This document shows positions 1-64,000 of a stretch of 64,000 bases of DNA, one piece after another; within the stretch, counting starts at the first letter, position 1, and every line of letters begins with the position of its first letter. This DNA comes from Rhodoflexus caldus. Lineage in GTDB: Bacteria > Bacteroidota > Bacteroidia > Cytophagales > Thermoflexibacteraceae. Location of the stretch: the NCBI RefSeq assembly GCF_021206925.1, contig NZ_JAJPRF010000019.1:1-64000 (forward strand), given 5' to 3'. A program made the translations under genes and the position numbers. Under the pieces are notes generated by a model that searched no databases, was not told the DNA's origin, and saw nothing but the letters and a program-made list of their open reading frames with translations.

Positions 1-31
1 AACAGGTGGGAGAGTAGGTCGCCGCCAGTAC
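1..31 (+). rRNA. rrf: 5S ribosomal RNA, 3' end only (partial)
   Basis: The first bases read GGTGGGAGAGTAGGTCGCCG followed by CCAGT, which is the conserved 3' portion of bacterial 5S rRNA (loop E/helix IV side and the 3' strand of the terminal helix). The gene begins outside the window, so only about the last quarter is present. The exact 3' end is estimated as about base 29-32. A strong terminator follows at once, as expected for the end of an rRNA operon. The identification rests on motif recognition without an alignment. Confidence 0.85.
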
Positions 32-44
32 TTTAAAATCAATC

Positions 45-84
45 AACGCCTTTCTGCAAAGACCGCAGAAAGGCGTTACTGTTT
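45..84 (+). terminator. Rho-independent terminator after 5S rRNA
   Basis: A perfect 13-bp inverted repeat (AACGCCTTTCTGC at 45-57 and GCAGAAAGGCGTT at 65-77) encloses a 7-base loop and is followed by ACTGTTTTAT. Its place directly behind the 5S rRNA fits termination of the rRNA operon. Bases 85-286 show no gene. Confidence 0.85.
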
Positions 85-286
85 TATAACCAATCAACAC
101 CCAACAACAACAGGGGAGATAGGAATAGACGGCTGCATAAATTGGAATGCCTCACAAAGCTGCGGATTGTAGCAGATAACACAGATAAACGCTGATTGGG
201 AAATAACGAAACCTTTGGGCGACACAATTACGAACTTTCCCAAAAGCTCTGCCATTACTTTTCCAGCACAGAATTTTTAAAATCCG

Positions 287-1459
287 TTAGGGTTGATTTT
301 GTAATACTTCACTGCTTTGCTGTTTTAGCCAATCAATAGCTTTTTGCATACTTGCCTCGTTAATTTGGTGCACTTCAAAACCTTCACCGATGCTGCGAAT
401 GAGTGTAATGGTGAGCTTACCGCCTAAGTGTTCGCGGAACTCGTCAATTCCACTCATTACGTCGTAGTGGTTGGCGGATGTTTGCCGAAATAACTCCGGA
501 ATGGCTAACGGCAGGGAAAGTTGTTTGATGAGCATAATTACGCGATTGAGGTCTGCTGCATTCAGATAGCCTTCATAAAACGTATAGAGGCAGTCTAATG
601 CAATACCGATGGCGACGGCTTCACCGTGTCGGATGCGATAGTTGCTCATGGATTCTAACTTATGCGCTGCCCAATGGCCGAAGTCGAGTGGGCGTGCTGA
701 GCCGCGCTCAAACGGGTCTCCGTTTTGTGCTATATGCTCCATATGGAGTTCTGCACAGCGGTAAATGAGCGCCTGCATGGCGTGGCTGTCTCTTGCTGTT
801 AAAGCATTTGCGTCTTTTTCTATCTGTTCAAAAAATGTTGCGTCTTTGATGAGGGCGACTTTAATGGCTTCGGAGATACCTGATAGCCAATCTCTTTGTG
901 AAAGGGTTTCAAGGAATTTGCTATCGTTGATGACGGCAACGGGTGGCTGAAATGTGCCTAAAAAATTTTTCTTGCCAAAAGCATTAAAACTGTTTTTGAC
1001 ACCTACTCCTGAATCGTTTTGTGCCAAAACTGTGGTAGGAATGCGAATATGTCGGACACCGCGATGGGCTATGGCTGCGGCGTATCCGGCCATATCGAGC
1101 ACAGCGCCTCCGCCGATGGCTATGAGGTAGGAGTGGCGGCAAATGCCGTAGGTATGGATTGCTTCTAAGATGTGATGGAGTGCTTGCTGATTATTTTTGG
1201 CATTTTCGCCGCCTTCGGTTGTCAGTATGGCAGTTAGATGCATTTTATCAGCATGTGCATTTGTGTGTTGCCGAATGGCTTGGGTCAGTTGCGGCCACGC
1301 TTCTGCAACGCCGCTATCAACCACAAAAAGGCATTTAGCGGGCAGGTTTTCGGAAAAGATGGTATTGGCCAGCAGACTGTTTTCAATGGAAAAAAGGTTT
1401 TCGGTAAAATACGCAGCATAGTGGTATGTTACCGAAAACCTTTGAGATATTTGCTTCAT
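287..1459 (-). CDS. 3-dehydroquinate synthase-family sugar phosphate cyclase (EboD-like)
   Basis: This 390-residue cytosolic protein belongs to the NAD- and metal-dependent dehydroquinate synthase superfamily. Visible features are the nucleotide-binding GGGAVLD (about 116-122), the SEAIK segment with a likely metal ligand Glu197, DFGHWAAH with His262, and RHGEAVA with His278, which together give the family's Glu-His-His metal site. In classical AroB the first His lies in a sequence like NFGHTxGHA; here it is PLDFGHWAAH, preceded by GDPFERGSARP. I associate that form with the EboD branch of sugar phosphate cyclases rather than shikimate-pathway AroB, so the substrate is uncertain. The gene lies 12 bp behind asnS on the same strand and is probably co-transcribed with it. 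No other shikimate or ebo gene is adjacent. The superfamily is secure; the subfamily is an inference. Confidence 0.85.
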   Translation of the reverse strand: MKQISQRFSVTYHYAAYFTENLFSIENSLLANTIFSENLPAKCLFVVDSGVAEAWPQLTQAIRQHTNAHADKMHLTAILTTEGGENAKNNQQALHHILEAIHTYGICRHSYLIAIGGGAVLDMAGYAAAIAHRGVRHIRIPTTVLAQNDSGVGVKNSFNAFGKKNFLGTFQPPVAVINDSKFLETLSQRDWLSGISEAIKVALIKDATFFEQIEKDANALTARDSHAMQALIYRCAELHMEHIAQNGDPFERGSARPLDFGHWAAHKLESMSNYRIRHGEAVAIGIALDCLYTFYEGYLNAADLNRVIMLIKQLSLPLAIPELFRQTSANHYDVMSGIDEFREHLGGKLTITLIRSIGEGFEVHQINEASMQKAIDWLKQQSSEVLQNQP

Positions 1460-1471
1460 TGGTTGAGCAGA

Positions 1472-2914
1472 TTAAAACTCAGCGTTTTTAGGTGTGCGCG
1501 GGAATGGGATTACATCGCGGATGTTGCCCATGCCGGTAATGAAAAGCATCATGCGTTCGAACCCTAAGCCAAAGCCTGAGTGCTCACATGTGCCGAATTT
1601 GCGGGTGTCTAAATACCACCAAAGCACATCTTCGGGCACGTGCATTTCTTTCATGCGTTGGGTGAGTTTTTCAAGGTTTTCCTCGCGTTGGCTGCCGCCA
1701 ATGATTTCGCCTATGCCGGGGAAAAGCACGTCCATAGCGGCTACGGTTTTGCCGTCGGGGTTTTGCTTCATATAGAAAGCCTTGATTTCTTTCGGGTAGC
1801 CTGTGATAATAACGGGTTTTTTGAAGTGCTTTTCTACCAGATAGCGCTCATGTTCGCTTTGCAGGTCGATGCCCCATTGTACGGGGAATTGGAACTTGCC
1901 TTTTTTATGGTGATTGGATGACAGTAAGATATCGATTGCCTCGGTGTAGGTGATGCGCTCGAACTGATTGTCCAATACAAATTGGAGGCGCTCGATTAAG
2001 CCCATTTCGCTGCGTTCATCGGCTTTTTTGGCTTGTTCTTCTTTGAGAAAGCGTTCATCGAGGAATTTCATGTCATCGGCGCAATTTTCCAGCACATAGC
2101 GGATGAGATATTTGATGAAGTCTTCTGCCAAATCCATGTTGTCATAGATGTCGTAGAAGGCCATTTCGGGTTCAATCATCCAGAATTCGGCTAAGTGGCG
2201 GGTGGTGTTGGAGTTCTCGGCGCGGAAAGTCGGGCCAAAGGTATAAATCAGGCCAAGCCCCATGGCACCCAGCTCGCCTTCCAACTGTCCGGAAACGGTG
2301 AGGTTGGTTGAACGGCCAAAGAAATCTTCCGAGTAGTCAATGGTGCCTTCGGGTGTGCGGGGCGGATTTTCCATATCCAGCGTAGTTACGCGGAACATTT
2401 GCCCTGCACCTTCGGCATCGGAGGCAGTGATAATGGGTGTATGCAGGTAGTAAAAACCGTTGTTGTTAAAATATTTGTGTATGGCGAATGCAAGCGCATG
2501 GCGGATGCGGAAGATTGCGCCGAAAGTGTTGGTACGTGGGCGGAGGTGCGCAATTTCGCGCAGGAACTCCAACGTATGTGCCTTTTTTTGCAGCGGGAAA
2601 GTATCTGCATCGGCATCGCCAAGGATGGTGATTTTTTCTGCCTGAATTTCTACGGCCTGTTCTTTGCCTTGTGAAGCTACAAGTGTACCGCTTACGGCAA
2701 TACATGCGCCTGTGGTTATGCGACGCAGAGTTTCCTCATCAAATTGGGCCACATCGGCCACAACTTGGATATTATTTATTGTTGAGCCGTCGTTAACGGC
2801 GATGAATGCCACATTTTTATTACCGCGTTTGGTTCTTACCCAGCCTTTGATAAGTACCTGTGAGCCAATGGCATCACTTTTCAGAACGTTGGTGATTCGG
2901 TTGTGTTTTGGCAT
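1472..2914 (-). CDS. asnS: asparaginyl-tRNA synthetase
   Basis: This 480-residue class IIb aminoacyl-tRNA synthetase charges tRNA-Asn in the cytosol. The N-terminal OB-fold anticodon-binding domain spans about residues 18-100 and starts with [18 protein letters not shown]. The catalytic core has motif 2 ([15 protein letters not shown], about 231-245) and motif 3 near the C-terminus ([16 protein letters not shown]). The PEMAF segment behind motif 2 is typical of AsnRS. Length is close to the usual 460-470 with a slightly enlarged core. The ATG at 2914 is preceded by a plausible -7 element at 2942-2949. The sugar phosphate cyclase follows after 12 bp. Confidence 0.97.
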
Positions 2915-2941
2915 AAATAATCATCTTGTTTATTAAGTGGG

Positions 2942-2949
2942 CAAAGTTA
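2942..2949 (-). promoter_or_regulatory. Candidate -7 element for asnS (TAACTTTG)
   Basis: On the minus strand TAACTTTG matches the Bacteroidota -7 consensus TAnnTTTG, about 28 bp upstream of the asnS ATG. No convincing -33 TTG lies 19 bp further upstream, so this is a weak single-box call. Confidence 0.4.
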
Positions 2950-3040
2950 TATCAAAATGAATTCTAAACCGATTGCAGACGCTTGCGACCACTGATAAGG
3001 TGAGGATAAGCTATGTTGTAGATTGGGTTAGGGCAATTGC

Positions 3041-3913
3041 TTAAAACTCAATGATGGGGAAATAATAATCGCGCGAAGGTTTGGCGCACATCCGCGCAAT
3101 CATACCACGCTGCTCGAGCCAGTGCAAGTGCTTGTAGAGTTCATCGGAAAACAGAAACCCTCTGATAAGCAAGGCTTGTGAGTCGTCCTGTGGATAGAAC
3201 TGCAAACTTTTGCCTGCTTTTAATAAGCTGAATGCTTTGATTGCCATGTCTATGCCTGCTACGTGCAGGCGCGCGTTGATGCTGCTGAAGGTGTCATTAT
3301 CCTTTACAAGGATTCGTCGTTGTCCGACAATATCGCCACCGTCCAATTTAGTGGAAAGTTTATGCAGCGTTACTCCAATGTTGTTGATATCGCCGTTGAT
3401 TAAAGCCCATGCCACACTGCCTACACCTTTATACCACGGCGAAAGTCCTGTGTGAATGTTGAGTGCAAGCGGAACGGCGTCTATGAGGTGTTTTTTAACT
3501 ATGGTTGTGCCATGAATCAGTAATACATCGGGCTGCAATCGGCTGATGTGCTCGTAAACGCTACTGTCATTCACGGAGGGCGTAATGAAGTGAGGAATAT
3601 CGGGTAAGAGGGTTTCGCCAAGTCCGTTGAAATACTCCTGATTAATTTTTGCCTGTTCCATTGCCTGCATTTCGGCTATTTTTGCCTGTTTACGACGCTC
3701 TGCCATGCGCCCAATACCGGCCATAATGCCGGTGATGCCTTCTGTTTGGAAGTTTCTTACTACCGATTTCCACAATGGAGTAGTAGGCTGTGTGTTATTT
3801 TCGTAATCCGGGGTACGCTCTATAATAGCTTCTGTAAGCCAGCCTTCTGTATACAGGCGATTGATACCGTATATGAGCGGCGGTAGTGGTTGAGAAATGA
3901 CAACAATTTTCAT
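3041..3913 (-). CDS. formyltransferase family protein (possible sugar N-formyltransferase)
   Basis: This 290-residue protein carries the formyl-transferase fold of Fmt, PurN and ArnA, which transfers formyl from 10-formyltetrahydrofolate. The catalytic triad is recognisable as Asn152 and His154 in NIHTGLSPWYKG and Asp191 in KLDGGDI. The Asn-His-Asp spacing resembles that of methionyl-tRNA formyltransferase. It lacks Fmt's C-terminal tRNA-binding domain, and residues about 60-100 form a charged helical insertion, so it is unlikely to be the housekeeping Fmt. The ATG overlaps the stop codon of the upstream polysaccharide deacetylase by 4 bases, indicating translational coupling. That pairing suggests a sugar substrate: deacetylation of an N-acetyl sugar followed by N-formylation. 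The family is well supported; the substrate is an inference. Confidence 0.85.
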   Translation of the reverse strand: MKIVVISQPLPPLIYGINRLYTEGWLTEAIIERTPDYENNTQPTTPLWKSVVRNFQTEGITGIMAGIGRMAERRKQAKIAEMQAMEQAKINQEYFNGLGETLLPDIPHFITPSVNDSSVYEHISRLQPDVLLIHGTTIVKKHLIDAVPLALNIHTGLSPWYKGVGSVAWALINGDINNIGVTLHKLSTKLDGGDIVGQRRILVKDNDTFSSINARLHVAGIDMAIKAFSLLKAGKSLQFYPQDDSQALLIRGFLFSDELYKHLHWLEQRGMIARMCAKPSRDYYFPIIEF

Positions 3914-4866
3914 CGGAAACGAGATAAAAACTGACGGATAATTGCCCGGTCATGTCGCATACTAATAATGTGCCGACAGGCAGCCGCGATATCTGTATAT
4001 GGGTCGGAAAAGTTAAAACGATGAACAAAAAGCATGTTCTCTATCGGGAAATAATTTTTCATTTGCTCGACGGTTAGCCCCAACTGAAAACCTTGTTGTG
4101 CTGCTATTTCCATTACGGTGTGGTTCATGCTGCCGTGCGGATAGGCAATAAAAGGCGGCAGATAGCCCAACCATTCTCGTAAAAGTTGTTGGGAGGTGTG
4201 CAACTCTTCTCTTACGGTTGCTTCGGGCTTCACGGCAAGTGCAGCATGTGTATGCGTATGATTGCCTATGTATACTAACGGATGTGCACTAAAATCCCGC
4301 AGTTCGTCAGGGGTAAACGGGCGACAACTGTCCGAGTAAACCGCCATCGCATCTTCTCCAATACGGGTGATAACATCCGAAAAGGTGGGCAGCAGCTTGA
4401 ATTCTTCAATGATGCGGGTAATTTCTTCGTGGGATTTGCCAAGTGCCCACAGGCGCCGATACAACACATCCACCCAGAATGAGCGATTTTCTGCCACATA
4501 CCACGTGGAAATATTGAAAAGGGCAGGGGTTTGTAACCGTTCAAGCACGGGTAAGGCTCTGGTATTATTGAAATAACCGTCGTCAAACGTAATCAGGGCT
4601 GATTTTTTCGGCAGATGCTCGGGGATAAGTAACTGATTTGGATTGATAAAAGTATAGCCCCCTGCAAGCAGTGTTTCAATAGCAATGGCTAAGTCTTCTG
4701 CTGTGCTGGCTTCCATCGGCAAACTAAGCCCGTTAAGTGCTTCGGATTTACTTTGATAAATTTTGTGAAAATACAGAATGATGATGTGTGGCTGTTCTTG
4801 GGTAAAAAAAAGCAACTTGTTATCTAAAAAATTGATAAAATCGTTGAGTTGCCGACGGATTAACAT
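3910..4866 (-). CDS. polysaccharide deacetylase family protein
   Basis: This 318-residue NodB-fold (carbohydrate esterase 4) protein hydrolyses N- or O-acetyl groups on sugars. Motif 1 is ITFDDG (Asp-Asp at about 95-96), with the general base and a metal ligand, and motif 2 is HTHTH (about 203-207), supplying metal-binding histidines. I start it at the ATG at 4866, MLIRRQLND. An 11-residue extension from a TTG at 4899 is possible but less likely. No clear signal peptide is present, so it probably works in the cytoplasm or at the membrane face. The formyltransferase gene overlaps its stop by 4 bases. It is transcribed divergently from aat. Confidence 0.88.
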   Translation of the reverse strand: MLIRRQLNDFINFLDNKLLFFTQEQPHIIILYFHKIYQSKSEALNGLSLPMEASTAEDLAIAIETLLAGGYTFINPNQLLIPEHLPKKSALITFDDGYFNNTRALPVLERLQTPALFNISTWYVAENRSFWVDVLYRRLWALGKSHEEITRIIEEFKLLPTFSDVITRIGEDAMAVYSDSCRPFTPDELRDFSAHPLVYIGNHTHTHAALAVKPEATVREELHTSQQLLREWLGYLPPFIAYPHGSMNHTVMEIAAQQGFQLGLTVEQMKNYFPIENMLFVHRFNFSDPYTDIAAACRHIISMRHDRAIIRQFLSRFR

Positions 4867-4906
4867 AGGCTTTAGCAATGGAAAACCGAAAGTAGACAAG
4901 ACTTTT

Positions 4907-4914
4907 TAATTTTG
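4907..4914 (+). promoter_or_regulatory. aat: Candidate -7 element for aat (TAATTTTG)
   Basis: TAATTTTG fits the Bacteroidota TAnnTTTG -7 box and ends 5 bases before the aat ATG at 4920, so the mRNA would be nearly leaderless. No TTG box is seen at the expected -33 position, which limits confidence. Confidence 0.35.
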
Positions 4915-4919
4915 CAATT

Positions 4920-5618
4920 ATGTATCAGTTGCTGCCCGATTCTCTACAATTTCCGCCGGTTGATTTGGCCGATGAGAACGGTTTGCTGGCCTACGGCGGC
5001 GATTTGTCGGCAGAGCGCGTGCTGGCGGCTTATGAACAGGGAATTTTCCCGTGGTTTGATGAACATTCGCCGCCACTGTGGTGGTCGCCCAATCCGCGGT
5101 TTGTTCTTTTCCCCGAAAACTTGATTGTTTCCAAAAGCATGAAACAGGTATTGCGGAGGAGACAATTTACTATTACGGTTAATCGGGCATTTGATGAAGT
5201 CATCAGAAATTGTCGCTATACGCCACGCCCGGGGCAGGACGGCACGTGGATTACAGAGGAGGTGCAACAGGTATATTGTGAGTTGCACCGACAAGGATGG
5301 GCACATTCGGTGGAGGCATGGCAGAACGACCGATTGGTGGGCGGAGTTTACGGGTTGATTTTTGACCGCTGCTTTTTTGGAGAGTCCATGTTTGCGCATG
5401 TAACCAATGCATCCAAAGCGGCATTTATCACGCTTGTTGCCAATTTGAAGCGTGCCGAGTTTGTAGTGGTTGATTGTCAGGTATATACGGAGCATTTGGA
5501 GAGTCTGGGGGCGCAAATGATTCCCCGACGGATGTTTCAGCAACTGATTAGGTACTATGGCAGACGGCTACCGGTAAATCTGACCGCTATTTTTGACCCG
5601 AACTGTTATGAGGTATAA
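4920..5618 (+). CDS. aat: leucyl/phenylalanyl-tRNA--protein transferase
   Basis: This 232-residue enzyme moves Leu or Phe from aminoacyl-tRNA to the N-terminal Lys or Arg of proteins, marking them for ClpS/ClpAP degradation in the bacterial N-degron pathway. Family hallmarks are the N-terminal FPPVDLADENGLLAYGGDLS, GIFPWF, WWSPNPR, the central TWITEEVQQVYCELH, GWAHSVEAW, and GGVYGLIFDRCFFGESMF. Length is normal and complete. It is divergent from the deacetylase pair, and lepB begins 63 bp after its stop. Confidence 0.96.
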   Translation: MYQLLPDSLQFPPVDLADENGLLAYGGDLSAERVLAAYEQGIFPWFDEHSPPLWWSPNPRFVLFPENLIVSKSMKQVLRRRQFTITVNRAFDEVIRNCRYTPRPGQDGTWITEEVQQVYCELHRQGWAHSVEAWQNDRLVGGVYGLIFDRCFFGESMFAHVTNASKAAFITLVANLKRAEFVVVDCQVYTEHLESLGAQMIPRRMFQQLIRYYGRRLPVNLTAIFDPNCYEV

Positions 5619-5681
5619 GCGTGGGGCTGCTTCACCGATAAAATATTGTAATATTGCATCACATTACACACTATCATAAGC

Positions 5682-6827
5682 ATGACACAAGAATCTGCTT
5701 CTCCATACAACAACCCAATGAACAATCCGACTGCTGCCAACAAAGGTACGACCAATAATAAACCCAAAAAGAGTGCTGCCCGCGAGTGGCTGGATGCCAT
5801 CGTATTTGCCGTAGTAGTGGCAACTATTTTTCGCTGGCTGCTGGTAGAACCTTTTACGATTCCTACGCCTTCAATGGAAAAATCGCTGTTAGTGGGCGAT
5901 TATTTGTTTGTGAGCAAACTGCACTATGGCGCACGCACACCCATGACTCCGCTGCAAATTCCGCTGGCTGCCAATAAGATATGGGGTACCAATATTCCTT
6001 CTTTCGTAGATTGGATTCAGTTGCCGCAATATCGTTTGCCCGCTATTTCGGAGGTAAAGCGCAATGATGCGGTAGTGTTTAACTGCCCCGTTGACCCTGC
6101 GCCCGACTATCCGGTAGATATGAAAACACACTACATCAAGCGCTGCATCGGGTTGCCGGGTGAAACACTGGAAATTAAAGACCAGCAAGTGTATATTGAC
6201 GGCAAGCCCATTGAAAATCCCGAAGGATTGCAGCAAAGCTATATTGTAGAAACCAAACAGAACCAGATGGTGCGCGACCGCGTGTTCTCCGAGCTCGGCA
6301 TTACCGACGTAGAACAGTTTGGCAACAGCTACCTGATTCATACCAATGATGCCAAAGCGGCAGAGTTGCGCAAAGCCGATTTTATCAGCAGCGTAACCAA
6401 AGAGATATTCCGCAAAGAGGGCATTGACCCGCGCGGACGTTCTTATCCGTATGCCACGGGCTTTGACTGGACGATTGACAACTTCGGGCCGCTGAAAATA
6501 CCTCAGGCCGGAGAAACCATTGAGCTTAATACACAAAATGTTGCCTTGTACAAACAGGTAATTATGTACTACGAGCATAACAAGGGTATCACGGAAGCCA
6601 ACGGCCGGTTATTACAGGATGGCAAGCCGCTCACCTCTTACACATTTAAGCAGAATTATTATTTCATGATGGGCGATAATCGTCATAACTCTGCTGACTC
6701 GCGTGTGTGGGGGTTTGTGCCGGAAGACCATGTGCTGGGCAAAGCGCTGTTTATCTGGATGTCGGTCAATCCTTATCCGGAAGGAAGTAAAATCCGCTGG
6801 GAGCGCCTGTTTTCAGGAATTCATTGA
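5682..6827 (+). CDS. lepB: signal peptidase I
   Basis: This 381-residue membrane protease removes signal peptides from Sec and Tat substrates. One transmembrane segment lies at about residues 38-56, after a polar N-terminus rich in Asn and Thr. The catalytic Ser64 sits in TPSMEKSLLVGD, and the general base Lys153 in YIKRCIGLPGE. The conserved C-terminal box is GDNRHNSADSRVWG. The protein is longer than E. coli LepB (324) because of insertions between the Ser and Lys boxes and again before the last box, which is common in Bacteroidota. A small membrane protein starts 2 bases after its stop, so the two are co-transcribed. Confidence 0.96.
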   Translation: MTQESASPYNNPMNNPTAANKGTTNNKPKKSAAREWLDAIVFAVVVATIFRWLLVEPFTIPTPSMEKSLLVGDYLFVSKLHYGARTPMTPLQIPLAANKIWGTNIPSFVDWIQLPQYRLPAISEVKRNDAVVFNCPVDPAPDYPVDMKTHYIKRCIGLPGETLEIKDQQVYIDGKPIENPEGLQQSYIVETKQNQMVRDRVFSELGITDVEQFGNSYLIHTNDAKAAELRKADFISSVTKEIFRKEGIDPRGRSYPYATGFDWTIDNFGPLKIPQAGETIELNTQNVALYKQVIMYYEHNKGITEANGRLLQDGKPLTSYTFKQNYYFMMGDNRHNSADSRVWGFVPEDHVLGKALFIWMSVNPYPEGSKIRWERLFSGIH

Positions 6828-6829
6828 TA

Positions 6830-7363
6830 ATGAGGTTGCTTGCCTGTCTTTTCTTTTTTCTGTTATCGGCTTTTTTTGTTGCGGAAAAGGCTGCTGCACA
6901 AACTTTTTATATTGAGTTTGTAAAAAAAGGCAAGCCTTCGCAAATCCGCATCATGGGCGACGGAGAGGAAGTGGTTTGCAAAATCCGCCGCCCCGATAAA
7001 AAAAGGCTTCGCATCAAAGGCGAATTGAACATACTGAATGACAGTACTTTGCAGGTAGGCAATCAGATTTTTCAGTTGCATCAGATTATTTACATCACGG
7101 CAAGTACCGACTGGTGGGACAGAAAGCTCTCTGCCCTGCTGATGACCGCAGGCGGAGTAGCTGCCATGAGCTACGGTGCAGCCAATATTGGCATGAACAG
7201 ACCTGTGCCCGCAAACAACGGCGTTTTAGGTATTGTCCATACGCTTGCAGTAACGACAGGCGTAACGCTGGCCACAGCAGGGGTTATGCAGTTTGTCTTG
7301 CCCGGTAAGTACTTTTATTACAACAAATACTGGACGGCGCAGATTAAGCCGCTCCGATTTTGA
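6830..7363 (+). CDS. hypothetical exported/membrane protein
   Basis: I do not recognise this 177-residue protein. The ATG at 6830 gives a clear signal peptide (MRLLACLFFFLLSAFFVAEKAAAQ), with cleavage probably after the Ala-Ala-Ala run. A TTG two codons earlier overlaps the lepB stop and is less likely to be used. Residues about 25-95 look like a small beta-rich domain with many basic residues. Two hydrophobic stretches at about 103-122 and 130-154 could be membrane segments, and the C-terminus is short and basic. It sits between lepB and bioD in a closely spaced plus-strand unit, so it is likely expressed with them. Confidence 0.75.
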   Translation: MRLLACLFFFLLSAFFVAEKAAAQTFYIEFVKKGKPSQIRIMGDGEEVVCKIRRPDKKRLRIKGELNILNDSTLQVGNQIFQLHQIIYITASTDWWDRKLSALLMTAGGVAAMSYGAANIGMNRPVPANNGVLGIVHTLAVTTGVTLATAGVMQFVLPGKYFYYNKYWTAQIKPLRF

Positions 7364-7375
7364 CGCAATACAACG

Positions 7376-8008
7376 ATGACTCAATCACACCGTCCGATAT
7401 TTATTACAGCCATTGGCACGGACAGCGGCAAAACGCTGGTGAGTGCCATTATTACCGAAGCCCTGCAAGCCGACTACTGGAAGCCCGTGCAATCGGGTTT
7501 GCCGCGCGATACGGAAACAGTGCAATCTTTGGTGAGCAACCCTGTTTCACAATTTCACAAAGAGGCTTATTTGTTGCGCGAACCGCTTTCGCCACATGCT
7601 TCGGCTGCCATTGACGGGGTGCGAATAGACCTTGACCAAATCAGCCTGCCGCCAACTGCTAACCGTTTGGTCGTAGAAGGCGCAGGCGGTATGCTGGTAC
7701 CGCTGAACGAACGGGATTTTGTGATAGACCTTGCTGACCGCTTCGCTGCCGAGGTGATTTTGGTTGCCAATCTGTATTTGGGCAGCATTAATCATACGCT
7801 TTTGAGTGTTGCCGAGTTGAAGCGTCGCGCTGCCGCTGGTTGGTTTACTATTAAGGGCATTATTTTTAATCATTGCCCCGTGGAAAGTTCTGAGCAAATT
7901 ATTTTGCACCATACGGGCTTGCCTTGTTTGCTGCGCATCGGCAAGCATGAGGCGGTTACGAAGGAGTTGGTGAAGATGTATGCGGAGGAGTTGAGGGGGA
8001 GGTTGTAA
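7376..8008 (+). CDS. bioD: dethiobiotin synthetase
   Basis: This 210-residue ATP-dependent enzyme closes the ureido ring of dethiobiotin from 7,8-diaminopelargonic acid and CO2, the penultimate step of biotin synthesis. The P-loop lies at about residues 12-20, ending GTDSGKT. ADYWKPVQSG and VVEGAGGMLVPLN are typical of BioD. No other biotin gene is adjacent, so bioD is detached from any bio operon. Its stop overlaps the ATG of the following glycosyltransferase (TAATG). Confidence 0.93.
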   Translation: MTQSHRPIFITAIGTDSGKTLVSAIITEALQADYWKPVQSGLPRDTETVQSLVSNPVSQFHKEAYLLREPLSPHASAAIDGVRIDLDQISLPPTANRLVVEGAGGMLVPLNERDFVIDLADRFAAEVILVANLYLGSINHTLLSVAELKRRAAAGWFTIKGIIFNHCPVESSEQIILHHTGLPCLLRIGKHEAVTKELVKMYAEELRGRL

Positions 8009-9282
8009 TGAAAGTATTGCACGTTTCGGCATTGGATATGGGAGGGGCTGCCACAGCCGCCATTCGTCTGCACAAGGGCTTGTTAAAGGCAGGTATTGAT
8101 TCTGCCTTTCTGACGCTGCGAAACTGCAATCGCAATATTCCCAACAAATATATTTATGAGCCCAGACCCGAAGAAATCAGCCTGCTTAAAGTACTGAAAA
8201 AAACGCTTCGGGTTCGCTTGGGTATGGAAAGCCCGCATAGCTTTTACGATGCGCAGGACTTAGCCATCAAAGGTGAACCTACGGGTGCAGGGTTTAGTTT
8301 CCCTGAAACATTGGAAGATATTACTTTACATCCTGCTTATAAGTCGGCACACCTGATTCATTTGCACTGGGTTGCCGGTTGGCTGGATTACCCTTCTTTT
8401 TTTGCCAAAAATACTAAGCCTGTTGTCTGGACTTTGCACGACCTGAACCCTTTTAGTGGTGGTTTGCATTACGCGCTTGGCACCTCCATCACAGAAATGC
8501 AGATGGGGCATTTGATAGACAATCCACAAGACAGATTACAACAAGCGCACAATCGGAACCTGACTGTGAAGCAGCAGAGTTTGCAGGATTTCAGGAGCTT
8601 AGCCGTAGTATCTCCATCGGTATGGCTGCAAAAACAATCTGCCGAGAGTCTGTTGTTTAGCCGTTATGAAAATCATCACATACCTAATGGGTTAGATACG
8701 GAACTTTTTAAGCCTTATGACCGCTCGGTTGTGAGAGGGTTACTGGGTCTTGCCGATAAAAAAACGCTGCTTTTTATTGCCGATGCAATTGACAGCCCGT
8801 TAAAGGGTTTCAGGTTTTTCCGCGATGCTTTATTGCATGTGCAGAACATGTGTGATTATCAACTGTTGGTTGTAGGGTTGGATAAGAGCAATGCGCTGGC
8901 AGGTTTTAACAATGTTCATCACATGGGTTATGTGCAAGATGAGCGCCTGATGGCAATGATTTACAACGCGGCAGATGCTTTTGTATTACCTAGCTTGATG
9001 GACAATTTCCCGAATACCATGCTGGAATCAATCGCTTGTGGCACGCCCGTCATTGCTTTCCCGACAGGCGGTATCCCTGAAGCGATTCGCCATGGTGAAA
9101 ACGGGCTAATTTGCGAAAAAGCCGATGCAGCCAATCTGGGAAGCCTTTTAGAAGCCTTCTATCGCGGCCAATGGCAATTTGACAGGGAGCATATAGCTGA
9201 GCAGGCTGCAAAAACCTATGAAGACCGCACAATTACAACCGCTTACCGGAAAGTATATCATGCTGTAATGGCTACTGTCTGA
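8008..9282 (+). CDS. glycosyltransferase family 4 (GT-B fold)
   Basis: This 424-residue retaining GT-B glycosyltransferase would use a nucleotide-sugar donor at the cytoplasmic membrane face. The N-terminal acceptor domain starts MKVLHVSALDMGGAATAAIRLHKGL, with the glycine-rich GGAATAA loop. The C-terminal donor domain (about 240-400) contains ALPS-like FVLPSLMDNFPNTMLESIACGTPVIAF and TGGIPEAIRHGENG, the family's EX7E-type region. It overlaps bioD by one base and converges with the fused glycosyltransferase-methyltransferase gene, with an 11-bp overlap of the 3' ends. By content it belongs to the glycan locus although it lies on the other strand. Confidence 0.92.
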   Translation: MKVLHVSALDMGGAATAAIRLHKGLLKAGIDSAFLTLRNCNRNIPNKYIYEPRPEEISLLKVLKKTLRVRLGMESPHSFYDAQDLAIKGEPTGAGFSFPETLEDITLHPAYKSAHLIHLHWVAGWLDYPSFFAKNTKPVVWTLHDLNPFSGGLHYALGTSITEMQMGHLIDNPQDRLQQAHNRNLTVKQQSLQDFRSLAVVSPSVWLQKQSAESLLFSRYENHHIPNGLDTELFKPYDRSVVRGLLGLADKKTLLFIADAIDSPLKGFRFFRDALLHVQNMCDYQLLVVGLDKSNALAGFNNVHHMGYVQDERLMAMIYNAADAFVLPSLMDNFPNTMLESIACGTPVIAFPTGGIPEAIRHGENGLICEKADAANLGSLLEAFYRGQWQFDREHIAEQAAKTYEDRTITTAYRKVYHAVMATV

Positions 9283-11008
9283 TGCCATGTATGTTTAATT
9301 GTCCATCCATACCGGCATAAACAACCGGTTCTGTGAATGGTTTTTCCGAAGCAATACCCGGAGCAGAGATATACAGGCGAAAGCCCGATTCTTCCAGCAA
9401 CGAAATCAGTTGAGCCAATTGCTGAGTCTTCCCTGCAAAAGAATGATATTCAACGAACAAATGCTTTACGTGGTGCAGCAGGTCTTTGCAGTCTGCCAGA
9501 ACGGTCAGTTCTGCCCCTTCAATATCTATTTTCAGTAAATCAACGGTGCGGGTCAGGTAATTGCGCAAGCGCGTGGCAGGAATACTGATAATTGTGCCAC
9601 AGTTTGCTTCGGTTACTACTCTTCCGCCGTCAGAGCCATCAGAACAAAATTGAAGCGTGGTTTCTTCGTTCCAAAGAGCTTTTTCTATAACGGTTACATC
9701 GGTTAATCCAAAGGACGCGATATTTTGGCGCAGATATTTGGCAATGGATTTGTCAGGCTCAAATGCTACGATTTCAGCATGAGGATACAGTTGTTTGAAG
9801 TAGATAACACTCATCCCGATATTAGCTCCCGCATCAATGATATACGGGTTTACGGTATCTGCACGAAACTCATAAATCTGCTTGACAAAAATTTCATCAT
9901 AAATGAAGAGAAAAGAAGCGGCATCGGGAAAAGTAACAGGATGGGGCAGTAATGAGATTGTTATATCTTCTTTATTACGCGGCAGTTCGGCAATCCGACG
10001 TAATTCGGCTTTTATTTGCTCGGCAGCACGAAACTCCGGTTGTTTGTGCAGACGATATTGGTACATAATCTTGTCGGGGACATATTGCCCGATGAAACCT
10101 TTCAAGCGACTGAACCACCCCGGATTGGGTGCAAAAGGAGGAATTTTCAGTTGATACCTGTAAAATTGCTGCATCAGTTGGCGGGCTTTTCGGCTTTCCC
10201 TGATAGCTTGCGGCTTCACAGGGATACTTTCTGCCAATGTAGCCCAGTGGAAATCATCTTGTAAAGTGCAATTTTCGCCGCTGTTATCATGGCCAATGTT
10301 ATTGACCAACGATGGATAGGGGTGCAGTGCAAACCCTTTCCGAATAAAAAAACTGGCATACCAGCGAATAGCCCATGTTTTTGTTTTGCCTAACATGTTG
10401 GCTTCCAACTGGCTGAGAAATGGGAAACTGTTGTTAATATTAAATTTTCTGACGGCTTTCTTACTTTTCGTTACCTGCTTGTACAGATATAGCGGGTCGT
10501 TGATGAAATGCTGCCATGCACGCGCCCATGTAGCCCATCCCCAACAGGAATTGGCATTGTAAAAAAATGTTGCGGGCAACTGTCCTTTCACCGGAAACAT
10601 ATACCCCGAAATATGCATCACGCGTGGTTCTTCGGCGTAGAGTTCCAGCGCTTCGTTCATGTAGCGCAGAAAGCCCGGGGAAGTTACCAAATCATCTTCC
10701 AGCACGATGATGCGCCCGTATTGATTGACAATTTGCGTAACGCCGTCTATGATATTATCTGCCAGTCCCCAGTTGCGTTGGCGTTCAACAATGTGTACCT
10801 CTTTGCACCATTGCCGACTGCGTACCACTTCGCGCACCTGCCGAATGCGTTCTTTTTGCTCTTCGGTGGCATCGGCTTTGGGTCCGTCGGCAAATACGTA
10901 GAGCACGGATTGGTCAGCCCATTCATTGGCTGCCAGTGCCTCGAGCGTCTGCTGGGTATGCCAAGGGCGGTTGTAAACGAACAGGGCAATGGGGGCGAGG
11001 GTTTGCAT
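9272..11008 (-). CDS. fused glycosyltransferase (GT-A) - FkbM family methyltransferase
   Basis: This 578-residue protein has two modules. Residues 1-about 260 are a GT-A glycosyltransferase starting LAPIALFVYNRP, with the metal/nucleotide-binding VLEDD (103-106). Residues about 350-578 are an FkbM-type SAM-dependent O-methyltransferase, with motif I DAGANIG (392-398), FEPD (416-419), and the post-catalytic LLKIDIEGAE. The linker (about 290-345) is basic and helical. The N-terminal half is paralogous to that of the 18088-19836 protein, which carries a different methyltransferase. The arrangement suggests sugar addition coupled to methylation of the same glycan. It lies 6 bp behind the upstream GT2 gene in the same operon. 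The donor sugar and methyl position are unknown. Confidence 0.88.
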   Translation of the reverse strand: MQTLAPIALFVYNRPWHTQQTLEALAANEWADQSVLYVFADGPKADATEEQKERIRQVREVVRSRQWCKEVHIVERQRNWGLADNIIDGVTQIVNQYGRIIVLEDDLVTSPGFLRYMNEALELYAEEPRVMHISGYMFPVKGQLPATFFYNANSCWGWATWARAWQHFINDPLYLYKQVTKSKKAVRKFNINNSFPFLSQLEANMLGKTKTWAIRWYASFFIRKGFALHPYPSLVNNIGHDNSGENCTLQDDFHWATLAESIPVKPQAIRESRKARQLMQQFYRYQLKIPPFAPNPGWFSRLKGFIGQYVPDKIMYQYRLHKQPEFRAAEQIKAELRRIAELPRNKEDITISLLPHPVTFPDAASFLFIYDEIFVKQIYEFRADTVNPYIIDAGANIGMSVIYFKQLYPHAEIVAFEPDKSIAKYLRQNIASFGLTDVTVIEKALWNEETTLQFCSDGSDGGRVVTEANCGTIISIPATRLRNYLTRTVDLLKIDIEGAELTVLADCKDLLHHVKHLFVEYHSFAGKTQQLAQLISLLEESGFRLYISAPGIASEKPFTEPVVYAGMDGQLNIHGIRQ

Positions 11009-11014
11009 GTTATT

Positions 11015-11989
11015 TCAATTGGTCGGGTGCAGGAATTTTTCAGGTGCTACGTATTTGCCGCGAATACCAATCAGGGCATGGAAAGTGGCCAGTATACGAA
11101 AGTACCGCAAATAATACTCGTGTGTATGCTGTTGGGTATCACCGCGCCATCGGTTAATATAGTGCCTGATAAAGAAATCGGCGATATCAGTGTAATCGGC
11201 CAATTCTTTTCTAATTACCTTATTGGTAATTCGTCCGTATTTTTTATCCAGCAATAATTGATTTCTTGTGCGGTAGTAAGTCCGTACATATTCCAGTGAA
11301 TGATTCAGTGTAAATGAAACGGCTCCCTGATGTACCACTACCGATTCAGGAATAACAATGGAAGGAATATTTTTTTCCCAGAGCATATGACAGTAGTCGG
11401 TTTCTTCACAGTACAAAAAATAACGCGTGTCAATAAAACCATATCGGCGAATGATATGAAAAGGCAAGAGCAAGCTGGCTCCGTTCAACTCCCCGACAGG
11501 TCGTTTGACCAACCGATGTTTGACAGCTTCATAGGGTTGGCCACCCAGCGGGTTATAGGTATTGTCGGCTATTTGGTTGCCTTGTACCAATGAGCCTCCG
11601 CCATAATTAATTGTTCCGTCGGCTTTTAATGTAATGCTTCCGTAGAGTGCGTCAGGATGCTGTTCCCATGCTGTTACCAATGCGGAAAGAGCATCAGGAT
11701 GAGGCACAGCATCATTGTTCAGTATCCACAACAAATCAAAGCCTTTTTTTTGTGACCAGCGGACAGTGGCCAGATGGCCGCCGGCGTAGCCCCGATTGCT
11801 TGGCAGTTTTATCAATTTGGTTATGGGAAACTGCCCAAGCAAATCTTCAGGCACATCCTGAGAGGCATTATCTACCAGCACTACTTGCCAATTGTGGTAA
11901 GTTTGCCGCTGCAATGCCTCTAAGCAAGCAGCAGTTGCTTGCCAATTGTTCCAGTTAAGAACCGATACGAGAACCTTAGGAGAGGGCAT
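11015..11989 (-). CDS. glycosyltransferase family 2
   Basis: This 324-residue GT-A glycosyltransferase begins VLVSVLNWNNWQATAACLEAL, typical of rhamnosyl- and other GT2 enzymes. It has VLVDNASQD and the GYAGG turn, then LLWILNNDAVPHPDAL (the DxD-like metal site as NNDA) and later FDTRYFLYCEETDYC, which supplies the catalytic acid/base region (EETD). I start it at the ATG at 11989; a TTG one codon earlier is also open. The start overlaps the end of the upstream rhamnan-synthesis-F-like gene by 14 bp. It probably extends a cell-surface polysaccharide. Confidence 0.92.
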   Translation of the reverse strand: MPSPKVLVSVLNWNNWQATAACLEALQRQTYHNWQVVLVDNASQDVPEDLLGQFPITKLIKLPSNRGYAGGHLATVRWSQKKGFDLLWILNNDAVPHPDALSALVTAWEQHPDALYGSITLKADGTINYGGGSLVQGNQIADNTYNPLGGQPYEAVKHRLVKRPVGELNGASLLLPFHIIRRYGFIDTRYFLYCEETDYCHMLWEKNIPSIVIPESVVVHQGAVSFTLNHSLEYVRTYYRTRNQLLLDKKYGRITNKVIRKELADYTDIADFFIRHYINRWRGDTQQHTHEYYLRYFRILATFHALIGIRGKYVAPEKFLHPTN

Positions 11990-12998
11990 CAATTATCAAT
12001 TTTACACGTTGGAAACTCCAATACAACCCATCCCATAGCAAAATTGGTTCTTTTTTGAGCCAAAATAAACGCCACAGCGCCAGCCAGCCCGTGATAAAAT
12101 CTTTCAGGTGTATCCAGTTGTAAATACACGATGGATGGGTTTGGGCTAATTGACGGGCAAACTGTAAGCGTTCTTCTAAGGTAGTTTGTGCTCGCTTGCC
12201 CGTCAGGAGTACCCAGTCAGGCGGCATTATGCTTATGCTACGGCAAAAGTAGGTAATTCGTCGTTTAAGGTCGGAGGGCAGATAAAAATCGGTATCATAA
12301 ATAAAATTTAACAATTCTTCCTTGCCAAATGCTCCTGTGAGAAAACGTCGCTTAATCATTGGTACACCTAATAAGGGTAATTTGCCGGTCATATGGAGTG
12401 CCATGTTATAACGGGGAGGGACTAAACCCGACTGTTCATAGCGAATCATAGCACCTATGGAAAGATTTTGTGATAGCAGGTATTGGCTTAGCCCGATTTC
12501 GTATGTTTCTATGACCTTGCGGCGACGCTTACCCATCCCTTCCGCAATACCATTAATTCGGAAGTAGTAAGCAATGTGCGGCAAAGCCTTTTTGCCTGCC
12601 ATCAGAAAGTAGGATTGAATATGATAACTGTCTTCCAATGAATCTGTAATGCCTGCGTAATCTAAAGAGCTGCTCTCAAACCATTGCACCACATTGTCTA
12701 AAGAGCGAAAAAGTATGCAGGAATCGTTAGCCAGAATAAGTCGGTCAAATTGGAGTAAATCTATTTGTTGCAAAGCAGCATACCACTGGCCAAAATCATA
12801 TCCTTTGTTGGGTAAAAGCAATAGGCGAATGTTATTTTGTGCCAAAAACTGTTGAGAGTCGGCGGATAGTACTTTTTCATTGCTCAACAGCCACAGTTCG
12901 CGCGAATGTTTGCGCAACTCGAGCAGATAAAACCGTATATAGTCGGGAATGGAGGTATGCTCAAAATAACTGCTAAACAGACAAAGGGTATTAGGCAT
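11976..12998 (-). CDS. rhamnan synthesis F (RgpF)-like glycosyltransferase
   Basis: This 340-residue protein resembles the RgpF family involved in rhamnose-rich polysaccharide assembly. Typical features are an N-terminal LCLFSSYFEH, then LLPNKGYDFGQWYAAL, the metal-binding LILANDSCILF (ND in place of DxD), and FWESSSLDYAGITDS, here WFESSSLDYAGITDS, followed by IQSYFLMAGKKAL. The gene overlaps both neighbours (8 bp with the upstream GT2, 14 bp with the downstream GT2), so expression is coupled. The assignment is to family only, and the sugar is unknown. Confidence 0.8.
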   Translation of the reverse strand: MPNTLCLFSSYFEHTSIPDYIRFYLLELRKHSRELWLLSNEKVLSADSQQFLAQNNIRLLLLPNKGYDFGQWYAALQQIDLLQFDRLILANDSCILFRSLDNVVQWFESSSLDYAGITDSLEDSYHIQSYFLMAGKKALPHIAYYFRINGIAEGMGKRRRKVIETYEIGLSQYLLSQNLSIGAMIRYEQSGLVPPRYNMALHMTGKLPLLGVPMIKRRFLTGAFGKEELLNFIYDTDFYLPSDLKRRITYFCRSISIMPPDWVLLTGKRAQTTLEERLQFARQLAQTHPSCIYNWIHLKDFITGWLALWRLFWLKKEPILLWDGLYWSFQRVKLIIDALS

Positions 12999-14007
12999 TG
13001 CTTTTTAATCGCATCTTTAGCCAGAAACAACTATTTATTAGATAGAATCCTAATTTTTTTGGCCTTTTATATAGCAAAAATAAAATCTGTACTACAGCAA
13101 TAGCTATGCTACCCTTATGAATATTAGTAAAAACGCCATCATCTGTAACAAATTCTTTAAGTAACCATCTTTTAGTCGCAACTTTTATAATAATATTATT
13201 CCCAATGGTATATCTGTACTTTTGTTTCCTAAAAAAGGAAATAGGAAATGCATTTAAGAGAACCTCTCTTAAGAATAACTTAGTAGTAAATATGATAGCC
13301 TTCTTTCTGGTAAAATCATGTAATTTCAGTTGATTAATACCTTGTAGTAATATTTCTAATCGTTCTTTTACTAATAGATGCCTATTATTTACATGACCAC
13401 TTTGCCCTCCATATGCAAATTTACATATAATGACATCTACAAACTCAAAGTTTGTATTAGAAGCCATTGCGCGTATATTAAATTCTATTTCTGAAGACAG
13501 ACGATACTTTATATTAAATAATCCTAGTTTATCAAATAGTGACCTAGCTGTGAAATAAGACTGATGAAGTAAATTTTCAAATAATATTGTTGAATGATTA
13601 TATTGCTTACTATAATTGGTAAAATATGAATTGCCAATAAAAACATTTCCATATAAAATACCTGTGTTCTTATTTATTTTTTTGCAATAAAATATATCCT
13701 GAAGCACATTCTCGCTATAAAAAGTATCATCTGCCCCCAAAAAGTACAGCCATTCGCCTTCGGACAGTTGAATACCTTTGTTCATGGCATCGTAAATGCC
13801 TTGGTCTTTTTCCGAAATGTAGCGGATGTGCGGATAGACAGCTGCATACTGCTGCACAATATCCATGGTATTATCCGTAGAAAGCCCGTCAATAATCCAG
13901 TGCTCCTTGTTGGCATAAGTTTGTGAGGCTACGCTTTCTATGCAGGCTGCAATGGTAGCGGCAGCATTGAAGGTTGGGGTAACAATAGATATTTTAGGGG
14001 CTTGCAT
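12991..14007 (-). CDS. glycosyltransferase family 2
   Basis: This 338-residue GT-A enzyme starts KISIVTPTFNAAATIAACIE, with the nucleotide-binding WIIDGLSTDNT and the DxD region FLGADDTFY (about 91-97). The first 90 residues have the base composition of the rest of the genome. The remaining three quarters are very AT-rich, with a break near base 13735: counted by hand, bases 13621-13680 are 20% GC and 13921-13980 are 53% GC. This suggests that the acceptor-specificity part was exchanged by recombination. It is adjacent to the next GT2 gene with no gap. Confidence 0.9.
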   Translation of the reverse strand: MQAPKISIVTPTFNAAATIAACIESVASQTYANKEHWIIDGLSTDNTMDIVQQYAAVYPHIRYISEKDQGIYDAMNKGIQLSEGEWLYFLGADDTFYSENVLQDIFYCKKINKNTGILYGNVFIGNSYFTNYSKQYNHSTILFENLLHQSYFTARSLFDKLGLFNIKYRLSSEIEFNIRAMASNTNFEFVDVIICKFAYGGQSGHVNNRHLLVKERLEILLQGINQLKLHDFTRKKAIIFTTKLFLREVLLNAFPISFFRKQKYRYTIGNNIIIKVATKRWLLKEFVTDDGVFTNIHKGSIAIAVVQILFLLYKRPKKLGFYLINSCFWLKMRLKSNA

Positions 14008-14877
14008 CTATGCTAACTCAAAACTTTGTGATGTTGCCTTAAATTGTACTTTATCGGGATAATTGTACAATGCATGAATTTTAGAGGCAATTTTGAATAT
14101 GCGATTCACAAACGGATAGTCAATAACTTTAAGTAGCCGTTTTAATTTTTCCAAATCATTTCTTTCCTTCTCCGATAGCAGGCTGATTTCATATGCTATG
14201 ATATCGCGAACTTCCTGTAAATACTTGTCTTTTTGCATAACGGATAATTGCCCTGTTTTTCTGGCGCGAAAACCACCGATGAGAGCCTCCACAATTGTGG
14301 GTTTGCTGTATCTGAAAAAACGCATCCAGAGTTCAAAGTCTGCTGCCAATTGATAGGCTGTGTTGATGGTATTGCCCGATTTTTGCCATAATGAACGTCG
14401 CCACAGTGTGGACTCTTGTTGTATCCATTCTTGACTGTTTAGGAGGAAAAGAAAACGACTGTATTTTCTTCCCGATTTAACGACAACTGTACGTCCCTTT
14501 TCGTCAAAAATAGTAGGTATCCCGCTCAGCCAATCTATTTGCGGATATTGGGAGAATATTTCAGCCGCTATGCTGAATGCTCCCTTATGATACATATCAT
14601 CAGAGTTAATCCAACCCATTATTTCGCCGCTTGTGCGTGCAAATCCTTTTTGCAAAGCATGGTACATGCCCCCGTCAGGCTCACTCACCCAATAACTAAC
14701 ATACTTCTCATATTTCTTAATAATCTCTACCGAATTGTCCGTACTGCCGCCGTCTATAATAATATACTCCAAATTCGGATAGTTTTGTTCCAGCACCGAA
14801 AGGATGGTTTGCTCAATGTACTCGCCTTGGTTGAACGACGGCGTTACAATAGAAATTTTTGGATATTGATTAGGCAT
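14008..14877 (-). CDS. glycosyltransferase family 2
   Basis: This 289-residue GT-A enzyme starts MPNQYPKISIVTPSFNQGEY, with IIIDGGSTDNS and the DxD motif in GWINSDDMYHKGAF. I use the ATG at 14877, which overlaps the end of the upstream FkbM methyltransferase by 8 bp. The frame is open for 56 more codons, but that extension merely reads through the upstream gene in another frame and has no glycosyltransferase character. It is related to GT2 enzymes that read WIxxQESTxWR, seen here as WIQQESTLWRRSLW. It is part of the glycan operon. Confidence 0.92.
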   Translation of the reverse strand: MPNQYPKISIVTPSFNQGEYIEQTILSVLEQNYPNLEYIIIDGGSTDNSVEIIKKYEKYVSYWVSEPDGGMYHALQKGFARTSGEIMGWINSDDMYHKGAFSIAAEIFSQYPQIDWLSGIPTIFDEKGRTVVVKSGRKYSRFLFLLNSQEWIQQESTLWRRSLWQKSGNTINTAYQLAADFELWMRFFRYSKPTIVEALIGGFRARKTGQLSVMQKDKYLQEVRDIIAYEISLLSEKERNDLEKLKRLLKVIDYPFVNRIFKIASKIHALYNYPDKVQFKATSQSFELA

Positions 14878-15613
14878 AGTCTTTAAAACTAAACTCGGGC
14901 CTGTCGCTGCGTGCAAAGAAAATATCCATTTGCCAGAAACTGTTGTCTTTTTTTCTGTGGGTAAAGTCTGCCATATCAATAGGCAAAAAGCCCAGTTTTT
15001 CCATGTATGCACACATTTCCCAGAATCGTAAACTGTTTTTGGCAATCTGAAAATTATATACTTCCATAACTATCAGGTTAGTATGTCGGAGGGTTTCTCT
15101 TGCCCCTTCCAGTATAGGTACTTCGTAGCCGTGTGTGTCAAGTTTGATTAAGTAGGGTGGTTGCAATTTTCTTTGTGCCACCTCATGGTCTATACTGGTA
15201 ACGGGAACTTTTATCAGATTATCCGAAGTTGCCTCTTCCATAGCCAACCCACCCCATAAATCGGAATTGTCAAAGTAAATTTCTCCCTGTTGGCTGCCCG
15301 CTGCCGCAATAATGTAGTCTGCTTTTGCGTAACGGGTTTTAAAAGCACGCAAACCTTCTTCATGGGCTTGCTGAGCCTCTATCAACAGATAACGGGCGTG
15401 TGGATAGTGAACCATGCAACCTTCCGACCAGCGACCGTCCGATGCCCCTACGTCAATGACCGACGCTATGTCAATATTTCTGCCGCGACTTCTCTTCAGC
15501 CCTTCTGCCATGGAAAATCCTGAAACTTCTTGGCTAACAACGGGGAAGAGCCGTTTTTGGGTAATTTCATATCCCATAGAATGGAATAATTCTTTGATGA
15601 TTGATTTGAGCAT
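14870..15613 (-). CDS. FkbM family methyltransferase
   Basis: This 247-residue SAM-dependent methyltransferase is of the FkbM type, acting on hydroxyls of sugars or polyketides. SAM motif I is SVIDVGASDGRWSEG (about 51-65), followed by YLLIEAQQAHEEGL and the IKLDTHGYEVPILEGA signature that replaces the more usual IDVEGxE. The ATG at 15613 is the only reasonable start. It is separated by 147 bp of featureless DNA from the upstream cupin gene, so it may begin its own transcript. It lies directly upstream of two GT2 genes, which points to methylation of the same glycan. Confidence 0.88.
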   Translation of the reverse strand: MLKSIIKELFHSMGYEITQKRLFPVVSQEVSGFSMAEGLKRSRGRNIDIASVIDVGASDGRWSEGCMVHYPHARYLLIEAQQAHEEGLRAFKTRYAKADYIIAAAGSQQGEIYFDNSDLWGGLAMEEATSDNLIKVPVTSIDHEVAQRKLQPPYLIKLDTHGYEVPILEGARETLRHTNLIVMEVYNFQIAKNSLRFWEMCAYMEKLGFLPIDMADFTHRKKDNSFWQMDIFFARSDRPEFSFKDYA

Positions 15614-15760
15614 GGGGTGAAGTTGCTATCGCCGATAATACTATCTTATGCAGAGATACTAAGGAATAATCTACTGTGAAATTTAAAAATAACACTGTTT
15701 GCGGAATGAAAAACGCTTGCAAAGTAAATATATCAGGTCAATACTTTTCCCGATAATTCG

Positions 15761-16177
15761 CTACGAATAATGTTCTGACTTTAATAAACTGCCCGAGTGT
15801 ATCTCCTTTACGCTCTCATATGGCTCAAAAATATAGTCATCGGGGTCAAAGTAGGTAGATGCTAACACCATCAATATACAGTCAGGAGTGAACGCATACA
15901 TTTTATGCCAGTCTTTGGGTTCTAATATCAAGCATTTAGAGGGAGTGTCCAGTGTAAATACTTCTTCTCCGAATCCGTCAGTGCTGTAAATTTTACAAGA
16001 GCCTTTGATACAAACAGCTGCTTGTACGGTCTGTTTATGTCGGTGTTTGCCGCGTTCGGAGTCATCTACTCCGTAAATATAGAATATGCGTTTGATGTCA
16101 AACGGAATAACTTTTTCTATGACCGTCAGATTGCCACGGCTGTCGGTAAATGTTTGAAGATTTATCAAACGTGCCAT
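15761..16177 (-). CDS. WxcM/FdtA-like sugar 3,4-ketoisomerase (cupin)
   Basis: This 138-residue cupin resembles FdtA, QdtA and WxcM, which isomerise dTDP-4-keto-6-deoxyglucose to the 3-keto form on the way to amino-deoxysugars. Seen are FTDSRGNLTVIEK at the N-terminus, IFYIYGVDDSERGKHRHKQTVQAAVCIKG compressed around the GKHRHK active-site histidines (about 44-49), and LEPKDWHKMYAF. No aminotransferase, acyltransferase or dTDP-glucose synthesis gene is nearby, so the pathway must be completed elsewhere or the protein has another role. The upstream glycosyltransferase ends exactly where this gene begins. Confidence 0.85.
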   Translation of the reverse strand: MARLINLQTFTDSRGNLTVIEKVIPFDIKRIFYIYGVDDSERGKHRHKQTVQAAVCIKGSCKIYSTDGFGEEVFTLDTPSKCLILEPKDWHKMYAFTPDCILMVLASTYFDPDDYIFEPYESVKEIHSGSLLKSEHYS

Positions 16178-17218
16178 TTATGTTTTTTTGAAAATGAGAT
16201 TTTTTAGAAATTGATAACTTCGGTAAATCGGTTCTAAGTGGATTTGTACGAGCAATCGTCGGTTGATAAAAAGTTTAGGATAGCCGAAAATTACCAAATC
16301 TTGAATTTCAACACGGGAATACTTCTTGTTGTAACGTGTAATTTGTTGCTCATTCCATACGCGTATTTGGCGAGACACAGCGCGAATATGCGCAATGTAG
16401 GGGGCATAGACTCGGTTCAGCAATATTTTGTTTAACGGCACCTGATAGTTTTGCAAGCCGCTGAGCAACAAACGAGGCGTAACAAAACGCAGATGATGGA
16501 AATGATAATAAATCAATGGGCTGCCATTGACCAAAACTTTCCCGTTTTGTATGCTCAAAGACAAGTCTTCAACATTCCACGGTGCCACGCCTGCCCCCGC
16601 ATGAGTTGGTACGACAAGCTCATCTTTATAGCGTTCCGGCCATTGGTCAAGGTATTTCTGGTCTGCAAATCGGTCGTTTTCCAACTTATCGTAACACCAT
16701 GCGCTGCATTGTTCTTTCCACAGGCGCAGGCAGGAAAGCCCCGTGGTATTATTGCGGAATGCCTGAAAACTTACGTTAAATACACCGTACCGAATACTAT
16801 TCGCATGTTTTTTTGAAAATCGGTGCGGGGTGATGAGTATGGACTTATTACCTAATTCCTGATACAAGGGTGCCGGCGAGTCAAAAAAGAAAATGTCGGC
16901 ATCCATGGTCGTAATCAGCGGAATTTGCGGATGGTTCTCTAAGATATACAAAGGCCAAAACGGACTGAGCGTAAAAATATACTCTACCCAACTGCGATTG
17001 CTTTTGGCCGCTTGCAGTTCGGGGAAATAGGCTTCTACGGTCTGAAGTTGTACGGGTACGGTATTGGGGTGTTTTTCCTGTACAAAAAAATCATAGCTTG
17101 CTCGGTCGAGACACAAAATAAACAACTGAAAATCACCTGCATGTCTTTCCATAGAAGTCCGCAAGGTTAGGCCTCTTGAAAGATAGTTTTGGTCAAACAG
17201 GGTTGCAAAATGATACAT
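16178..17218 (-). CDS. putative glycosyltransferase (nucleotide-diphospho-sugar transferase, GT8-like)
   Basis: This 346-residue protein has the layout of GT-A enzymes that read the DxD as DAD: LITTMDADIFFFDSP (DAD at 106-108). The N-terminus, YHFATLFDQNYLSRGLTLRTSM, resembles GT8-like and capsular transferases of Bacteroidota. A second conserved stretch, NRFADQKYLDQWPERY compressed here, is found in the same group. A short basic C-terminal segment may touch the membrane. There is no gap to the cupin gene and only 3 bp to the upstream methyltransferase. The exact family is tentative. Confidence 0.75.
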   Translation of the reverse strand: MYHFATLFDQNYLSRGLTLRTSMERHAGDFQLFILCLDRASYDFFVQEKHPNTVPVQLQTVEAYFPELQAAKSNRSWVEYIFTLSPFWPLYILENHPQIPLITTMDADIFFFDSPAPLYQELGNKSILITPHRFSKKHANSIRYGVFNVSFQAFRNNTTGLSCLRLWKEQCSAWCYDKLENDRFADQKYLDQWPERYKDELVVPTHAGAGVAPWNVEDLSLSIQNGKVLVNGSPLIYYHFHHLRFVTPRLLLSGLQNYQVPLNKILLNRVYAPYIAHIRAVSRQIRVWNEQQITRYNKKYSRVEIQDLVIFGYPKLFINRRLLVQIHLEPIYRSYQFLKNLIFKKT

Positions 17219-17221
17219 GTT

Positions 17222-18100
17222 TTATAGCTTTTGAGCCTCTATAAATATAGAATCAGGCTTTCTTGTTTTATTGTTTTTAATATCAAGGTTGAATTCCTGC
17301 CAATTGGGAATACTGCTTTCAAATGCATTGACTATTCTAATATTGCTAAATCCGGCATTTGTTAATAAACGGCTCAACGAGAATCGGTCATACATCCACT
17401 GATGTACTTCGCCTCCTAAACGGAATTGTCCTATTTTTGTGAATATTTCCATTTGCTTGAAATGCATTATTTCATCTTTAAATAATATATATTTAATTTT
17501 TTCTTTTAAATAAATCAATGGATTTTGTATTATCCATATTATTTTAGTAAAAAAATCTTTGTTTTTAATTTCTTCTTGTAAATGAGAATTTTTTTTATTT
17601 TTAAGTAAATTTTCTCTAAGACATTCTCCTTCATAACCTATGCGACTATAAACATAGTCAAGATTGCAAACATCGTCTTGTGATAAAAAATTTACCATTT
17701 CTCCACCCGAGGAATGTCGAACGCACTGGTCATACATTTCAATCATTATCCATTCATGATTAGCTTGTGCAATAACATCGTCAGGATTCTTTTCTAAGTA
17801 ATATATGGTATTTTGATAATCCTGTATAATACGTTCTAAGTCAGGTGTCGCAATGCGTATAATACCCCCATGCTTTAATACACGGTAGCATTCGTTAATG
17901 AAATCTATAGCTTGTGCTTTGCTAAAATGTTCTAATACGTGGGAGTGATAGACTACGGATACACTATTGTCTGATAGGGGTATGCCATTTATTAAATTAT
18001 GAGATATTACATAATTATTACTAGATATGAAATCAATATTAATCCATCTCACATCAAAGTGAGAACCACAGCCTAAGTTAACATAATCTAATTTTTGCAT
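17222..18100 (-). CDS. class I SAM-dependent methyltransferase (AT-rich)
   Basis: This 292-residue protein begins KLDYVNLGCGSHFDVRWINID, a SAM motif I of the type seen in glycan-locus methyltransferases. VVYHSHVLEHFSKAQAIDFI (motif IV region) and RVLKHGGIIRIATPDLERI follow. The middle (about 145-215) is Lys- and Asn-rich and encoded by extremely AT-rich DNA; bases 17461-17640 contain 30 G or C in 180 (17%). That is far below the flanking genes and suggests recent foreign origin. The start overlaps the upstream fused gene by 13 bp. The substrate is unknown, probably a sugar in this locus. Confidence 0.87.
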   Translation of the reverse strand: MQKLDYVNLGCGSHFDVRWINIDFISSNNYVISHNLINGIPLSDNSVSVVYHSHVLEHFSKAQAIDFINECYRVLKHGGIIRIATPDLERIIQDYQNTIYYLEKNPDDVIAQANHEWIMIEMYDQCVRHSSGGEMVNFLSQDDVCNLDYVYSRIGYEGECLRENLLKNKKNSHLQEEIKNKDFFTKIIWIIQNPLIYLKEKIKYILFKDEIMHFKQMEIFTKIGQFRLGGEVHQWMYDRFSLSRLLTNAGFSNIRIVNAFESSIPNWQEFNLDIKNNKTRKPDSIFIEAQKL

Positions 18101-19836
18101 AATTTCATAAATAGTCCTGACCAGTATACATTAAAACCGTTTTTTAAACATATAGGTGCTGTAAATCTACTATCAAAATCAGATATAATTTTATAATTAC
18201 TAAATTGTTTTACAAAATTTTCATAATTAAAAAACCAAGCAGGATAAGATGCTTCATATACGGGTTCGTGAACTTCCTGTATAGTTAATATATCATACGA
18301 GTTTTTTACAAATGCAGTTCGATCAATAATGATATAGCAGAAATTAAACTTTAAAAATTCTTCTATCCACTCATAGGGTTTGTCCAAATACTGCACCACC
18401 CCTGATAGCAGTAAAACATTGGGTTGGCGTTCTTTGAGGCAGTCTTCTATGGTATAATAAAATTTGAGGTGCCCGTCTGCTATGTCCTGCTGACCACACG
18501 CCACGAAATGCGGCTGTTCTACAACGCTCCACTCTAACGCAAGGTCTTTCAGGAAATCTCTGCTTCCAAAACAAGTACTGCCGAGCGAACCGCCAAAGTC
18601 CAGCACGCTCAACTTATTGCCGTATTCCACGCCGATTTTAAAAAGACAGGCCAGCAGTGGCCAATTATATTGAATCTTATCAAAGATAACCGAATCGCGC
18701 TCATAAACGGCCTCTCCGTTTTTTACTTTGAGTACGCTTTCCCGTATTTTTTGCAGAATAATGTCTGCTTCGTAGCCCGTGCACAATTCTTTAGCTTCCT
18801 CCCACGAAGCATAATTCCCTGACCAACTGATGATGGGCTTGGGCGGGGGGGGATTAGAGATTGTTTTTTCGGTATTGAATAAACTCTTAACTTTATTAAT
18901 TCCACGCTGTGCCAATTCTTTAAAATTAAGCAAGTTCCAAGGCAAGTAAGCTTTTTTACCGCTGATTTGTAAGTATCTGTCGATAACAGCACGGAACACA
19001 TATTTATTTAAATATGGTTTGTGCTTTTTTACAGGAATAGTACATGTAGGGAATTTGATATACATACTATAATCTACATCTTTACTATTTGTAGCATCTT
19101 GACCTAAACCTATATGATTAGAAAGTGCGTATTTAGGATAAATCGTTAATTTTTGATGTAAATAAGCCACTGCTTGCCAGCGGATTGCCCAAGAGCTTAT
19201 TTTACCTTCGGCCTGCATTTTCAGCATATTTAAAAAATCGTATGCGCCGTATAAGTTGAAAAACTCTGTCAAGTTTACGTCATGCAACCGTTGATACAAC
19301 TTATTGCTGTCTGATTCAAACAGTGCCCAGCGGTCTTGCCAAGTAGCCCAGCCCAAACAATCAGGTATGGGCAGAAAAAAAGTATCGGGAGTTTTATCAT
19401 CCGAAACATAGAAGTTACACGCACCGACGGAAATCACTTTAGGTTCGTTGACATATACATCCAGAGCCTCGTTCATAAATTGTAAAAAGTAGGGAGAAAG
19501 TTCTAAGTCATCTTCCAATACAATAACTTTACCATGCCGGTTGATTACTTCCGTAACACCCGTAATAATGGATTTTGCTAAACCTAAATTTATTTCTCTT
19601 TCTATTAAAATAACCTCCTTACACCACTGCTTACTACGTATGATATTGCGAACTTCTTTTATTTTTTGTTTGTCTTGCTCGCTTGCATCAGGTTTAAAAC
19701 CATCTGCATAAACATACAATATAGAATCCTTAGCTTGCTCGTTTCTCGCAAGTGATTCCAATGTTTGTTTTACATACAACGGACGATTGTAAGCAAATAG
19801 AACGATTGGAGCTAAGACATTACTGGGCGTCGACAT
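18088..19836 (-). CDS. fused glycosyltransferase (GT-A) - TIGR04325-type methyltransferase
   Basis: This 582-residue protein has two modules. Residues 1-about 260 form a GT-A glycosyltransferase starting LAPIVLFAYNRP with VLEDD (107-110), clearly paralogous to the N-terminus of the 9272-11008 protein. A proline linker (329-334, PPPPKP) follows. Residues about 337-582 match the putative methyltransferase family TIGR04325 (start WSGNYASWEEA, then VLDFGGSLGSTCF as the SAM-binding loop, and LLLSGVVQYL). The linker is encoded by an uninterrupted run of eight C (eight G on the given strand, 18845-18852). DNA to the 5' side of the linker is AT-rich; most of the methyltransferase module is near 50% GC, and the last 80 or so codons are AT-rich again. 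This is a recent-looking fusion in a glycan locus. Confidence 0.85.
   Translation of the reverse strand: MSTPSNVLAPIVLFAYNRPLYVKQTLESLARNEQAKDSILYVYADGFKPDASEQDKQKIKEVRNIIRSKQWCKEVILIEREINLGLAKSIITGVTEVINRHGKVIVLEDDLELSPYFLQFMNEALDVYVNEPKVISVGACNFYVSDDKTPDTFFLPIPDCLGWATWQDRWALFESDSNKLYQRLHDVNLTEFFNLYGAYDFLNMLKMQAEGKISSWAIRWQAVAYLHQKLTIYPKYALSNHIGLGQDATNSKDVDYSMYIKFPTCTIPVKKHKPYLNKYVFRAVIDRYLQISGKKAYLPWNLLNFKELAQRGINKVKSLFNTEKTISNPPPPKPIISWSGNYASWEEAKELCTGYEADIILQKIRESVLKVKNGEAVYERDSVIFDKIQYNWPLLACLFKIGVEYGNKLSVLDFGGSLGSTCFGSRDFLKDLALEWSVVEQPHFVACGQQDIADGHLKFYYTIEDCLKERQPNVLLLSGVVQYLDKPYEWIEEFLKFNFCYIIIDRTAFVKNSYDILTIQEVHEPVYEASYPAWFFNYENFVKQFSNYKIISDFDSRFTAPICLKNGFNVYWSGLFMKLCKN
18845..18852. 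repeat. homopolymeric G8/C8 tract inside the fused gene
   Basis: Eight consecutive G on the given strand, interrupted from a further GGG only by one C. They encode the proline linker between the glycosyltransferase and methyltransferase modules of the 18088-19836 gene. Tracts of this length are prone to slipped-strand errors. Confidence 0.9.
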
Positions 19837-20593
19837 TTTTGAAAAATAGGGTTTTAAATGTTTTTCCTATGAATTTATAGCTCACGGAATTTAAGAATAT
19901 GCCAATATCTGAATTAATATGAGATACTATATCGAGAGTACTATCAGATTCAACAAGTATGATATCAGGCCTGTATTGCTCCCAGTTGTTTGATTGAAGA
20001 ACTTGTAAGTCTAAACCTTCTACATCTATACTAAAAAAGTCAATATGTTGATTTTTAGGCAGATACTTATCAAGAATACTATCTAATCTTTCTACCTTTA
20101 ACTCTATAATATCGGTAATGTAATATCGATTATAGATGCCATCATTTTTTTTTGCCACTTCTTCCGAGAATGTATTCAGCCCTGGTTCATTAAATATAAA
20201 ATATTTTAATACCTTATTGTTTTCCACGCTTATGCCTACCTCTAAATTAATATCTTCAGGACGTTGTTCATTAAAAAGACGCATACTGCCCGGCATTGCG
20301 TCTATATTTATACCGCGCCAACCTCTTCTGTAAAAAGCATAAGTATTAGAAAATCTTTTGGGATGATGTGCACCAATATCTACATAGAAACCTTCTCTTT
20401 TATCGGCAAATATCCTATTAAGAAATAAATCCTCTCCTTCTTGTGAATATGACATATTGACATATTCATATTGTTCTTTCAAAGTTTTAATCTCTTGTAT
20501 TAAAGGAAGCATGAAAGGATATGCATAAAATTCTCTAACTACTCTAGGAGTGAGAGATGTGATAATTTGTTTAATAATTTTTTTTGCTGCCAT
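19820..20593 (-). CDS. FkbM family methyltransferase
   Basis: This 257-residue FkbM methyltransferase has the variant common in surface-polysaccharide loci. YSQEGEDLFLNRIF is followed by GFYVDIGAHHPKRFSNTYAF (motif I, about 70-89) and GWRGINIDAMPGSM, then IDFFSIDVEGLDLQVLQSNNW, the catalytic-region signature. The start overlaps nothing upstream (3 bp from the ABC ATPase stop), and its end overlaps the fused gene by 17 bp. The AT-rich composition is like that of its downstream neighbour and unlike the N-terminal half of the ABC gene upstream. Confidence 0.9.
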   Translation of the reverse strand: MAAKKIIKQIITSLTPRVVREFYAYPFMLPLIQEIKTLKEQYEYVNMSYSQEGEDLFLNRIFADKREGFYVDIGAHHPKRFSNTYAFYRRGWRGINIDAMPGSMRLFNEQRPEDINLEVGISVENNKVLKYFIFNEPGLNTFSEEVAKKNDGIYNRYYITDIIELKVERLDSILDKYLPKNQHIDFFSIDVEGLDLQVLQSNNWEQYRPDIILVESDSTLDIVSHINSDIGIFLNSVSYKFIGKTFKTLFFKNVDAQ

Positions 20594-20596
20594 AAG

Positions 20597-21889
20597 TTAT
20601 TGCCAGTTATGATCTACGAGTACACTCTGGTGGGATAAAGGTGTAAGTCTACCTGTTTTAAAAAAATCACCTTCTTGTACTTCCAATAGGAATGCATCTA
20701 TTATCCAGTCTACAATTTCTCCATTTTGTTCTCTAATGAAGATGTTAACAGAATATGTGCCTGGACTTAATGGAAATTTAGGCACAATACATTCAAATTT
20801 TCCATCGCTACTAACATGATATGTCTTATTTAGTAACTCACTCCAAAGAATAATTTTATTTTCCCCAAGAATTGAATTGAATGATAATGCTACAGATACA
20901 TTACTAACCACAGTAGAAGATTCGTAATAAATTACTATTTTAACATACTCTCCTGAGGAAATTACTTTTACATCTTTGTTTTCAGCATTTAAGAATTGAA
21001 CACCAATTGCATTTAATTTTTGATTTCCTACTCGATCATTACGTTGACTGATTTGAGTTATATTTTGTGATATGGTTGTAGTGTATTGATTTATTGCTGT
21101 CTTTATATCTAACTTATCAGATTCCATTCTGCCATTTTTTAAAATTAAAGCTGTTTCACATAGATTCTGCAAAACAGCCATATTATGACTCACAAACAAC
21201 ACCGCCCGCCCTTGGCCTGAGCTGACGTCTTTCATTTTGCCGATGCACTTTTTTTGAAATTCGGCATCGCCTACGGCCAGCACTTCATCGACTATCAAAA
21301 TGTCTGCCAACAGGTGCGCCGCCACGGCAAAAGCCAGCCGCACGTACATGCCACTGCTGTAGCGCTTCACAGGCGTATCTAAATAGGCTTCTACGCCTGC
21401 AAAGTCAATGATTTCGTCTAAGCGGGCGCGTATTTCGTGGCGGTTCATGCCCAAAATATGCCCGTTGAGGAAAATGTTTTCCCTGCCCGTCAGTTCGGGG
21501 TGGAAGCCCGTGCCTACTTCCAACAGGCTGGCTATGCGTCCTTTTATCTTCACCTGCCCGCGCGTAGGGGCGGTGGTTTTGCTCAGGATTTTGAGCAAAG
21601 TGCTTTTGCCTGCGCCGTTTTTGCCGATTACGCCGAGTATTTCACCTTGTTTTACCTCAAAGTTGATGTCTTGCAGTGCCCAAACGTAACGCGCTTTCAA
21701 CGCTTTCATTTCGTCTACGCTTTTGATGGTGCTCAGTTCGTTGGCGGTGATGTACTGCTCGAAAGGGTCGGGTTTGCCCTGTATTTTAGCCCACAGGCGT
21801 TGTAGGTCTTCCCCAAAGGAGGCAGCGCCTACCGTGCCAAGGCGGTAGCGTTTGTAGAGGTTTTCAACCTTTAAAACGGTGTCTGACAT
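20597..21889 (-). CDS. ABC transporter ATP-binding protein, Wzt-like, with C-terminal glycan-recognition domain
   Basis: This 430-residue ATPase is of the O-antigen/teichoic acid export type. The nucleotide-binding domain (about 1-245) has Walker A GKNGAGKS (89-96), signature YSSGMYVRLAFAVA, Walker B DILIVDEVLAVGD and the switch VSHNM. The C-terminal about 160 residues form a beta-sandwich domain like Wzt-C, which in ABC-dependent O-antigen systems binds the modified end of the polymer. I start at MSDTVLKVENLYKRY (21889); an in-frame extension of 38 codons is not plausible as protein. GC falls from about 45-53% in the NBD to about 27-32% in the C-terminal part, with the break near 21150 at the domain boundary. 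No Wzm-type permease gene is in the window. Confidence 0.92.
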   Translation of the reverse strand: MSDTVLKVENLYKRYRLGTVGAASFGEDLQRLWAKIQGKPDPFEQYITANELSTIKSVDEMKALKARYVWALQDINFEVKQGEILGVIGKNGAGKSTLLKILSKTTAPTRGQVKIKGRIASLLEVGTGFHPELTGRENIFLNGHILGMNRHEIRARLDEIIDFAGVEAYLDTPVKRYSSGMYVRLAFAVAAHLLADILIVDEVLAVGDAEFQKKCIGKMKDVSSGQGRAVLFVSHNMAVLQNLCETALILKNGRMESDKLDIKTAINQYTTTISQNITQISQRNDRVGNQKLNAIGVQFLNAENKDVKVISSGEYVKIVIYYESSTVVSNVSVALSFNSILGENKIILWSELLNKTYHVSSDGKFECIVPKFPLSPGTYSVNIFIREQNGEIVDWIIDAFLLEVQEGDFFKTGRLTPLSHQSVLVDHNWQ

Positions 21890-22003
21890 GGGGCAAAGAT
21901 AGGGGAATTGGTCGGGTTTGGCAAAAAGTGAGGCGCAGGCTTTGGGAAAATAGCACACACCTGTTGTTGAAACAGTATATTGCCGAACAAAAGCCATGGC
22001 CAC

Positions 22004-22750
22004 CTACCGCGCCAGTTTGGTAATCGTTTCTTTGAGCGAGTGCCAGCGGGCTTGCTGTCCGCTCAGCAGGGGGTACCAAAGGCCGTCGCCCGGGCTGATT
22101 TGGTCGCCCGACTTCGGCTGCGGTGCTGCCTTTTCAACGTCGGTTTCTATCATAAAACTTTGTTCCATAATGGCAAGGGCGGCCTGCCAAGAAATAGCGT
22201 GGGTCGCTCCTGCGTGCATCAGCATGGCGGTGCGGTCGGCAAACTGCCAGCGGATGTCGTATCGCTGTTGCTTGCCGTTTTCTTGCCAATTATAGCCCAC
22301 TACGAGCGGCGCTTCTACTTTGGCGGTTTCCATCAGCCCCTGTACTACTTGCTGCAACAGCAGCTCCCATGCCATGCGGTTTTTTGGGGAAAATGTTTGG
22401 GTTTCGCCCGAGAGAGTTACCGTGTGCAACTCCAAAAAATTATGTGCGGGCTTCCGCGGGCGCGTTTCGGGTTGGGTTTGCGCCATGAGTTTTTCCAACT
22501 GTGCAATCCATGCCTCATGCAGAGGGGCTTCGCACGAGCGGTTATCGTTCGGGGAAAAGCCTTCCTCGGCAAGTTCCTCTTCGGTGAACTCTTCGCGGTG
22601 CGTATAGGTCAGTTCGTAGGTAGCGCGGTACTCGGCCGCTTCTTTCCTGATAATCAGGTGATAGTAATGGCTGAAAGGCGGCGGGGTGAGGTCGTTGGTC
22701 TCAAATCGGGCTTCCCACAAAGTAAATCGGCTGAAATCGGTAGCTTGCAC
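22004..22750 (-). CDS. hypothetical protein
   Basis: I do not recognise this 248-residue protein. It is soluble, with no signal peptide or membrane segment, and is rich in Glu, Thr and Trp. The N-terminal half (about 1-130) and the second half (about 130-215, with VVGYNWQENGKQQRYDIRW) look like alpha/beta folds, and the C-terminus is basic. The start is GTG at 22750: no ATG lies between it and the in-frame stop at 22787-22789. A similarly long frame on the opposite strand was judged a shadow because of its Cys-, Arg- and Gly-rich composition. The gene lies 114 bp upstream of the ABC ATPase on the same strand and may be the first gene of the glycan operon or an unrelated neighbour. Confidence 0.65.
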   Translation of the reverse strand: MQATDFSRFTLWEARFETNDLTPPPFSHYYHLIIRKEAAEYRATYELTYTHREEFTEEELAEEGFSPNDNRSCEAPLHEAWIAQLEKLMAQTQPETRPRKPAHNFLELHTVTLSGETQTFSPKNRMAWELLLQQVVQGLMETAKVEAPLVVGYNWQENGKQQRYDIRWQFADRTAMLMHAGATHAISWQAALAIMEQSFMIETDVEKAAPQPKSGDQISPGDGLWYPLLSGQQARWHSLKETITKLAR

Positions 22751-22850
22751 GATGATTGGCGTAATTTTTTCAAAAAGTTCCGTAAATTAAGCGTTATTCG
22801 GCAGGGAAAACAACCCCACAGCCACTCTGAACCGTAACTGACCCAAACAT

Positions 22851-23765
22851 ATGGCTTCATTGCGCATTTTTCTTTCGGCAATTTTCGCCTTTTTATCCTG
22901 CTTGCTGTATGCCCAGAGTATAGACTTGCAAACGCAGCCCGCGTATCAGAGTTTTACGGCGGGGAAAAATATACTGTACCAAAAGGCGTTGCTTGTGCCC
23001 GGCTCTCCATATGCCATCGTGCTGGTGGCTGTGCGCCGCACGGAGGATGTGGCCAATTGGTCGCAAGACCCCGCGGACGGCATTCATGCGCGCCTGTTTG
23101 CCTACGACTTGACCGGCCGCATGGTAGATGAGGCGCAAACCCATATGCTCAACCAACAGATAGGCGCCGATAAGTTCTATGACCCCGACTATTGCGGCGG
23201 TTTAGGTTCGCTTACGCCCGATGACTTCAAGGCAGATGATAAACGGCTGATACTGACTCGCTTTTATGCTGCGGGAACTATGCGCTCCAATTGCACAGAC
23301 GAAATTGTATTTGTAGGAGGCAAATTGTATTTGCAAAAATCGCGTGCCGTAGATACGGGGTTAGGGGCAGAGGTAGCCAAAGAACGCATCATAATGAATC
23401 AGCAGGCGTTGCAACTCTATCAGCAGGGGAATTTGCAGGGGGCTATCGGTATTTGGGAGCAATTGTACGGCTATTGGCAAAACGGCCCTTATGCCACAGC
23501 CGGCCCAATGGACGAAATTTTGAACAATCTGGGTTTCGCTTACTATAAAATCAAAGATTTTCGCAAGTCGGAAAAACTATTGTTGGAGTGCCGAAAAAAT
23601 TTTCCCAATCGCGCTGTCGTCAATCTGAATTTGGCCGACCTCTATCGGGACGATGGGCAGGTATCGGAGGCAATTAAGTATTACCAAGCCTTTCTGCAAT
23701 CGCCCAACCTGACCGCCAATCAGATAGCGTACGCCAAACGGCAATTGGAGATTTTGAAGAAGTGA
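22851..23765 (+). CDS. secreted TPR-repeat protein
   Basis: This 304-residue protein has a signal peptide (MASLRIFLSAIFAFLSCLLYAQ, cleaved near residue 22). Residues about 23-180 form an unrecognised domain with several aromatic and acidic positions and two or three cysteines. Residues about 185-300 carry at least three tetratricopeptide-like repeats (LQLYQQGNLQGAIGIWEQLY, NNLGFAYYKIKDFRKSEKLL, LNLADLYRDDGQVSEAIKYY). TPRs mediate protein-protein contacts, so it may be part of a periplasmic or outer-membrane assembly. It is transcribed divergently from the hypothetical gene at 22004-22750, with about 100 bp between. Confidence 0.8.
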   Translation: MASLRIFLSAIFAFLSCLLYAQSIDLQTQPAYQSFTAGKNILYQKALLVPGSPYAIVLVAVRRTEDVANWSQDPADGIHARLFAYDLTGRMVDEAQTHMLNQQIGADKFYDPDYCGGLGSLTPDDFKADDKRLILTRFYAAGTMRSNCTDEIVFVGGKLYLQKSRAVDTGLGAEVAKERIIMNQQALQLYQQGNLQGAIGIWEQLYGYWQNGPYATAGPMDEILNNLGFAYYKIKDFRKSEKLLLECRKNFPNRAVVNLNLADLYRDDGQVSEAIKYYQAFLQSPNLTANQIAYAKRQLEILKK

Positions 23766-23831
23766 TACTGTACATCAATGCAGATTATGCAAAAGCATAA
23801 GTGGTATGTAAATTGCTGAAAACAGCCGCAT

Positions 23832-23850
23832 AAACCTGTCGGGTTTGTGT
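23832..23850. repeat. half copy of the AAACCTGNCAGGTTT repeat
   Basis: Reads AAACCTGTCGGGTTTGTGT. It matches the right arm of the full copies, and the extension GGGTTTGTGTA is also shared with the copy at 42285-42317. Confidence 0.65.
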
Positions 23851-24041
23851 AGATGCGATGAAACCTTAGAAAGCCGCTGTTTGATTCAATGTTACGCATG
23901 AATCTGTTACTGATATAATCATCACCCGAATTATTTGCTATTCATTTGATAATCAGCGTTTTTTGCGACAAAAAAATCAAAATGACGCATTAGCGCAAAG
24001 ATGCATGTTTGTAAATTGTATTTTTTATATGTAGGTATATT

Positions 24042-24071
24042 TGTAGGGACAAGGCATGCCTTGTCTCTACA
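24042..24071. repeat. 30-bp palindrome centred on GGCATGCC
   Basis: The left arm TGTAGGGACAAGGCA and right arm TGCCTTGTCTCTACA are reverse complements with a single mismatch. It has no T-run and no gene pointing into it, so it is more like a REP-type element than a terminator. Confidence 0.75.
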
Positions 24072-24155
24072 CGTTTTGCATGAATTATTGCGCACAACCA
24101 AATTTAATTTTTTCAAGATTCTGCCGCAAAATTCGCGTTAATCATTTGAAAAAAA

Positions 24156-24182
24156 TAGGGACACAGGCGCGCCGTATCCCTA
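24156..24182. repeat. imperfect palindrome centred on GGCGCGCC
   Basis: TAGGGACACAGGCGC followed by GCCGTATCCCTA gives arms that pair with one bulged base and one or two mismatches. It resembles the neighbouring GGCATGCC element in size and layout but has a different sequence. Confidence 0.6.
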
Positions 24183-24206
24183 CTGTATCATGCACATTTT
24201 ATACAC

Positions 24207-24239
24207 AAACCTGACAGGTTTCTAAAACCTGTCAGGTTT
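24207..24239. repeat. full copy of the AAACCTGNCAGGTTT inverted repeat
   Basis: Two perfect 15-bp arms, AAACCTGACAGGTTT (24207-24221) and AAACCTGTCAGGTTT (24225-24239), are separated by 3 bases. Each arm is itself a palindrome around its middle base. A copy with the same length and spacing and only five transitions lies at 42285-42317. Confidence 0.85.
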
Positions 24240-24335
24240 AAATATTTGTTTTTCAGCATTTTACACAAGCGATTTTTCGTAAATCTCTTGCGTTTTTATA
24301 TAAAAGCTCGTTTACCTGAACGCAGCGGTGCGTAT

Positions 24336-26459
24336 TTACAACAAACCGGAGCGTTTCAACAAGGCTTTCGGTGAGGGTTCTGCACCGCGGAATCGCTTGT
24401 AGAGGGTCATGGGGTGTTCGCTGCCGCCTTTGGAAAGTATGTTGGCGCGGAATGATTCGGCCACTTCTTTGTTGAAAATGCCTTTTTGCTTGAAGAAATC
24501 AAACGCATCGGCATCGAGTACTGCTGCCCATTTGTAGCTGTAATAGCCTGCCGAGTAGCCGCCCGCAAAAATGTGGCTGAAAGAAGTACTTGCATTGACA
24601 CCCTCCACATCGGGGAACAGGTTGGTTTTTGCGATGGCGTTTTTCTCAAATGTGTTCACGTCTGCAACATCCTGTGCTTGGCCGTGATAAGCCATATCCA
24701 GCATACCAAAGCTCAGTTGGCGCAAAGTAGCATAACCTTCCATGAAATTGGCGCTTTCCACAATTTTTTGGATGTATTCCTGCGGAATAGGCTCATTGGT
24801 TTGGTAGTGGCGGGCAAACATATCCAGCGCTTCTTTTTCGTAGCACCAGTTTTCCATGATTTGCGAAGGCAACTCTACAAAGTCCCAGTAAACGCTTGTA
24901 CCGGAGGTGCCGCTGTATTTACATTGGGAAAGCATACCGTGCAGTGCGTGCCCAAACTCGTGGAACAGCGTGGTTACTTCATCGAAGGTGAGCAGCGAAG
25001 GCTGTGTTTCGGTAGGTTTGGTAAAGTTGCAGACAATTGACACATGCGGGCGGATGTCTTTGCCGTTTTTGACATGTTGGTCTAAGTAGCTTGTCATCCA
25101 TGCGCCGCCGCGTTTGCCTTCGCGCGGGAAGAAGTCGGCGTAATATACGGCCACAAATTTGCCTTTGTCATCAAAAACCTCATAGGCTTTTACTTCGGGG
25201 TGATAAACGGGAATCTGTTTGTTCTCTTTGAATGTGAGGCCAAACAGTTTGTTGGCAATGGTAAAAGTACCTTCAACTACGTTTTCAAGTTTGAAATACG
25301 GTTTGAGGGCTTCGTTGTCGATGCCGTATTTTTCTTTTTTGAGTTTTTCGGCATAAAAAGCGTAGTCCCAGCGTTGCAGACGGTCTTCGGTGAAGCCGTT
25401 TTTCTTGGCGTAGGCGAGCAGTTCGCTCATTTGCTTGTCGGCAACGGGCTTGGCATAGCTGAAAATTTCTTCCAAAAAGGCATTGACTTTTTCGGGTGTT
25501 CCTGCCATGCGCTCTTCAAGCACAAAATGTGCGTGCGAAGCATAGCCCAACAGTTTGGCGCGTTCGTGGCGCAGTTTTACGATTTCTTTGATGATGGCCT
25601 GATTGTCGTTGGCATTGCCCTTAAATGCTTTGGATGAAAACGCGATGAACATTTTTTTGCGCAGGTCGCGGTTTTCGCTATAAGTCATAAAAGGTGCATA
25701 GCTGGGCTGTTGCAAAGTGAATACCCAGCCTTCCATGTTTTTCTGTTTGGCTGCCAGTCGGGCGGCATCTTTTACAAAGTCGGGTAGCCCTGCCAAATCC
25801 TTTTCATCGGTCAGGTGCAGGATGAACTCGTTGGTTTCTTTGAGCACGTTTTCGCCAAAGGTCAGCGAAAGTTCGGAAAGGCGTTTGCTGATTTCGCGCA
25901 GTTTGGCTTTGTCGGCCTCGTTCAGGTTGGCACCGTTGCGGGCAAACTGTTGGTAGGTTTTTTCCAGCAAAGTCATGCTTTCAGTGTCCAATTTCAGTGT
26001 TTTGCGCTGTTCGTACAGTTTTTTAATGCGCGCGAACAGTTTGGCGTTCAGCAGGATATCGTTGCTGTATTCGGACAGCAGGGGAGAAGCCTCTTTAACA
26101 ACTTTTTGAAGTTCGGGGCTGGTTTCCGCACTGTTCAGGTTGAACATAGTGCTTTGCACCTTGCTCAGCATTTCTCCGGCTTGGTCAAGCGCTACAATGG
26201 TGTTTTCAAAAGTGGGCGCTTTGCTGTTGTTGGCAATAGCGTCAATTTCTTTTCTGCCACGTGCCAGAGCTTCCTGCAATGCGGGCATCAGGTGCTCGGT
26301 TTTGATTTTATCGAAGGGCAGCGTTTCGTGCGGGGTGTTGAACGGAGAGAAAAAAGGATTCTCGTTTGTCATGGGTTTGGGTGCTTGTTGTTGAGCGGTT
26401 AAAAGTGAAAGCCCTGCCGCTGCAAGTAACAGCCGAACAGGTTTAAAGCGTGTTTTCAT
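24336..26459 (-). CDS. M3 family metallopeptidase (peptidyl-dipeptidase Dcp / oligopeptidase A type)
   Basis: This 707-residue zinc peptidase is of the thimet-oligopeptidase family. The zinc motif HEFGHALHG is near residue 500, followed about 25 residues later by the WDFVELPSQIMENW segment with the third ligand Glu. The C-terminal KWAAVLDADAFDFF and GGSEHPMTLYKRFRG are characteristic. I start at the ATG at 26459, which gives MKTRFKPVRLLLAAAGLSLL, a signal peptide suggesting periplasmic location as for Dcp homologues. It would trim short peptides. A candidate -7 box lies at 26500-26507. Confidence 0.94.
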   Translation of the reverse strand: MKTRFKPVRLLLAAAGLSLLTAQQQAPKPMTNENPFFSPFNTPHETLPFDKIKTEHLMPALQEALARGRKEIDAIANNSKAPTFENTIVALDQAGEMLSKVQSTMFNLNSAETSPELQKVVKEASPLLSEYSNDILLNAKLFARIKKLYEQRKTLKLDTESMTLLEKTYQQFARNGANLNEADKAKLREISKRLSELSLTFGENVLKETNEFILHLTDEKDLAGLPDFVKDAARLAAKQKNMEGWVFTLQQPSYAPFMTYSENRDLRKKMFIAFSSKAFKGNANDNQAIIKEIVKLRHERAKLLGYASHAHFVLEERMAGTPEKVNAFLEEIFSYAKPVADKQMSELLAYAKKNGFTEDRLQRWDYAFYAEKLKKEKYGIDNEALKPYFKLENVVEGTFTIANKLFGLTFKENKQIPVYHPEVKAYEVFDDKGKFVAVYYADFFPREGKRGGAWMTSYLDQHVKNGKDIRPHVSIVCNFTKPTETQPSLLTFDEVTTLFHEFGHALHGMLSQCKYSGTSGTSVYWDFVELPSQIMENWCYEKEALDMFARHYQTNEPIPQEYIQKIVESANFMEGYATLRQLSFGMLDMAYHGQAQDVADVNTFEKNAIAKTNLFPDVEGVNASTSFSHIFAGGYSAGYYSYKWAAVLDADAFDFFKQKGIFNKEVAESFRANILSKGGSEHPMTLYKRFRGAEPSPKALLKRSGLL

Positions 26460-26499
26460 ACAAATTTGGGATAGTGAACAGAACAAATAGTAGTAACGG

Positions 26500-26530
26500 C
26501 AAATTTACGCAAAAACCCGCTCCGCGAAAA
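26500..26530 (-). promoter_or_regulatory. Candidate promoter for the M3 peptidase
   Basis: On the minus strand TAAATTTG (26500-26507) fits the TAnnTTTG -7 box, with TTTT (26527-26530) at the expected 19-bp spacing as a weak -33 element. It lies about 40 bp upstream of the ATG. Confidence 0.45.
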
Positions 26531-26551
26531 GGTTGGGCAGGTGCAACAAAA

Positions 26552-26580
26552 ATGCCCCGAAACATCTTGCTTCGGGGCAT
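26552..26580 (-). terminator. Rho-independent terminator for the LysM protein gene
   Basis: ATGCCCCGAA (26552-26561) and TTCGGGGCAT (26571-26580) form a 10-bp GC-rich stem with a 9-base loop. Read on the minus strand, the stem is followed by TTTTTGTTGC. It lies 28 bp beyond the stop of the LysM gene. Confidence 0.85.
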
Positions 26581-26607
26581 TGGAGAAAAAACTCTTCGGC
26601 AGTCGGA

Positions 26608-29600
26608 CTATTGACTGACGATGATGCGTGCTCCCGCATTGACGCGGTCGCTTGGCAGGTTATTCCATTTCTTAATCTGTTCCACTTTTACTTTGTATTT
26701 CTTTGCGATGCTGAAAAGGGTTTCGCCTTTATTGACCACGTGGTAAATAACGGAGCCTTTGCCCGTGGCTTGCGTAGTAACTTGTTGGTTGGTTGAAGGG
26801 CGCGCTGTTTCGGCAATCACACCTTTGGCAGCGGTTTTGGATTGTGCAGCCTGTGCTTTCATGGCGGCTACTTGTGCGGCGGCGGCTTCGTTGATGGCTA
26901 TCGGCGTGCCTACGGGCAGCGTAAATACGCCGGCAGGAATGTTATTCCACTTTTTAAATTCGCTGAGCCGTACGCCAAAGCGATTGGCCAAGTCGTAAAT
27001 ATTGTCTCCCGGGATGCTGGTATAGATTCTGGCTTCTTCCATGCGCGCTGCGGGGTTGGCAGACGATGCCGACATATTTGCGTTGCCGCCCCTCATAACC
27101 ATACCTGTCGTCGGTTCGGAGATGTTAGAGAGCATTATGCCGCCTTCCGTGCCAACGGCAACACTGCTTCCCGGCGCTTGCACAAAAATAATCTGCCCGA
27201 ATTGGAGCTTAGTGCTCATATCCATATTGTTCCATCGCATCAAATCTTTTACAGGTATTTTGAATTTGTCGGCGATGCTGAAAAGGGTTTCGCCTGCTTC
27301 TACCTTATAGGTGGCAGCGGTTGCGGTAGTGTTCTGTACGGTTGTGTTGCCTGTTGGGGTAACTCCTGTACCTGTAAGGGCAGGCTGGGTCATCGCATTG
27401 CCTACATTTGCCGAAGGATTGGTGTAGGGCTGCGGCGTTACGTTAAAAGTGTTGGTGTTTACTATTGCAGGGTCGGCTACATATACTCTTGTTACACCTG
27501 ACGGGAATGCCGTATTTCCCGGAGTCAAGTTATTCCAACGGTAAAAATCGTCTATGTTGAGGTTATACATACGCACAATATCTTCTACCGACTGTCCGTA
27601 AGTAAGCTCATGTATGCCTTTATTAGTGCCGACAGTTGCGGTTGATGTACTTCCCTGAGGCATTACATTAACTATGGATGTGCCCGTATTAGGTGTAGCA
27701 GCATTGGCTGTTATCGGTACTCCGCTCACAATCAGTTCCTGATTGATAGCAATGGCGTCGGTTTGCAAGTTGTTCCATGCGCGAAGATTGGCTACGGTAG
27801 TGTTGTATTTGCTGGCTATTTTGGTGAGGTTTTCTCCCCTTTGCACGCGATGTTTAACGGGTTGTGTTTCAGCACTTACCACCCCGAGTTGCTGTGCGCT
27901 GCCTGCAACAATGGCCGTAGGGTCGTATAGTTTCAGAACGTCCCCGGGCTTGATAATTGCGGTACTGGACAGGTTGTTCCATGCTCTTAGGCTGCTGGTT
28001 GTGATATTGTATTTTTGGGCAATGGAATACAGGTTGTCGCCCTGTTCTACCTTATGTGTGGGTTGTGCCTGTGTTGCTGTGCCTGTGGCAGTCAATACGT
28101 CAATGTCGTTGGTTGGAGGAGCTAAAAGGGTGCTGTCTATGGATGTATTACCACCGGCAATAGTAGCACTTGTGGTATCTGCCACTATGGCAGGCAACGA
28201 TTCGCCGCGGATTTTGAGTTCCATGCCCGGTGTAAGCGTAAAGCCCGTAATGCCGTTCCATCGGCGTAAATCGGTAATGGTTACGCCATATTTGGAAGCA
28301 ATTTCATAAATGGATTCTCCTGTTTGCACAATGTGAATGCCGGTATTTCTTGCACCTGCATTGGGGTCTGTTATGGTATTATCTATCTGCAGTTCCGGGG
28401 CATCTTGTATGCTTGTCGGATTGATGGCCGGCAACTCGCGGTATTCAGGTGCAGTGTTTTTCGGTCTGCGCTGTTGCAATACCAAAATGCGCCCGGGTTG
28501 CAAAGCTTCATTTTTTTCAATGCGGTTCAGCTTCAACAGGCTGCTGAGCGTCATGCCATAGTTTTGTGCAATTGACCAGAACGACTCATTGGGCAAGGCC
28601 ACATGGTCTTTTACAGGCCCTTTGCTGGCTTTGGCTTTCAAATACAGTACTTGCCCTGCACCTAAAACAGCGTCCTTGTCGTTAAAATCGTTCAGCTTAA
28701 TGAGTTTGCTTTTGCTGATGCCGGCGGCGGCGGCCAACTCGTCAATGCTTTGCCCGTCGGCAGCTATCATCCCCGAAATGCCGTTAATGGTGGCAAAAGT
28801 AAAGTCCTTGTTGCCGATGCGGCGGTCAATGCGGTTGGTAATAATCGGGTAGGGGCTGCCATTGGCCGTTGCTTCGGCATTGGAGAACCGCGCAGCAGTG
28901 GCTGCAAAACCTTGGTTAGGATTGCTGATTTGCAGTGCTGTGCTCACTGCGGCCACTCTTTCGGCAGGCACGGGCAAATAAACAGGCAGATTGCGAGGTA
29001 TATTGCCCGAGATGAGCCATGAGTTGTAATAGCGGACTTGCTCCACGGGCAAATTGGCGGCTCTTGCGATGGCATCCAGTGTTTTTCCTCCCGTTTGGTT
29101 GTAAACCAATAACTTAATCGGGCTGCCGGCTACATTCTGTTGATTGCGGAATACGGAGGTGTACGCCAGCAAATCAATGATATAGTCGGGTGTTTTGTCG
29201 TTTATGGGCAATTGTGTTGTGCCGATGCGGGCGCGCTCCACGCCGTTGCTTTCGTTAAAGGCATTGGAAAGCCCCACGTTGTAGGCTGTGAAAGCGTAAA
29301 TCCAATTGCGCATGGAGTAATTGTTTTTATGCATGGCGCGTGCAAAAGCGCGGGTGGCAGAAATAATGCTTTTGCGCTCGTCAATGGCATTGTCCACCTG
29401 TAAACCGTTTTCTTTGGCAATATCGGCAGACATCAGCCAGAATCCGGTAGCGCCGGGCTGACGGGGGGAGGTGGCATCGGCTGAAAGACCGCTCAGCAGA
29501 AACGCGATGTATTGCAGGTCATCGGGGCAGCCTTCTTCGCGGAGCGTTTGTGTGATGAGCGGCGAATAAATCTGGGAACGCTCGGAAAGGTCGGAGTACA

Positions 29601-29784
29601 GCGTCCAGTTGCCTGCAATCTGATTCACTCTTTGTTGAATCCGCTCGCGGGTGCGTGGTTCTATGGTCAGGTCTATATCGGCAAAACGCATTTGCGAAGG
29701 AACAGTAAGCCCTTCCTGCGCCATTGACCGAAAAGAACATAGAAACACGATGCAGAAGAGAAAAAATAACTTGTTCGTATTCAT
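26608..29784 (-). CDS. LysM-repeat protein with a degenerate SLT (MltD-like) transglycosylase domain
   Basis: This 1058-residue exported protein (signal peptide 1-22, ending SMAQ) has an MltD-like SLT domain at about 55-200, then a long array of LysM peptidoglycan-binding repeats. At least eight LysMs are clear, for example HKVEQGDNLYSIAQKYN and YHVVNKGETLFSIAKKYKVK, most ending in a WNNL-like turn, and one or two further N-terminal ones are degenerate. Ser/Thr/Pro/Asn-rich linkers separate them. In active MltD enzymes the catalytic Glu sits in an ESxFxP motif; here the matching stretch is FLLSGLSADATS, with no Glu, and the usual GLWQF reads GFWLM. It is therefore probably a peptidoglycan-binding scaffold rather than a lytic enzyme. 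A terminator follows at 26552-26580. Confidence 0.88.
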   Translation of the reverse strand: MNTNKLFFLFCIVFLCSFRSMAQEGLTVPSQMRFADIDLTIEPRTRERIQQRVNQIAGNWTLYSDLSERSQIYSPLITQTLREEGCPDDLQYIAFLLSGLSADATSPRQPGATGFWLMSADIAKENGLQVDNAIDERKSIISATRAFARAMHKNNYSMRNWIYAFTAYNVGLSNAFNESNGVERARIGTTQLPINDKTPDYIIDLLAYTSVFRNQQNVAGSPIKLLVYNQTGGKTLDAIARAANLPVEQVRYYNSWLISGNIPRNLPVYLPVPAERVAAVSTALQISNPNQGFAATAARFSNAEATANGSPYPIITNRIDRRIGNKDFTFATINGISGMIAADGQSIDELAAAAGISKSKLIKLNDFNDKDAVLGAGQVLYLKAKASKGPVKDHVALPNESFWSIAQNYGMTLSSLLKLNRIEKNEALQPGRILVLQQRRPKNTAPEYRELPAINPTSIQDAPELQIDNTITDPNAGARNTGIHIVQTGESIYEIASKYGVTITDLRRWNGITGFTLTPGMELKIRGESLPAIVADTTSATIAGGNTSIDSTLLAPPTNDIDVLTATGTATQAQPTHKVEQGDNLYSIAQKYNITTSSLRAWNNLSSTAIIKPGDVLKLYDPTAIVAGSAQQLGVVSAETQPVKHRVQRGENLTKIASKYNTTVANLRAWNNLQTDAIAINQELIVSGVPITANAATPNTGTSIVNVMPQGSTSTATVGTNKGIHELTYGQSVEDIVRMYNLNIDDFYRWNNLTPGNTAFPSGVTRVYVADPAIVNTNTFNVTPQPYTNPSANVGNAMTQPALTGTGVTPTGNTTVQNTTATAATYKVEAGETLFSIADKFKIPVKDLMRWNNMDMSTKLQFGQIIFVQAPGSSVAVGTEGGIMLSNISEPTTGMVMRGGNANMSASSANPAARMEEARIYTSIPGDNIYDLANRFGVRLSEFKKWNNIPAGVFTLPVGTPIAINEAAAAQVAAMKAQAAQSKTAAKGVIAETARPSTNQQVTTQATGKGSVIYHVVNKGETLFSIAKKYKVKVEQIKKWNNLPSDRVNAGARIIVSQ

Positions 29785-29806
29785 AACAGTGCGGGGGAAT
29801 AGAATC

Positions 29807-30454
29807 TTAGGACAATTTTTGCGCGACCAGCAGCCCGTCGCGGATGGGCAATAATATGTTTTTTACACGGCTGTCCTGTTGTACCATACGGTTAAAAGCG
29901 GCTATCGTTGCAGTGTCTTTGTCCGTGGCGGCAGGCGGAATTACCTTGCCGCTCCATAAAACATTGTCTATCAGTATATAGCCGCCTTTTCTGACTTTGG
30001 GCAGCACCATTTCGTAATAAGTGGCATTTTGTCGTTTATCGGCATCAATAAAAACGATGTCAAAAACTTCATCTAACAGTGGCAATATCTGTGCCGCATC
30101 GCCGGTTCTGATTTCTATTTTGTCTGAAAGACCGGCTTCGTGGAAGTAGCGGTGGGCTATTTCCAAGGTTTCCTCGTTGTTGTCAATGGTAATCAGCCGA
30201 CCCTCGGGAGCAAGCCCCTGCGCAAGGCAAATGGCAGAATAGCCTGTAAATGTGCCGATTTCCAATATATTTGTCGGGCGAACCATTTCGGAAAACAGCG
30301 ACAGCATTGCGCCTTGCAAGTGCCCCGACAACATGCGCGGCAAGGTGGTTTTCAGGTGTGTTTCGCGTACAAGCCGTTGCAGCACAGGCAGTTCCGGCGT
30401 GGTGTGCGCTTCTGCATATTGTTCGGCTGCTATCTGTTCCCAGCGGCTTTTCAT
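29807..30454 (-). CDS. O-methyltransferase (class I SAM, caffeoyl-CoA OMT-like)
   Basis: This 215-residue SAM-dependent O-methyltransferase is of the cation-dependent catechol/caffeoyl-CoA family. Seen are ILEIGTFTGYSAICLAQGL (motif I, about 62-80), TIDNNEET, then DIVFIDADKRQNATYYE (metal-binding Asp) and ILIDNVLWSGKV. These are family hallmarks and the length is normal. It lies 22 bp upstream of the LysM gene on the same strand and may share its transcript. The physiological substrate is unknown. Confidence 0.93.
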   Translation of the reverse strand: MKSRWEQIAAEQYAEAHTTPELPVLQRLVRETHLKTTLPRMLSGHLQGAMLSLFSEMVRPTNILEIGTFTGYSAICLAQGLAPEGRLITIDNNEETLEIAHRYFHEAGLSDKIEIRTGDAAQILPLLDEVFDIVFIDADKRQNATYYEMVLPKVRKGGYILIDNVLWSGKVIPPAATDKDTATIAAFNRMVQQDSRVKNILLPIRDGLLVAQKLS

Positions 30455-30558
30455 CGTCGGACGACTTAAAGTTTAGATTTTAGTTGTCAAATGTAAAGTA
30501 AAGATATACAAGAGTTTACCATTTATACAAGTTTTTGTCATCATTTGTTTGTGCGCCC

Positions 30559-32028
30559 ATGCAAGTAAGTTTTACCCGCCTGATACCTGCTCAATCGGCT
30601 CATTTGCTGTTGCCTTTTACCGCGGCCGAATGGGAGGCTTCCGCCGATGCCGTTGCTACCCGTTTTGGCCTGCATGTAAACCTGCTCCAACAAGAGTTTA
30701 AAGGCCGCAAAGACGAAATCGTTAATCTTTTATTGCCTGATAATCAGCCGATAAGTCGCTTGTTGCTGGTAGGTTTGGGCGAGCAGTCCCATGCGGAGGT
30801 ATTCCGAAAGGCTATGCGTTTGCTGGTGCATCAGCAAAGTGAAAAACTGCAACCACGCTTGGTAATAGACTTCACACAGTCTGCCACTTGCTTGGCAGCT
30901 ATTGAGTCGTTTGCAGAGGCTGTTTCTGCCATGTTGCTGGGGACTTATCAGATAGGCAAGTACAAGGCTACGCCACCTGCCGCGAAATTATTGCCCGAGC
31001 TGACAATTGTCGTTCCCGAAAATTTGCAGGCACAGGCGCAGCGGGCTTTTGAGGCGGGCAGGCACATTGCCGAAGTACAACTTGCGGTGATGGACTGGGT
31101 CAATACGCCCGGCAATCGGATGAATGCGCTTACACTGGCAGAAACGGCACTTGCAAGCGGCAATAAATACGGTTATGCGGTGCGTGTGCTGCACAAGGCA
31201 GACATAGAGCGCGAAGGTTTAGGCGCGTTGCTTGCCGTTAATCAGGGCAGCGAACTGCCGCCCACATTCACTATCATGGAATACCAACCTGCGGGTAAAC
31301 AAACAGTTAAAACAGTCGGATTAGTAGGCAAAGGCATCACTTTTGACACGGGCGGCATTACGCTCAAAGAAGGAACCAACATGGGCTGGATGAAAAGTGA
31401 TATGGCGGGTGCAGCTGCCGTTATCGGCGCAATGGAGGCTGCGGCAAGGCTGCAACTGCCTGTGCGCCTTATTGGCATTGTGCCCGCAACCGACAATAAA
31501 CCCGACGGCAAAGCCATCCAGCCCGGCGATATTGTGCAAGCCTACAACGGCATGAGCATAGAAGTGGACGATACGGATGCCGAAGGGCGCATGATTTTGG
31601 CAGACGGCGTATCGTACCTTGCCAAAAACTACCAGCCCGATGTAATGATTGATATTGCCACGCTTACAGGTGCGTGTATTTTCGCATTAGGCTATCATGC
31701 CGCAGGCTTATTTACCAACAATGATGAATTAGCGGCGGCACTGATAAAAGCAGGGCAACAGTCGGGTGAGCGGGTGTGGCGTTTGCCACTCTGGGACGAC
31801 TACGACAGCCAGATTCGTTCCGATATGGCAGATGTTAAGAACTTCGGAGGCAGGCCGGCAGGTGCCATTACGGCTGCCAAACTCATTGAAAAATTTACAG
31901 ACCGCCATCCTGCATGGGCACACATAGATATTGCAGGAACAGCCTTCGGCGATTCGCCTTTTGCCGGCAGCCGAAGCGCTACGGCCTTTGGTGTGCGATT
32001 AATTACCGAATTTTTGAAAGCGTTATGA
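30559..32028 (+). CDS. pepA: leucyl aminopeptidase (M17 family)
   Basis: This 489-residue cytosolic di-zinc aminopeptidase removes N-terminal residues from peptides. The C-terminal catalytic domain has VGKGITFDTGGITLKEG, MKSDMAGAAAV, and the family signature DDTDAEGRMILADGVSYL (NTDAEGRL in most homologues), then ATLTGAC. I start at the ATG at 30559; a TTG eight codons earlier is in frame. It is divergent from the O-methyltransferase, with about 100 bp between. Its stop overlaps the start of the next gene by 4 bases (ATGA), so the two are translated together. Confidence 0.94.
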   Translation: MQVSFTRLIPAQSAHLLLPFTAAEWEASADAVATRFGLHVNLLQQEFKGRKDEIVNLLLPDNQPISRLLLVGLGEQSHAEVFRKAMRLLVHQQSEKLQPRLVIDFTQSATCLAAIESFAEAVSAMLLGTYQIGKYKATPPAAKLLPELTIVVPENLQAQAQRAFEAGRHIAEVQLAVMDWVNTPGNRMNALTLAETALASGNKYGYAVRVLHKADIEREGLGALLAVNQGSELPPTFTIMEYQPAGKQTVKTVGLVGKGITFDTGGITLKEGTNMGWMKSDMAGAAAVIGAMEAAARLQLPVRLIGIVPATDNKPDGKAIQPGDIVQAYNGMSIEVDDTDAEGRMILADGVSYLAKNYQPDVMIDIATLTGACIFALGYHAAGLFTNNDELAAALIKAGQQSGERVWRLPLWDDYDSQIRSDMADVKNFGGRPAGAITAAKLIEKFTDRHPAWAHIDIAGTAFGDSPFAGSRSATAFGVRLITEFLKAL

Positions 32029-32948
32029 AATACGTTCTCGTAAAATCCTTCTTCGTATGGATGATATGCGGGCTGTTGGCTGCACCGCAACTTTGGGCAC
32101 AAGATGCCACCGATACCGATACCCTGTATCAGTCATTCGGCAAAATTTATCGCCTGCAATTGATAAATGCGCCTTTCCCTTCGCCGGAACGCGCCAATGG
32201 GCATACCTACAACGGGAAAACTTACAGCGCTGCCGAGCATTACAACGACAGCACGGTATTGGTATTCATTCCCAAAAAATTCAACCCAAGCCGAGAGGTA
32301 GATGTGGTAGTATATTTCCACGGCTGGTACAACAACCCCGACAGTGCCCTTGTGCAGTTTAACCTCATCAATCAGTTTGTGCAGGCAAATAAAAATGCGA
32401 TATTGATTGTTCCGCAAGGGCCTAAAAATGCCCCCGATTCGTTTGGCGGCAAGTTGGAAAAAGCGGGCATGTTCGCCGCATTCATCAACGAAACCTTCCT
32501 GAAACTGGCTGCCGAAAAAGTATTTCGCAGCAATCCGCGCTTAGGTACGATTGTAATTGCCGGCCACAGCGGCGCGTACCGTGTGATGGCACATATCCTC
32601 ATGCATGGCGGCATGGAAATTAAAGAAGTCTATTTGTTTGACGGGCTGTATTCGCAATTTGAGAAGTTTATTTTGTGGATAGACCGCAATAAAACAGGGC
32701 GTTTTGTTGCCGTTACCTCTCCTGCCGAAGGCGGCACCGAAAAACAAAGCATGGACATGATGGCAGTGATGAAAGCATGGAAAATTCCCTTTGCTTCATT
32801 TAAGGAGTTGGATGCTTCGCTGGTAGAAATGGAAAAAAACCGTGTGGTTTTTATTCAGAGCATATTGGGGCATAACGAAGTACTTTCCACAGGCAACAAT
32901 CTGTACAAATGCCTCGTAACGAGTGGTAATTTGAAAGATATCAACTAA
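32025..32948 (+). CDS. secreted alpha/beta-hydrolase-like protein
   Basis: This 307-residue protein has an N-terminal signal sequence (MKYVLVKSFFVWMICGLLAAPQLWAQ). The core looks like an alpha/beta hydrolase: VVVYFHGWYNN (oxyanion-loop His-Gly), ILIVPQGPK, then the nucleophile elbow IVIAGHSGAYR (GHSGA), and later LFDGLYSQ. A late HNE (GHNEVLS) could supply the catalytic His. The substrate is unknown. It is coupled to pepA by the 4-base ATGA overlap, suggesting a joint role in peptide or ester scavenging, but the two act in different compartments. Confidence 0.8.
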   Translation: MKYVLVKSFFVWMICGLLAAPQLWAQDATDTDTLYQSFGKIYRLQLINAPFPSPERANGHTYNGKTYSAAEHYNDSTVLVFIPKKFNPSREVDVVVYFHGWYNNPDSALVQFNLINQFVQANKNAILIVPQGPKNAPDSFGGKLEKAGMFAAFINETFLKLAAEKVFRSNPRLGTIVIAGHSGAYRVMAHILMHGGMEIKEVYLFDGLYSQFEKFILWIDRNKTGRFVAVTSPAEGGTEKQSMDMMAVMKAWKIPFASFKELDASLVEMEKNRVVFIQSILGHNEVLSTGNNLYKCLVTSGNLKDIN

Positions 32949-32969
32949 AAAAATTACAGCTAAGCAAAC

Positions 32970-35162
32970 ATGCAACCTTACTTTATTCAACTTGCATTAG
33001 GCGTTTGCTTCGCCTTGCAACTGTTTGGCTATCAGGCCTATGCGCAGGATACGCTGAAAACCCGAGTGCTCACCGATGTGGTCGTTACCGACGGCCGATT
33101 ATTGTTAGGCACTGTTACGCCGCTGCCTCCACTGCATAACAACTTCATTTTGGCGGGTAAAAAAACCGAAGTAATTTCTTTGCAAATGACATCTGCCAAT
33201 TTGGTGGAGAAAGTCGGCAGGCAAATTTTTGCCAAAATCCCCGGCGCTTTTGTCTATGATATGGACGGCGCAGGCAACCAACTCAATATTGCCACCCGTG
33301 GCCTTGACCCGCACCGCAGTTGGGAGTTCAATGTGCGACAAAACGGCATTATGACCAATTCCGATATTTACGGCTATCCGGCCAGCCATTACAGCCCCCC
33401 TTTGGAATCGGTTGAACGCATAGAAATTGTGCGCGGAACAGGTGCCCTGCAATACGGCGCACAGTTTGGCGGCATGGTCAATTACATCACCCGACAACCC
33501 GATTCCACCCGCACATTCAGCTATCAAACCGTTAATGCCGTCGGCTCATTTGGCTTATTGAGTACATTCCACAGCATCGGCGGACGAGTCGGCAAGTGGT
33601 CATATTATGCCTATGCGCAGCGGCGGCGCTCCGACGGTTATCGGGACAATGCCTTTTCCGATGCACAGGCGCAGTTTGTCAGTTTGCAGTACGACTTTTC
33701 TGCCAATTTGCGCCTGAAAGCCGAGTGGGGGCGCAGCCAATACCTGTATCGCATCCCCGGCCCGCTGACCGACTCGCTGTTCCGGCAAAATCCGAGGCAG
33801 GCGACCCGCTCCCGCAACTTCTACGAACCCGACATTCACGTGCCTTCGCTGACCTTAGATTGGACAATCAGCCCGCGCACACACCTGGATTGGACTGCTT
33901 CGGCCGTTATCGGCGCGCGTAACAGCGTGCAGTTCATTGCTTTTGCCAATGTTCCTGACCGCATTTTACCCGCAACTTTGGATTACGCGCCCCGTCAGGT
34001 AGATATTGACCTTTTCAACAGCTACACCTCCGAGTGGAAACTGCGGCACGAGTACCGCTTGGCAGGCATTCCTTCTACGCTGATAACGGGCGTTCGCTAT
34101 ATCAACAACGATTTGCACCGCCGCCAACAGGGGCAGGGAACAACGGGTTCGGACTACAACTTGACCGTTTTACAGCCCTATCGGCGGGATATCCATTTGA
34201 AAACGGGCAATTGGGCATTTTTTGCCGAAAACAGATGGCAAATCGGCAGCCGCTTGCAACTTTCGGGCGGGCTGCGCGCCGAAGACGGTATCAGCCGCAT
34301 GAGAGGCCGTTTGGTCTATTTGCCCGAAGAGCGTATCCCTTTTGATCTTGTTCACAGGTTTGTTTTGCTGGGCGGCAGCGCACAGTATCAACTTACCAAA
34401 AATGCCCAACTCTATGGCGGCTGGGCGCAGTCATATCGGCCGGTCATTTTTGCCGACCTTGTACCTGCCAACCCGCTGGAACGCAACGATGAACGCCTGC
34501 GCGATTCCTTCGGGCACAATGCCGAAATCGGATTCCGAGGCACTACCGAGCGGCTGACATGGGACATCACTTTGTTTCAGTTGCTGTATCGCAACCGCAT
34601 CGGCAGCCTGCAAATGACCGACGACAAAGGCGAAACGTACATTTGGAAAACCAATATAGGCGACAGCCGCAACAATGGTTTGGAGGCGTATGCGGAGTAT
34701 CAGCTAATGAAAAATCGCCGCTTGCAACTTTCCGCATTTACTGCTACTGCGCTGATGGATGCCGTTTATGTAAATGGCAAGTTGCGCCGTCAAAATCGCA
34801 ATGAAGAAATCAGCGGCAATCGGTTAGAGGGAGTGCCCGCGCTGACTTCCCGCAATGGTATCAACTTCCACGCGGGCAAATGGCATGGTTTTTTGCAGTA
34901 CAGTTATGTATCCGAAAGCTACTCCGACCCGTTCAATACTCGTGAACCTGTACCGACCGGAGCCGCGGGCATTGTGCCGGCGTATCGGCTGATAGATGCC
35001 GGCGTGAGTTTTCAGGCAACGGAAAAAATACAAATGCGATTGAATATCAACAATTTAACCAATGAGCAGTACTTTACGAAGCGTCCTGTTATCTATCCCG
35101 GTGCGGGCGTATGGAACTCCGACGGGCGCAGTTGGATTGCTACTGTAACGATGAACTTTTAA
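32970..35162 (+). CDS. TonB-dependent receptor (FecA-like)
   Basis: This 730-residue outer-membrane receptor has a signal peptide ending YAQ at about residue 26. The plug domain (about 60-180) shows IPGAFVYDMDGAGNQLNIATRGLDP and IEIVRGTGALQYGAQFGGMVNYIT, as in siderophore and FecA receptors. The beta-barrel ends with the aromatic residue expected for Bam-mediated insertion (TVTMNF). It has no N-terminal carboxypeptidase-regulatory domain and no adjacent SusD, so it is more like a siderophore/metal receptor than a glycan receptor. It begins 21 bp after the hydrolase and is followed after 13 bp by a GWxTD protein. Confidence 0.93.
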   Translation: MQPYFIQLALGVCFALQLFGYQAYAQDTLKTRVLTDVVVTDGRLLLGTVTPLPPLHNNFILAGKKTEVISLQMTSANLVEKVGRQIFAKIPGAFVYDMDGAGNQLNIATRGLDPHRSWEFNVRQNGIMTNSDIYGYPASHYSPPLESVERIEIVRGTGALQYGAQFGGMVNYITRQPDSTRTFSYQTVNAVGSFGLLSTFHSIGGRVGKWSYYAYAQRRRSDGYRDNAFSDAQAQFVSLQYDFSANLRLKAEWGRSQYLYRIPGPLTDSLFRQNPRQATRSRNFYEPDIHVPSLTLDWTISPRTHLDWTASAVIGARNSVQFIAFANVPDRILPATLDYAPRQVDIDLFNSYTSEWKLRHEYRLAGIPSTLITGVRYINNDLHRRQQGQGTTGSDYNLTVLQPYRRDIHLKTGNWAFFAENRWQIGSRLQLSGGLRAEDGISRMRGRLVYLPEERIPFDLVHRFVLLGGSAQYQLTKNAQLYGGWAQSYRPVIFADLVPANPLERNDERLRDSFGHNAEIGFRGTTERLTWDITLFQLLYRNRIGSLQMTDDKGETYIWKTNIGDSRNNGLEAYAEYQLMKNRRLQLSAFTATALMDAVYVNGKLRRQNRNEEISGNRLEGVPALTSRNGINFHAGKWHGFLQYSYVSESYSDPFNTREPVPTGAAGIVPAYRLIDAGVSFQATEKIQMRLNINNLTNEQYFTKRPVIYPGAGVWNSDGRSWIATVTMNF

Positions 35163-35175
35163 ACGGGCGATTGCT

Positions 35176-36033
35176 ATGGATAGAAAAACAGTAGGGGCTT
35201 TCTTGCTTTTGATTGCGACGCAGTGGTGGGGTGCGCTGCCTATTGCTGCCCAAAGCCTGCCCTTTTCTCTGACAACCAATAATCCTTCGCAGGGGATGCA
35301 AGCCGTAAAGGCCAATTATGCCACCGAAAACGATACCATTCGCTTCACGGGCGACAGCGGCGAGGTGTTCGTGTATCGCATCAAAGCCGGTTTTCAGGCA
35401 GCGCTGCCGCCCATGCAGGTCAATTTGCCCGCCGGGCAGCCTGTGCTGGCACCCGATTCGCTTTTCAGCGTAGCCGTCAATACCGATTTTCGCTTGCCTG
35501 TCGGTTTGTATTTTGCCCAAAGCGATACGGCCACTGCCACAGGCAAAGGTTTTTTGATTGCCGACCGTGCCTATCCCAAATTGCGGAAGATAGACGATGT
35601 GCTGGCAGCCTTGGTTTACATCTCTACCAACGACGAGATAGCGGAAATTAACAGCAGCCGCGATAAAAAAGCCGCCTTAGACAACTATTGGTTGCGTTTA
35701 GGCGGCAATGAAGAAAATGCCCGACGGATGATTCGCATTTTTTATCAGCGGGTAGAACACGCCAACCGATATTTTACCACCTACAAAGAAGGTTGGAAAA
35801 CCGATATGGGCATGATTTACATCATTTTCGGCGAACCTTCCGCTTTGAATCGCACCGCCAACGGCGAAGAGTGGGAATACCGCACCTCGGGCAAAAGCAC
35901 CATCCGATTTACTTTTCAGCCCAAAGCCAACCAGTTTACGGGGCTGCACTATGAACTGGTGCGCCATGCCCGCTACCGCGATGTATGGTATGAGTACGTG
36001 GACAGATGGCGGCACGGATTAGTGGCCAATTAG
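35176..36033 (+). CDS. GWxTD domain-containing protein
   Basis: This 285-residue protein has a signal-like N-terminus (MDRKTVGAFLLLIATQWWGALPIAAQ). The C-terminal half contains FTTYKEGWKTDMGMIYIIFGEPS, the GWxTD domain that is widespread in Bacteroidota but has no settled function. The terminal part (WEYRTSGKSTIRFTFQ) is also typical. It follows the TonB-dependent receptor closely and may serve the same uptake system. Its stop overlaps that of the convergent desaturase by 4 bp. Confidence 0.88.
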   Translation: MDRKTVGAFLLLIATQWWGALPIAAQSLPFSLTTNNPSQGMQAVKANYATENDTIRFTGDSGEVFVYRIKAGFQAALPPMQVNLPAGQPVLAPDSLFSVAVNTDFRLPVGLYFAQSDTATATGKGFLIADRAYPKLRKIDDVLAALVYISTNDEIAEINSSRDKKAALDNYWLRLGGNEENARRMIRIFYQRVEHANRYFTTYKEGWKTDMGMIYIIFGEPSALNRTANGEEWEYRTSGKSTIRFTFQPKANQFTGLHYELVRHARYRDVWYEYVDRWRHGLVAN

Positions 36034-37139
36034 GCAACGGCTAACCTGCTTTTAGCCTGCCACTCTTCCGCCCCTAATTTGCGCAACATGCGATAGTGCG
36101 ATTGCAGGGCAGAACCAAATGTTTTGTTCTCAATATAGGGCAGTTGGAACTCCTGTGCCGTTTGTTGTACAATATCCGAAATGGCGCGGTAATGCACATG
36201 GCATATTTTCGGGAACAGATGGTGCTCAATCTGCATATTCAGACCGCCGCAAAGGAAGTTAGCCAAGCGGCTGTTGCGGGCAAAGTTGGCCGTTGTGCGC
36301 AACTGATGCTCCGCCCATGCTTCTTCAATGTTGCCCTCTTCGTTGGGCAGCGGAAAGGCCGTTCCTTCCACTACGTGCGCCAACTGAAACACCAGACCCA
36401 ATACCAGCCCCTGCGCCAAGTGCATCAGCAGAAAACCCACTAACCAACCGCCAAAACTGATGGGCATCAGCCAAAGCGGCAGCCCGATAAACAGGAGGTA
36501 GTAAATGCCTTTGTAAAAGAACAGGTTGAAATATTCCATTTTCGGGTGTCTGTTTTTGTGGTTTCCGATTTTTTCCTGAAAGAATTTTTTAAAGTCTTTG
36601 CGGAATACCCACGAAACCGAAGCCAGCCCGTACAGCAAAAACGCATACAAATGCTGATAGCGCTGAATGGGTGTCAGTTTATCTTCCGTTGAGAGGCGAA
36701 TCAGGCCGGGGGCAACTTCTATGTCCTCATCGTGCCCTGCAATGTTCGTATAGGTGTGATGTACGATGTTATGCGAAATACTCCATACATACGGATTGGC
36801 ACCGATGATGTTGAATACCATGCTAAGCGTTTTATTTACGTAAAAATTGGATGAATAGGAGCCGTGAATGGCATCATGGCACACATTAAAACCTATCAAA
36901 GCACCTAGAACGCCAATGGTAACGGCTAAAAGCAGCATAACAGGAGTGCTGAAATTGCCAAGCAGCAACAGTAAGTAACTTGCAATAAAACCACCTAAAA
37001 AGAGCAGTGTTTTGAAAATCATTTCCGCATTAGCGTGCTTTGAAATGTTATTTTTGATAAAATAATCTTCTACGCGTTTTTTGACGGTGGCAAAAAACGC
37101 TGACCGACTTTTGTCGGCAAACCGAATTTGTTGATACAT
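36030..37139 (-). CDS. membrane fatty acid desaturase
   Basis: This 369-residue acyl-lipid/acyl-CoA desaturase is a di-iron enzyme with three histidine boxes: HDAIH (88-92), HNIVHH (123-128), and QIEHH near residue 308. The Gln in the third box, together with the length, places it with front-end/linoleoyl-CoA-type desaturases. Four hydrophobic membrane segments are visible around 45-85 and 185-240. It would introduce double bonds into membrane fatty acids. It needs an electron donor that is not encoded nearby. It is divergent from the DUF2851 gene. Confidence 0.94.
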   Translation of the reverse strand: MYQQIRFADKSRSAFFATVKKRVEDYFIKNNISKHANAEMIFKTLLFLGGFIASYLLLLLGNFSTPVMLLLAVTIGVLGALIGFNVCHDAIHGSYSSNFYVNKTLSMVFNIIGANPYVWSISHNIVHHTYTNIAGHDEDIEVAPGLIRLSTEDKLTPIQRYQHLYAFLLYGLASVSWVFRKDFKKFFQEKIGNHKNRHPKMEYFNLFFYKGIYYLLFIGLPLWLMPISFGGWLVGFLLMHLAQGLVLGLVFQLAHVVEGTAFPLPNEEGNIEEAWAEHQLRTTANFARNSRLANFLCGGLNMQIEHHLFPKICHVHYRAISDIVQQTAQEFQLPYIENKTFGSALQSHYRMLRKLGAEEWQAKSRLAVA

Positions 37140-37213
37140 TTTGAACTGCTTGAAAAATGATAAGAATTGATAATTTGCAATAACGAAAAAAATGTGAAAA
37201 TTAAAGGCGTTTC

Positions 37214-38512
37214 ATGGATGAATTATTTCTTGCCTACTTGTGGCAGTTTCAATATTTTGACAAGAGAAATCTGCAAACAGAAAGTGGTGAGCCGTTGAGC
37301 ATCATCAAACCCGGTACACGTAATCCGAATGCCGGTGCTGACTTTACCGATGCAGCCTTACAAATCGGCACGCTGCAATGGTTCGGGCAGATAGAAATAC
37401 ACGTTCGTACTACTGACTGGCTGCGGCACGGGCATCAGCTCAATGCAGCCTATGAAGGTGTAATTCTGCACGTTGTTTGGGAACATGATACTTCTGAAAA
37501 ACCCTTGCGGCGCTCAGATGGTTCCATTATTCCTGTGCTGGCATTAAAAGAACGCACTAATCCGCTGATGAGGGAGCGCTACGCCCTTATGCTTGCACAA
37601 CCTGCGCAAGAAATAGCCTGCGCCTCTCAAATACATAACGTAAACAGCCCGACCATTATTGCCACAGCAGACCGAATGTTGGTGCGCCGCCTGCACCGCA
37701 AGTCGGCAGAGGTGTTGGAATGGTTGCAGCGGCACAATGGCGACTGGCAACAGGCGGCCTACATGCTTTTTATGCGCAATATGGGGTTCAAAGTCAATGC
37801 AGCGCCTATGCTGGAACTGTCGCTTTCGCTGCCTTATGCGGTGCTCCGCAAGCACCTGCACGAGCCTTTACAGGCAGAGGCGCTGCTGCTGGGGGTGGCA
37901 GGTTGGCTGGCCGATGACTATTCGGATGCTTACCTGCGGCAGTTGCAAGCGGAGTTCCGCTATTTGACACACAAGTACAATTTGACCGATAAGTTGATGC
38001 AAAAGCAGGTGTGGAAAACGGCAAAAATGCGCCCTGCAAATTTTCCTGTCCGCAGGTTGGCACAGGCAGCAGCCATTCTTTGCCACTTACCCGATTTGTT
38101 TACGGTTTTTATTGAAACAACAAACATACAGTCTTTGCTGGATGCTGTCAGCTTGCCGCCAACTGATTATTGGCAAAGGCATTACCTTCCCGAAAAACCC
38201 TCTGAAAGGCACTTGGGCGGCATAGGGGAAGACAGCGCCAATACATTGCTTATCAATACGTTATTCCCTTTGTTGGCAGCTTATGCGCAACGAGAAGGCG
38301 GAGAAGATTTTATGGAACGCGCCATGCAACTGATGGCACAACTGCCGCCGGAGGACAATGTGATTACCCGTAGCTGGGAGTCCCTGCCTGTGCCCTTGCA
38401 AACTGCTGCCGACACACAGGCAGCCATAGAACTCTACAACGAATTTTGCAGCCGCCGCCGGTGTTTGCAATGCAGCATTGGGGCTTATCTGGTGCGCGGC
38501 GATAGTCGTTAA
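37214..38512 (+). CDS. DUF2851 family protein
   Basis: This 432-residue protein matches the Bacteroidota family DUF2851. The N-terminus LFLAYLWQFQYFDKRNLQTESG and the segment GTRNPNAGADFTDAALQIG, WFGQIEIHVRTTDW, VILHVVWEHD are its most conserved parts. WGQIEIH-like motifs recall nuclease-type folds, but I cannot support an activity. The C-terminus CSRRRCLQCSIG has a pair of cysteines. The stop codon abuts the convergent TRIC-channel gene with no gap. Confidence 0.9.
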   Translation: MDELFLAYLWQFQYFDKRNLQTESGEPLSIIKPGTRNPNAGADFTDAALQIGTLQWFGQIEIHVRTTDWLRHGHQLNAAYEGVILHVVWEHDTSEKPLRRSDGSIIPVLALKERTNPLMRERYALMLAQPAQEIACASQIHNVNSPTIIATADRMLVRRLHRKSAEVLEWLQRHNGDWQQAAYMLFMRNMGFKVNAAPMLELSLSLPYAVLRKHLHEPLQAEALLLGVAGWLADDYSDAYLRQLQAEFRYLTHKYNLTDKLMQKQVWKTAKMRPANFPVRRLAQAAAILCHLPDLFTVFIETTNIQSLLDAVSLPPTDYWQRHYLPEKPSERHLGGIGEDSANTLLINTLFPLLAAYAQREGGEDFMERAMQLMAQLPPEDNVITRSWESLPVPLQTAADTQAAIELYNEFCSRRRCLQCSIGAYLVRGDSR

Positions 38513-39148
38513 TTAGTTGTCTTGCTCCGGCAACTTGCGCTCCGGTCGCATTTGCGGCAAATGGATGTGAAATTTGACCGCTATCAGCCGTATAACGATA
38601 ACCGTCAGCGCAGCCATCAGTTCGGTAACGCCCGTTGCCATATGCAAAAAACGGCAGGCAAAATAAACAATGCCGCCCGCTACACAGGCAAGCGCGTAAA
38701 TATCCTTGCGAAAAAGCAGTGGTACTTCATTGAGCAAAATATCTCTGATTACGCCACCAACCGAGCCCGTAATTGTCCCCATCACAATACACACCCAAAA
38801 CGACAGCCCCGCATCAATGCTCTTGGTTATTCCTACAATGGTAAATAGCCCAAGCCCGATGGTGTCAAACAGGAAAAGCGTATTTCCCCACTTGAAAACC
38901 TGTTCTTTGAACAATAGGGTAGCAAGCAGCGCCACAGCCGTTACAAGGAAGTACTTTTCATCGTGCATCCAAAAAGGGCTGACATCCAGCAATAGGTCGC
39001 GCACTGTTCCGCCGCCAATGGCTGTTACCAGCCCCATCACATAGGCACCAAACCAGTCAATCTGTTTGCCCGATGCCATTCTGATGCCGCTGATGGCAAA
39101 AGCAAATGTGCCTGCCAAATCAAGAAAAAAGGTAAGATTGGTGTACAA
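38513..39148 (-). CDS. trimeric intracellular cation channel family protein (UPF0126/YicG-like)
   Basis: This 211-residue membrane protein has two UPF0126/TRIC repeats, each of about three helices. The conserved GxxA(F)AISGxxMA is at residues 13-25, and GTITGSVGGVIRDILLNEVP and GGGTVRDLLL occur in the two repeats. The family is reported to conduct cations or transport glycine in bacteria. The start is forced: an in-frame stop lies two codons upstream (39152-39154), and the TTG at 39146-39148 is the only start that keeps the first helix. It overlaps no gene and converges on DUF2851. Confidence 0.92.
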   Translation of the reverse strand: MYTNLTFFLDLAGTFAFAISGIRMASGKQIDWFGAYVMGLVTAIGGGTVRDLLLDVSPFWMHDEKYFLVTAVALLATLLFKEQVFKWGNTLFLFDTIGLGLFTIVGITKSIDAGLSFWVCIVMGTITGSVGGVIRDILLNEVPLLFRKDIYALACVAGGIVYFACRFLHMATGVTELMAALTVIVIRLIAVKFHIHLPQMRPERKLPEQDN

Positions 39149-39507
39149 CGGTTATTGGAGTTGTATTTTAGGGTTGAAGTTATGCGTTTTGCGATATTTT
39201 TTTCAACAACTTTTGCCGTTTTTATATCGGTCTGAAGCCTTGCGAAATCATAGAGGCAGTCGGCAAACAAAGAAGATGGATGAACTGATGTAAATTATTT
39301 AGTAAAAAATTTATGCTAATGCTTTTCTTGATTAAACAAAACAGGTGTTTATGTGTGAAATAATTAAAAAAATGCATTAAAAGTTAAATTTTTCAAAGAA
39401 TTGACCTGCGCTCAACTGTTATTCGCTGTCTCTGCGTCAAACGTGATTTGCATGATGCTCTGTTAGTTGTTTTTTCAGATTTTGGATGCCACCGATATAA
39501 TTGGTAC
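39149..39507. other. 359-bp intergenic region, nothing recognised
   Basis: This AT-rich stretch lies between the TRIC gene and the end of the GT2 gene. No ORF, RNA structure, repeat or clear promoter box was found in it. Confidence 0.6.
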
Positions 39508-40236
39508 TTAGACTTTGTAAGTCAAGTGGATACGCAGCAAATCCATCGGGATGCGAAACGTATCTTTCAGCCCAATTTTAGAGTCGCCCACTTCATTCCA
39601 TTCATTCAGAGGATATTCGTAAATCTTGGCTCTTGAGACTTCAAAACCCAGCGATTGTTGAAACCGTTTGATGATTTCCACATCTACTAACCACCGTGAA
39701 ATAAAGGGTCGGTCAAAAACATGGGTCATCTCATCGCGCCGAAATACTTTTGCTCCGCACTGTGTATCGTAAAAAGGCAGGCGCAAAGACCAACTAATCA
39801 GGGTGGCAAAAAAGCGCCCTATGATGTGCCTGCTGGCCAAGCGATGGATACTGCTGCCCATTCGTTTTACGCGAGAGGCACAGACAAAAGTATATTGGCT
39901 GTTTTCAGCTACTTGTACCAGCGCCTGCATTTCGTGGAGGGGGGTGGCCAAATCGGCATCTAAGAAGCCTACGTATTTTACGGGTTGAGTAGCCAATAGC
40001 AGCATCCCTTCACGCACACTTTCTCCTTTACCCTTATTTTGGCGGCGGTCAATAAGCAAGACCTGTTGCGGTAAGGCTTCCTTGATGCGGTGCAGTACGT
40101 CAGAAGTGGCGTCTTTGCTGCCATCGTTTACAAAGCAAAAAAGCCACTCAGGATGTTGGCGCATAAACTCAATAAATGCCTCTGCGGGCAGTCGGTTGGC
40201 TTCGTTGTAGCACGGAATGACAACACCAATTAGCAT
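39508..40236 (-). CDS. glycosyltransferase family 2, dolichyl/polyprenyl-phosphate glucosyltransferase-like
   Basis: This 242-residue GT2 enzyme resembles dolichyl-phosphate beta-glucosyltransferase. The start GVVIPCYNEANRLP, then FVNDGSKDAT, VREGMLLA-type region (here SVREGMLLL), and YVGFLDADLATPLHEM with DAD as the metal site. FYDTQCGAKVFRRD is diagnostic for the polyprenyl-phosphate group. I start at MLIGVVIPC (40236). It would load a sugar on undecaprenyl phosphate, and the divergent gene encodes a GT-C enzyme that could use such a donor. Confidence 0.9.
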   Translation of the reverse strand: MLIGVVIPCYNEANRLPAEAFIEFMRQHPEWLFCFVNDGSKDATSDVLHRIKEALPQQVLLIDRRQNKGKGESVREGMLLLATQPVKYVGFLDADLATPLHEMQALVQVAENSQYTFVCASRVKRMGSSIHRLASRHIIGRFFATLISWSLRLPFYDTQCGAKVFRRDEMTHVFDRPFISRWLVDVEIIKRFQQSLGFEVSRAKIYEYPLNEWNEVGDSKIGLKDTFRIPMDLLRIHLTYKV

Positions 40237-40427
40237 GTTTGTTTGAGTCCTCTCACCGAAGTTATACAAATGATTTGGAACAATTACTATTCGGTTGGTA
40301 TGAATGTCCTTTTGCGCAAACGTTTTGTTGCTATTTCTTGGAATTTTTCAGCTTTTATATGCATCTTCACTCACACTTAAAAACTTTCAGGCGCATTAGC
40401 ACCCCGACAAGCTAAACAACAAACTTT

Positions 40428-42128
40428 ATGAATACAATCTCAACCTTATGGCGGATTCATACTCCTTTTTTGTTCTTTATGGGCTTTTGCCTGTCGGTGG
40501 GCTTATGGATATACCGAGATTTCGGTCTTTCCCATGACGAAGTAACCCAGCGAACCACAGGTGCAATGGCTGCTGTGTATGCGAATCAGAAACTTGGCTA
40601 TGTCTTTCTTTCGGAGGAAGCGATTCGCAAGAGAGCAGAAAAGATAGTGGAAGACCCAAGAAGTATAGATAAGTACTTAGGTAAAACCGGCTTTAATGAG
40701 TACCGCGACAGGGACTATGGGGTTGTGTTTGAGCTGTTTCTAATCGGAGCCGAAGTAGTGAGTGGGGTCAAAGATTCTGCCGATGTGTATTTTTTGCGCC
40801 ACTTGCTAACCTATCTGTTTTTTCTGGTCGGATTGGCGTTTTTCTATTTGCTGCTTTGGGAGTGGCTCCAAAACCGTTGGTGGGCACTAATGGGCGCAGT
40901 TTTCTTATATCTTTCTCCGCCTATTTTTGCCCATGCTTTTTTCAATTCCAAAGATATCCCGTTCATGGTGGCTTACTTAGGCAGCATGTACACCCTGCAA
41001 CGCCTGCTTCGGAACAAAACTTTTGCCAATGCGTTTTGGCATGCCTTGATGTGTGCCATTGCGGTTGATATCCGCATACCCGGTATTTTTATGCCGGGTA
41101 TGACAGGGCTAATGGTCGGGTTGGAATTTCTGAAAGCCCCTGCCCCGATGGGGTATCTTAAACAGCATATGCGAATATATACCGCCTATGCAATTATGCT
41201 GGTTGCTATGATTGTGCTTTTCTGGCCGTTTCTCTGGGAGGCTCCATTCAAAAATTTCCTGTTTGCTTTTTCCAATATGAGTAAGTTCAGGTGGAATGGG
41301 CAAACCTTTGCTTTTGGGCACGTATTTGAGCCTTACCTGTACACACCATGGTACTACATTCCGATTTGGATAATAGCTACTACGCCACTTTTGTATATTC
41401 TTGCATTTTTTTATGCCCTTTTTCTGGCAATTCAAAGGGCGGTAAAAGCTCCCGATGGTCAGTGGTTATACGATACACCCGCCTGGCAAACCCTGCTCAT
41501 GTGTATAGGCGCTTCCATTCTGCCACTGACCGCCGTAGTAGTACTCGGTTCTACGGTTTATGACGGGTGGAGACAATTGTATTTTATCTATCCCGGTATC
41601 TTGGCAAGTGCTGTTTATGCCATGCATCACCTATTTGAGCAAGTGCGTTCCCGCCCCTTGGTCTGGACTATAGCCTTAACGGCAATCCTGTCATCTACTG
41701 TGGTTACGACGGCCTTCCGAATGTTCAAACTCCATCCGTTTCAGCATTTATATTTTAGCAGTATAGTAGGCGACGACCCCGGGCGTTATTTTGACTTGGA
41801 TTACTGGGGGACATCTTACCGAAAATTATTAGAAAACATGGCCTCTTCCTCAAAAGAAGAGTTGCAGCAGCGCCCCTTAGTGGTCTGGGCTGACGAGTTC
41901 TCTGCAAAGGTAAACCTGCAAGGCCTTCCTGCAGAGGTGCGGAGAAATTTTCGCTTTGCCGACTCACTCCACCAAGCTGACTACTACCTGACGATTTTCC
42001 GTGGCCGCCTGCCTGATGGCTCCTTTGCCTTGCCCGACTCCCTGATTAATCGCAATGCACCGGTAGCAGAGGTTTGGGTGGATGGAAGAATCCGTACGGC
42101 GGCGGCATTCAAGGTGAATAAGCGATAA
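40428..42128 (+). CDS. GT-C fold integral membrane glycosyltransferase (GT39/ArnT-like)
   Basis: This 566-residue protein has about ten to twelve hydrophobic membrane segments, ending in a soluble domain (about 450-566). The first periplasmic loop has SHDEVTQRTTGA with the Asp-Glu pair found in GT-C glycosyltransferases that use polyprenyl-phosphate sugars. Segments such as LSPPIFAHAFFNSKDIPFM are typical of the dolichyl-phosphate-mannose-protein mannosyltransferase superfamily in Bacteroidota. The divergent GT2 at 39508-40236 may make its donor. The acceptor, protein or lipid, cannot be inferred. Confidence 0.85.
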   Translation: MNTISTLWRIHTPFLFFMGFCLSVGLWIYRDFGLSHDEVTQRTTGAMAAVYANQKLGYVFLSEEAIRKRAEKIVEDPRSIDKYLGKTGFNEYRDRDYGVVFELFLIGAEVVSGVKDSADVYFLRHLLTYLFFLVGLAFFYLLLWEWLQNRWWALMGAVFLYLSPPIFAHAFFNSKDIPFMVAYLGSMYTLQRLLRNKTFANAFWHALMCAIAVDIRIPGIFMPGMTGLMVGLEFLKAPAPMGYLKQHMRIYTAYAIMLVAMIVLFWPFLWEAPFKNFLFAFSNMSKFRWNGQTFAFGHVFEPYLYTPWYYIPIWIIATTPLLYILAFFYALFLAIQRAVKAPDGQWLYDTPAWQTLLMCIGASILPLTAVVVLGSTVYDGWRQLYFIYPGILASAVYAMHHLFEQVRSRPLVWTIALTAILSSTVVTTAFRMFKLHPFQHLYFSSIVGDDPGRYFDLDYWGTSYRKLLENMASSSKEELQQRPLVVWADEFSAKVNLQGLPAEVRRNFRFADSLHQADYYLTIFRGRLPDGSFALPDSLINRNAPVAEVWVDGRIRTAAAFKVNKR

Positions 42129-42284
42129 CACATCGGTTTTTTACACCTAATGCGAACCTTTTAACAAAGCCTTGATAATCAACTGTTTTTGCGTTATCGT
42201 AAGCACTGTAATTAACCTTTATACGGAAGCGCAAGAGGTTTGTAAAAAATCTTTTGTATAAGTTGTTGAAAAACAGGTATTTAA

Positions 42285-42317
42285 AAACTTGATAGGTTTC
42301 TAAGGCCTGTCGGGTTT
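42285..42317. repeat. second full copy of the AAACCTGNCAGGTTT inverted repeat
   Basis: It has the same 33-bp length and spacing as the copy at 24207-24239 and differs at five positions, all transitions. The arms here are AAACTTGATAGGTTT and GGCCTGTCGGGTTT, so the hairpin is weaker. Confidence 0.8.
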
Positions 42318-42340
42318 GTGTATGACAGCCTACAAACAAC

Positions 42341-42375
42341 AAAAACCCTCCGAAAACCAATGAACTTTCGGAGGG
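42341..42375 (-). terminator. Rho-independent terminator for the tRNA-Gly/tRNA-Leu unit
   Basis: CCCTCCGAAA (42346-42355) and TTTCGGAGGG (42366-42375) form a 10-bp stem. On the minus strand it is followed by TTTTTGTTGTTTG. It lies 11 bp beyond the tRNA-Leu. Confidence 0.88.
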
Positions 42376-42386
42376 CTTGTCATACG

Positions 42387-42471
42387 TACCAGGAGCGGGG
42401 GTCGAACCCGCACGGCTTATTCAGCCACAGGATTTTAAGTCCTGCGTGTCTACCTATTCCACCATCCCGGC
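42387..42471 (-). tRNA. tRNA-Leu (anticodon UAA)
   Basis: The 85-nt gene reads GCCGGGATGGTGGAATAGG at the 5' end. The anticodon arm is CAGGA-CTTAAAA-TCCTG with anticodon TAA. It has a long class II variable arm and the T arm GCGGG-TTCGACC-CCCGC. The acceptor stem pairs with two G-U wobbles, and CCA is not encoded. It lies 40 bp behind tRNA-Gly on the same strand. Confidence 0.95.
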
Positions 42472-42511
42472 CTTTTATGAACGCAAAAGGGATTCATTGC
42501 TGAATCCCCTG

Positions 42512-42584
42512 AGCGGGAAACGAGACTCGAACCCGCGACCTCAACCTTGGCAAGGTTGCGCTCTACCAACTGAGCTATTCCCGC
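42512..42584 (-). tRNA. tRNA-Gly (anticodon GCC)
   Basis: The 73-nt gene starts GCGGGAATAGCTCAGTTGG. The anticodon loop lies within CAACCTTGCCAAGGTTG (GCC), and the T arm reads GCGGGTTCGAGTCTCG. A complete acceptor stem GCGGGAA/TTCCCGC is present. CCA is not encoded. It shares a promoter (42658-42688) with tRNA-Leu(UAA). Confidence 0.96.
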
Positions 42585-42657
42585 ATTAAATTGGTATTTT
42601 GTTCCACAATTCTTGGCGTTGAACTTTTTTCGCTGCCGTTGTTCCTGAATTGTGATG

Positions 42658-42688
42658 CAAAGGTATAGCAGCTTTTTATATCTGTCAA
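42658..42688 (-). promoter_or_regulatory. Promoter of the tRNA-Gly/tRNA-Leu unit
   Basis: On the minus strand TTG (42686-42688), 20 bp, then TACCTTTG (42658-42665) matches the Bacteroidota -33/-7 pattern. Transcription would start near 42651, about 65 bp upstream of tRNA-Gly. Confidence 0.75.
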
Positions 42689-42763
42689 TACCTTTGCTCA
42701 AATTTTTTTTCGGCATTTGTGCCACTAAAACCGTTCCAAATTGACAATCAGTAAATTACGCCT

Positions 42764-43975
42764 ATGAAAATTTTTCAAAAATTATTGGAGAATGAGGTGC
42801 AGCACTTCATTCAGACGCATTTATATGAAGATGCGGGGCGTTTGATGCTGAAAAAAAGTCCTTTTCCCGCCATAGAAATGCGGCATTTAGTCGGGCAGAT
42901 TCAGGCAAAGCGCAAGGCACAAATCAAATTGCCTTCTTGGTTTAGTACTTCGGGGCTTGTTTTTCCGCTCTTGCTCAATCTGGAACAAAGTTCTTCGGAG
43001 GAAACTGCCCGTTTCAAGGCCGCGCTGATGCAGGGCAGGCACTTGGCAGACCTGACAGGCGGCTTTGGTATTGACTGCGCATTTTGGGCTGATTCCTTCG
43101 AGCTGGTAGATTATGTAGAACGAAACGAGGAACTTGCCGCCATTGCAGCCCATAATTTTCAGGTATTGGATAAAAGTAACATTCGCGTGCATGTTGCCGA
43201 TGCCCACGAGTGGCTGCAAAATTTGGGAGAGCCGTTGGATGCGGTTTATATAGACCCTGCTCGCCGTGATGCTGTCGGCAATAAAGTTTTTCGCCTGAGT
43301 GATTGCGAGCCTGATGTTCCTGCCATGTTGCCGCTGCTGGCAAAAAAAACGCGGCAAGTACTGATAAAAACATCGCCCATGCTCGATATTAGTGCCGCTC
43401 TTGCCGACTTGGAACAGGCCGCCGATGTTTCGTGGCAGGTTGCCGAAGTTACCGTACTTGCGGTACACAATGAGTGTAAGGAAGTGCTTTATTGCCTGCG
43501 TCAAGAAAATAGCAGCGAAACGCAGATACATGCGGTGAATCTGACGGACAGCGGCGTACAGGCGTTTAATTTTTCATTTGCCGAAGAAAAGGCCGCAACC
43601 GTAGCGTTTGCCATGCCGCAGGCTTTTTTCTTTGAACCCAACGCTGCCCTGTTGAAAGCGGGTGCATTTAAAACCCCTGCTGCACGTTTTCATTTACAAA
43701 AGTTACATCCGCATACACATTTGTACACATCGGAGCAGCGGCCGGAGGACTTCCCCGGACGTGTTTTCCGACTGACAGCAGTTTGTAAAGCCGACCGTAA
43801 GGCTATTCTGGCACATCTGCCGCAGGGAAAAGCACATCTGGCGGTGCGTAATTTCCCCGCTTCCGTAGCCGAACTGCGTAAACGCTGGGGCATTGCCGAA
43901 GGCGGCGAAACTTATCTTTTTGCCGTTACCCTTGCCGATGGGCAAAAGGCAGTGTTGATAGGCGAAAAAGATTAA
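42764..43975 (+). CDS. class I SAM-dependent methyltransferase with THUMP-like C-terminal domain
   Basis: This 403-residue protein has the SAM motif LADLTGGFGIDCAFWADSF (about 92-110), VDYVERNEELA, and DAVYIDPARRD (motif IV; DPAR). Residues about 300-403 form the THUMP-like domain seen in this Bacteroidota/Firmicutes family, ending WGIAEGGETYLFAVTLADGQ. RNA is the likely substrate by analogy with THUMP proteins, but this is not established. It is divergent from the tRNA unit, and acyl-CoA dehydrogenase follows after 66 bp. Confidence 0.88.
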   Translation: MKIFQKLLENEVQHFIQTHLYEDAGRLMLKKSPFPAIEMRHLVGQIQAKRKAQIKLPSWFSTSGLVFPLLLNLEQSSSEETARFKAALMQGRHLADLTGGFGIDCAFWADSFELVDYVERNEELAAIAAHNFQVLDKSNIRVHVADAHEWLQNLGEPLDAVYIDPARRDAVGNKVFRLSDCEPDVPAMLPLLAKKTRQVLIKTSPMLDISAALADLEQAADVSWQVAEVTVLAVHNECKEVLYCLRQENSSETQIHAVNLTDSGVQAFNFSFAEEKAATVAFAMPQAFFFEPNAALLKAGAFKTPAARFHLQKLHPHTHLYTSEQRPEDFPGRVFRLTAVCKADRKAILAHLPQGKAHLAVRNFPASVAELRKRWGIAEGGETYLFAVTLADGQKAVLIGEKD

Positions 43976-43980
43976 CTTTG
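43973..43980 (+). promoter_or_regulatory. Candidate -7 element for acyl-CoA dehydrogenase (TAACTTTG)
   Basis: TAACTTTG fits the TAnnTTTG box and includes the stop codon of the preceding gene. It lies about 60 bp upstream of the next ATG. No good -33 box is seen. Confidence 0.4.
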
Positions 43981-44041
43981 CCACACCAATAAACACATTC
44001 AACGAACACATCGTTAAACCGCAAAAACACACTTTCCAATC

Positions 44042-45181
44042 ATGCACTTTCAAGAATCAGAAAATCAAAAACTGATTGCACAAATGGTTCGCGACTTTGG
44101 GGCAAAGCACATTACCCCTTTCCGCGACCAATGGGACAAAGACCAACATTTCCCGATTGATGTTTTCCATAAGCTGGGCGAACTGGGGCTGATGGGCGTT
44201 CTGATGCCTGAATCGCTCGGTGGCGCAGGTATGGGCTACTTTGAGTACGTAACAGCCATCGCTGAATTGGCAGTTGTTGACCCTTCAATTGCCCTGTCTA
44301 TGGCAGCGCACAACTCACTGTGTACCAATCATATCTACGAATTCGGCAATGAGGAACAGCGCAAGCGCTGGATTCCTAAACTGGCTACCGGTGAGTGGAT
44401 TGGTGCATGGGGGCTTACCGAACCTAACACAGGTTCCGATGCGGGTAACATGCGCACAGTAGCCGTTCGCGACGGCGACCACTGGGTTATCAATGGTGCA
44501 AAAAACTTCATCACGCACGGCAAGTCGGGTAATGTAGCGGTTGTGATTGCCCGCACCGGCAACGTAGGCGACTCGCACGGCATGACGGCTTTTGTGGTAG
44601 AACGCGGCACTCCCGGCTTTACGGGCGGCAAAAAAGAAGACAAACTCGGTATGCGTCTTTCCGAAACTGCCGAAATGATTTTCACCGATTGCCGTATTCC
44701 GCACGAAAATATGCTGGGGCAAGAGGGTGAAGGCTTTATCCAAGCCATGAAAATTCTGGACGGCGGCCGTATTTCCATTGCCGCGCTGAGCCTCGGTATC
44801 GCAATGGGGGCGTATCAGCACGCTTTGCAATATTCCAAAGAGCGCGAGCAATTCAACAAGCCCATTTCCAGTTTTCAGGCAATTGCTTTTAAATTGGCCG
44901 ATATGGCAACCAAGATTGAGGCCGCTAAGTTGCTGACTTTCCAAGCGGCTTATCTGAAAAACAATAAGTTGCCCGTGAACAAAGAATCTGCAATTGCCAA
45001 GTATTACGCTTCCGAAATTTGCTGCGAAATAGCCAATGATGCCGTTCAAATTTTTGGCGGCTATGGTTACTGCAAAGACTATCCGGTAGAAAAATATTAC
45101 CGCGACTGCAAACTCTGTACCATTGGCGAGGGCACTTCCGAAATTCAGAAATTAGTGATTTCGCGTGCTATCCTGAAATAG
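44042..45181 (+). CDS. acyl-CoA dehydrogenase
   Basis: This 379-residue FAD-dependent dehydrogenase forms the 2,3-enoyl-CoA in fatty acid or branched-chain acyl-CoA breakdown. The conserved GAWGLTEPNTGSDAGNM (about 119-135) and the C-terminal QIFGGYGYCKDYPVEKYYRDCKL and IGEGTSEIQKLVISR are the family signatures, and the EGT Glu is the likely catalytic base. It resembles short-chain acyl-CoA dehydrogenases of Bacteroidota. Together with the leucine dehydrogenase and HMG-CoA lyase in this window it fits branched-chain catabolism, but they are not clustered. Confidence 0.95.
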   Translation: MHFQESENQKLIAQMVRDFGAKHITPFRDQWDKDQHFPIDVFHKLGELGLMGVLMPESLGGAGMGYFEYVTAIAELAVVDPSIALSMAAHNSLCTNHIYEFGNEEQRKRWIPKLATGEWIGAWGLTEPNTGSDAGNMRTVAVRDGDHWVINGAKNFITHGKSGNVAVVIARTGNVGDSHGMTAFVVERGTPGFTGGKKEDKLGMRLSETAEMIFTDCRIPHENMLGQEGEGFIQAMKILDGGRISIAALSLGIAMGAYQHALQYSKEREQFNKPISSFQAIAFKLADMATKIEAAKLLTFQAAYLKNNKLPVNKESAIAKYYASEICCEIANDAVQIFGGYGYCKDYPVEKYYRDCKLCTIGEGTSEIQKLVISRAILK

Positions 45182-45190
45182 CCCTGTTGC

Positions 45191-45224
45191 ACACCTGTCG
45201 GGTTGCCCAAAAGCCGACAGGTGT
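45191..45224 (+). terminator. Hairpin after acyl-CoA dehydrogenase, probable terminator
   Basis: ACACCTGTCGG (45191-45201) and CCGACAGGTGT (45214-45224) pair perfectly over 11 bp and are followed by ATATTTTTG. The core CCTGTCGGGTT resembles the AAACCTGNCAGGTTT repeat arms, so it may derive from that family. Confidence 0.7.
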
Positions 45225-45259
45225 ATATTTTTGATTATCAAATATTTACAGCCACTCTT

Positions 45260-46879
45260 ATGGCGCGTCTGCTGGTCTTCCTTTCTCTGCTGCTTTTCAG
45301 TGCCGACCTTTGGGCGCAGGCACAGGTACATATTGTCTTTTTTCGCGATAAGCGCAATTCTCCTTTCAGTTTAAACAGGCCGCAGGAATTTCTTACGCAG
45401 CGGGCGATTGAACGAAGGCAGCGGCAGAATATACCGCTTACCGGTCGCGACTTGCCTGTTAGCCCTGCTTATTTAGACTCTATTCGCAAGACAGGCGCTC
45501 GCGTGCTGTATCCCACTCGCTGGTTCAACGGAGCAATTATCAGTGCTACCGCTGCCCAAATGACAGCCGTCAATCGGTTGAGTGTGGTGCAAAGCAATGC
45601 AGGGCAACGCCTGAGCAGGATAGAAGAACAACAGCAAGGAAGCGAACTGCCCGACTTCATTCGCACGGCACGTACAGAGGCAACGGAGAACTTTAACTAC
45701 GGGCTATCCGACAGGCAGGTAAGCATGTTAGGCGTAGATGCCATGCACCGCGCCGGATTCAGAGGCGAAGAAATGCACATTGCCGTGTTAGACTGTGGTT
45801 TTCAGGGGTTTAACTCGGCGTTGCCTTTTCGCAGCATGACCGTACTGGGCACTTTCAACTTTGTAGACGGCACAACCAACGTTATTAACTCCTGTACCCA
45901 CGGCACACGCGTACTCTCTGCACTGGCAGCTTTTCAGGAGGGTTCGTTGATAGGAACTGCCCCGCGCGCTGCTTACTACCTTTTTCAAACAGAAGATAAC
46001 GCCACGGAAACTCGCGCCGAGGAGGCTTGGTGGCTGGCAGCCGCCGAACGCGCCGACAGCTTGGGCGTAGATGTCATTTCTACCTCCGTAGGCTACTATG
46101 CATTTGACGACCCCGCACAGAACTACACCATCAACGATTTGAACGGGCGCACGGCACTCATTACACGCGCAGCCAATGCAGCGGCTTCTGTGGGGATGCT
46201 GGTTATCAAAAGTGCAGGCAATCAGGGCAACAGGGCTTGGGGACGCGTTACCTTCCCCGGTGATGCCGACTCTGTGCTGACGGTTGGTTCGGTCAATACA
46301 AACGGCGTTTATTCCTCTTTCAGTTCGCGCGGCCCTACCGCCGATGGCAGGGTTAAGCCCGATGTAGCGGCCATAGGAGAGGGCACTATCGTCAGTTTAC
46401 CTTCCGGCACTATCACGGGTGATGTGGGCACATCTTTTTCTACGCCGTTGGTAGCAGGGCTGGCAGCAGGTTTTTGGCAGGCTAACCGTCGCCTGACCAA
46501 TATGCAGGTCATTGACTTTATCCGCCGTTCGGGTACTCGTGCCCGCAACCCGAACGATTCCATCGGCTATGGTATCCCCAACTTTGAACGGATGCAATTG
46601 CTGGTAACTTCTTTGCCCGGTCAGGTGGTCAAGTCGGCAGCGATTGTTGTTTATCCCAACCCCTCAAATGGCGAAATCAGGGTTTCGTTTCCTGAATCAC
46701 TGCACGGCAAACCTGTTACGCTGCTGCTAACCGATACATCCGGCAGGCAATATATGGAAACAACCACTACGGCAGCAAAAGAACCGACCGTGCTTCGCCT
46801 GTCAATCGCCAAAGGATTTTACTTGCTGCAAATCGTCAGTTCGGAGGGTAGGAGGGTAGCATCAGTCGTCTTTGATTGA
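45260..46879 (+). CDS. S8 family subtilisin-like serine peptidase with type IX secretion sorting domain
   Basis: This 539-residue secreted protease has a signal peptide (MARLLVFLSLLLFSADLWAQ; start at the ATG at 45260). The catalytic Asp is in IAVLDCGFQG, the His in CTHGTRVLS, the oxyanion Asn in SAGNQGN, and the Ser in GTSFSTPLVAGLAA. Residues about 460-539 form a T9SS type A C-terminal domain (VYPNPSNGEIRVSF, then GFYLLQI), which directs export across the outer membrane and cell-surface attachment. That implies a functional type IX secretion system in this organism. Confidence 0.95.
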   Translation: MARLLVFLSLLLFSADLWAQAQVHIVFFRDKRNSPFSLNRPQEFLTQRAIERRQRQNIPLTGRDLPVSPAYLDSIRKTGARVLYPTRWFNGAIISATAAQMTAVNRLSVVQSNAGQRLSRIEEQQQGSELPDFIRTARTEATENFNYGLSDRQVSMLGVDAMHRAGFRGEEMHIAVLDCGFQGFNSALPFRSMTVLGTFNFVDGTTNVINSCTHGTRVLSALAAFQEGSLIGTAPRAAYYLFQTEDNATETRAEEAWWLAAAERADSLGVDVISTSVGYYAFDDPAQNYTINDLNGRTALITRAANAAASVGMLVIKSAGNQGNRAWGRVTFPGDADSVLTVGSVNTNGVYSSFSSRGPTADGRVKPDVAAIGEGTIVSLPSGTITGDVGTSFSTPLVAGLAAGFWQANRRLTNMQVIDFIRRSGTRARNPNDSIGYGIPNFERMQLLVTSLPGQVVKSAAIVVYPNPSNGEIRVSFPESLHGKPVTLLLTDTSGRQYMETTTTAAKEPTVLRLSIAKGFYLLQIVSSEGRRVASVVFD

Positions 46880-46924
46880 CGGCATAAATTATTATTTTGC
46901 CGCTCACGCATAATTTGTTTTACC

Positions 46925-47656
46925 ATGTCTGTAATTCGTTTGCTGATTGCTGAAGATGATGAGGTGGCAGCTAAAAACCTTTACTTCACTCTGGAAGACA
47001 TGGGGTATGCTGTTGCGGGTCATACAACGCTTGGCGAAGAGTTATTGCGCATGGCCAAAGTGGCACAGGTTGATTTGGCTATTTTGGACATTGACCTGCC
47101 CGGGCAACTGGATGGTATAGAAACAGCCGCTGCACTGCAAAAACTGAATATCCCTTACATTTTTCTGACTGCACAGTCCGACACGGAAACACTGCATCGG
47201 GCAAAGCTTACGCAACCCGCTGCTTATTTGGTGAAGCCCTTTGACGAAGCAACGCTGCGCTCAACCATTGAACTGGCAGTATATCAACATGCCGTTAAAT
47301 CGGGGCAGCCGCTCCCTGCACAAATTCGCACGCGGTATGCTGCGCAGGACTGCATTTTTGTGAAAGCACGCACTCGTCTGGAAAAAGTGCGTGTTGGCGA
47401 TGTGTTATGGGTAGAAGCCAGTGATATTTATGCGGAGCTGCATACCCGCGCAGGCAAATTTGTTGTCAATTATCCGTTAAAGGTAATTGAAGAAAAATTT
47501 CCGGAAGATTTGTTTTTCCGCGTGCACCGTTCGTTCCTCATCAACCTGCAAAGTATTGACGCACTGGAAGATAACGAATTGATTATCAACGGGCAGCGCA
47601 TCCCCATAGGAAAGACCTACCGCTCCAAATTGATGGAAAAACTGGAAATCATGTAA
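46925..47656 (+). CDS. LytTR family response regulator
   Basis: This 243-residue regulator has a receiver domain (about 1-120) with Asp10-Asp11, the phosphoacceptor Asp55 in LAILDIDLPG, Thr in FLTAQSD and Lys in YLVKPFD. Residues about 145-240 form a LytTR DNA-binding domain (IFVKARTRLEKVRVGDVLWVEASDIYAEL compressed; then FFRVHRSFLINLQSID). No histidine kinase gene is adjacent, so it is an orphan in this window. Targets cannot be predicted. Confidence 0.94.
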   Translation: MSVIRLLIAEDDEVAAKNLYFTLEDMGYAVAGHTTLGEELLRMAKVAQVDLAILDIDLPGQLDGIETAAALQKLNIPYIFLTAQSDTETLHRAKLTQPAAYLVKPFDEATLRSTIELAVYQHAVKSGQPLPAQIRTRYAAQDCIFVKARTRLEKVRVGDVLWVEASDIYAELHTRAGKFVVNYPLKVIEEKFPEDLFFRVHRSFLINLQSIDALEDNELIINGQRIPIGKTYRSKLMEKLEIM

Positions 47657-47711
47657 GCAATCAGGTAAAGTTCACAGTATTTTCGCTTTTCATTGCAAAG
47701 ATTTGTACTCC

Positions 47712-47747
47712 AACCTGACTCGGCTGACTCTAAGACCTGTCATGTTT
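47712..47747. repeat. degenerate copy of the AAACCTGNCAGGTTT repeat
   Basis: AACCTGAC at the left and CTAAGACCTGTCATGTTT at the right match the two halves of the copy at 24207-24239, with a diverged middle of similar length. The right half differs from that copy at two of 18 positions. Confidence 0.55.
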
Positions 47748-47834
47748 AACCATCCGTTTTTCGCGGCAAACGTGATGCAAGCACGCAGGTTGTTGCAGAT
47801 AATGCGATTTTTTTACTGATTTTTTAATCCGAAA

Positions 47835-48320
47835 TCAAATCAGGATGGACATCAGAATTTCGTTGGCATAGCGGTTTTCCGTTTCCAAAAAAGCAAACTC
47901 CCGCAAAATACCTTCCTGACGAAAGCCGACCTTTTCATACAAATTTTTTGCGGCATCATTGCCCACGGTAACGCTAAGTTCTATGCGGCGAAACCCTTTT
48001 GAACGGGCATACCCGATAATTTCCTGCAACATGGCGGTGCCGTAGCCTCTCCCCGACAGGTCAGGGTCTATGGCAACCCCGCCCAGATACACCACATGTG
48101 CCGTGCGGTAGGTGTAGGGTATCAGTTTGCACATGCCCGCAGGAATGCCGTCAGCCGTTTTGTACTGCCATAAAACTCCTTTGGCAAGCAAGTCTGCATA
48201 GATGGGGCGAAACTCATCGGGTGGCATGGCAGCATACAGCAGCCAGATGTTATTCTTGGGGTGCATGTATAACCGATAGAAAAAATCAAAGTCGTTGGCA
48301 GTGGCAGCAATTAAAGGCAT
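47835..48320 (-). CDS. GNAT family N-acetyltransferase
   Basis: This 161-residue acetyl-CoA-dependent acetyltransferase has the acetyl-CoA-binding motif DPDLSGRGYGTAMLQEI (R/Q-x-x-G-x-G/A as RGYGTA), followed by RRIELSVTVGNDAAKNLYEKVGFRQEG, the typical GNAT C-terminal part. I start at the ATG at 48320; a TTG 11 codons upstream also keeps the frame. The substrate is unknown; it resembles RimI/YjgM-like enzymes. Trigger factor lies upstream, separated by a terminator. Confidence 0.9.
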   Translation of the reverse strand: MPLIAATANDFDFFYRLYMHPKNNIWLLYAAMPPDEFRPIYADLLAKGVLWQYKTADGIPAGMCKLIPYTYRTAHVVYLGGVAIDPDLSGRGYGTAMLQEIIGYARSKGFRRIELSVTVGNDAAKNLYEKVGFRQEGILREFAFLETENRYANEILMSILI

Positions 48321-48381
48321 GGGTGGCAAGAACTTTTGAAACAATCTCTGCAAAAATACCCATTACCGACTCAGATAAAAA

Positions 48382-48421
48382 GCAAAAAGCAGTTGAGCAT
48401 AGGCGCACAACTGCTTTTTGC
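48382..48421 (-). terminator. tig: Rho-independent terminator for trigger factor
   Basis: GCAAAAAGCAGTTG (48382-48395) and CAACTGCTTTTTGC (48408-48421) form a 14-bp stem. On the minus strand it is followed by TTTTTATC. It starts 16 bp past the tig stop. Confidence 0.85.
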
Positions 48422-48437
48422 AAGGGATATTATCGGA

Positions 48438-49790
48438 CTACTGGATAGTAATGTCGTCCATGTAAGCATCAAATACTTTGTGCAGCAAGGTCAGGCGGAA
48501 ATAATCATCTACCTTTTGGCGATTTTCTTGGTCTTGCAACATGCGCATAGCAAGCATATTTTCCATACCCACCATGTTGTAGTAGCCCATGCGTACAATT
48601 TGCATGAAATTGATATCGCTCAGGCGTGCTACGATGTCCTGCATATCTACCTTAATATTTTTTGCATTGGCCAATTCTGAAACTAACATTTCAAAGCGCA
48701 TAGTATCGCGGTAGCCGTCGTATGATTCGGCAATCTGCGCTTCGCTCAGGTTAGGGTTATTGGCAGCCAGCCAACGCTTCATGAACGAATCGGGCAGGTC
48801 AAAATTATGTGCTTCCAGCAGTTGTGTCTGGAATTGATTCAGCATCTGGTCTTTTTGAGCGATTTCCGCTTCGCGGGTTTTAATGTTGCGCAGTTGTTGG
48901 CGGAAATCTTCTTCGCTTTGTACTTTGCCCGGCCCGAAAATCGTGTCAAAAAGTTCCTGATTCAACTCAGGCAGTTGTTTCACGGAGATATTACCGATGG
49001 TCATCACAAATTCGCCGCTGATATTTTTGACCATGTCTTCGCCCATTCCGAAAAATTCGCTCACCTGTGCATCAGACGGGAACAGGGTGCGGAGGTCAAA
49101 AGTAACAGTGTCGTTTTTCTTCTTACCCAAGAAAAGAGACTTGTGCTCACCGATTTGCCCGATGGATACTACACCGTAGCCTTTCGCATCGGCAGTAAAC
49201 AGGTCGCGCAGTTCATCAGGGTTATTGTAGCTTGGCACTTTCACAGCCTCGCCATTAGCCGTAACTATGAAGCCATAGACTGTAACATCCGGTTGGTCAG
49301 CTACTTCTTCCTGCTCCTGATAGTTGGCGTTCATATTGCGCAGATTTTCAATGGTTTCATCAATTTGCGCATCGGTAACTTCAGCCGCAGGCTTAGATAT
49401 AACAATATTCTTACCGACTGAAAGCGTAATTTCCGGCTTCAGGCCGATATCGTAAGAGAACTCAAAATCGGTTTGATTTTCCCAGTCGTAGTTGCCGTTT
49501 TGAGTAGTTTCGCTCATCATTGGGCCGCCCAGAATCTGAATGTTATTATCTTTCAGATAGTTTTCCAGCGCATCCGTAGAGGTTGCGGAAACTTCCGAAA
49601 CTTTGATGGACTTGCCATACATTTTGCGAATCATTCCTGCCGGAACTTTACCGGGGCGGAAACCTTTAATTTGCGCCGTGCGCGCGTACTCCTTTATTTT
49701 TTTTTCAATCCTGTCTTGGTAATCTGCCTGATTGAGTGTAATTTTAATGGAGGCAGTCAGGGAGTCGGTTTTTTCTAATGTGATTTCCAA
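48438..49790 (-). CDS. tig: trigger factor
   Basis: This 450-residue ribosome-associated chaperone has the N-terminal ribosome-binding domain with KGFRPGKVPAGMIRKMYG (about 43-60), the trigger factor signature. A PPIase-like domain follows (about 150-245, from the ADQPDVTVYGF region), then the C-terminal arm domain. In Bacteroidota the PPIase domain is often divergent, as here. The tRNA-Leu(UAG) lies 73 bp upstream on the same strand and may share its promoter. It folds nascent chains at the ribosome exit. Confidence 0.93.
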   Translation of the reverse strand: MEITLEKTDSLTASIKITLNQADYQDRIEKKIKEYARTAQIKGFRPGKVPAGMIRKMYGKSIKVSEVSATSTDALENYLKDNNIQILGGPMMSETTQNGNYDWENQTDFEFSYDIGLKPEITLSVGKNIVISKPAAEVTDAQIDETIENLRNMNANYQEQEEVADQPDVTVYGFIVTANGEAVKVPSYNNPDELRDLFTADAKGYGVVSIGQIGEHKSLFLGKKKNDTVTFDLRTLFPSDAQVSEFFGMGEDMVKNISGEFVMTIGNISVKQLPELNQELFDTIFGPGKVQSEEDFRQQLRNIKTREAEIAQKDQMLNQFQTQLLEAHNFDLPDSFMKRWLAANNPNLSEAQIAESYDGYRDTMRFEMLVSELANAKNIKVDMQDIVARLSDINFMQIVRMGYYNMVGMENMLAMRMLQDQENRQKVDDYFRLTLLHKVFDAYMDDITIQ

Positions 49791-49863
49791 GGCTCTAAAT
49801 AAATTAAGCTAACAAAGAGGTGGTAATAAGGTCGGCAAAAACCAACACATTCAGACTATTGAG

Positions 49864-49945
<82 letters not shown>

Positions 49946-49957
49946 TCAAAAGTTCGG

Positions 49958-49987
49958 CAAAAGTAATTCACTTCTCTGAAAACTCAA
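49958..49987 (-). promoter_or_regulatory. Promoter of tRNA-Leu(UAG), probably also of tig
   Basis: On the minus strand TTG (49985-49987), exactly 19 bp, then TACTTTTG (49958-49965) fits the Bacteroidota consensus and is identical in both boxes and spacing to the tRNA-Val promoter. It ends 12 bp upstream of the tRNA. Confidence 0.85.
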
Positions 49988-50027
49988 CTTTCTTTGTAAT
50001 TTTTTCTTAGTGCACGCATCTTTGAGT

Positions 50028-52493
50028 ATGAAAGATAATCCCAATTCGCCTGCTCCAAATACATTACCGGCAACTGTTATGGATGTGCCGGAGGTTCATC
50101 AAAAACCCGTTATCCAAGATATAACAGCAGCCGTACCTGCCGATAAGCAATTGGAGGAAGAACGCAAGGAGATTTTACGTCGCTACCGTCAGGTGCTTCG
50201 CAAAGTCAGTCCGGTTTTAAAGAACCCGAAGGAGGATTTGAAGCGCATCAAAGCAGCTTTTGAAATGGCCGAAGAGGCGCACCGAAGCGAGCGGCGCAAG
50301 TCCGGGGAGCCCTACATCTACCATCCGCTGGAAGTAGCACGCATTGTAGTAGAGGAAATGGGATTGGGCGCCACTTCTGTTATCTGTGCCTTCTTGCACG
50401 ATGTGGTGGAAGATACGGATATTACCATAGAGGATATTCGCCGCAAGTTTGGCGATAAAGAAGCGCACATTATAGACGGGCTGACAAAAATTAAAGATAC
50501 TACGCTGGATGCGACCACTACCGAGCAGATAGAAAACTTCCGCAAAGTATTGCTCAATTTGTCGGAAGACATTCGCGTGGTGCTGATTAAAATAGCCGAC
50601 CGCTTGCATAACATGCGCACGCTGGACGGTATGAGGCGCGACAAACAACTCCGCACTATTTCGGAAACACAACTGATTTATGCGCCATTGGCACATCGGT
50701 TGGGTTTGTATGAAATTAAAAGTGAGCTCGAGGATTTGTGTTTGAAATACAAATCGCCGGAGATTTACAACGAAATTGTCTATAAAATTAAAAAGACACA
50801 GCCCGAGCGCGACAAATTTGTAAAGGATTTTATTAAGCCAATAGATGCAAAACTTAAAGAACGCGGTTTTAAGTTTACCATTAAAAGCCGTGTAAAAGCT
50901 GTTTCTTCCATTTACAATAAGATGGAGAAGCAGAAGATACGCTTTGAAGATGTTTTTGACCTTTTTGCCATTCGGATTATTTTGGATTCACCGCCGGACA
51001 AAGAAAAAGAAGACTGTTGGGTTGCTTTTTCTATTGTAACCGATTTTTACCAATCCAATCCTTCACGCATGCGCAATTGGATTGACCACCCGCGCAGTAA
51101 CGGCTATGAGTCGCTGCACATTACCGTTATGAGCCACACAGGCCAGTGGGTAGAAGTGCAGATTCGCAGCAAGCGAATGGATGAAGTGGCCGAAAAAGGT
51201 CTGGCCGCCCACTGGAAGTACAAAGAAAAAAATCCCGATAAAGGGGCTAAGCCACCCGTCAATACGATGGAAAGTTGGCTGAACCGTATCCGCGAAACGC
51301 TGGAAAACCGCGACTTGGATGCGCTGGAAATGATGGGCGAAATACATAAAGAACTGCACGAAGAAGAAATTTATGTATTTACGCCCAAAGGCCATATGAA
51401 AATATTGCGCAACGGCTCTACCGTACTCGACTTTGCCTTTATGATTCATACCGACCTTGGGCTGCATTGCCTCGGGGCGAAGGTAAACGGCAAGCTCGTA
51501 CCTATGGGGTATCAGTTAAAAAATGGTGAAAAAGTTGAGATTATTAAAAGTAGCTTGCCCAACGTAACGACGGACTGGCTGAAATTAGCCAATAACAAGC
51601 GAACACAAAGTAAAATCAGCCAGTTTCTGAATGGTAAGCGCAGTTCTTATGCCGAAAGGGGACGCGAAATAATCAAACGGAAAATAGAGCAATTGCACAT
51701 TGCCGTTCCCCAAACGGAGGAGTTCCGTCTGAAACTTGCCAAAAAGTTCAATCAGAACTCCATTATTGAGTTTGAAGAAAAGTTAGGCAAAGACGAGTTG
51801 CCGCATACTCAGTTAAAAGAGGTCATTAGGGGGTTGGTAAACGAACTGAAAAACACTGGGAAGCCCGCACCTCTCCCGACTGAAAAATCTGTTAAAAATC
51901 TCAAACCCAATACGGCCAAACTGCAAATCGGCGGACACACGGGCGAGATTGTATATACGCTTGCCAAATGCTGCTCCCCCGTGAAGGGCGATGAAGTTAT
52001 CGGTTATATGACCGTCAGCCGTCGCCTGATGGTGCATCGGGTAGATTGTATCAATGCCATCAATCAAATGGCAAAAGATAACAGCCGAGTTATTCCGCTG
52101 GAATGGATTGACGATGATAAAGCAACGAACCATCGCGAGGCTTCAGCCAAAACTCCTGCACGGATAGAAGCTGTAGAAGGGGCAGCTCCTCCCACACCGG
52201 AAGAATTACCGGCCGTAGAAGCAATACCCGCGCCTCCGCCTCCGCCTGCACCTATGTACTATGAGGTGGCACTGAACATGTACGGATTTGACAGGGATGG
52301 TATCGTAAACGAAGTTACGCAAGTTATCCATGCACATAAAGTAAGTATGCGCTCCATTACGATGGGTGAAACAAATGGACTGTTTGAAGGGCAGATAGTG
52401 GTGCGTGTACAGAGTATAGACCAACTCGATAGCCTGATGAAAGACCTTAAAAAAACAGAAGGTATTAAGGGCGTAGAGCGCAGCGTTTTGTAA
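50028..52493 (+). CDS. RelA/SpoT family bifunctional (p)ppGpp synthetase/hydrolase
   Basis: This 821-residue stringent-response enzyme sets (p)ppGpp levels. The hydrolase domain has YHPLEVARI, FLHDVVEDT (HD motif intact) and IKIADRLHNMRTL, so hydrolase activity is expected. The synthetase domain has VFDLFAIRIILDS and GYESLHITVMSHTGQWVEVQIRS. TGS (about 405-465), a Cys-containing zinc-finger-like region (AKCCSPVKGDEVIGYMT) and a C-terminal ACT domain follow. A Pro-rich linker (PAPPPPPAP) precedes the ACT domain. I start at the ATG at 50028; a GTG six codons upstream is possible. The phosphodiesterase gene begins 3 bp after its stop. Confidence 0.96.
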   Translation: MKDNPNSPAPNTLPATVMDVPEVHQKPVIQDITAAVPADKQLEEERKEILRRYRQVLRKVSPVLKNPKEDLKRIKAAFEMAEEAHRSERRKSGEPYIYHPLEVARIVVEEMGLGATSVICAFLHDVVEDTDITIEDIRRKFGDKEAHIIDGLTKIKDTTLDATTTEQIENFRKVLLNLSEDIRVVLIKIADRLHNMRTLDGMRRDKQLRTISETQLIYAPLAHRLGLYEIKSELEDLCLKYKSPEIYNEIVYKIKKTQPERDKFVKDFIKPIDAKLKERGFKFTIKSRVKAVSSIYNKMEKQKIRFEDVFDLFAIRIILDSPPDKEKEDCWVAFSIVTDFYQSNPSRMRNWIDHPRSNGYESLHITVMSHTGQWVEVQIRSKRMDEVAEKGLAAHWKYKEKNPDKGAKPPVNTMESWLNRIRETLENRDLDALEMMGEIHKELHEEEIYVFTPKGHMKILRNGSTVLDFAFMIHTDLGLHCLGAKVNGKLVPMGYQLKNGEKVEIIKSSLPNVTTDWLKLANNKRTQSKISQFLNGKRSSYAERGREIIKRKIEQLHIAVPQTEEFRLKLAKKFNQNSIIEFEEKLGKDELPHTQLKEVIRGLVNELKNTGKPAPLPTEKSVKNLKPNTAKLQIGGHTGEIVYTLAKCCSPVKGDEVIGYMTVSRRLMVHRVDCINAINQMAKDNSRVIPLEWIDDDKATNHREASAKTPARIEAVEGAAPPTPEELPAVEAIPAPPPPPAPMYYEVALNMYGFDRDGIVNEVTQVIHAHKVSMRSITMGETNGLFEGQIVVRVQSIDQLDSLMKDLKKTEGIKGVERSVL

Positions 52494-52496
52494 AGC

Positions 52497-53882
52497 ATGA
52501 AAAAGACAGTTGTAATTAATGTGGTGGGTCTTTGCGGCGCACTGATAGGCGAGCATACGCCGTTTTTAAAACAATGGATAGCCAAAGGGCAGGCAATGCC
52601 TGTTGAAAATATGCTGCCTGCCGTAACCTGCTCGGTGCAAACTACCTATCTTACCGGTAAATGGCCATCTGAACACGGCATCGTAGGCAACGGCTGGTAT
52701 GACCGAACCGAGTGTGAGGTAAAATTCTGGAAACAATCCAACAAGTTGGTGCAGGCACCCAAGGTATGGGATGAAGCACGCTTCCATGACCCCAATTTTA
52801 CGGTTTGTAATATGTTTTGGTGGTACAATATGTACAGTACTGCCGACTACAGCGTTACGCCGCGTCCCCAATATTGGGCAGATGGCCGCAAAACACCCGA
52901 TTGCTATTCCCATCCCGCCGATTTGCGCGATAAATTGCAGGAGCGACTTGGCATCTTCCCTCTGTTCGATTTCTGGGGGCCTCGTACCTCCATTCGCTCC
53001 TCGCGCTGGATTGCCGAGGCAAGTAAATTGGTAGATGAATGGCACAACCCGACGCTTACACTGATTTACCTGCCCCACTTAGACTATAACTTTCAAAGGT
53101 TTGGCACGCAGCATCCAACCATTCCCGAAGATTTGCGACAAATAGATGCGCTGTGTGCCGATTTGATACAATTCTACGAACAGCGCGGGGCAGAAGTGCT
53201 GTTGCTTTCAGAGTATGGCATTACCGACGTATCGCGCCCTATCCATTTAAACCGCTTGTTCCGGCAAAAAGGTTGGTTGCAAGTACGCCGCGAACATGAT
53301 GCAACCGAGTTGCTCGATGCAGGTGCAAGTCGGGTTTTTGCTGTGGCAGACCATCAGTTGGCACATATTTACATCAACGACCCAACGCTTTTGCCGCAGG
53401 TAAAGAGTTTGTTGCAGCAAACCGAAGGTGTAGAACTTGTATTAGATGAGCAAGGAAAAAAAGCGCACCACCTAACCCACGAGCGCGCCGGTGATTTGGT
53501 AGCTGTTGCCGATGCAAAAAGTTGGTTCACTTATTACTATTGGTTAGATGACCGCCATGCCCCCGATTTTGCCCGTATAGTAGATATCCACAAAAAGCCG
53601 GGCTACGACCCTGTCGAGATGTTTACCGACCCCAAAAAGCCCTTGATGCCGTTACGGGTAGGATGGAAGCTATTGAAAAAGAAGCTTGGTTTTCGTATGC
53701 TGATGGATGTTATCCCGTTAGATGCCTCGCTCATAGGCGGCTCGCACGGGCGCATAACAGACCGACCGGAAGATAAGCCTTTATTGGCAGCCCGTTATGT
53801 TGCTTGTTTGCCTAATCAGGCAATTTGTGCGCCTACCGAGGTGTATCATGTCATTATGCGCCTGTTGAACAGGCAGACATAA
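52497..53882 (+). CDS. alkaline phosphatase superfamily phosphodiesterase (EboF-like)
   Basis: This 461-residue protein belongs to the type I phosphodiesterase/nucleotide pyrophosphatase group. The nucleophile Thr lies in LPAVTCSVQTTYLTGKWPSEHG (about 40-61) and metal ligands in LIYLPHLDYNFQR, LLSEYGI and GSHGR. It has no signal peptide. The start KKTVVINVVGL and blocks such as FWKQSNKLVQAPKVWDEA and GFPLFDFWGPRTSI-like FPLFDFWGPRTSI match what I recall of EboF, the phosphodiesterase of ebo gene clusters. It is coupled to the RelA/SpoT gene (3 bp), an unusual place if it works with ebo enzymes. The superfamily is secure; the ebo link is an inference. Confidence 0.85.
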   Translation: MKKTVVINVVGLCGALIGEHTPFLKQWIAKGQAMPVENMLPAVTCSVQTTYLTGKWPSEHGIVGNGWYDRTECEVKFWKQSNKLVQAPKVWDEARFHDPNFTVCNMFWWYNMYSTADYSVTPRPQYWADGRKTPDCYSHPADLRDKLQERLGIFPLFDFWGPRTSIRSSRWIAEASKLVDEWHNPTLTLIYLPHLDYNFQRFGTQHPTIPEDLRQIDALCADLIQFYEQRGAEVLLLSEYGITDVSRPIHLNRLFRQKGWLQVRREHDATELLDAGASRVFAVADHQLAHIYINDPTLLPQVKSLLQQTEGVELVLDEQGKKAHHLTHERAGDLVAVADAKSWFTYYYWLDDRHAPDFARIVDIHKKPGYDPVEMFTDPKKPLMPLRVGWKLLKKKLGFRMLMDVIPLDASLIGGSHGRITDRPEDKPLLAARYVACLPNQAICAPTEVYHVIMRLLNRQT

Positions 53883-54017
53883 GCAGGCAACCAAATTTTA
53901 CGCATCGCATGGGAGCATTTCGGAATACGGGTTGGGAATTTACAAAATCAGCGAAAGACCGTAACATTCGCCTGAAATCCGTATTCAACAGAAAGCCGCT
54001 GTATATGACCCGTATAA

Positions 54018-54055
54018 AAATAAAAACGGCGCAGGGGGAATATCCTTGCGCCGGT
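54018..54055 (-). terminator. Rho-independent terminator for the TPR gene
   Basis: The arms CGGCGCAGGG (from 54027) and CCTTGCGCCG (to 54053) form a GC-rich stem with a short AT loop. On the minus strand it ends in TTTTTATTTTTATACG. It is placed past the 3' end of the 54096-55454 gene. Confidence 0.8.
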
Positions 54056-54095
54056 GTTTGTTTTCAGGAAAGTCTATCAAAAGCGGTTGAAAAGT

Positions 54096-55454
54096 TTAGT
54101 CATCAATATTACCGCCGCTGAGTTCGCCGCCACTTTCTATTTCTTTTTCGGCTACGCTGTCATCATTGTTTTTGCGCAACTCATAGATAACGGCGTATTT
54201 GAGGCTGCTCTGGTCTGCTTTCTTAAACGCTTCGTTGGCGGCTTTGGGGTTTTTCATTTTATTGAAAACCAAACCTTGCAAGAAGTAAACCTGTGCTTTC
54301 ATTTCAGGGTCTACTCCCTGAAACTTATTCAGAATGTCGTTGATAACGGTCATGGACTCGTTGAGCTTGTTCAGCTTAGACAAGGCAACGGCTTTAATAA
54401 AAGCAACCTGATAATTAGTCGGTTGAATGGCAAGACAAGCATCAGCCGAAGCAATTGCCTCGTTATACAACCCTGCACCAATTTCACTCTGTGCTACTTT
54501 TGAAAGAGCTAAGGCTTTTTCCACCGGTTCTTTCTTAGCTTCAGCAGCCAGTTTTTGTTGTTTGATAACGGCAGATTGGTCTAGTGTCATTTTTGAGATA
54601 TTGACCAGCATTTCATGAGCAGGGGAGAAGTCCGGCTTTATTTTAATGGCTTGTTCTGCCATTTTTTTGCTTTCTTCCAACTCATATACCTTATAGTAAG
54701 CGGTAGCAAGGTGCTGGAAGTAGATATGGCTCATTTCAAAAATTTTGACCTTGTAGGGGCCAAAGTTGGCTTTGGTAAATGCTTGCTGGGCTTCCGGATA
54801 TTTACCCAGTTTGTAGTAGCCTAAACCAAGTTCATAGTAAAAACGGGCAAAGTCGCGAGGGTCTTGGCTGGTAATCAAAGGAGTTGCTTTCAGCATGTCT
54901 TTTACAGCCAAATCGTGCTTGCCGAGCTTGTTATTCAGGTGTGCATTGAAGAAAAGCAACTGCAAGTTGTTGGGGTCTAATGCCAAGCCGTCGGCGATAT
55001 GGTTAGCAGACTCTTTGAATCTGTCCGCACGCATCAATAACTTGATAATGTTGATTTTGTACTCTACTTTTTCTTTCGGATTGCTGTCGTATTTGAAAGC
55101 ATTATTGAATGCTTCTATGGCTTCGTTGGTTTTGTTTTTGGCAGCGTAAAGCCTTGCCAGCCTTGTGTATGCGCCTAAGTAGTCCTTACGCAATTGGATG
55201 GTTTTCTCAAAACACTGGATGGCATTGTCCATATCCTTCAACAGGATGTAAGTTTTGCCCTTGCGAAAAACATATTCAGGATTGGCAGGGTCGGCTTGTA
55301 TTGCTTTATTGTACTCGTCAATAGCTTCCTTAGGCCGGTTATTCTTTTTGTAATCCTCAGCCTTAAGCAAAAACTCAAGCCCGCCGTCTTGTGATTTAGC
55401 CGCGAAGGATGTGGCTAAAAACAAGATGAAACAAAACCAAAATTGCATTTTCAT
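54096..55454 (-). CDS. exported tetratricopeptide repeat protein
   Basis: This 452-residue protein has a signal peptide (MKMQFWFCFILFLATSFAAKSQ) and about ten TPR units from residue 25 to 430. Clear ones are AIDEYNKAIQADPANPEYVFRKGKTYILL, compressed, and IQCFEKTIQLRKDYLGAYTRLARLY. The C-terminus is acidic. No enzymatic domain is seen, so it likely scaffolds a periplasmic or outer-membrane complex. It is a monocistronic gene with its own terminator. Confidence 0.9.
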   Translation of the reverse strand: MKMQFWFCFILFLATSFAAKSQDGGLEFLLKAEDYKKNNRPKEAIDEYNKAIQADPANPEYVFRKGKTYILLKDMDNAIQCFEKTIQLRKDYLGAYTRLARLYAAKNKTNEAIEAFNNAFKYDSNPKEKVEYKINIIKLLMRADRFKESANHIADGLALDPNNLQLLFFNAHLNNKLGKHDLAVKDMLKATPLITSQDPRDFARFYYELGLGYYKLGKYPEAQQAFTKANFGPYKVKIFEMSHIYFQHLATAYYKVYELEESKKMAEQAIKIKPDFSPAHEMLVNISKMTLDQSAVIKQQKLAAEAKKEPVEKALALSKVAQSEIGAGLYNEAIASADACLAIQPTNYQVAFIKAVALSKLNKLNESMTVINDILNKFQGVDPEMKAQVYFLQGLVFNKMKNPKAANEAFKKADQSSLKYAVIYELRKNNDDSVAEKEIESGGELSGGNIDD

Positions 55455-55528
55455 AAGATCACTGAGTAAAATTTAGCCATTGGCACTTGTGTAATTTGCC
55501 GTAAAATACTAACATTATCATGCCAAAA

Positions 55529-56323
55529 TTACGTAATTAAGGTCTTTTGCGCAATTAAATTTTTTGAAATGGTTCGCATTGGGAAACCCCGCTGTGCCAG
55601 ATATTGCTTTAGTTCTGTTATATCTACTTCGCGAAAATGGAAAATGCTTGCAGCCAATGCGGCAGAGGCATCATCATTTTCAAAAATCTCGGCGAAATGT
55701 TCCTTGGTTCCTGCTCCTCCGGAGGCTATTACCGGTATTTCAAGCATGTGGCTCATTGCGCCTGTCAGTTGCTTGGCAAATCCGCTTTTGGTGCCGTCAT
55801 GATCCATGGAAGTGAGCAGAATTTCCCCTGCGCCGCGTTCCTGCGCTTCTTTTGCCCATGCAAGCGTTTGAAGCGTAGTAGGCACGCGCCCCCCATGTGT
55901 ATGAACGATATCTTGGCCGTTTAGGTTGCGTGAGTCAATAGCTACAACTACGCACTGGCTGCCAAACTCGAGCGCCATTTGGCCAATAATTTCGGGGTTG
56001 CGAACGGCTGAGGAGTTAATGGAGATTTTGTCTGCACCGGCTTTCAGCAAAGCATCCACATCGGCAACATGGCTGATGCCCCCGCCTACCGTAAACGGAA
56101 TATTGATTTCTCTTGCAATTTTTTTGACTAATTCTATTAGGGTCTTACGTCCTTCCACTGTGGCCGTGATGTCCAGAAAAACGAGTTCATCGGCACCTGC
56201 TTCCGCATAATAAGCAGCCTGCTCCACAGGGTCGCCCGCATCAATGAGATTGATGAAGTTGATGCCTTTAACGGTTTTGCCGTCTTTGATATCTAAACAA
56301 GGAATGATGCGTTTGGTTAGCAT
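55529..56323 (-). CDS. hisF: imidazole glycerol phosphate synthase, cyclase subunit
   Basis: This 264-residue (beta/alpha)8 barrel makes imidazole glycerol phosphate and AICAR in histidine biosynthesis, using ammonia from HisH. The N-terminal [20 protein letters not shown] (catalytic Asp11), [20 protein letters not shown] and DSRNLNG, with Asp130 at VVAIDSRN, are classical. The family is usually about 250-256 residues, so the length is normal. No other his gene is adjacent, so the pathway is scattered or hisF is detached. It is divergent from HMG-CoA lyase. Confidence 0.96.
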
Positions 56324-56399
56324 ATCTGAAAGTTACACTCTTTTGCACACAAAGCAATAAATTCGCAGCCAATAAACAACACAACATCTTGCTTTTACT

Positions 56400-57245
56400 A
56401 TGAAATTGATAGAATGCCCGCGCGATGCCATGCAGGGTTTACATGATTTTGTGCCGACGGAGGTCAAAATCAATTACCTGAATGCATTGCTGAAAGTCGG
56501 GTTTGATACGCTTGATTTTGGCAGTTTTGTATCGCCCAAGGTGATACCGCAAATGCGGGACACTGCCGAAGTACTTGCCGGACTGGATTTATCGGCCACC
56601 TCAACGCAGTTGCTTGCCATTGTGGCAAGTGTCAGCGGTGCTAAAATAGCGGTGCGCTACCCGGAAATCCGATATTTGGGTTTTCCGCTGTCTGTTTCCG
56701 AAACTTTCCAGTTGCGCAATACCAACAAGAGTATAGCTGAGGCAATTGAAGTAGTTAAGGAAATACAGCAATTATGTACGGCGCATGACAAACAATTGGT
56801 CGTTTATTTTTCCATGGGTTTCGGCAATCATTACGGCGACCCTTACGATGAAAATGTATTGGGAGAAATGGCCTTGAAAATGAATGAGTTAGGTATTCAA
56901 ATCATTGCCCTTGCCGATACGATTGGCGTATCCAATCCGGAAAATATTAAACGGGCATTTGGTACGTTAATACCTGCTTTTCCTCATATTGAGTTTGGGG
57001 CGCATTTTCATTCGCATCCCCGCACGGCTGTTCGCAAAGTAGCTGCTGCATGGCAGGCCGGCTGTCGGCGATTTGACGGAGCTTTGAGAGGGTTTGGCGG
57101 ATGCCCGATGGCAAAAGACGAACTGACGGGAAACATAGCGACCGAGGCTATGATTGAATACTTTGAGCGCGAGCACATTCCTACGGGGATTAATCACGAG
57201 GCCTTTGGCAAGGCTATGCAATTGAGCGCTACTGTTTTTGGATAA
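56400..57245 (+). CDS. hydroxymethylglutaryl-CoA lyase
   Basis: This 281-residue TIM-barrel enzyme cleaves HMG-CoA to acetyl-CoA and acetoacetate in leucine breakdown. IECPRDAMQG (metal-binding Asp in RDxxQ), GFDTLDFGSFVSPKVIPQMRD, ALADTIGVSNPE, and GAHFHSHP (metal His pair) are family features. The catalytic loop here reads GFGGCPMAKDELTGNIATE rather than GGCPYAxGASGN, but the Cys is retained. PAP2 phosphatase begins 3 bp later. Confidence 0.93.
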   Translation: MKLIECPRDAMQGLHDFVPTEVKINYLNALLKVGFDTLDFGSFVSPKVIPQMRDTAEVLAGLDLSATSTQLLAIVASVSGAKIAVRYPEIRYLGFPLSVSETFQLRNTNKSIAEAIEVVKEIQQLCTAHDKQLVVYFSMGFGNHYGDPYDENVLGEMALKMNELGIQIIALADTIGVSNPENIKRAFGTLIPAFPHIEFGAHFHSHPRTAVRKVAAAWQAGCRRFDGALRGFGGCPMAKDELTGNIATEAMIEYFEREHIPTGINHEAFGKAMQLSATVFG

Positions 57246-57248
57246 TTC

Positions 57249-57905
57249 ATGGAATCATTAAACGAGCTTTTGCGTCGCAACAGCGGCTTTCTGCTGCCTT
57301 TTATGCTGGTATTATTGGTAGCAGGCATTGTATTGATTTACCTGCCCAAAGGCGATGAGGTAATTTATGTGAATAGACTGCACAGTCCCGCGGCAGATTT
57401 TTTCTTTCAATATGCTACGCATCTGGGAGACGGAATGTTTGCTGTTGCGGTAGCGGTTGCTATGCTTTGGGTGCGTTTCAGGCACAGCGTGCAGATACTG
57501 CTTGCATGGGGCATTTCAGGACTGACGGCACAGTTGCTCAAAAGAACCTTGTTTGCCGATATGCCGCGGCCGGCTGCTTACTTTGGCGATTTAGTACCGC
57601 TGCACTATGTGGAAGGAGTAACCATCCATACGACCAACAGTTTTCCGTCCGGTCATTCTACCACGGCTTTTGCCCTTTTCCTCAGTTTGAGCATAATGAT
57701 GCAGGGGCGAAGCCATTGGCTTTCCTTCGTATGTTTTTTGCTGGCACTGATTGCGGCGTTTTCAAGGGTGTATCTTGCCCAGCATTTTGGCATTGATGCG
57801 TATGCGGGTGCTTGTATCGGCACGCTGACGGCTATTTATGTAGGGTATCAAATGGAGCAGCCGAAACGCTGGTTCAACCGCCCCTTTTGGCAGAGAAAGT
57901 TATGA
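57249..57905 (+). CDS. PAP2 family phosphatase
   Basis: This 218-residue membrane phosphatase has six hydrophobic segments and the three PAP2 motifs: KRTLFADMPRP, SFPSGHSTTAFAL (catalytic His), and SRVYLAQHFGIDAYAG (nucleophile His). Substrates are lipid phosphates such as phosphatidic acid, phosphatidylglycerophosphate or undecaprenyl diphosphate. It is co-transcribed with the HMG-CoA lyase gene (3-bp gap) and overlaps the convergent lipoprotein gene by 6 bp at the 3' end. Confidence 0.93.
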   Translation: MESLNELLRRNSGFLLPFMLVLLVAGIVLIYLPKGDEVIYVNRLHSPAADFFFQYATHLGDGMFAVAVAVAMLWVRFRHSVQILLAWGISGLTAQLLKRTLFADMPRPAAYFGDLVPLHYVEGVTIHTTNSFPSGHSTTAFALFLSLSIMMQGRSHWLSFVCFLLALIAAFSRVYLAQHFGIDAYAGACIGTLTAIYVGYQMEQPKRWFNRPFWQRKL

Positions 57906-58571
57906 GGCATTGGCCGTTGGCATAAACAAAGGCTTGCGGCTTACCTGATTGAGCGGTGCAGGCAGCAATTTGATGCTGTCCTGCTTTTTATCTATCAATT
58001 TGTTGAATAAAACAGCGGCTCTGTCATAGCGACGGCGCAGAATCAAATCATCGTCATACAAAGCGCTGACTTCTTCGTACAATTCGGTGCAGGCAGTGCA
58101 ACTTTCGCTGCCGGGCGTATTGCGCAGTTGTCGCATGAGTTGTATCAGCCTGTCAAAGTTGTTGTCGTAAGTGAGAGTTTTGTTGATGTCTGCAAGTGTT
58201 TCCCACGTTAAAGGATTGTCGGTCAGCCACTTGTGCAGTATCTTGATGGAGTCGGCCGTGTTTTTATCGTGTTTGGGATATTTTTCCAATCGGGCGGTCA
58301 GTTGTAAAATTTTTGCCAGTTTGTTTTCGTCCGATTTGACGGAAAGATACCAGTTGCGCTCCACGCTGTCTTTCAATGCGCCTATCAGTTCTTTCAGAGG
58401 GGCTTCGGGAAGCATATCCTCTTCTGTTTCGGGCATATTTGCCCAAGGGTCTGCCTCCTCTTCTGCCAGTTCTGTGGTTGTATTTTCTTGTACGGCTGTG
58501 TTTTTATTGTCTGTACAGCCAACAACAGCCCAAGAGAGTGCAAGGGCTGCGATAATCAGTCGGTATTTCAT
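57900..58571 (-). CDS. putative lipoprotein, function unknown
   Basis: This 223-residue protein has a type II signal peptide, MKYRLIIAALALSWAVVGC, with lipidated Cys19. The mature part begins with an acidic, Glu-rich stretch (about 30-65). A helical region follows, with a CxxC (SESCTACTELYEE) near residue 165. I do not recognise a family. The start at 58571 is set by the lipobox; an upstream extension of 11 codons lacks sense. Confidence 0.8.
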   Translation of the reverse strand: MKYRLIIAALALSWAVVGCTDNKNTAVQENTTTELAEEEADPWANMPETEEDMLPEAPLKELIGALKDSVERNWYLSVKSDENKLAKILQLTARLEKYPKHDKNTADSIKILHKWLTDNPLTWETLADINKTLTYDNNFDRLIQLMRQLRNTPGSESCTACTELYEEVSALYDDDLILRRRYDRAAVLFNKLIDKKQDSIKLLPAPLNQVSRKPLFMPTANAS

Positions 58572-58606
58572 ATAACAGTTATAGTGATTGGTGGGGTGAT
58601 GCAAAT

Positions 58607-58638
58607 AAAAATAGCTTCCTGTAAAGAAAGCTATTTTT
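58607..58638 (-). terminator. Terminator hairpin after leucine dehydrogenase
   Basis: AAAAATAGCTT (58607-58617) and AAGCTATTTTT (58628-58638) form an 11-bp stem with a 10-base loop, U-rich on both strands. It serves the leucine dehydrogenase gene. Confidence 0.8.
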
Positions 58639-58661
58639 ATGAATTGATACGCAAAATCGGT

Positions 58662-59765
58662 TTAATAGGTTGCCTTGATGCGGGCTATATCCTGAATGCG
58701 TTGCCATGCCATTTCGGTAGCTACCACCTGTGCATTGCGCTGCTGATTTTCGGCTACGTCAAGCACTTGTGCCACGCGGTTGTATATTTCTTCGGTTTTG
58801 GCAATTGCCCATGCGCGGTTGTAGCTGCCTGCAATTTCAGTAGCAATATTGATAACACCGCCGCTGTTAATCACAAAATCGGGTACGTAAACGATGCCTT
58901 TGTTCATACAGGCTGTGCCGTGAATGTGTTCGTCGGCCAGTTGGTTATTGGCACATCCGGCAATTACCTGTGCTTTCAGGCGGCTTAGTGTATCGTCGTT
59001 TACGGTAGCCCCCATTGCGCACGGAGAGTAGATGTCGGCAGGTACATCGTAGATTTCATCGGGGGCAACAACGGTTACATTGAAGCGGGATGCCACTTTT
59101 TTGATGCGGTCTTCAAAAACGTCGGTAATGAATATTTTGGCATTTTCCTTTGCCAAGTATTCTACCAAGAACTCTCCGACAGAGCCTACGCCTTGTACGG
59201 CGATGGCTTTTCCTTCCAAACTGTCTGTTCCGAAGGCTTTTTTGGCTGCCGCTTTCATACCCACATAGGTGCCGAGGGCTGTCATGCCGGAAGGGCTGCC
59301 GCTGCCGCCGCGGTATTCGGGCATACCTCCCACAAAACGTGTGTGCAAGGCAATATCCTCCATGTCGCGGTCGGTAATGCCCATGTCTTCGGCGGTGATG
59401 TATTTGCCGTTCAGGTTATTAACAAATTTGCCGTAGAGGCGCAGCAGGGCTTCTGATTTGATTTTGCGGGAGTCGCCAATAATTACGGCTTTGCCTCCGC
59501 CCAGATGCAAACCTGCCATTGCATTTTTAAAAGTCATGCCGCGTGAGAGGCGCAGGGCATCTTCCAAAGCTTCGCTTTCGGAACTGTAAGCCCACATGCG
59601 CGTGCCGCCCATAGCAGGCCCCAACACGGTATTGTGAATAGCTATGATTGCTTTCAAGCCCGTGTGCTGGTCATGGCAAAAAACGACCTGCTCGTGTCCT
59701 AATGCATCTACCTGCGCAAAAACGTTGCTTTCTGTGGCAACGAGTGGCTGTGTTTCTGTGGTCAT
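58662..59765 (-). CDS. leucine dehydrogenase (Glu/Leu/Phe/Val dehydrogenase family)
   Basis: This 367-residue NAD-dependent oxidative deaminase acts on branched-chain amino acids. The dimerisation/catalytic domain has VVFCHDQHTGLKAIIAIHNT, GPAMGGTRMW and HLGGGKAVIIGD (catalytic Lys). The NAD domain has AVQGVGSVGEFL. GGMPEYRGGSGSPSGMT and GCANNQLAD are diagnostic. I start at MTTETQPLV (59765). A promoter is visible at 59792-59820, so it is probably transcribed alone. It would feed leucine carbon to acyl-CoA and HMG-CoA catabolism. Confidence 0.94.
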   Translation of the reverse strand: MTTETQPLVATESNVFAQVDALGHEQVVFCHDQHTGLKAIIAIHNTVLGPAMGGTRMWAYSSESEALEDALRLSRGMTFKNAMAGLHLGGGKAVIIGDSRKIKSEALLRLYGKFVNNLNGKYITAEDMGITDRDMEDIALHTRFVGGMPEYRGGSGSPSGMTALGTYVGMKAAAKKAFGTDSLEGKAIAVQGVGSVGEFLVEYLAKENAKIFITDVFEDRIKKVASRFNVTVVAPDEIYDVPADIYSPCAMGATVNDDTLSRLKAQVIAGCANNQLADEHIHGTACMNKGIVYVPDFVINSGGVINIATEIAGSYNRAWAIAKTEEIYNRVAQVLDVAENQQRNAQVVATEMAWQRIQDIARIKATY

Positions 59766-59791
59766 GTGTTGTGGTGCAAAAATGTTTGCCG

Positions 59792-59820
59792 CAAAATTAT
59801 CCCTTTTTATAGAAAGGCAA
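59792..59820 (-). promoter_or_regulatory. Candidate promoter for leucine dehydrogenase
   Basis: On the minus strand TTG (59818-59820), 18 bp, then TAATTTTG (59792-59799) fits the Bacteroidota -33/-7 pattern with spacing one short. It overlaps the 3' end of gcvT. Confidence 0.6.
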
Positions 59821-60888
59821 TTTGACAATTTGGGCAGGGATTTTTTTATCGCGCACGGCTACAAAAACAGTTGTTCCTGCTTTGCTGTAAGGGGTTTGCA
59901 CGTACCCCAGCCCGATACCTACGCCAAGGCTTGGCGACTGAGTTCCGGAGGTAACTTCGCCAATGGTTTCGCCGGCGTCGTTGTGGAGTGTGTAGTGCGC
60001 GCGCGGAATACCGCGTTCCAGCATCTGGAAGCCTACCAACTTACGGGCTGTACCTTCGTTTTTTTGTTTTTCGAGCAGTGCCTTGTCAATAAAATCCTTA
60101 TTGAATTTGGTAATCCAGCCCAGACCTGCCTCAATTGGCGAGGTGGTGTCGTCTATATCGTTGCCGTAGAGGCAGAAGCCCATTTCTAAGCGCAGTGTAT
60201 CGCGTGCAGCCAGCCCGACGGGTTTGATGTCATACGGTTTACCTGCTTCGAAGATATGCTGCCAAACGTGCAGCGCATGGCTGTTAGGTACGTAAATTTC
60301 AAAGCCGCCGGCACCGGTATAGCCTGTGGCAGATATGATGATATTATCTACACCTGCAAATTTGGCGCGTTTAAATGTATAATATTCCATGTTGTGTAAG
60401 TCCACGCTTGTCAGGCTTTGGAGCGCTGCAGCGGCCTGCGGCCCTTGTACGGCAAACAGGGAAATATCATCGGAAATATTTTCCATAGATACGCCCCACT
60501 TGTTGTGGCTGCTAATCCACGCCCAGTCTTTGTCTATGTTCGAGGCATTGACAACCAGCATGTAACTTTCGGCATTGATGCGGTACACTAACAGGTCATC
60601 TACGATGCCGCCTTTGCCGTTGGGCAGGCAACTGTACTGAACTTTGCCGTCATACAATGCAGCGGCATCATTGGTGGTTACATACTGAATCAGGTCTAAG
60701 GCATGATGCCCCGTGAGCATAAATTCACCCATGTGCGATACATCGAATACCCCTACGCCCTTGCGTACGGTTTGATGTTCTTCTATATCGGAAGTATAGC
60801 GCAGAGGCATTTCATAACCTGCAAAAGGAACTATCTTGGCACCTAATTTCTGATGCGTATCGAAAAGGGCTGTTCTTTTTAATGACAT
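59797..60888 (-). CDS. gcvT: aminomethyltransferase (glycine cleavage system T protein)
   Basis: This 363-residue tetrahydrofolate-dependent enzyme takes the methylamine group from lipoylated GcvH. FDTHQKLGAKIVPFAGYEMPLRY at the N-terminus, FDVSHMGEF (catalytic region), LVVNASNIDKDWAW and TGYTGAGGFEIYV are classical, and the C-terminal barrel has TSGTQSPSLGVGIGLGYV. I start at MSLKRTALFDTH (60888). No gcvH or gcvP gene is near. Confidence 0.96.
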   Translation of the reverse strand: MSLKRTALFDTHQKLGAKIVPFAGYEMPLRYTSDIEEHQTVRKGVGVFDVSHMGEFMLTGHHALDLIQYVTTNDAAALYDGKVQYSCLPNGKGGIVDDLLVYRINAESYMLVVNASNIDKDWAWISSHNKWGVSMENISDDISLFAVQGPQAAAALQSLTSVDLHNMEYYTFKRAKFAGVDNIIISATGYTGAGGFEIYVPNSHALHVWQHIFEAGKPYDIKPVGLAARDTLRLEMGFCLYGNDIDDTTSPIEAGLGWITKFNKDFIDKALLEKQKNEGTARKLVGFQMLERGIPRAHYTLHNDAGETIGEVTSGTQSPSLGVGIGLGYVQTPYSKAGTTVFVAVRDKKIPAQIVKLPFYKKG

Positions 60889-61005
60889 AATACGGCGGTA
60901 ATAGCTGAAAAACAAAATCGCGTTTACGAGCCGTAAAGCTAATAAACGCGACTGAATTAAACCCGTTAATTTTACCCGTAATCAGGCTGTTAGTTAGAAG
61001 TGTTT

Positions 61006-61030
61006 GTTTAGTTTAGTTTAGTTTAGTTTA
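61006..61030. repeat. pentanucleotide tandem repeat (GTTTA)5
   Basis: Five perfect copies of GTTTA between the divergent gcvT and NarL-type regulator genes. It lies about 118 bp upstream of gcvT and 204 bp upstream of the regulator. The copy number may vary by slippage. Confidence 0.95.
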
Positions 61031-61233
61031 ATCTATTGAAGTGTAGTTAGTTTATCAAAGCGAGTGGAACCCGAATTGTTTGCTTGTTTGCTTGATACAA
61101 AAGTATATTAAGCATTAAGTATTTGAAATCCATGTTTCCATTCATTTTTGTAGGGGATAACCCCTAAATAAATTTGGGGATTTATATAAACTGCGCTATT
61201 TTGGTGGAGCAGTTATCTTATTTACTACATATC

Positions 61234-61893
61234 ATGCCTGAAGATATCAAAATTCTGATTGCCGATGACCATCCTGTCATGCGACTTGGGTTAAGCCATT
61301 TAATTAAAAATGAACCCAATATGCAGGTTGTGGGCATTGCGGCCAATGGAACAGAGGCTATCCGTATGGCCAAAGAATCGCATCCCGACTTGATTATCTT
61401 GGATATTGACATGCCCGAAATGGACGGGCTTTCGCTTGCGCATCATCTCAAAGCAGAATTGCCCGAACTCAAAATTGTTATTTTTACGGCGCACCACAAT
61501 GAGGAGGCTTTCAACGAGGCCATTGATGCAGGCGTAGAAGGGTTTATTTCCAAAGAAAACGTATTTGACGACCTTTCGGAAGGCATCCGGCAGGTGGCGC
61601 AAGGTAAAAACTATTTCAGCAGCGTTTTTTCCGATTATTTGCTTAATCGCATTAAGCATAACGATAAAACCAGAAAAGACAGGCAGTCTATTGCCGAATT
61701 GCTCACCTCGGCCGAAATGCGCATTATGCAACTAATCGCCGATATGAAGACAAGTCAGGAAATAGCCGATACACTTTTTATCAGCGTTAAAACAGTTGAG
61801 AACCACCGCACGAATATTTGTAAGAAACTGAATATCAAAGGGAAGAACGGTTTGTTGAAATTCGTTCTTAACAACAAGCATCAGTTTGAATAA
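61234..61893 (+). CDS. NarL/FixJ family response regulator
   Basis: This 219-residue regulator has a receiver domain (about 5-125) with Asp11-Asp12, the phosphoacceptor Asp57 in IILDIDMPEMDG, Thr in VIFTAHHN, and Lys in FISKENVF. The LuxR-type HTH (about 150-215) contains LTSAEMRIMQLIADMKTSQEIADTL compressed, then ISVKTVENHRTNICKKLNIKG. I start at MPEDIKILIADDHP (61234). No kinase is adjacent. A tRNA-Val array with its own promoter follows. Confidence 0.95.
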   Translation: MPEDIKILIADDHPVMRLGLSHLIKNEPNMQVVGIAANGTEAIRMAKESHPDLIILDIDMPEMDGLSLAHHLKAELPELKIVIFTAHHNEEAFNEAIDAGVEGFISKENVFDDLSEGIRQVAQGKNYFSSVFSDYLLNRIKHNDKTRKDRQSIAELLTSAEMRIMQLIADMKTSQEIADTLFISVKTVENHRTNICKKLNIKGKNGLLKFVLNNKHQFE

Positions 61894-61911
61894 TTTTTTT
61901 TGGCAGAGGGC

Positions 61912-61941
61912 TTGTTTAATTAATAAAGCACTCTACTTTTG
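61912..61941 (+). promoter_or_regulatory. Promoter of the tRNA-Val array
   Basis: TTG (61912-61914), exactly 19 bp, then TACTTTTG (61934-61941) match the Bacteroidota consensus in sequence and spacing. The first tRNA begins 37 bp downstream. Confidence 0.88.
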
Positions 61942-61978
61942 CAGTCCGATTGCAAAGGCAATTGGTTATCAACGGAAA

Positions 61979-62056
61979 GGAAGCTTAGCTCAGCTGGTTC
62001 AGAGCATCTGCCTTACAAGCAGAGGGTCATAGGTTCGAATCCTATAGCTTCCACCA
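61979..62056 (+). tRNA. tRNA-Val (anticodon UAC), copy 1
   Basis: The gene starts GGAAGCTTAGCTCAGCTGG. The anticodon arm TCTGC-CTTACAA-GCAGA gives TAC, and the T arm is TAGG-TTCGAATCC-TA type. The acceptor stem GGAAGCT/AGCTTCC is perfect. The 75-nt body is followed by an encoded CCA (62054-62056). Confidence 0.96.
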
Positions 62057-62076
62057 AAAAGTTCTCCTTATTAATC

Positions 62077-62154
62077 GGAAGCTTAGCTCAGCTGGTTCAG
62101 AGCATCTGCCTTACAAGCAGAGGGTCATAGGTTCGAATCCTATAGCTTCCACCA
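62077..62154 (+). tRNA. tRNA-Val (anticodon UAC), copy 2
   Basis: Identical to copy 1 over the tRNA body and encoded CCA. The 20-base spacer after copy 1 (AAAAGTTCTCCTTATTAATC) is nearly the same as the one after this copy, so they arose by tandem duplication. Confidence 0.96.
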
Positions 62155-62173
62155 AAAAGTTCTCCTCATTATC

Positions 62174-62248
62174 GGAAGCTTAGCTCAGCTGGTTCAGAGC
62201 ATCTGCCTTACAAGCAGAGGGTCATAGGTTCGAATCCTATAGCTTCCA
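62174..62248 (+). tRNA. tRNA-Val (anticodon UAC), copy 3
   Basis: The tRNA body is identical to copies 1 and 2, but the discriminator A is followed by CTA rather than CCA. CCA must be added by tRNA nucleotidyltransferase for this copy. Confidence 0.96.
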
Positions 62249-62263
62249 CTACCGACATGCGAC

Positions 62264-62294
62264 AACCCTTAGGAGATTGCCTAAGGGTTTTTTG
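62264..62294 (+). terminator. Rho-independent terminator of the tRNA-Val array
   Basis: AACCCTTAGG (62264-62273) and CCTAAGGGTT (62280-62289) pair over 10 bp with a 6-base loop and are followed by TTTTGTT. Confidence 0.9.
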
Positions 62295-62333
62295 TTATCT
62301 TGGGCTATCGGATAACCTCACGGCTTTATTGTT

Positions 62334-62795
62334 ATGGAATTTGAAAAGGCACTCCTTAAATTGGCTGCTTTTTGTGCCTATCGCGAGCGTTGTAGCAGTG
62401 AAGTACAGGCAAAAATGGCTGAGTGGGAGTTGTCGGAGTCGTTGCAAAAGCGGCTGATGGCATACTTACAGGCAGAGAACTACCTGAACGATGAACGTTT
62501 TGCCGCTGCCTATGCGCGCAGCAAATTCCGCCAAAAACAGTGGGGCAGAGTTAAAATCCGCCTGATGTTGCGACAAAAAAAACTCTCTGATGCCACTATC
62601 CGCCATGCCCTAAACAGTATCGATGGCGATGAGTATTGGGCGACACTGCTCGAGTTAGCAGAGAAAAAAGCAGCGGAACTTGCCAATAAACCCAAAAAAA
62701 CGGCACCGAAACATTCCTTGTTTCGTTTTCTGGCAGGCAAAGGTTTTGAAGCTGACTTGGCGGCAGAGGCAGTCAGGCAGGTATTAAAACCATAG
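62334..62795 (+). CDS. recX: regulatory protein RecX
   Basis: This 153-residue RecX homologue modulates RecA filaments. It has the three-helix repeat modules: AFCAYRERCSSEVQAKM (first), LNDERFAAAYARSKFRQKQWGRVKIRLMLRQKKL compressed (second; the DERFAxxYxRxK and G-x-x-x-I-x-x-x-L core), and FRFLAGKGFEADLAAEAV (third). The start ATG at 62334 gives the normal length. recA is not adjacent. It lies 40 bp behind the tRNA-Val terminator and converges with an acetyltransferase gene. Confidence 0.92.
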   Translation: MEFEKALLKLAAFCAYRERCSSEVQAKMAEWELSESLQKRLMAYLQAENYLNDERFAAAYARSKFRQKQWGRVKIRLMLRQKKLSDATIRHALNSIDGDEYWATLLELAEKKAAELANKPKKTAPKHSLFRFLAGKGFEADLAAEAVRQVLKP

Positions 62796-62871
62796 CGTAG
62801 CACAAAAAACTTACACACGGCTACTTGTGGTGAAGCAAAAACCCAAGATGTGATGGATGCAATTTATTGGC

Positions 62872-63345
62872 CTACAAGTTAATGCCAAACTCCACCCATT
62901 CGTTGTTTGGTGTAGCTCCTTCGCGTTCATAGAAGCGAATGGCGGCTTTATTCCACGGGGCTACTTTCCATTGGATGTTGCCGCAGCCGGCAGCTTGTGC
63001 TTCCTGCTTTACCGCATGGAACAGGCTTTTGCCCAATCCTTGGCCGCGCAGGCTTTCGCTGACATAAAATTCTTTGATGAAAAGTGTGGGTTTGGCAATG
63101 GCAGTAAATGGAATGAAGTAGTAAACAACCATGGCTCCCAATGCTTTGGTGTGGATATTTTCGGCTACCAGTGCGTAAAAATCGGGGTGCTCTTTGTGAA
63201 ATCCCTGCTTTCTGACCATTTCTTCGGTAATCTGGAAACGGTCTATGTAACGTTCAAAAACAGCCAGCTCGCGCATGAGTTGCCAAAGTTGGTGCGTATC
63301 GCGTTCAGTGGCATATCGGATGATGTAAGGTAAATGTTCAGCCAT
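62872..63345 (-). CDS. GNAT family N-acetyltransferase (diamine acetyltransferase-like)
   Basis: This 157-residue GNAT enzyme has LFIKEFYVSESLRGQGLGKSLFHAVKQEA (acetyl-CoA site RGQGLG) and WKVAPWNKAAIRFYEREGA, the C-terminal motif close to spermidine/spermine acetyltransferases and related thialysine acetyltransferases. I start at the ATG at 63345, MAEHLPYIIRYATERD; a TTG 17 codons upstream is open but gives an extra Cys-rich tail. The substrate could be a polyamine or an amino acid; the specific one is unknown. Confidence 0.9.
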   Translation of the reverse strand: MAEHLPYIIRYATERDTHQLWQLMRELAVFERYIDRFQITEEMVRKQGFHKEHPDFYALVAENIHTKALGAMVVYYFIPFTAIAKPTLFIKEFYVSESLRGQGLGKSLFHAVKQEAQAAGCGNIQWKVAPWNKAAIRFYEREGATPNNEWVEFGINL

Positions 63346-63434
63346 AGCTTTGTGGTCAGCATCTGCGCAAAATACGCAAGCTTTGGAAGATGACAACTTA
63401 AATTCTGCTATTTTTGGCTGCTGTTACCCTGCTT

Positions 63435-64000
63435 ATGGAATTTTTTCATACCGATTGTCTTGTGTGTCGAAGCTCGCATCTGAAGCGTTTAGAGCGCTAT
63501 TACGCCAAAGATTATTTGGTGCAGTGCCAAAATTGCGGCTTCGTTTTTGCCGAAAAAATTCCTTCGCCGCAGGAGTTGGAGGCCTATTACGAAGGCTACG
63601 GGCGCAACGACTACCTCTCGCCGCTGACAGTGAAGCGCTATGAGGAACTGCTACAAAGTTGGGAGCCGTACAGGCAAACCAATCGGATATTGGACGTAGG
63701 TTGCGGCATCGGTTATTTTCTGGAAACAGCAAAAGCCAAGGGCTGGGAGGTTTACGGAACGGAATACACCGACCGCGCCGTGGAAATCTGTGCCTCCAAA
63801 GGTATTGCCATGCAAAAAGGCGAACTGAACCCCGATTTATATGCCCCCGAATCGTTCGACATCATCACTTCTTTTGAGGTGATTGAGCATATCAACAATC
63901 CGCGAGAGGAGATGGCGAAATTCTATCGCCTGTTGCGCAAGGGCGGCGTAGTTTATATCACCACGCCTAATTTCAACTCTACGCTGCGCTATTATCTCCA
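63435..64000 (+). CDS. class I SAM-dependent methyltransferase with N-terminal zinc knuckle (partial, runs off the right edge)
   Basis: The reading frame starts with ATG at 63435 and stays open to the end of the window (188 complete codons). The N-terminus reads MEFFHTDCLVCRSSHL, and a second pair occurs as VQCQNCGFVF, so CxxC...CxxC forms a zinc-ribbon-like knuckle. SAM motif I is ILDVGCGIGYFLETA (about 86-100), followed by TSFEVIEHINNPREEM and LRKGGVVYITTPN. This architecture is common in methyltransferases of sugar/lipid loci. The C-terminus is missing, so the family cannot be narrowed. Confidence 0.9.
   Translation, partial: MEFFHTDCLVCRSSHLKRLERYYAKDYLVQCQNCGFVFAEKIPSPQELEAYYEGYGRNDYLSPLTVKRYEELLQSWEPYRQTNRILDVGCGIGYFLETAKAKGWEVYGTEYTDRAVEICASKGIAMQKGELNPDLYAPESFDIITSFEVIEHINNPREEMAKFYRLLRKGGVVYITTPNFNSTLRYYL

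Follow-up and report, generated by a model that had tools for sequence, protein, structure and literature searches.

A LysM-array protein of Rhodoflexus caldus with a probably inactive MltD-like transglycosylase domain, possibly kept as a scaffold for active lytic enzymes

The 64,000-nucleotide stretch of Rhodoflexus caldus DNA analyzed here (the window) encodes a LysM-array protein whose MltD-like transglycosylase (SLT) domain has lost its catalytic glutamate and, judged from sequence, is very probably inactive. Comparison across the order points, by a modest preference, to a pseudo-lytic-transglycosylase that has been retained to bind the wall and to act as a scaffold or cofactor of active lytic enzymes. 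Loss of the glutamate recurs in related lineages, and the Glu-less SLT domains are under purifying selection (dN/dS 0.055–0.117, few pairs); such a domain therefore probably holds or guides the real wall-cutting enzymes and does not cut itself.

The gene lies on the minus strand at 26608..29784, starts with ATG and encodes 1058 residues, in agreement with the first-pass annotation. An N-terminal signal peptide is apparent by eye at residues about 1–22 (29719..29784, minus strand), where the AF2 model places a helix at residues 3–21, and no lipobox Cys was seen by eye at the likely cleavage site. The pseudo-SLT domain, a predicted MltD-like lysozyme fold delimited by Pfam, phmmer, the AF2 model and PDB structure matches, spans residues about 33–218 (29131..29688, minus strand). 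It is followed by a beta-alpha-alpha-beta unit at residues about 223–273 (28966..29118, minus strand), which appears LysM-like from its predicted secondary structure. The remainder of the protein carries the LysM array, all on the minus strand: LysM 1 at residues 341–375 (28660..28764; weak, 12 bits), LysM 2 at 394–434 (28483..28605), LysM 3 at 483–523 (28216..28338), LysM 4 at 576–617 (27934..28059), LysM 5 at 645–685 (27730..27852), LysM 6 at 724–761 (27502..27615), LysM 7 at 825–866 (27187..27312), LysM 8 at 920–956 (26917..27027), and LysM 9 at 1014–1055 (26620..26745). All nine were delimited with an HMM built from the protein's own LysMs, and LysM 4 by Pfam as well. Pfam reported eight LysM stretches over its cut-off (305.8 bits), consistent with the earlier estimate of at least eight. 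Among 21 Pfam families with E values up to 1 in this protein, no M23/LytM domain occurred.

Family models recognize the SLT domain narrowly. PF01464 scored 23.5 bits against a Pfam cut-off of 21.3 (residues 90–175), and in a whole-genome run of the same model the protein was absent from the matches at E ≤ 0.001. A phmmer search against the PDB returned P. aeruginosa MltD (8rhe, E 7e-14), with the best stretch covering residues 45–291. The AF2 model of residues 1–301 (pLDDT 89.4, pTM 0.85) matched best to the MltD entries 8rhe, 8rhf and 8rhi (VIA Z 20.1–20.3, rmsd 3.3–3.6 Å, 227–234 residues of the predicted model); the values for 8rhe were Z 20.3, 3.5 Å and 231 residues, and the next match, MltF, stood at Z 14. 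These matches support, at the level of a confident fold prediction, the first-pass statement that the overall SLT layout is kept. With the MltD proteins of P. aeruginosa and E. coli, the protein shares an N-terminal SLT domain followed by LysM, alignable motifs and the best predicted structural match. However, it lacks the catalytic Glu and Gln, shows no lipobox by eye, carries about nine LysMs where E. coli MltD has two, and scores 212.6 bits on the MltD model NF008050 (PRK10783), its best NCBIfam match, against an equivalog cut-off of 508. A Glu-bearing lytic transglycosylase of the same genome likewise remains under that cut-off, at 213.2 bits.

Alignment to MltD and a 28-sequence family alignment both place the catalytic glutamate column at Leu97 (codon 29494..29496, minus strand), with the following serine kept as S98. 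They place the conserved glutamine of the W-Q motif at Leu117 (codon 29434..29436, minus strand), so that the motif reads W116-L117. The reported change from Trp-Gln to Trp-Leu is thereby confirmed, whereas the reported loss of the ESxF motif holds for the glutamate but not for the register, since E has become L97 beside a retained serine and ES has not become SG. All four of E97, S106, Q117 and Y201 are present in 91/91 sampled orthologs outside the window's family (f1) and a second family discussed below (f14), drawn from 112 ortholog rows among the matches listed (the 91 span 20 families and 71 genera), and Glu occupies the catalytic column in 25/25 other lytic transglycosylases compared. 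The description of the domain as apparently dead is thus well supported by comparison, with both E97 and Q117 gone. Since the other three sampled genomes of the genus also lack Glu (L, L, R, L for the four), a sequencing error in one genome or a one-off change is very unlikely and was rejected.

The site is not wholly dismantled, because the window protein retains S106 and Y201. Column 106 would correspond to Ser73 of MltE by residue counting, and its alignment is unsure in the most divergent f1 copies. Tyr201, which aligns with the Tyr of the YV motif in MltD, also occurs in the nearest relative of the window protein and is absent from the other two genomes of the genus. PMC12547810 describes a Glu-Tyr bond as critical in lytic transglycosylases. 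Across 23 other lytic transglycosylases compared site by site, S106 occurs in 23/23 and Q117 in 22/23, and column 201 holds Tyr in 15 and Phe in 8; since these eight are live enzymes, Tyr201 is neither strict nor essential everywhere. Overall, 19 columns are conserved at ≥ 97% in 90 Glu-bearing orthologs (a set filtered for Glu and without one f2 row; the unfiltered count is the 91/91 above), and 14 of them are intact in the window protein. The five lost are E97, V113, Q117, A147 and G174.

The orthologous LysM-SLT gene is widespread in the order, with a match in 260/291 sampled genomes (E ≤ 1e-22). In a phylum sample, 49/198 genomes matched at E ≤ 1e-40; rows outside the order reached at most 175 bits, against 277–362 for the best copy per genome within it. 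The survey rows were chosen among the matches listed, mostly one per genus, and are a non-random sample. A scan of genome contigs with the single protein returned only two relatives, one labelled uncultured Cytophagales and the other Bernardetiaceae. Within f1, the query matches 13/13 genomes. The Glu position reads L, L, R and L in the four g1 genomes (g1 being the window's genus), S, S and L in the three genomes of g6, and one Q and one E in g4; E is retained in g7, g5 (two copies), g3 and g2. Hence, conservation of the loss among Bacteroidota homologs, a check suggested in the first-pass annotation, is partial: Glu is missing from all four sampled genomes of the genus and from 8/13 f1 genomes, yet it is kept in 5/13 and in every ortholog sampled outside f1 and f14. 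None of the 14 f1 copies retains all of E97, S106, Q117 and Y201.

The assertion that a non-catalytic MltD relative of this length is unusual needs amending: across the order the loss of Glu is a recurrent event, and f1 proteins can have long LysM arrays both with and without the Glu. Protein length was accordingly rejected as a marker of inactivity: Glu-bearing copies reach 1313 (G009), 1553 (G006) and 1635 residues (G013), and the Glu-less copies of genus g43 in f14 measure 656–657 residues. Glu-bearing orthologs of the order mostly carry 3–5 LysMs (range 1–17).

Two trees address how often Glu changed, and both count changes of Glu state, not their direction. The quick tree, built on 137 rows (125 with Glu, 12 without; duplicate loci of one genome dropped), gave five changes, only two of them forced by starred branches. 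The careful tree, with 74 rows and seven active-site columns removed, gave four changes, all four forced by starred branches (4–6 in bootstraps), and recovered f1 as one clade (95/97). Placement of the f14 rows is unsure, because several are long branches. Glu is almost certainly the ancestral state, judging from its presence in 25/25 other enzymes. Within f1, the Gln copy G010 and the Glu copy G006 are sisters at 100/98, so that a losses-only count requires at least two losses inside the family. A single loss at the base of f1 was rejected, as it would require regain of Glu.

Searching 26 genomes with a profile of the family alignment revealed a further gene in f14, encoding a fusion of an N-terminal SLT-like domain, two LysMs and a C-terminal SLT domain. 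It forms one open reading frame in 11/13 genomes, is interrupted in G161 and lies over two contig ends in G185. Glu is present at the C-terminal site in 13/13 genomes and at the N-terminal site in 0/13 (N, D, G, H or gap), a count in which the residue of G185 comes from its other contig end and the G120 match reaches only 24 bits. In the nine of the 13 fusion proteins compared half by half, live halves show E, S, S, Q, G, G and Y at columns 97, 98, 106, 117, 171, 174 and 201 in 9/9 cases, against 0/9 of the Glu-less halves. Where the loop is deleted, the residue assigned to the Glu position depends on the alignment (L198 and L207, gap versus D or G). f14 also carries a separate gene that encodes a single SLT-like domain plus LysM; six genomes have no Glu in it (K, K, K, R, K, gap), and in G143 it keeps Glu with the Ser absent. 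G094, G177, G132 and G185 hold only very divergent candidates for this gene (62–77 bits), and none was found in G069 or G082 at the search threshold. The fusion model (pTM 0.67) has no reliable contact between halves, and its two top PDB alignments, like most others, fall on the live half; support for the fold of the Glu-less half thus comes from HMM scores and from secondary-structure prediction. A proposed contact between the Glu-less and live halves was dropped, given the uncertainty of that model. Pfam SLT reported neither the Glu-less half of one scanned fusion nor one scanned separate copy, and proteins that score as LysM only can thus conceal such domains.

Selection was estimated by NG86 from one unsaturated pair for the window gene (G000–G003) and from three f14 gene pairs in two genera. 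In the former, dN/dS was 0.107 for the Glu-less SLT domain, 0.140 for the nine LysMs pooled and 0.241 for the linkers pooled, and three live lytic transglycosylases of the same genomes gave 0.066, 0.079 and 0.022. In the fusion of genus g43, values were 0.055 for the Glu-less half and 0.062 for the live half; the separate Glu-less gene of that genus gave 0.086, and the fusion of g60 gave 0.117 and 0.076 for the Glu-less and live halves, respectively. Between G000 and G001, the Glu-less domain is 59% identical, against 72–88% for live lytic transglycosylases. Because the domain evolves faster than the live enzymes of the same genomes, constraint is partly relaxed in the window's genus.

The genomic setting links Glu-less copies with their Glu-bearing counterparts. 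An O-methyltransferase gene (PF01596; 29807..30454, minus strand) lies on the same strand 22 bases upstream of the window gene. It occupies the same place, directly upstream and on the same strand, in nine Glu-less copies (G000–G003, G056, G107, G120, G041 and G025), and it directly precedes 16 Glu-bearing ones (G009, G034, G030, G085, G072, G045, G097, G059, G021, G017, G235, G133, G076, G057, G042 and G039). Other families of the order show the same pairing, and the separate f14 gene is linked to the O-methyltransferase in g43, g71, g35 and g20. Further copies have no such neighbor: seven of the remaining eight f1 genomes lack the O-methyltransferase in the stretch fetched, and the flank of G008 was too short. 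The shared position supports descent of the Glu-less gene from the ordinary one. Glu-bearing LysM-SLT orthologs are thus homologous genes with the same domains, often directly downstream of the O-methyltransferase, and differ in keeping the four active-site residues.

In the chief alternative, the LysM array is the functional part, as a glycan clamp or wall stabilizer, and the SLT domain is a slowly drifting relic without a role of its own. The variety of residues at the f1 Glu position (L, L, R, L, S, S, L, Q) does resemble drift, other active-site positions have decayed further in sister lineages, and the domain evolves faster than live transglycosylases within the genus. Nonetheless, the whole-domain dN/dS of 0.107 is far under neutral and does not exceed the pooled LysM value, the Glu-less half of the g43 fusion shows 0.055, and eleven residues (P29, P87, G114, W116, D135, R137, W161, G171, N254, W256 and P263) are fixed across the four genomes of the genus. 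We regard the relic reading as unlikely, though it merits serious attention. The retained fold, with S106 and Y201 still in place in the window protein and a long LysM array behind it, would also suit a glycan cap or decoy, in which the groove binds strands or ends and competitively shields the wall from real transglycosylases. Loss of Glu need not abolish binding, because the structure of MltE-E64Q, a Glu mutant, contains bound chitopentaose (title of PDB 4hjy). Sister lineages, however, lose the groove residues S106 and Y201 and keep the fold residues, a pattern suggesting that conservation does not act on the groove itself; such a decoy is accordingly the less probable of these two alternatives.

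A glycosidase still active through another acid is very improbable. S106 and Y201 remain in the window protein, Asp103 (six residues past L97) is shared by all four genomes of the genus, and some Glu-less f14 halves carry Asp at or beside the Glu position. Against this, Asp103 is also the common residue in Glu-bearing copies, and in the f14 halves with Asp the loop that comes next is mostly missing too. By sequence, neither another Glu in the catalytic position nor an acid peculiar to Glu-less copies was found: the sole acids that the 12 Glu-less rows of the quick tree all share, D89, D135 and E136, are found just as often where Glu is present. The presence of Glu in 91/91 outside orthologs and 25/25 other lytic transglycosylases points the same way. 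The Glu97 column is presumably that of Glu125 in E. coli MltD. According to PMC10931528, the E125A and E125K variants, made as inactive mutants, failed to suppress, and removal of LysM severely reduced MltD function; Lys is the residue found in the f14 copies of G056 and G107.

In the scaffold or cofactor reading, which we prefer, the protein would be a secreted pseudo-lytic-transglycosylase descended from the order-wide LysM-SLT gene. That gene often adjoins the O-methyltransferase gene, and most of its products resemble active MltD-type enzymes. The SLT domain of the window's lineage has lost its acid/base Glu together with the Gln of W-Q, with its predicted fold retained. The LysM array may anchor the protein to glycan strands, and the Glu-less SLT domain would most likely bind glycan or a partner without cutting, and in this way position, recruit or restrain the real lytic transglycosylases. 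Three further MltD-like SLT proteins of this genome carry Glu, and Pfam SLT has a fourth, weaker match there. A role in partnership with live lytic enzymes, argued by analogy, seems to us about evenly poised. The earlier suggestion of a scaffold or regulator fits purifying selection and the joining of Glu-less SLT, LysM and live SLT in f14. More tentatively, two families of one Bacteroidota order (labelled Cytophagales in one relative) may use a pseudo-lytic-transglycosylase as a control module, a Glu-less MltD-type SLT with LysM that evolved more than once from an active O-methyltransferase-linked ancestor and would act in cis with a live SLT in f14 and in trans with an expanded LysM array in f1.

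Precedent for such control comes from degenerate LytM factors, among them ActS, EnvC and NlpD. Regulators built on inactive wall-hydrolase domains are known for LytM/M23 domains: according to PMC10336132, the dead LytM domain of DipM binds autolysins and stimulates the lytic transglycosylase SdpA. Together with the MltD mutant and LysM results, this precedent suggests to us a module that is tethered to the wall and, without cutting, directs live transglycosylases or holds them back. The likeness is one of working principle, a dead wall-hydrolase domain controlling active enzymes; the domain here is SLT-like instead of LytM/M23. Full-text literature searches, which covered few subscription papers and are weak evidence of absence, returned no described regulator with a dead SLT or MltD domain. 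If correct, the preferred reading would supply an SLT counterpart to the degenerate LytM regulators, partly hidden from annotation, and would open to test the means by which these Bacteroidota hold back or direct their lytic transglycosylases. The f14 fusion would point to a live MltD-type SLT as the likely partner, and the repeated losses would offer natural replicates.

The literature looked at for a role in gliding or type IX secretion gave no tie to the SLT-LysM gene; PMC11885536 reports a LysM protein altered in lol mutants. Downstream, a peptidase family M3 gene (24336..26486, minus strand) lies on the same strand at a distance of 121 bases; it also adjoins the SLT-LysM gene in G002 and G003 and was not found near it in G001. 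M17 aminopeptidase and TonB genes lie near the SLT-LysM gene in some close relatives only.

Among relatives of the LysM-array protein, the copy in genome G143 (loci L073 and L208; family f14 of the same order) retains the catalytic Glu and has lost both the following Ser and the Gly preceding the Trp. This copy possibly represents an intermediate stage of decay. The longest LysM array among the matches listed belongs to a 1635-aa relative from another family of the order (f2; genome G013, L151:405-5309), which carries approximately 17 LysM domains and keeps the catalytic Glu. Highly divergent relatives, scoring 62-77 bits, occur at loci L231-L234 (genomes G177, G094, G185, and G132) in open frames of 490-557 aa. 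In L231, a Gln was read by eye close to the Glu position.

Near the LysM-SLT gene, window positions 19820-22003 (-) contain ORFs that, judged by eye alone, resemble FkbM-type methyltransferases and polysaccharide ABC exporters; their presence suggests a surface polysaccharide cluster. A 248-aa ORF (22004-22750, -), flanked by an ABC exporter-like ORF (identified by eye) and a TPR ORF, yielded no Pfam match at E 0.01; a homolog is present in the same neighbourhood of G003, one of the sampled genomes of the window's genus. Further along, the ORF at 31914-32948 (+), which has a sub-cut-off esterase match, overlaps by 115 bases the end of an M17 aminopeptidase-like ORF (30535-32028; identified by eye). 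The real start of the 31914-32948 ORF probably lies further downstream.
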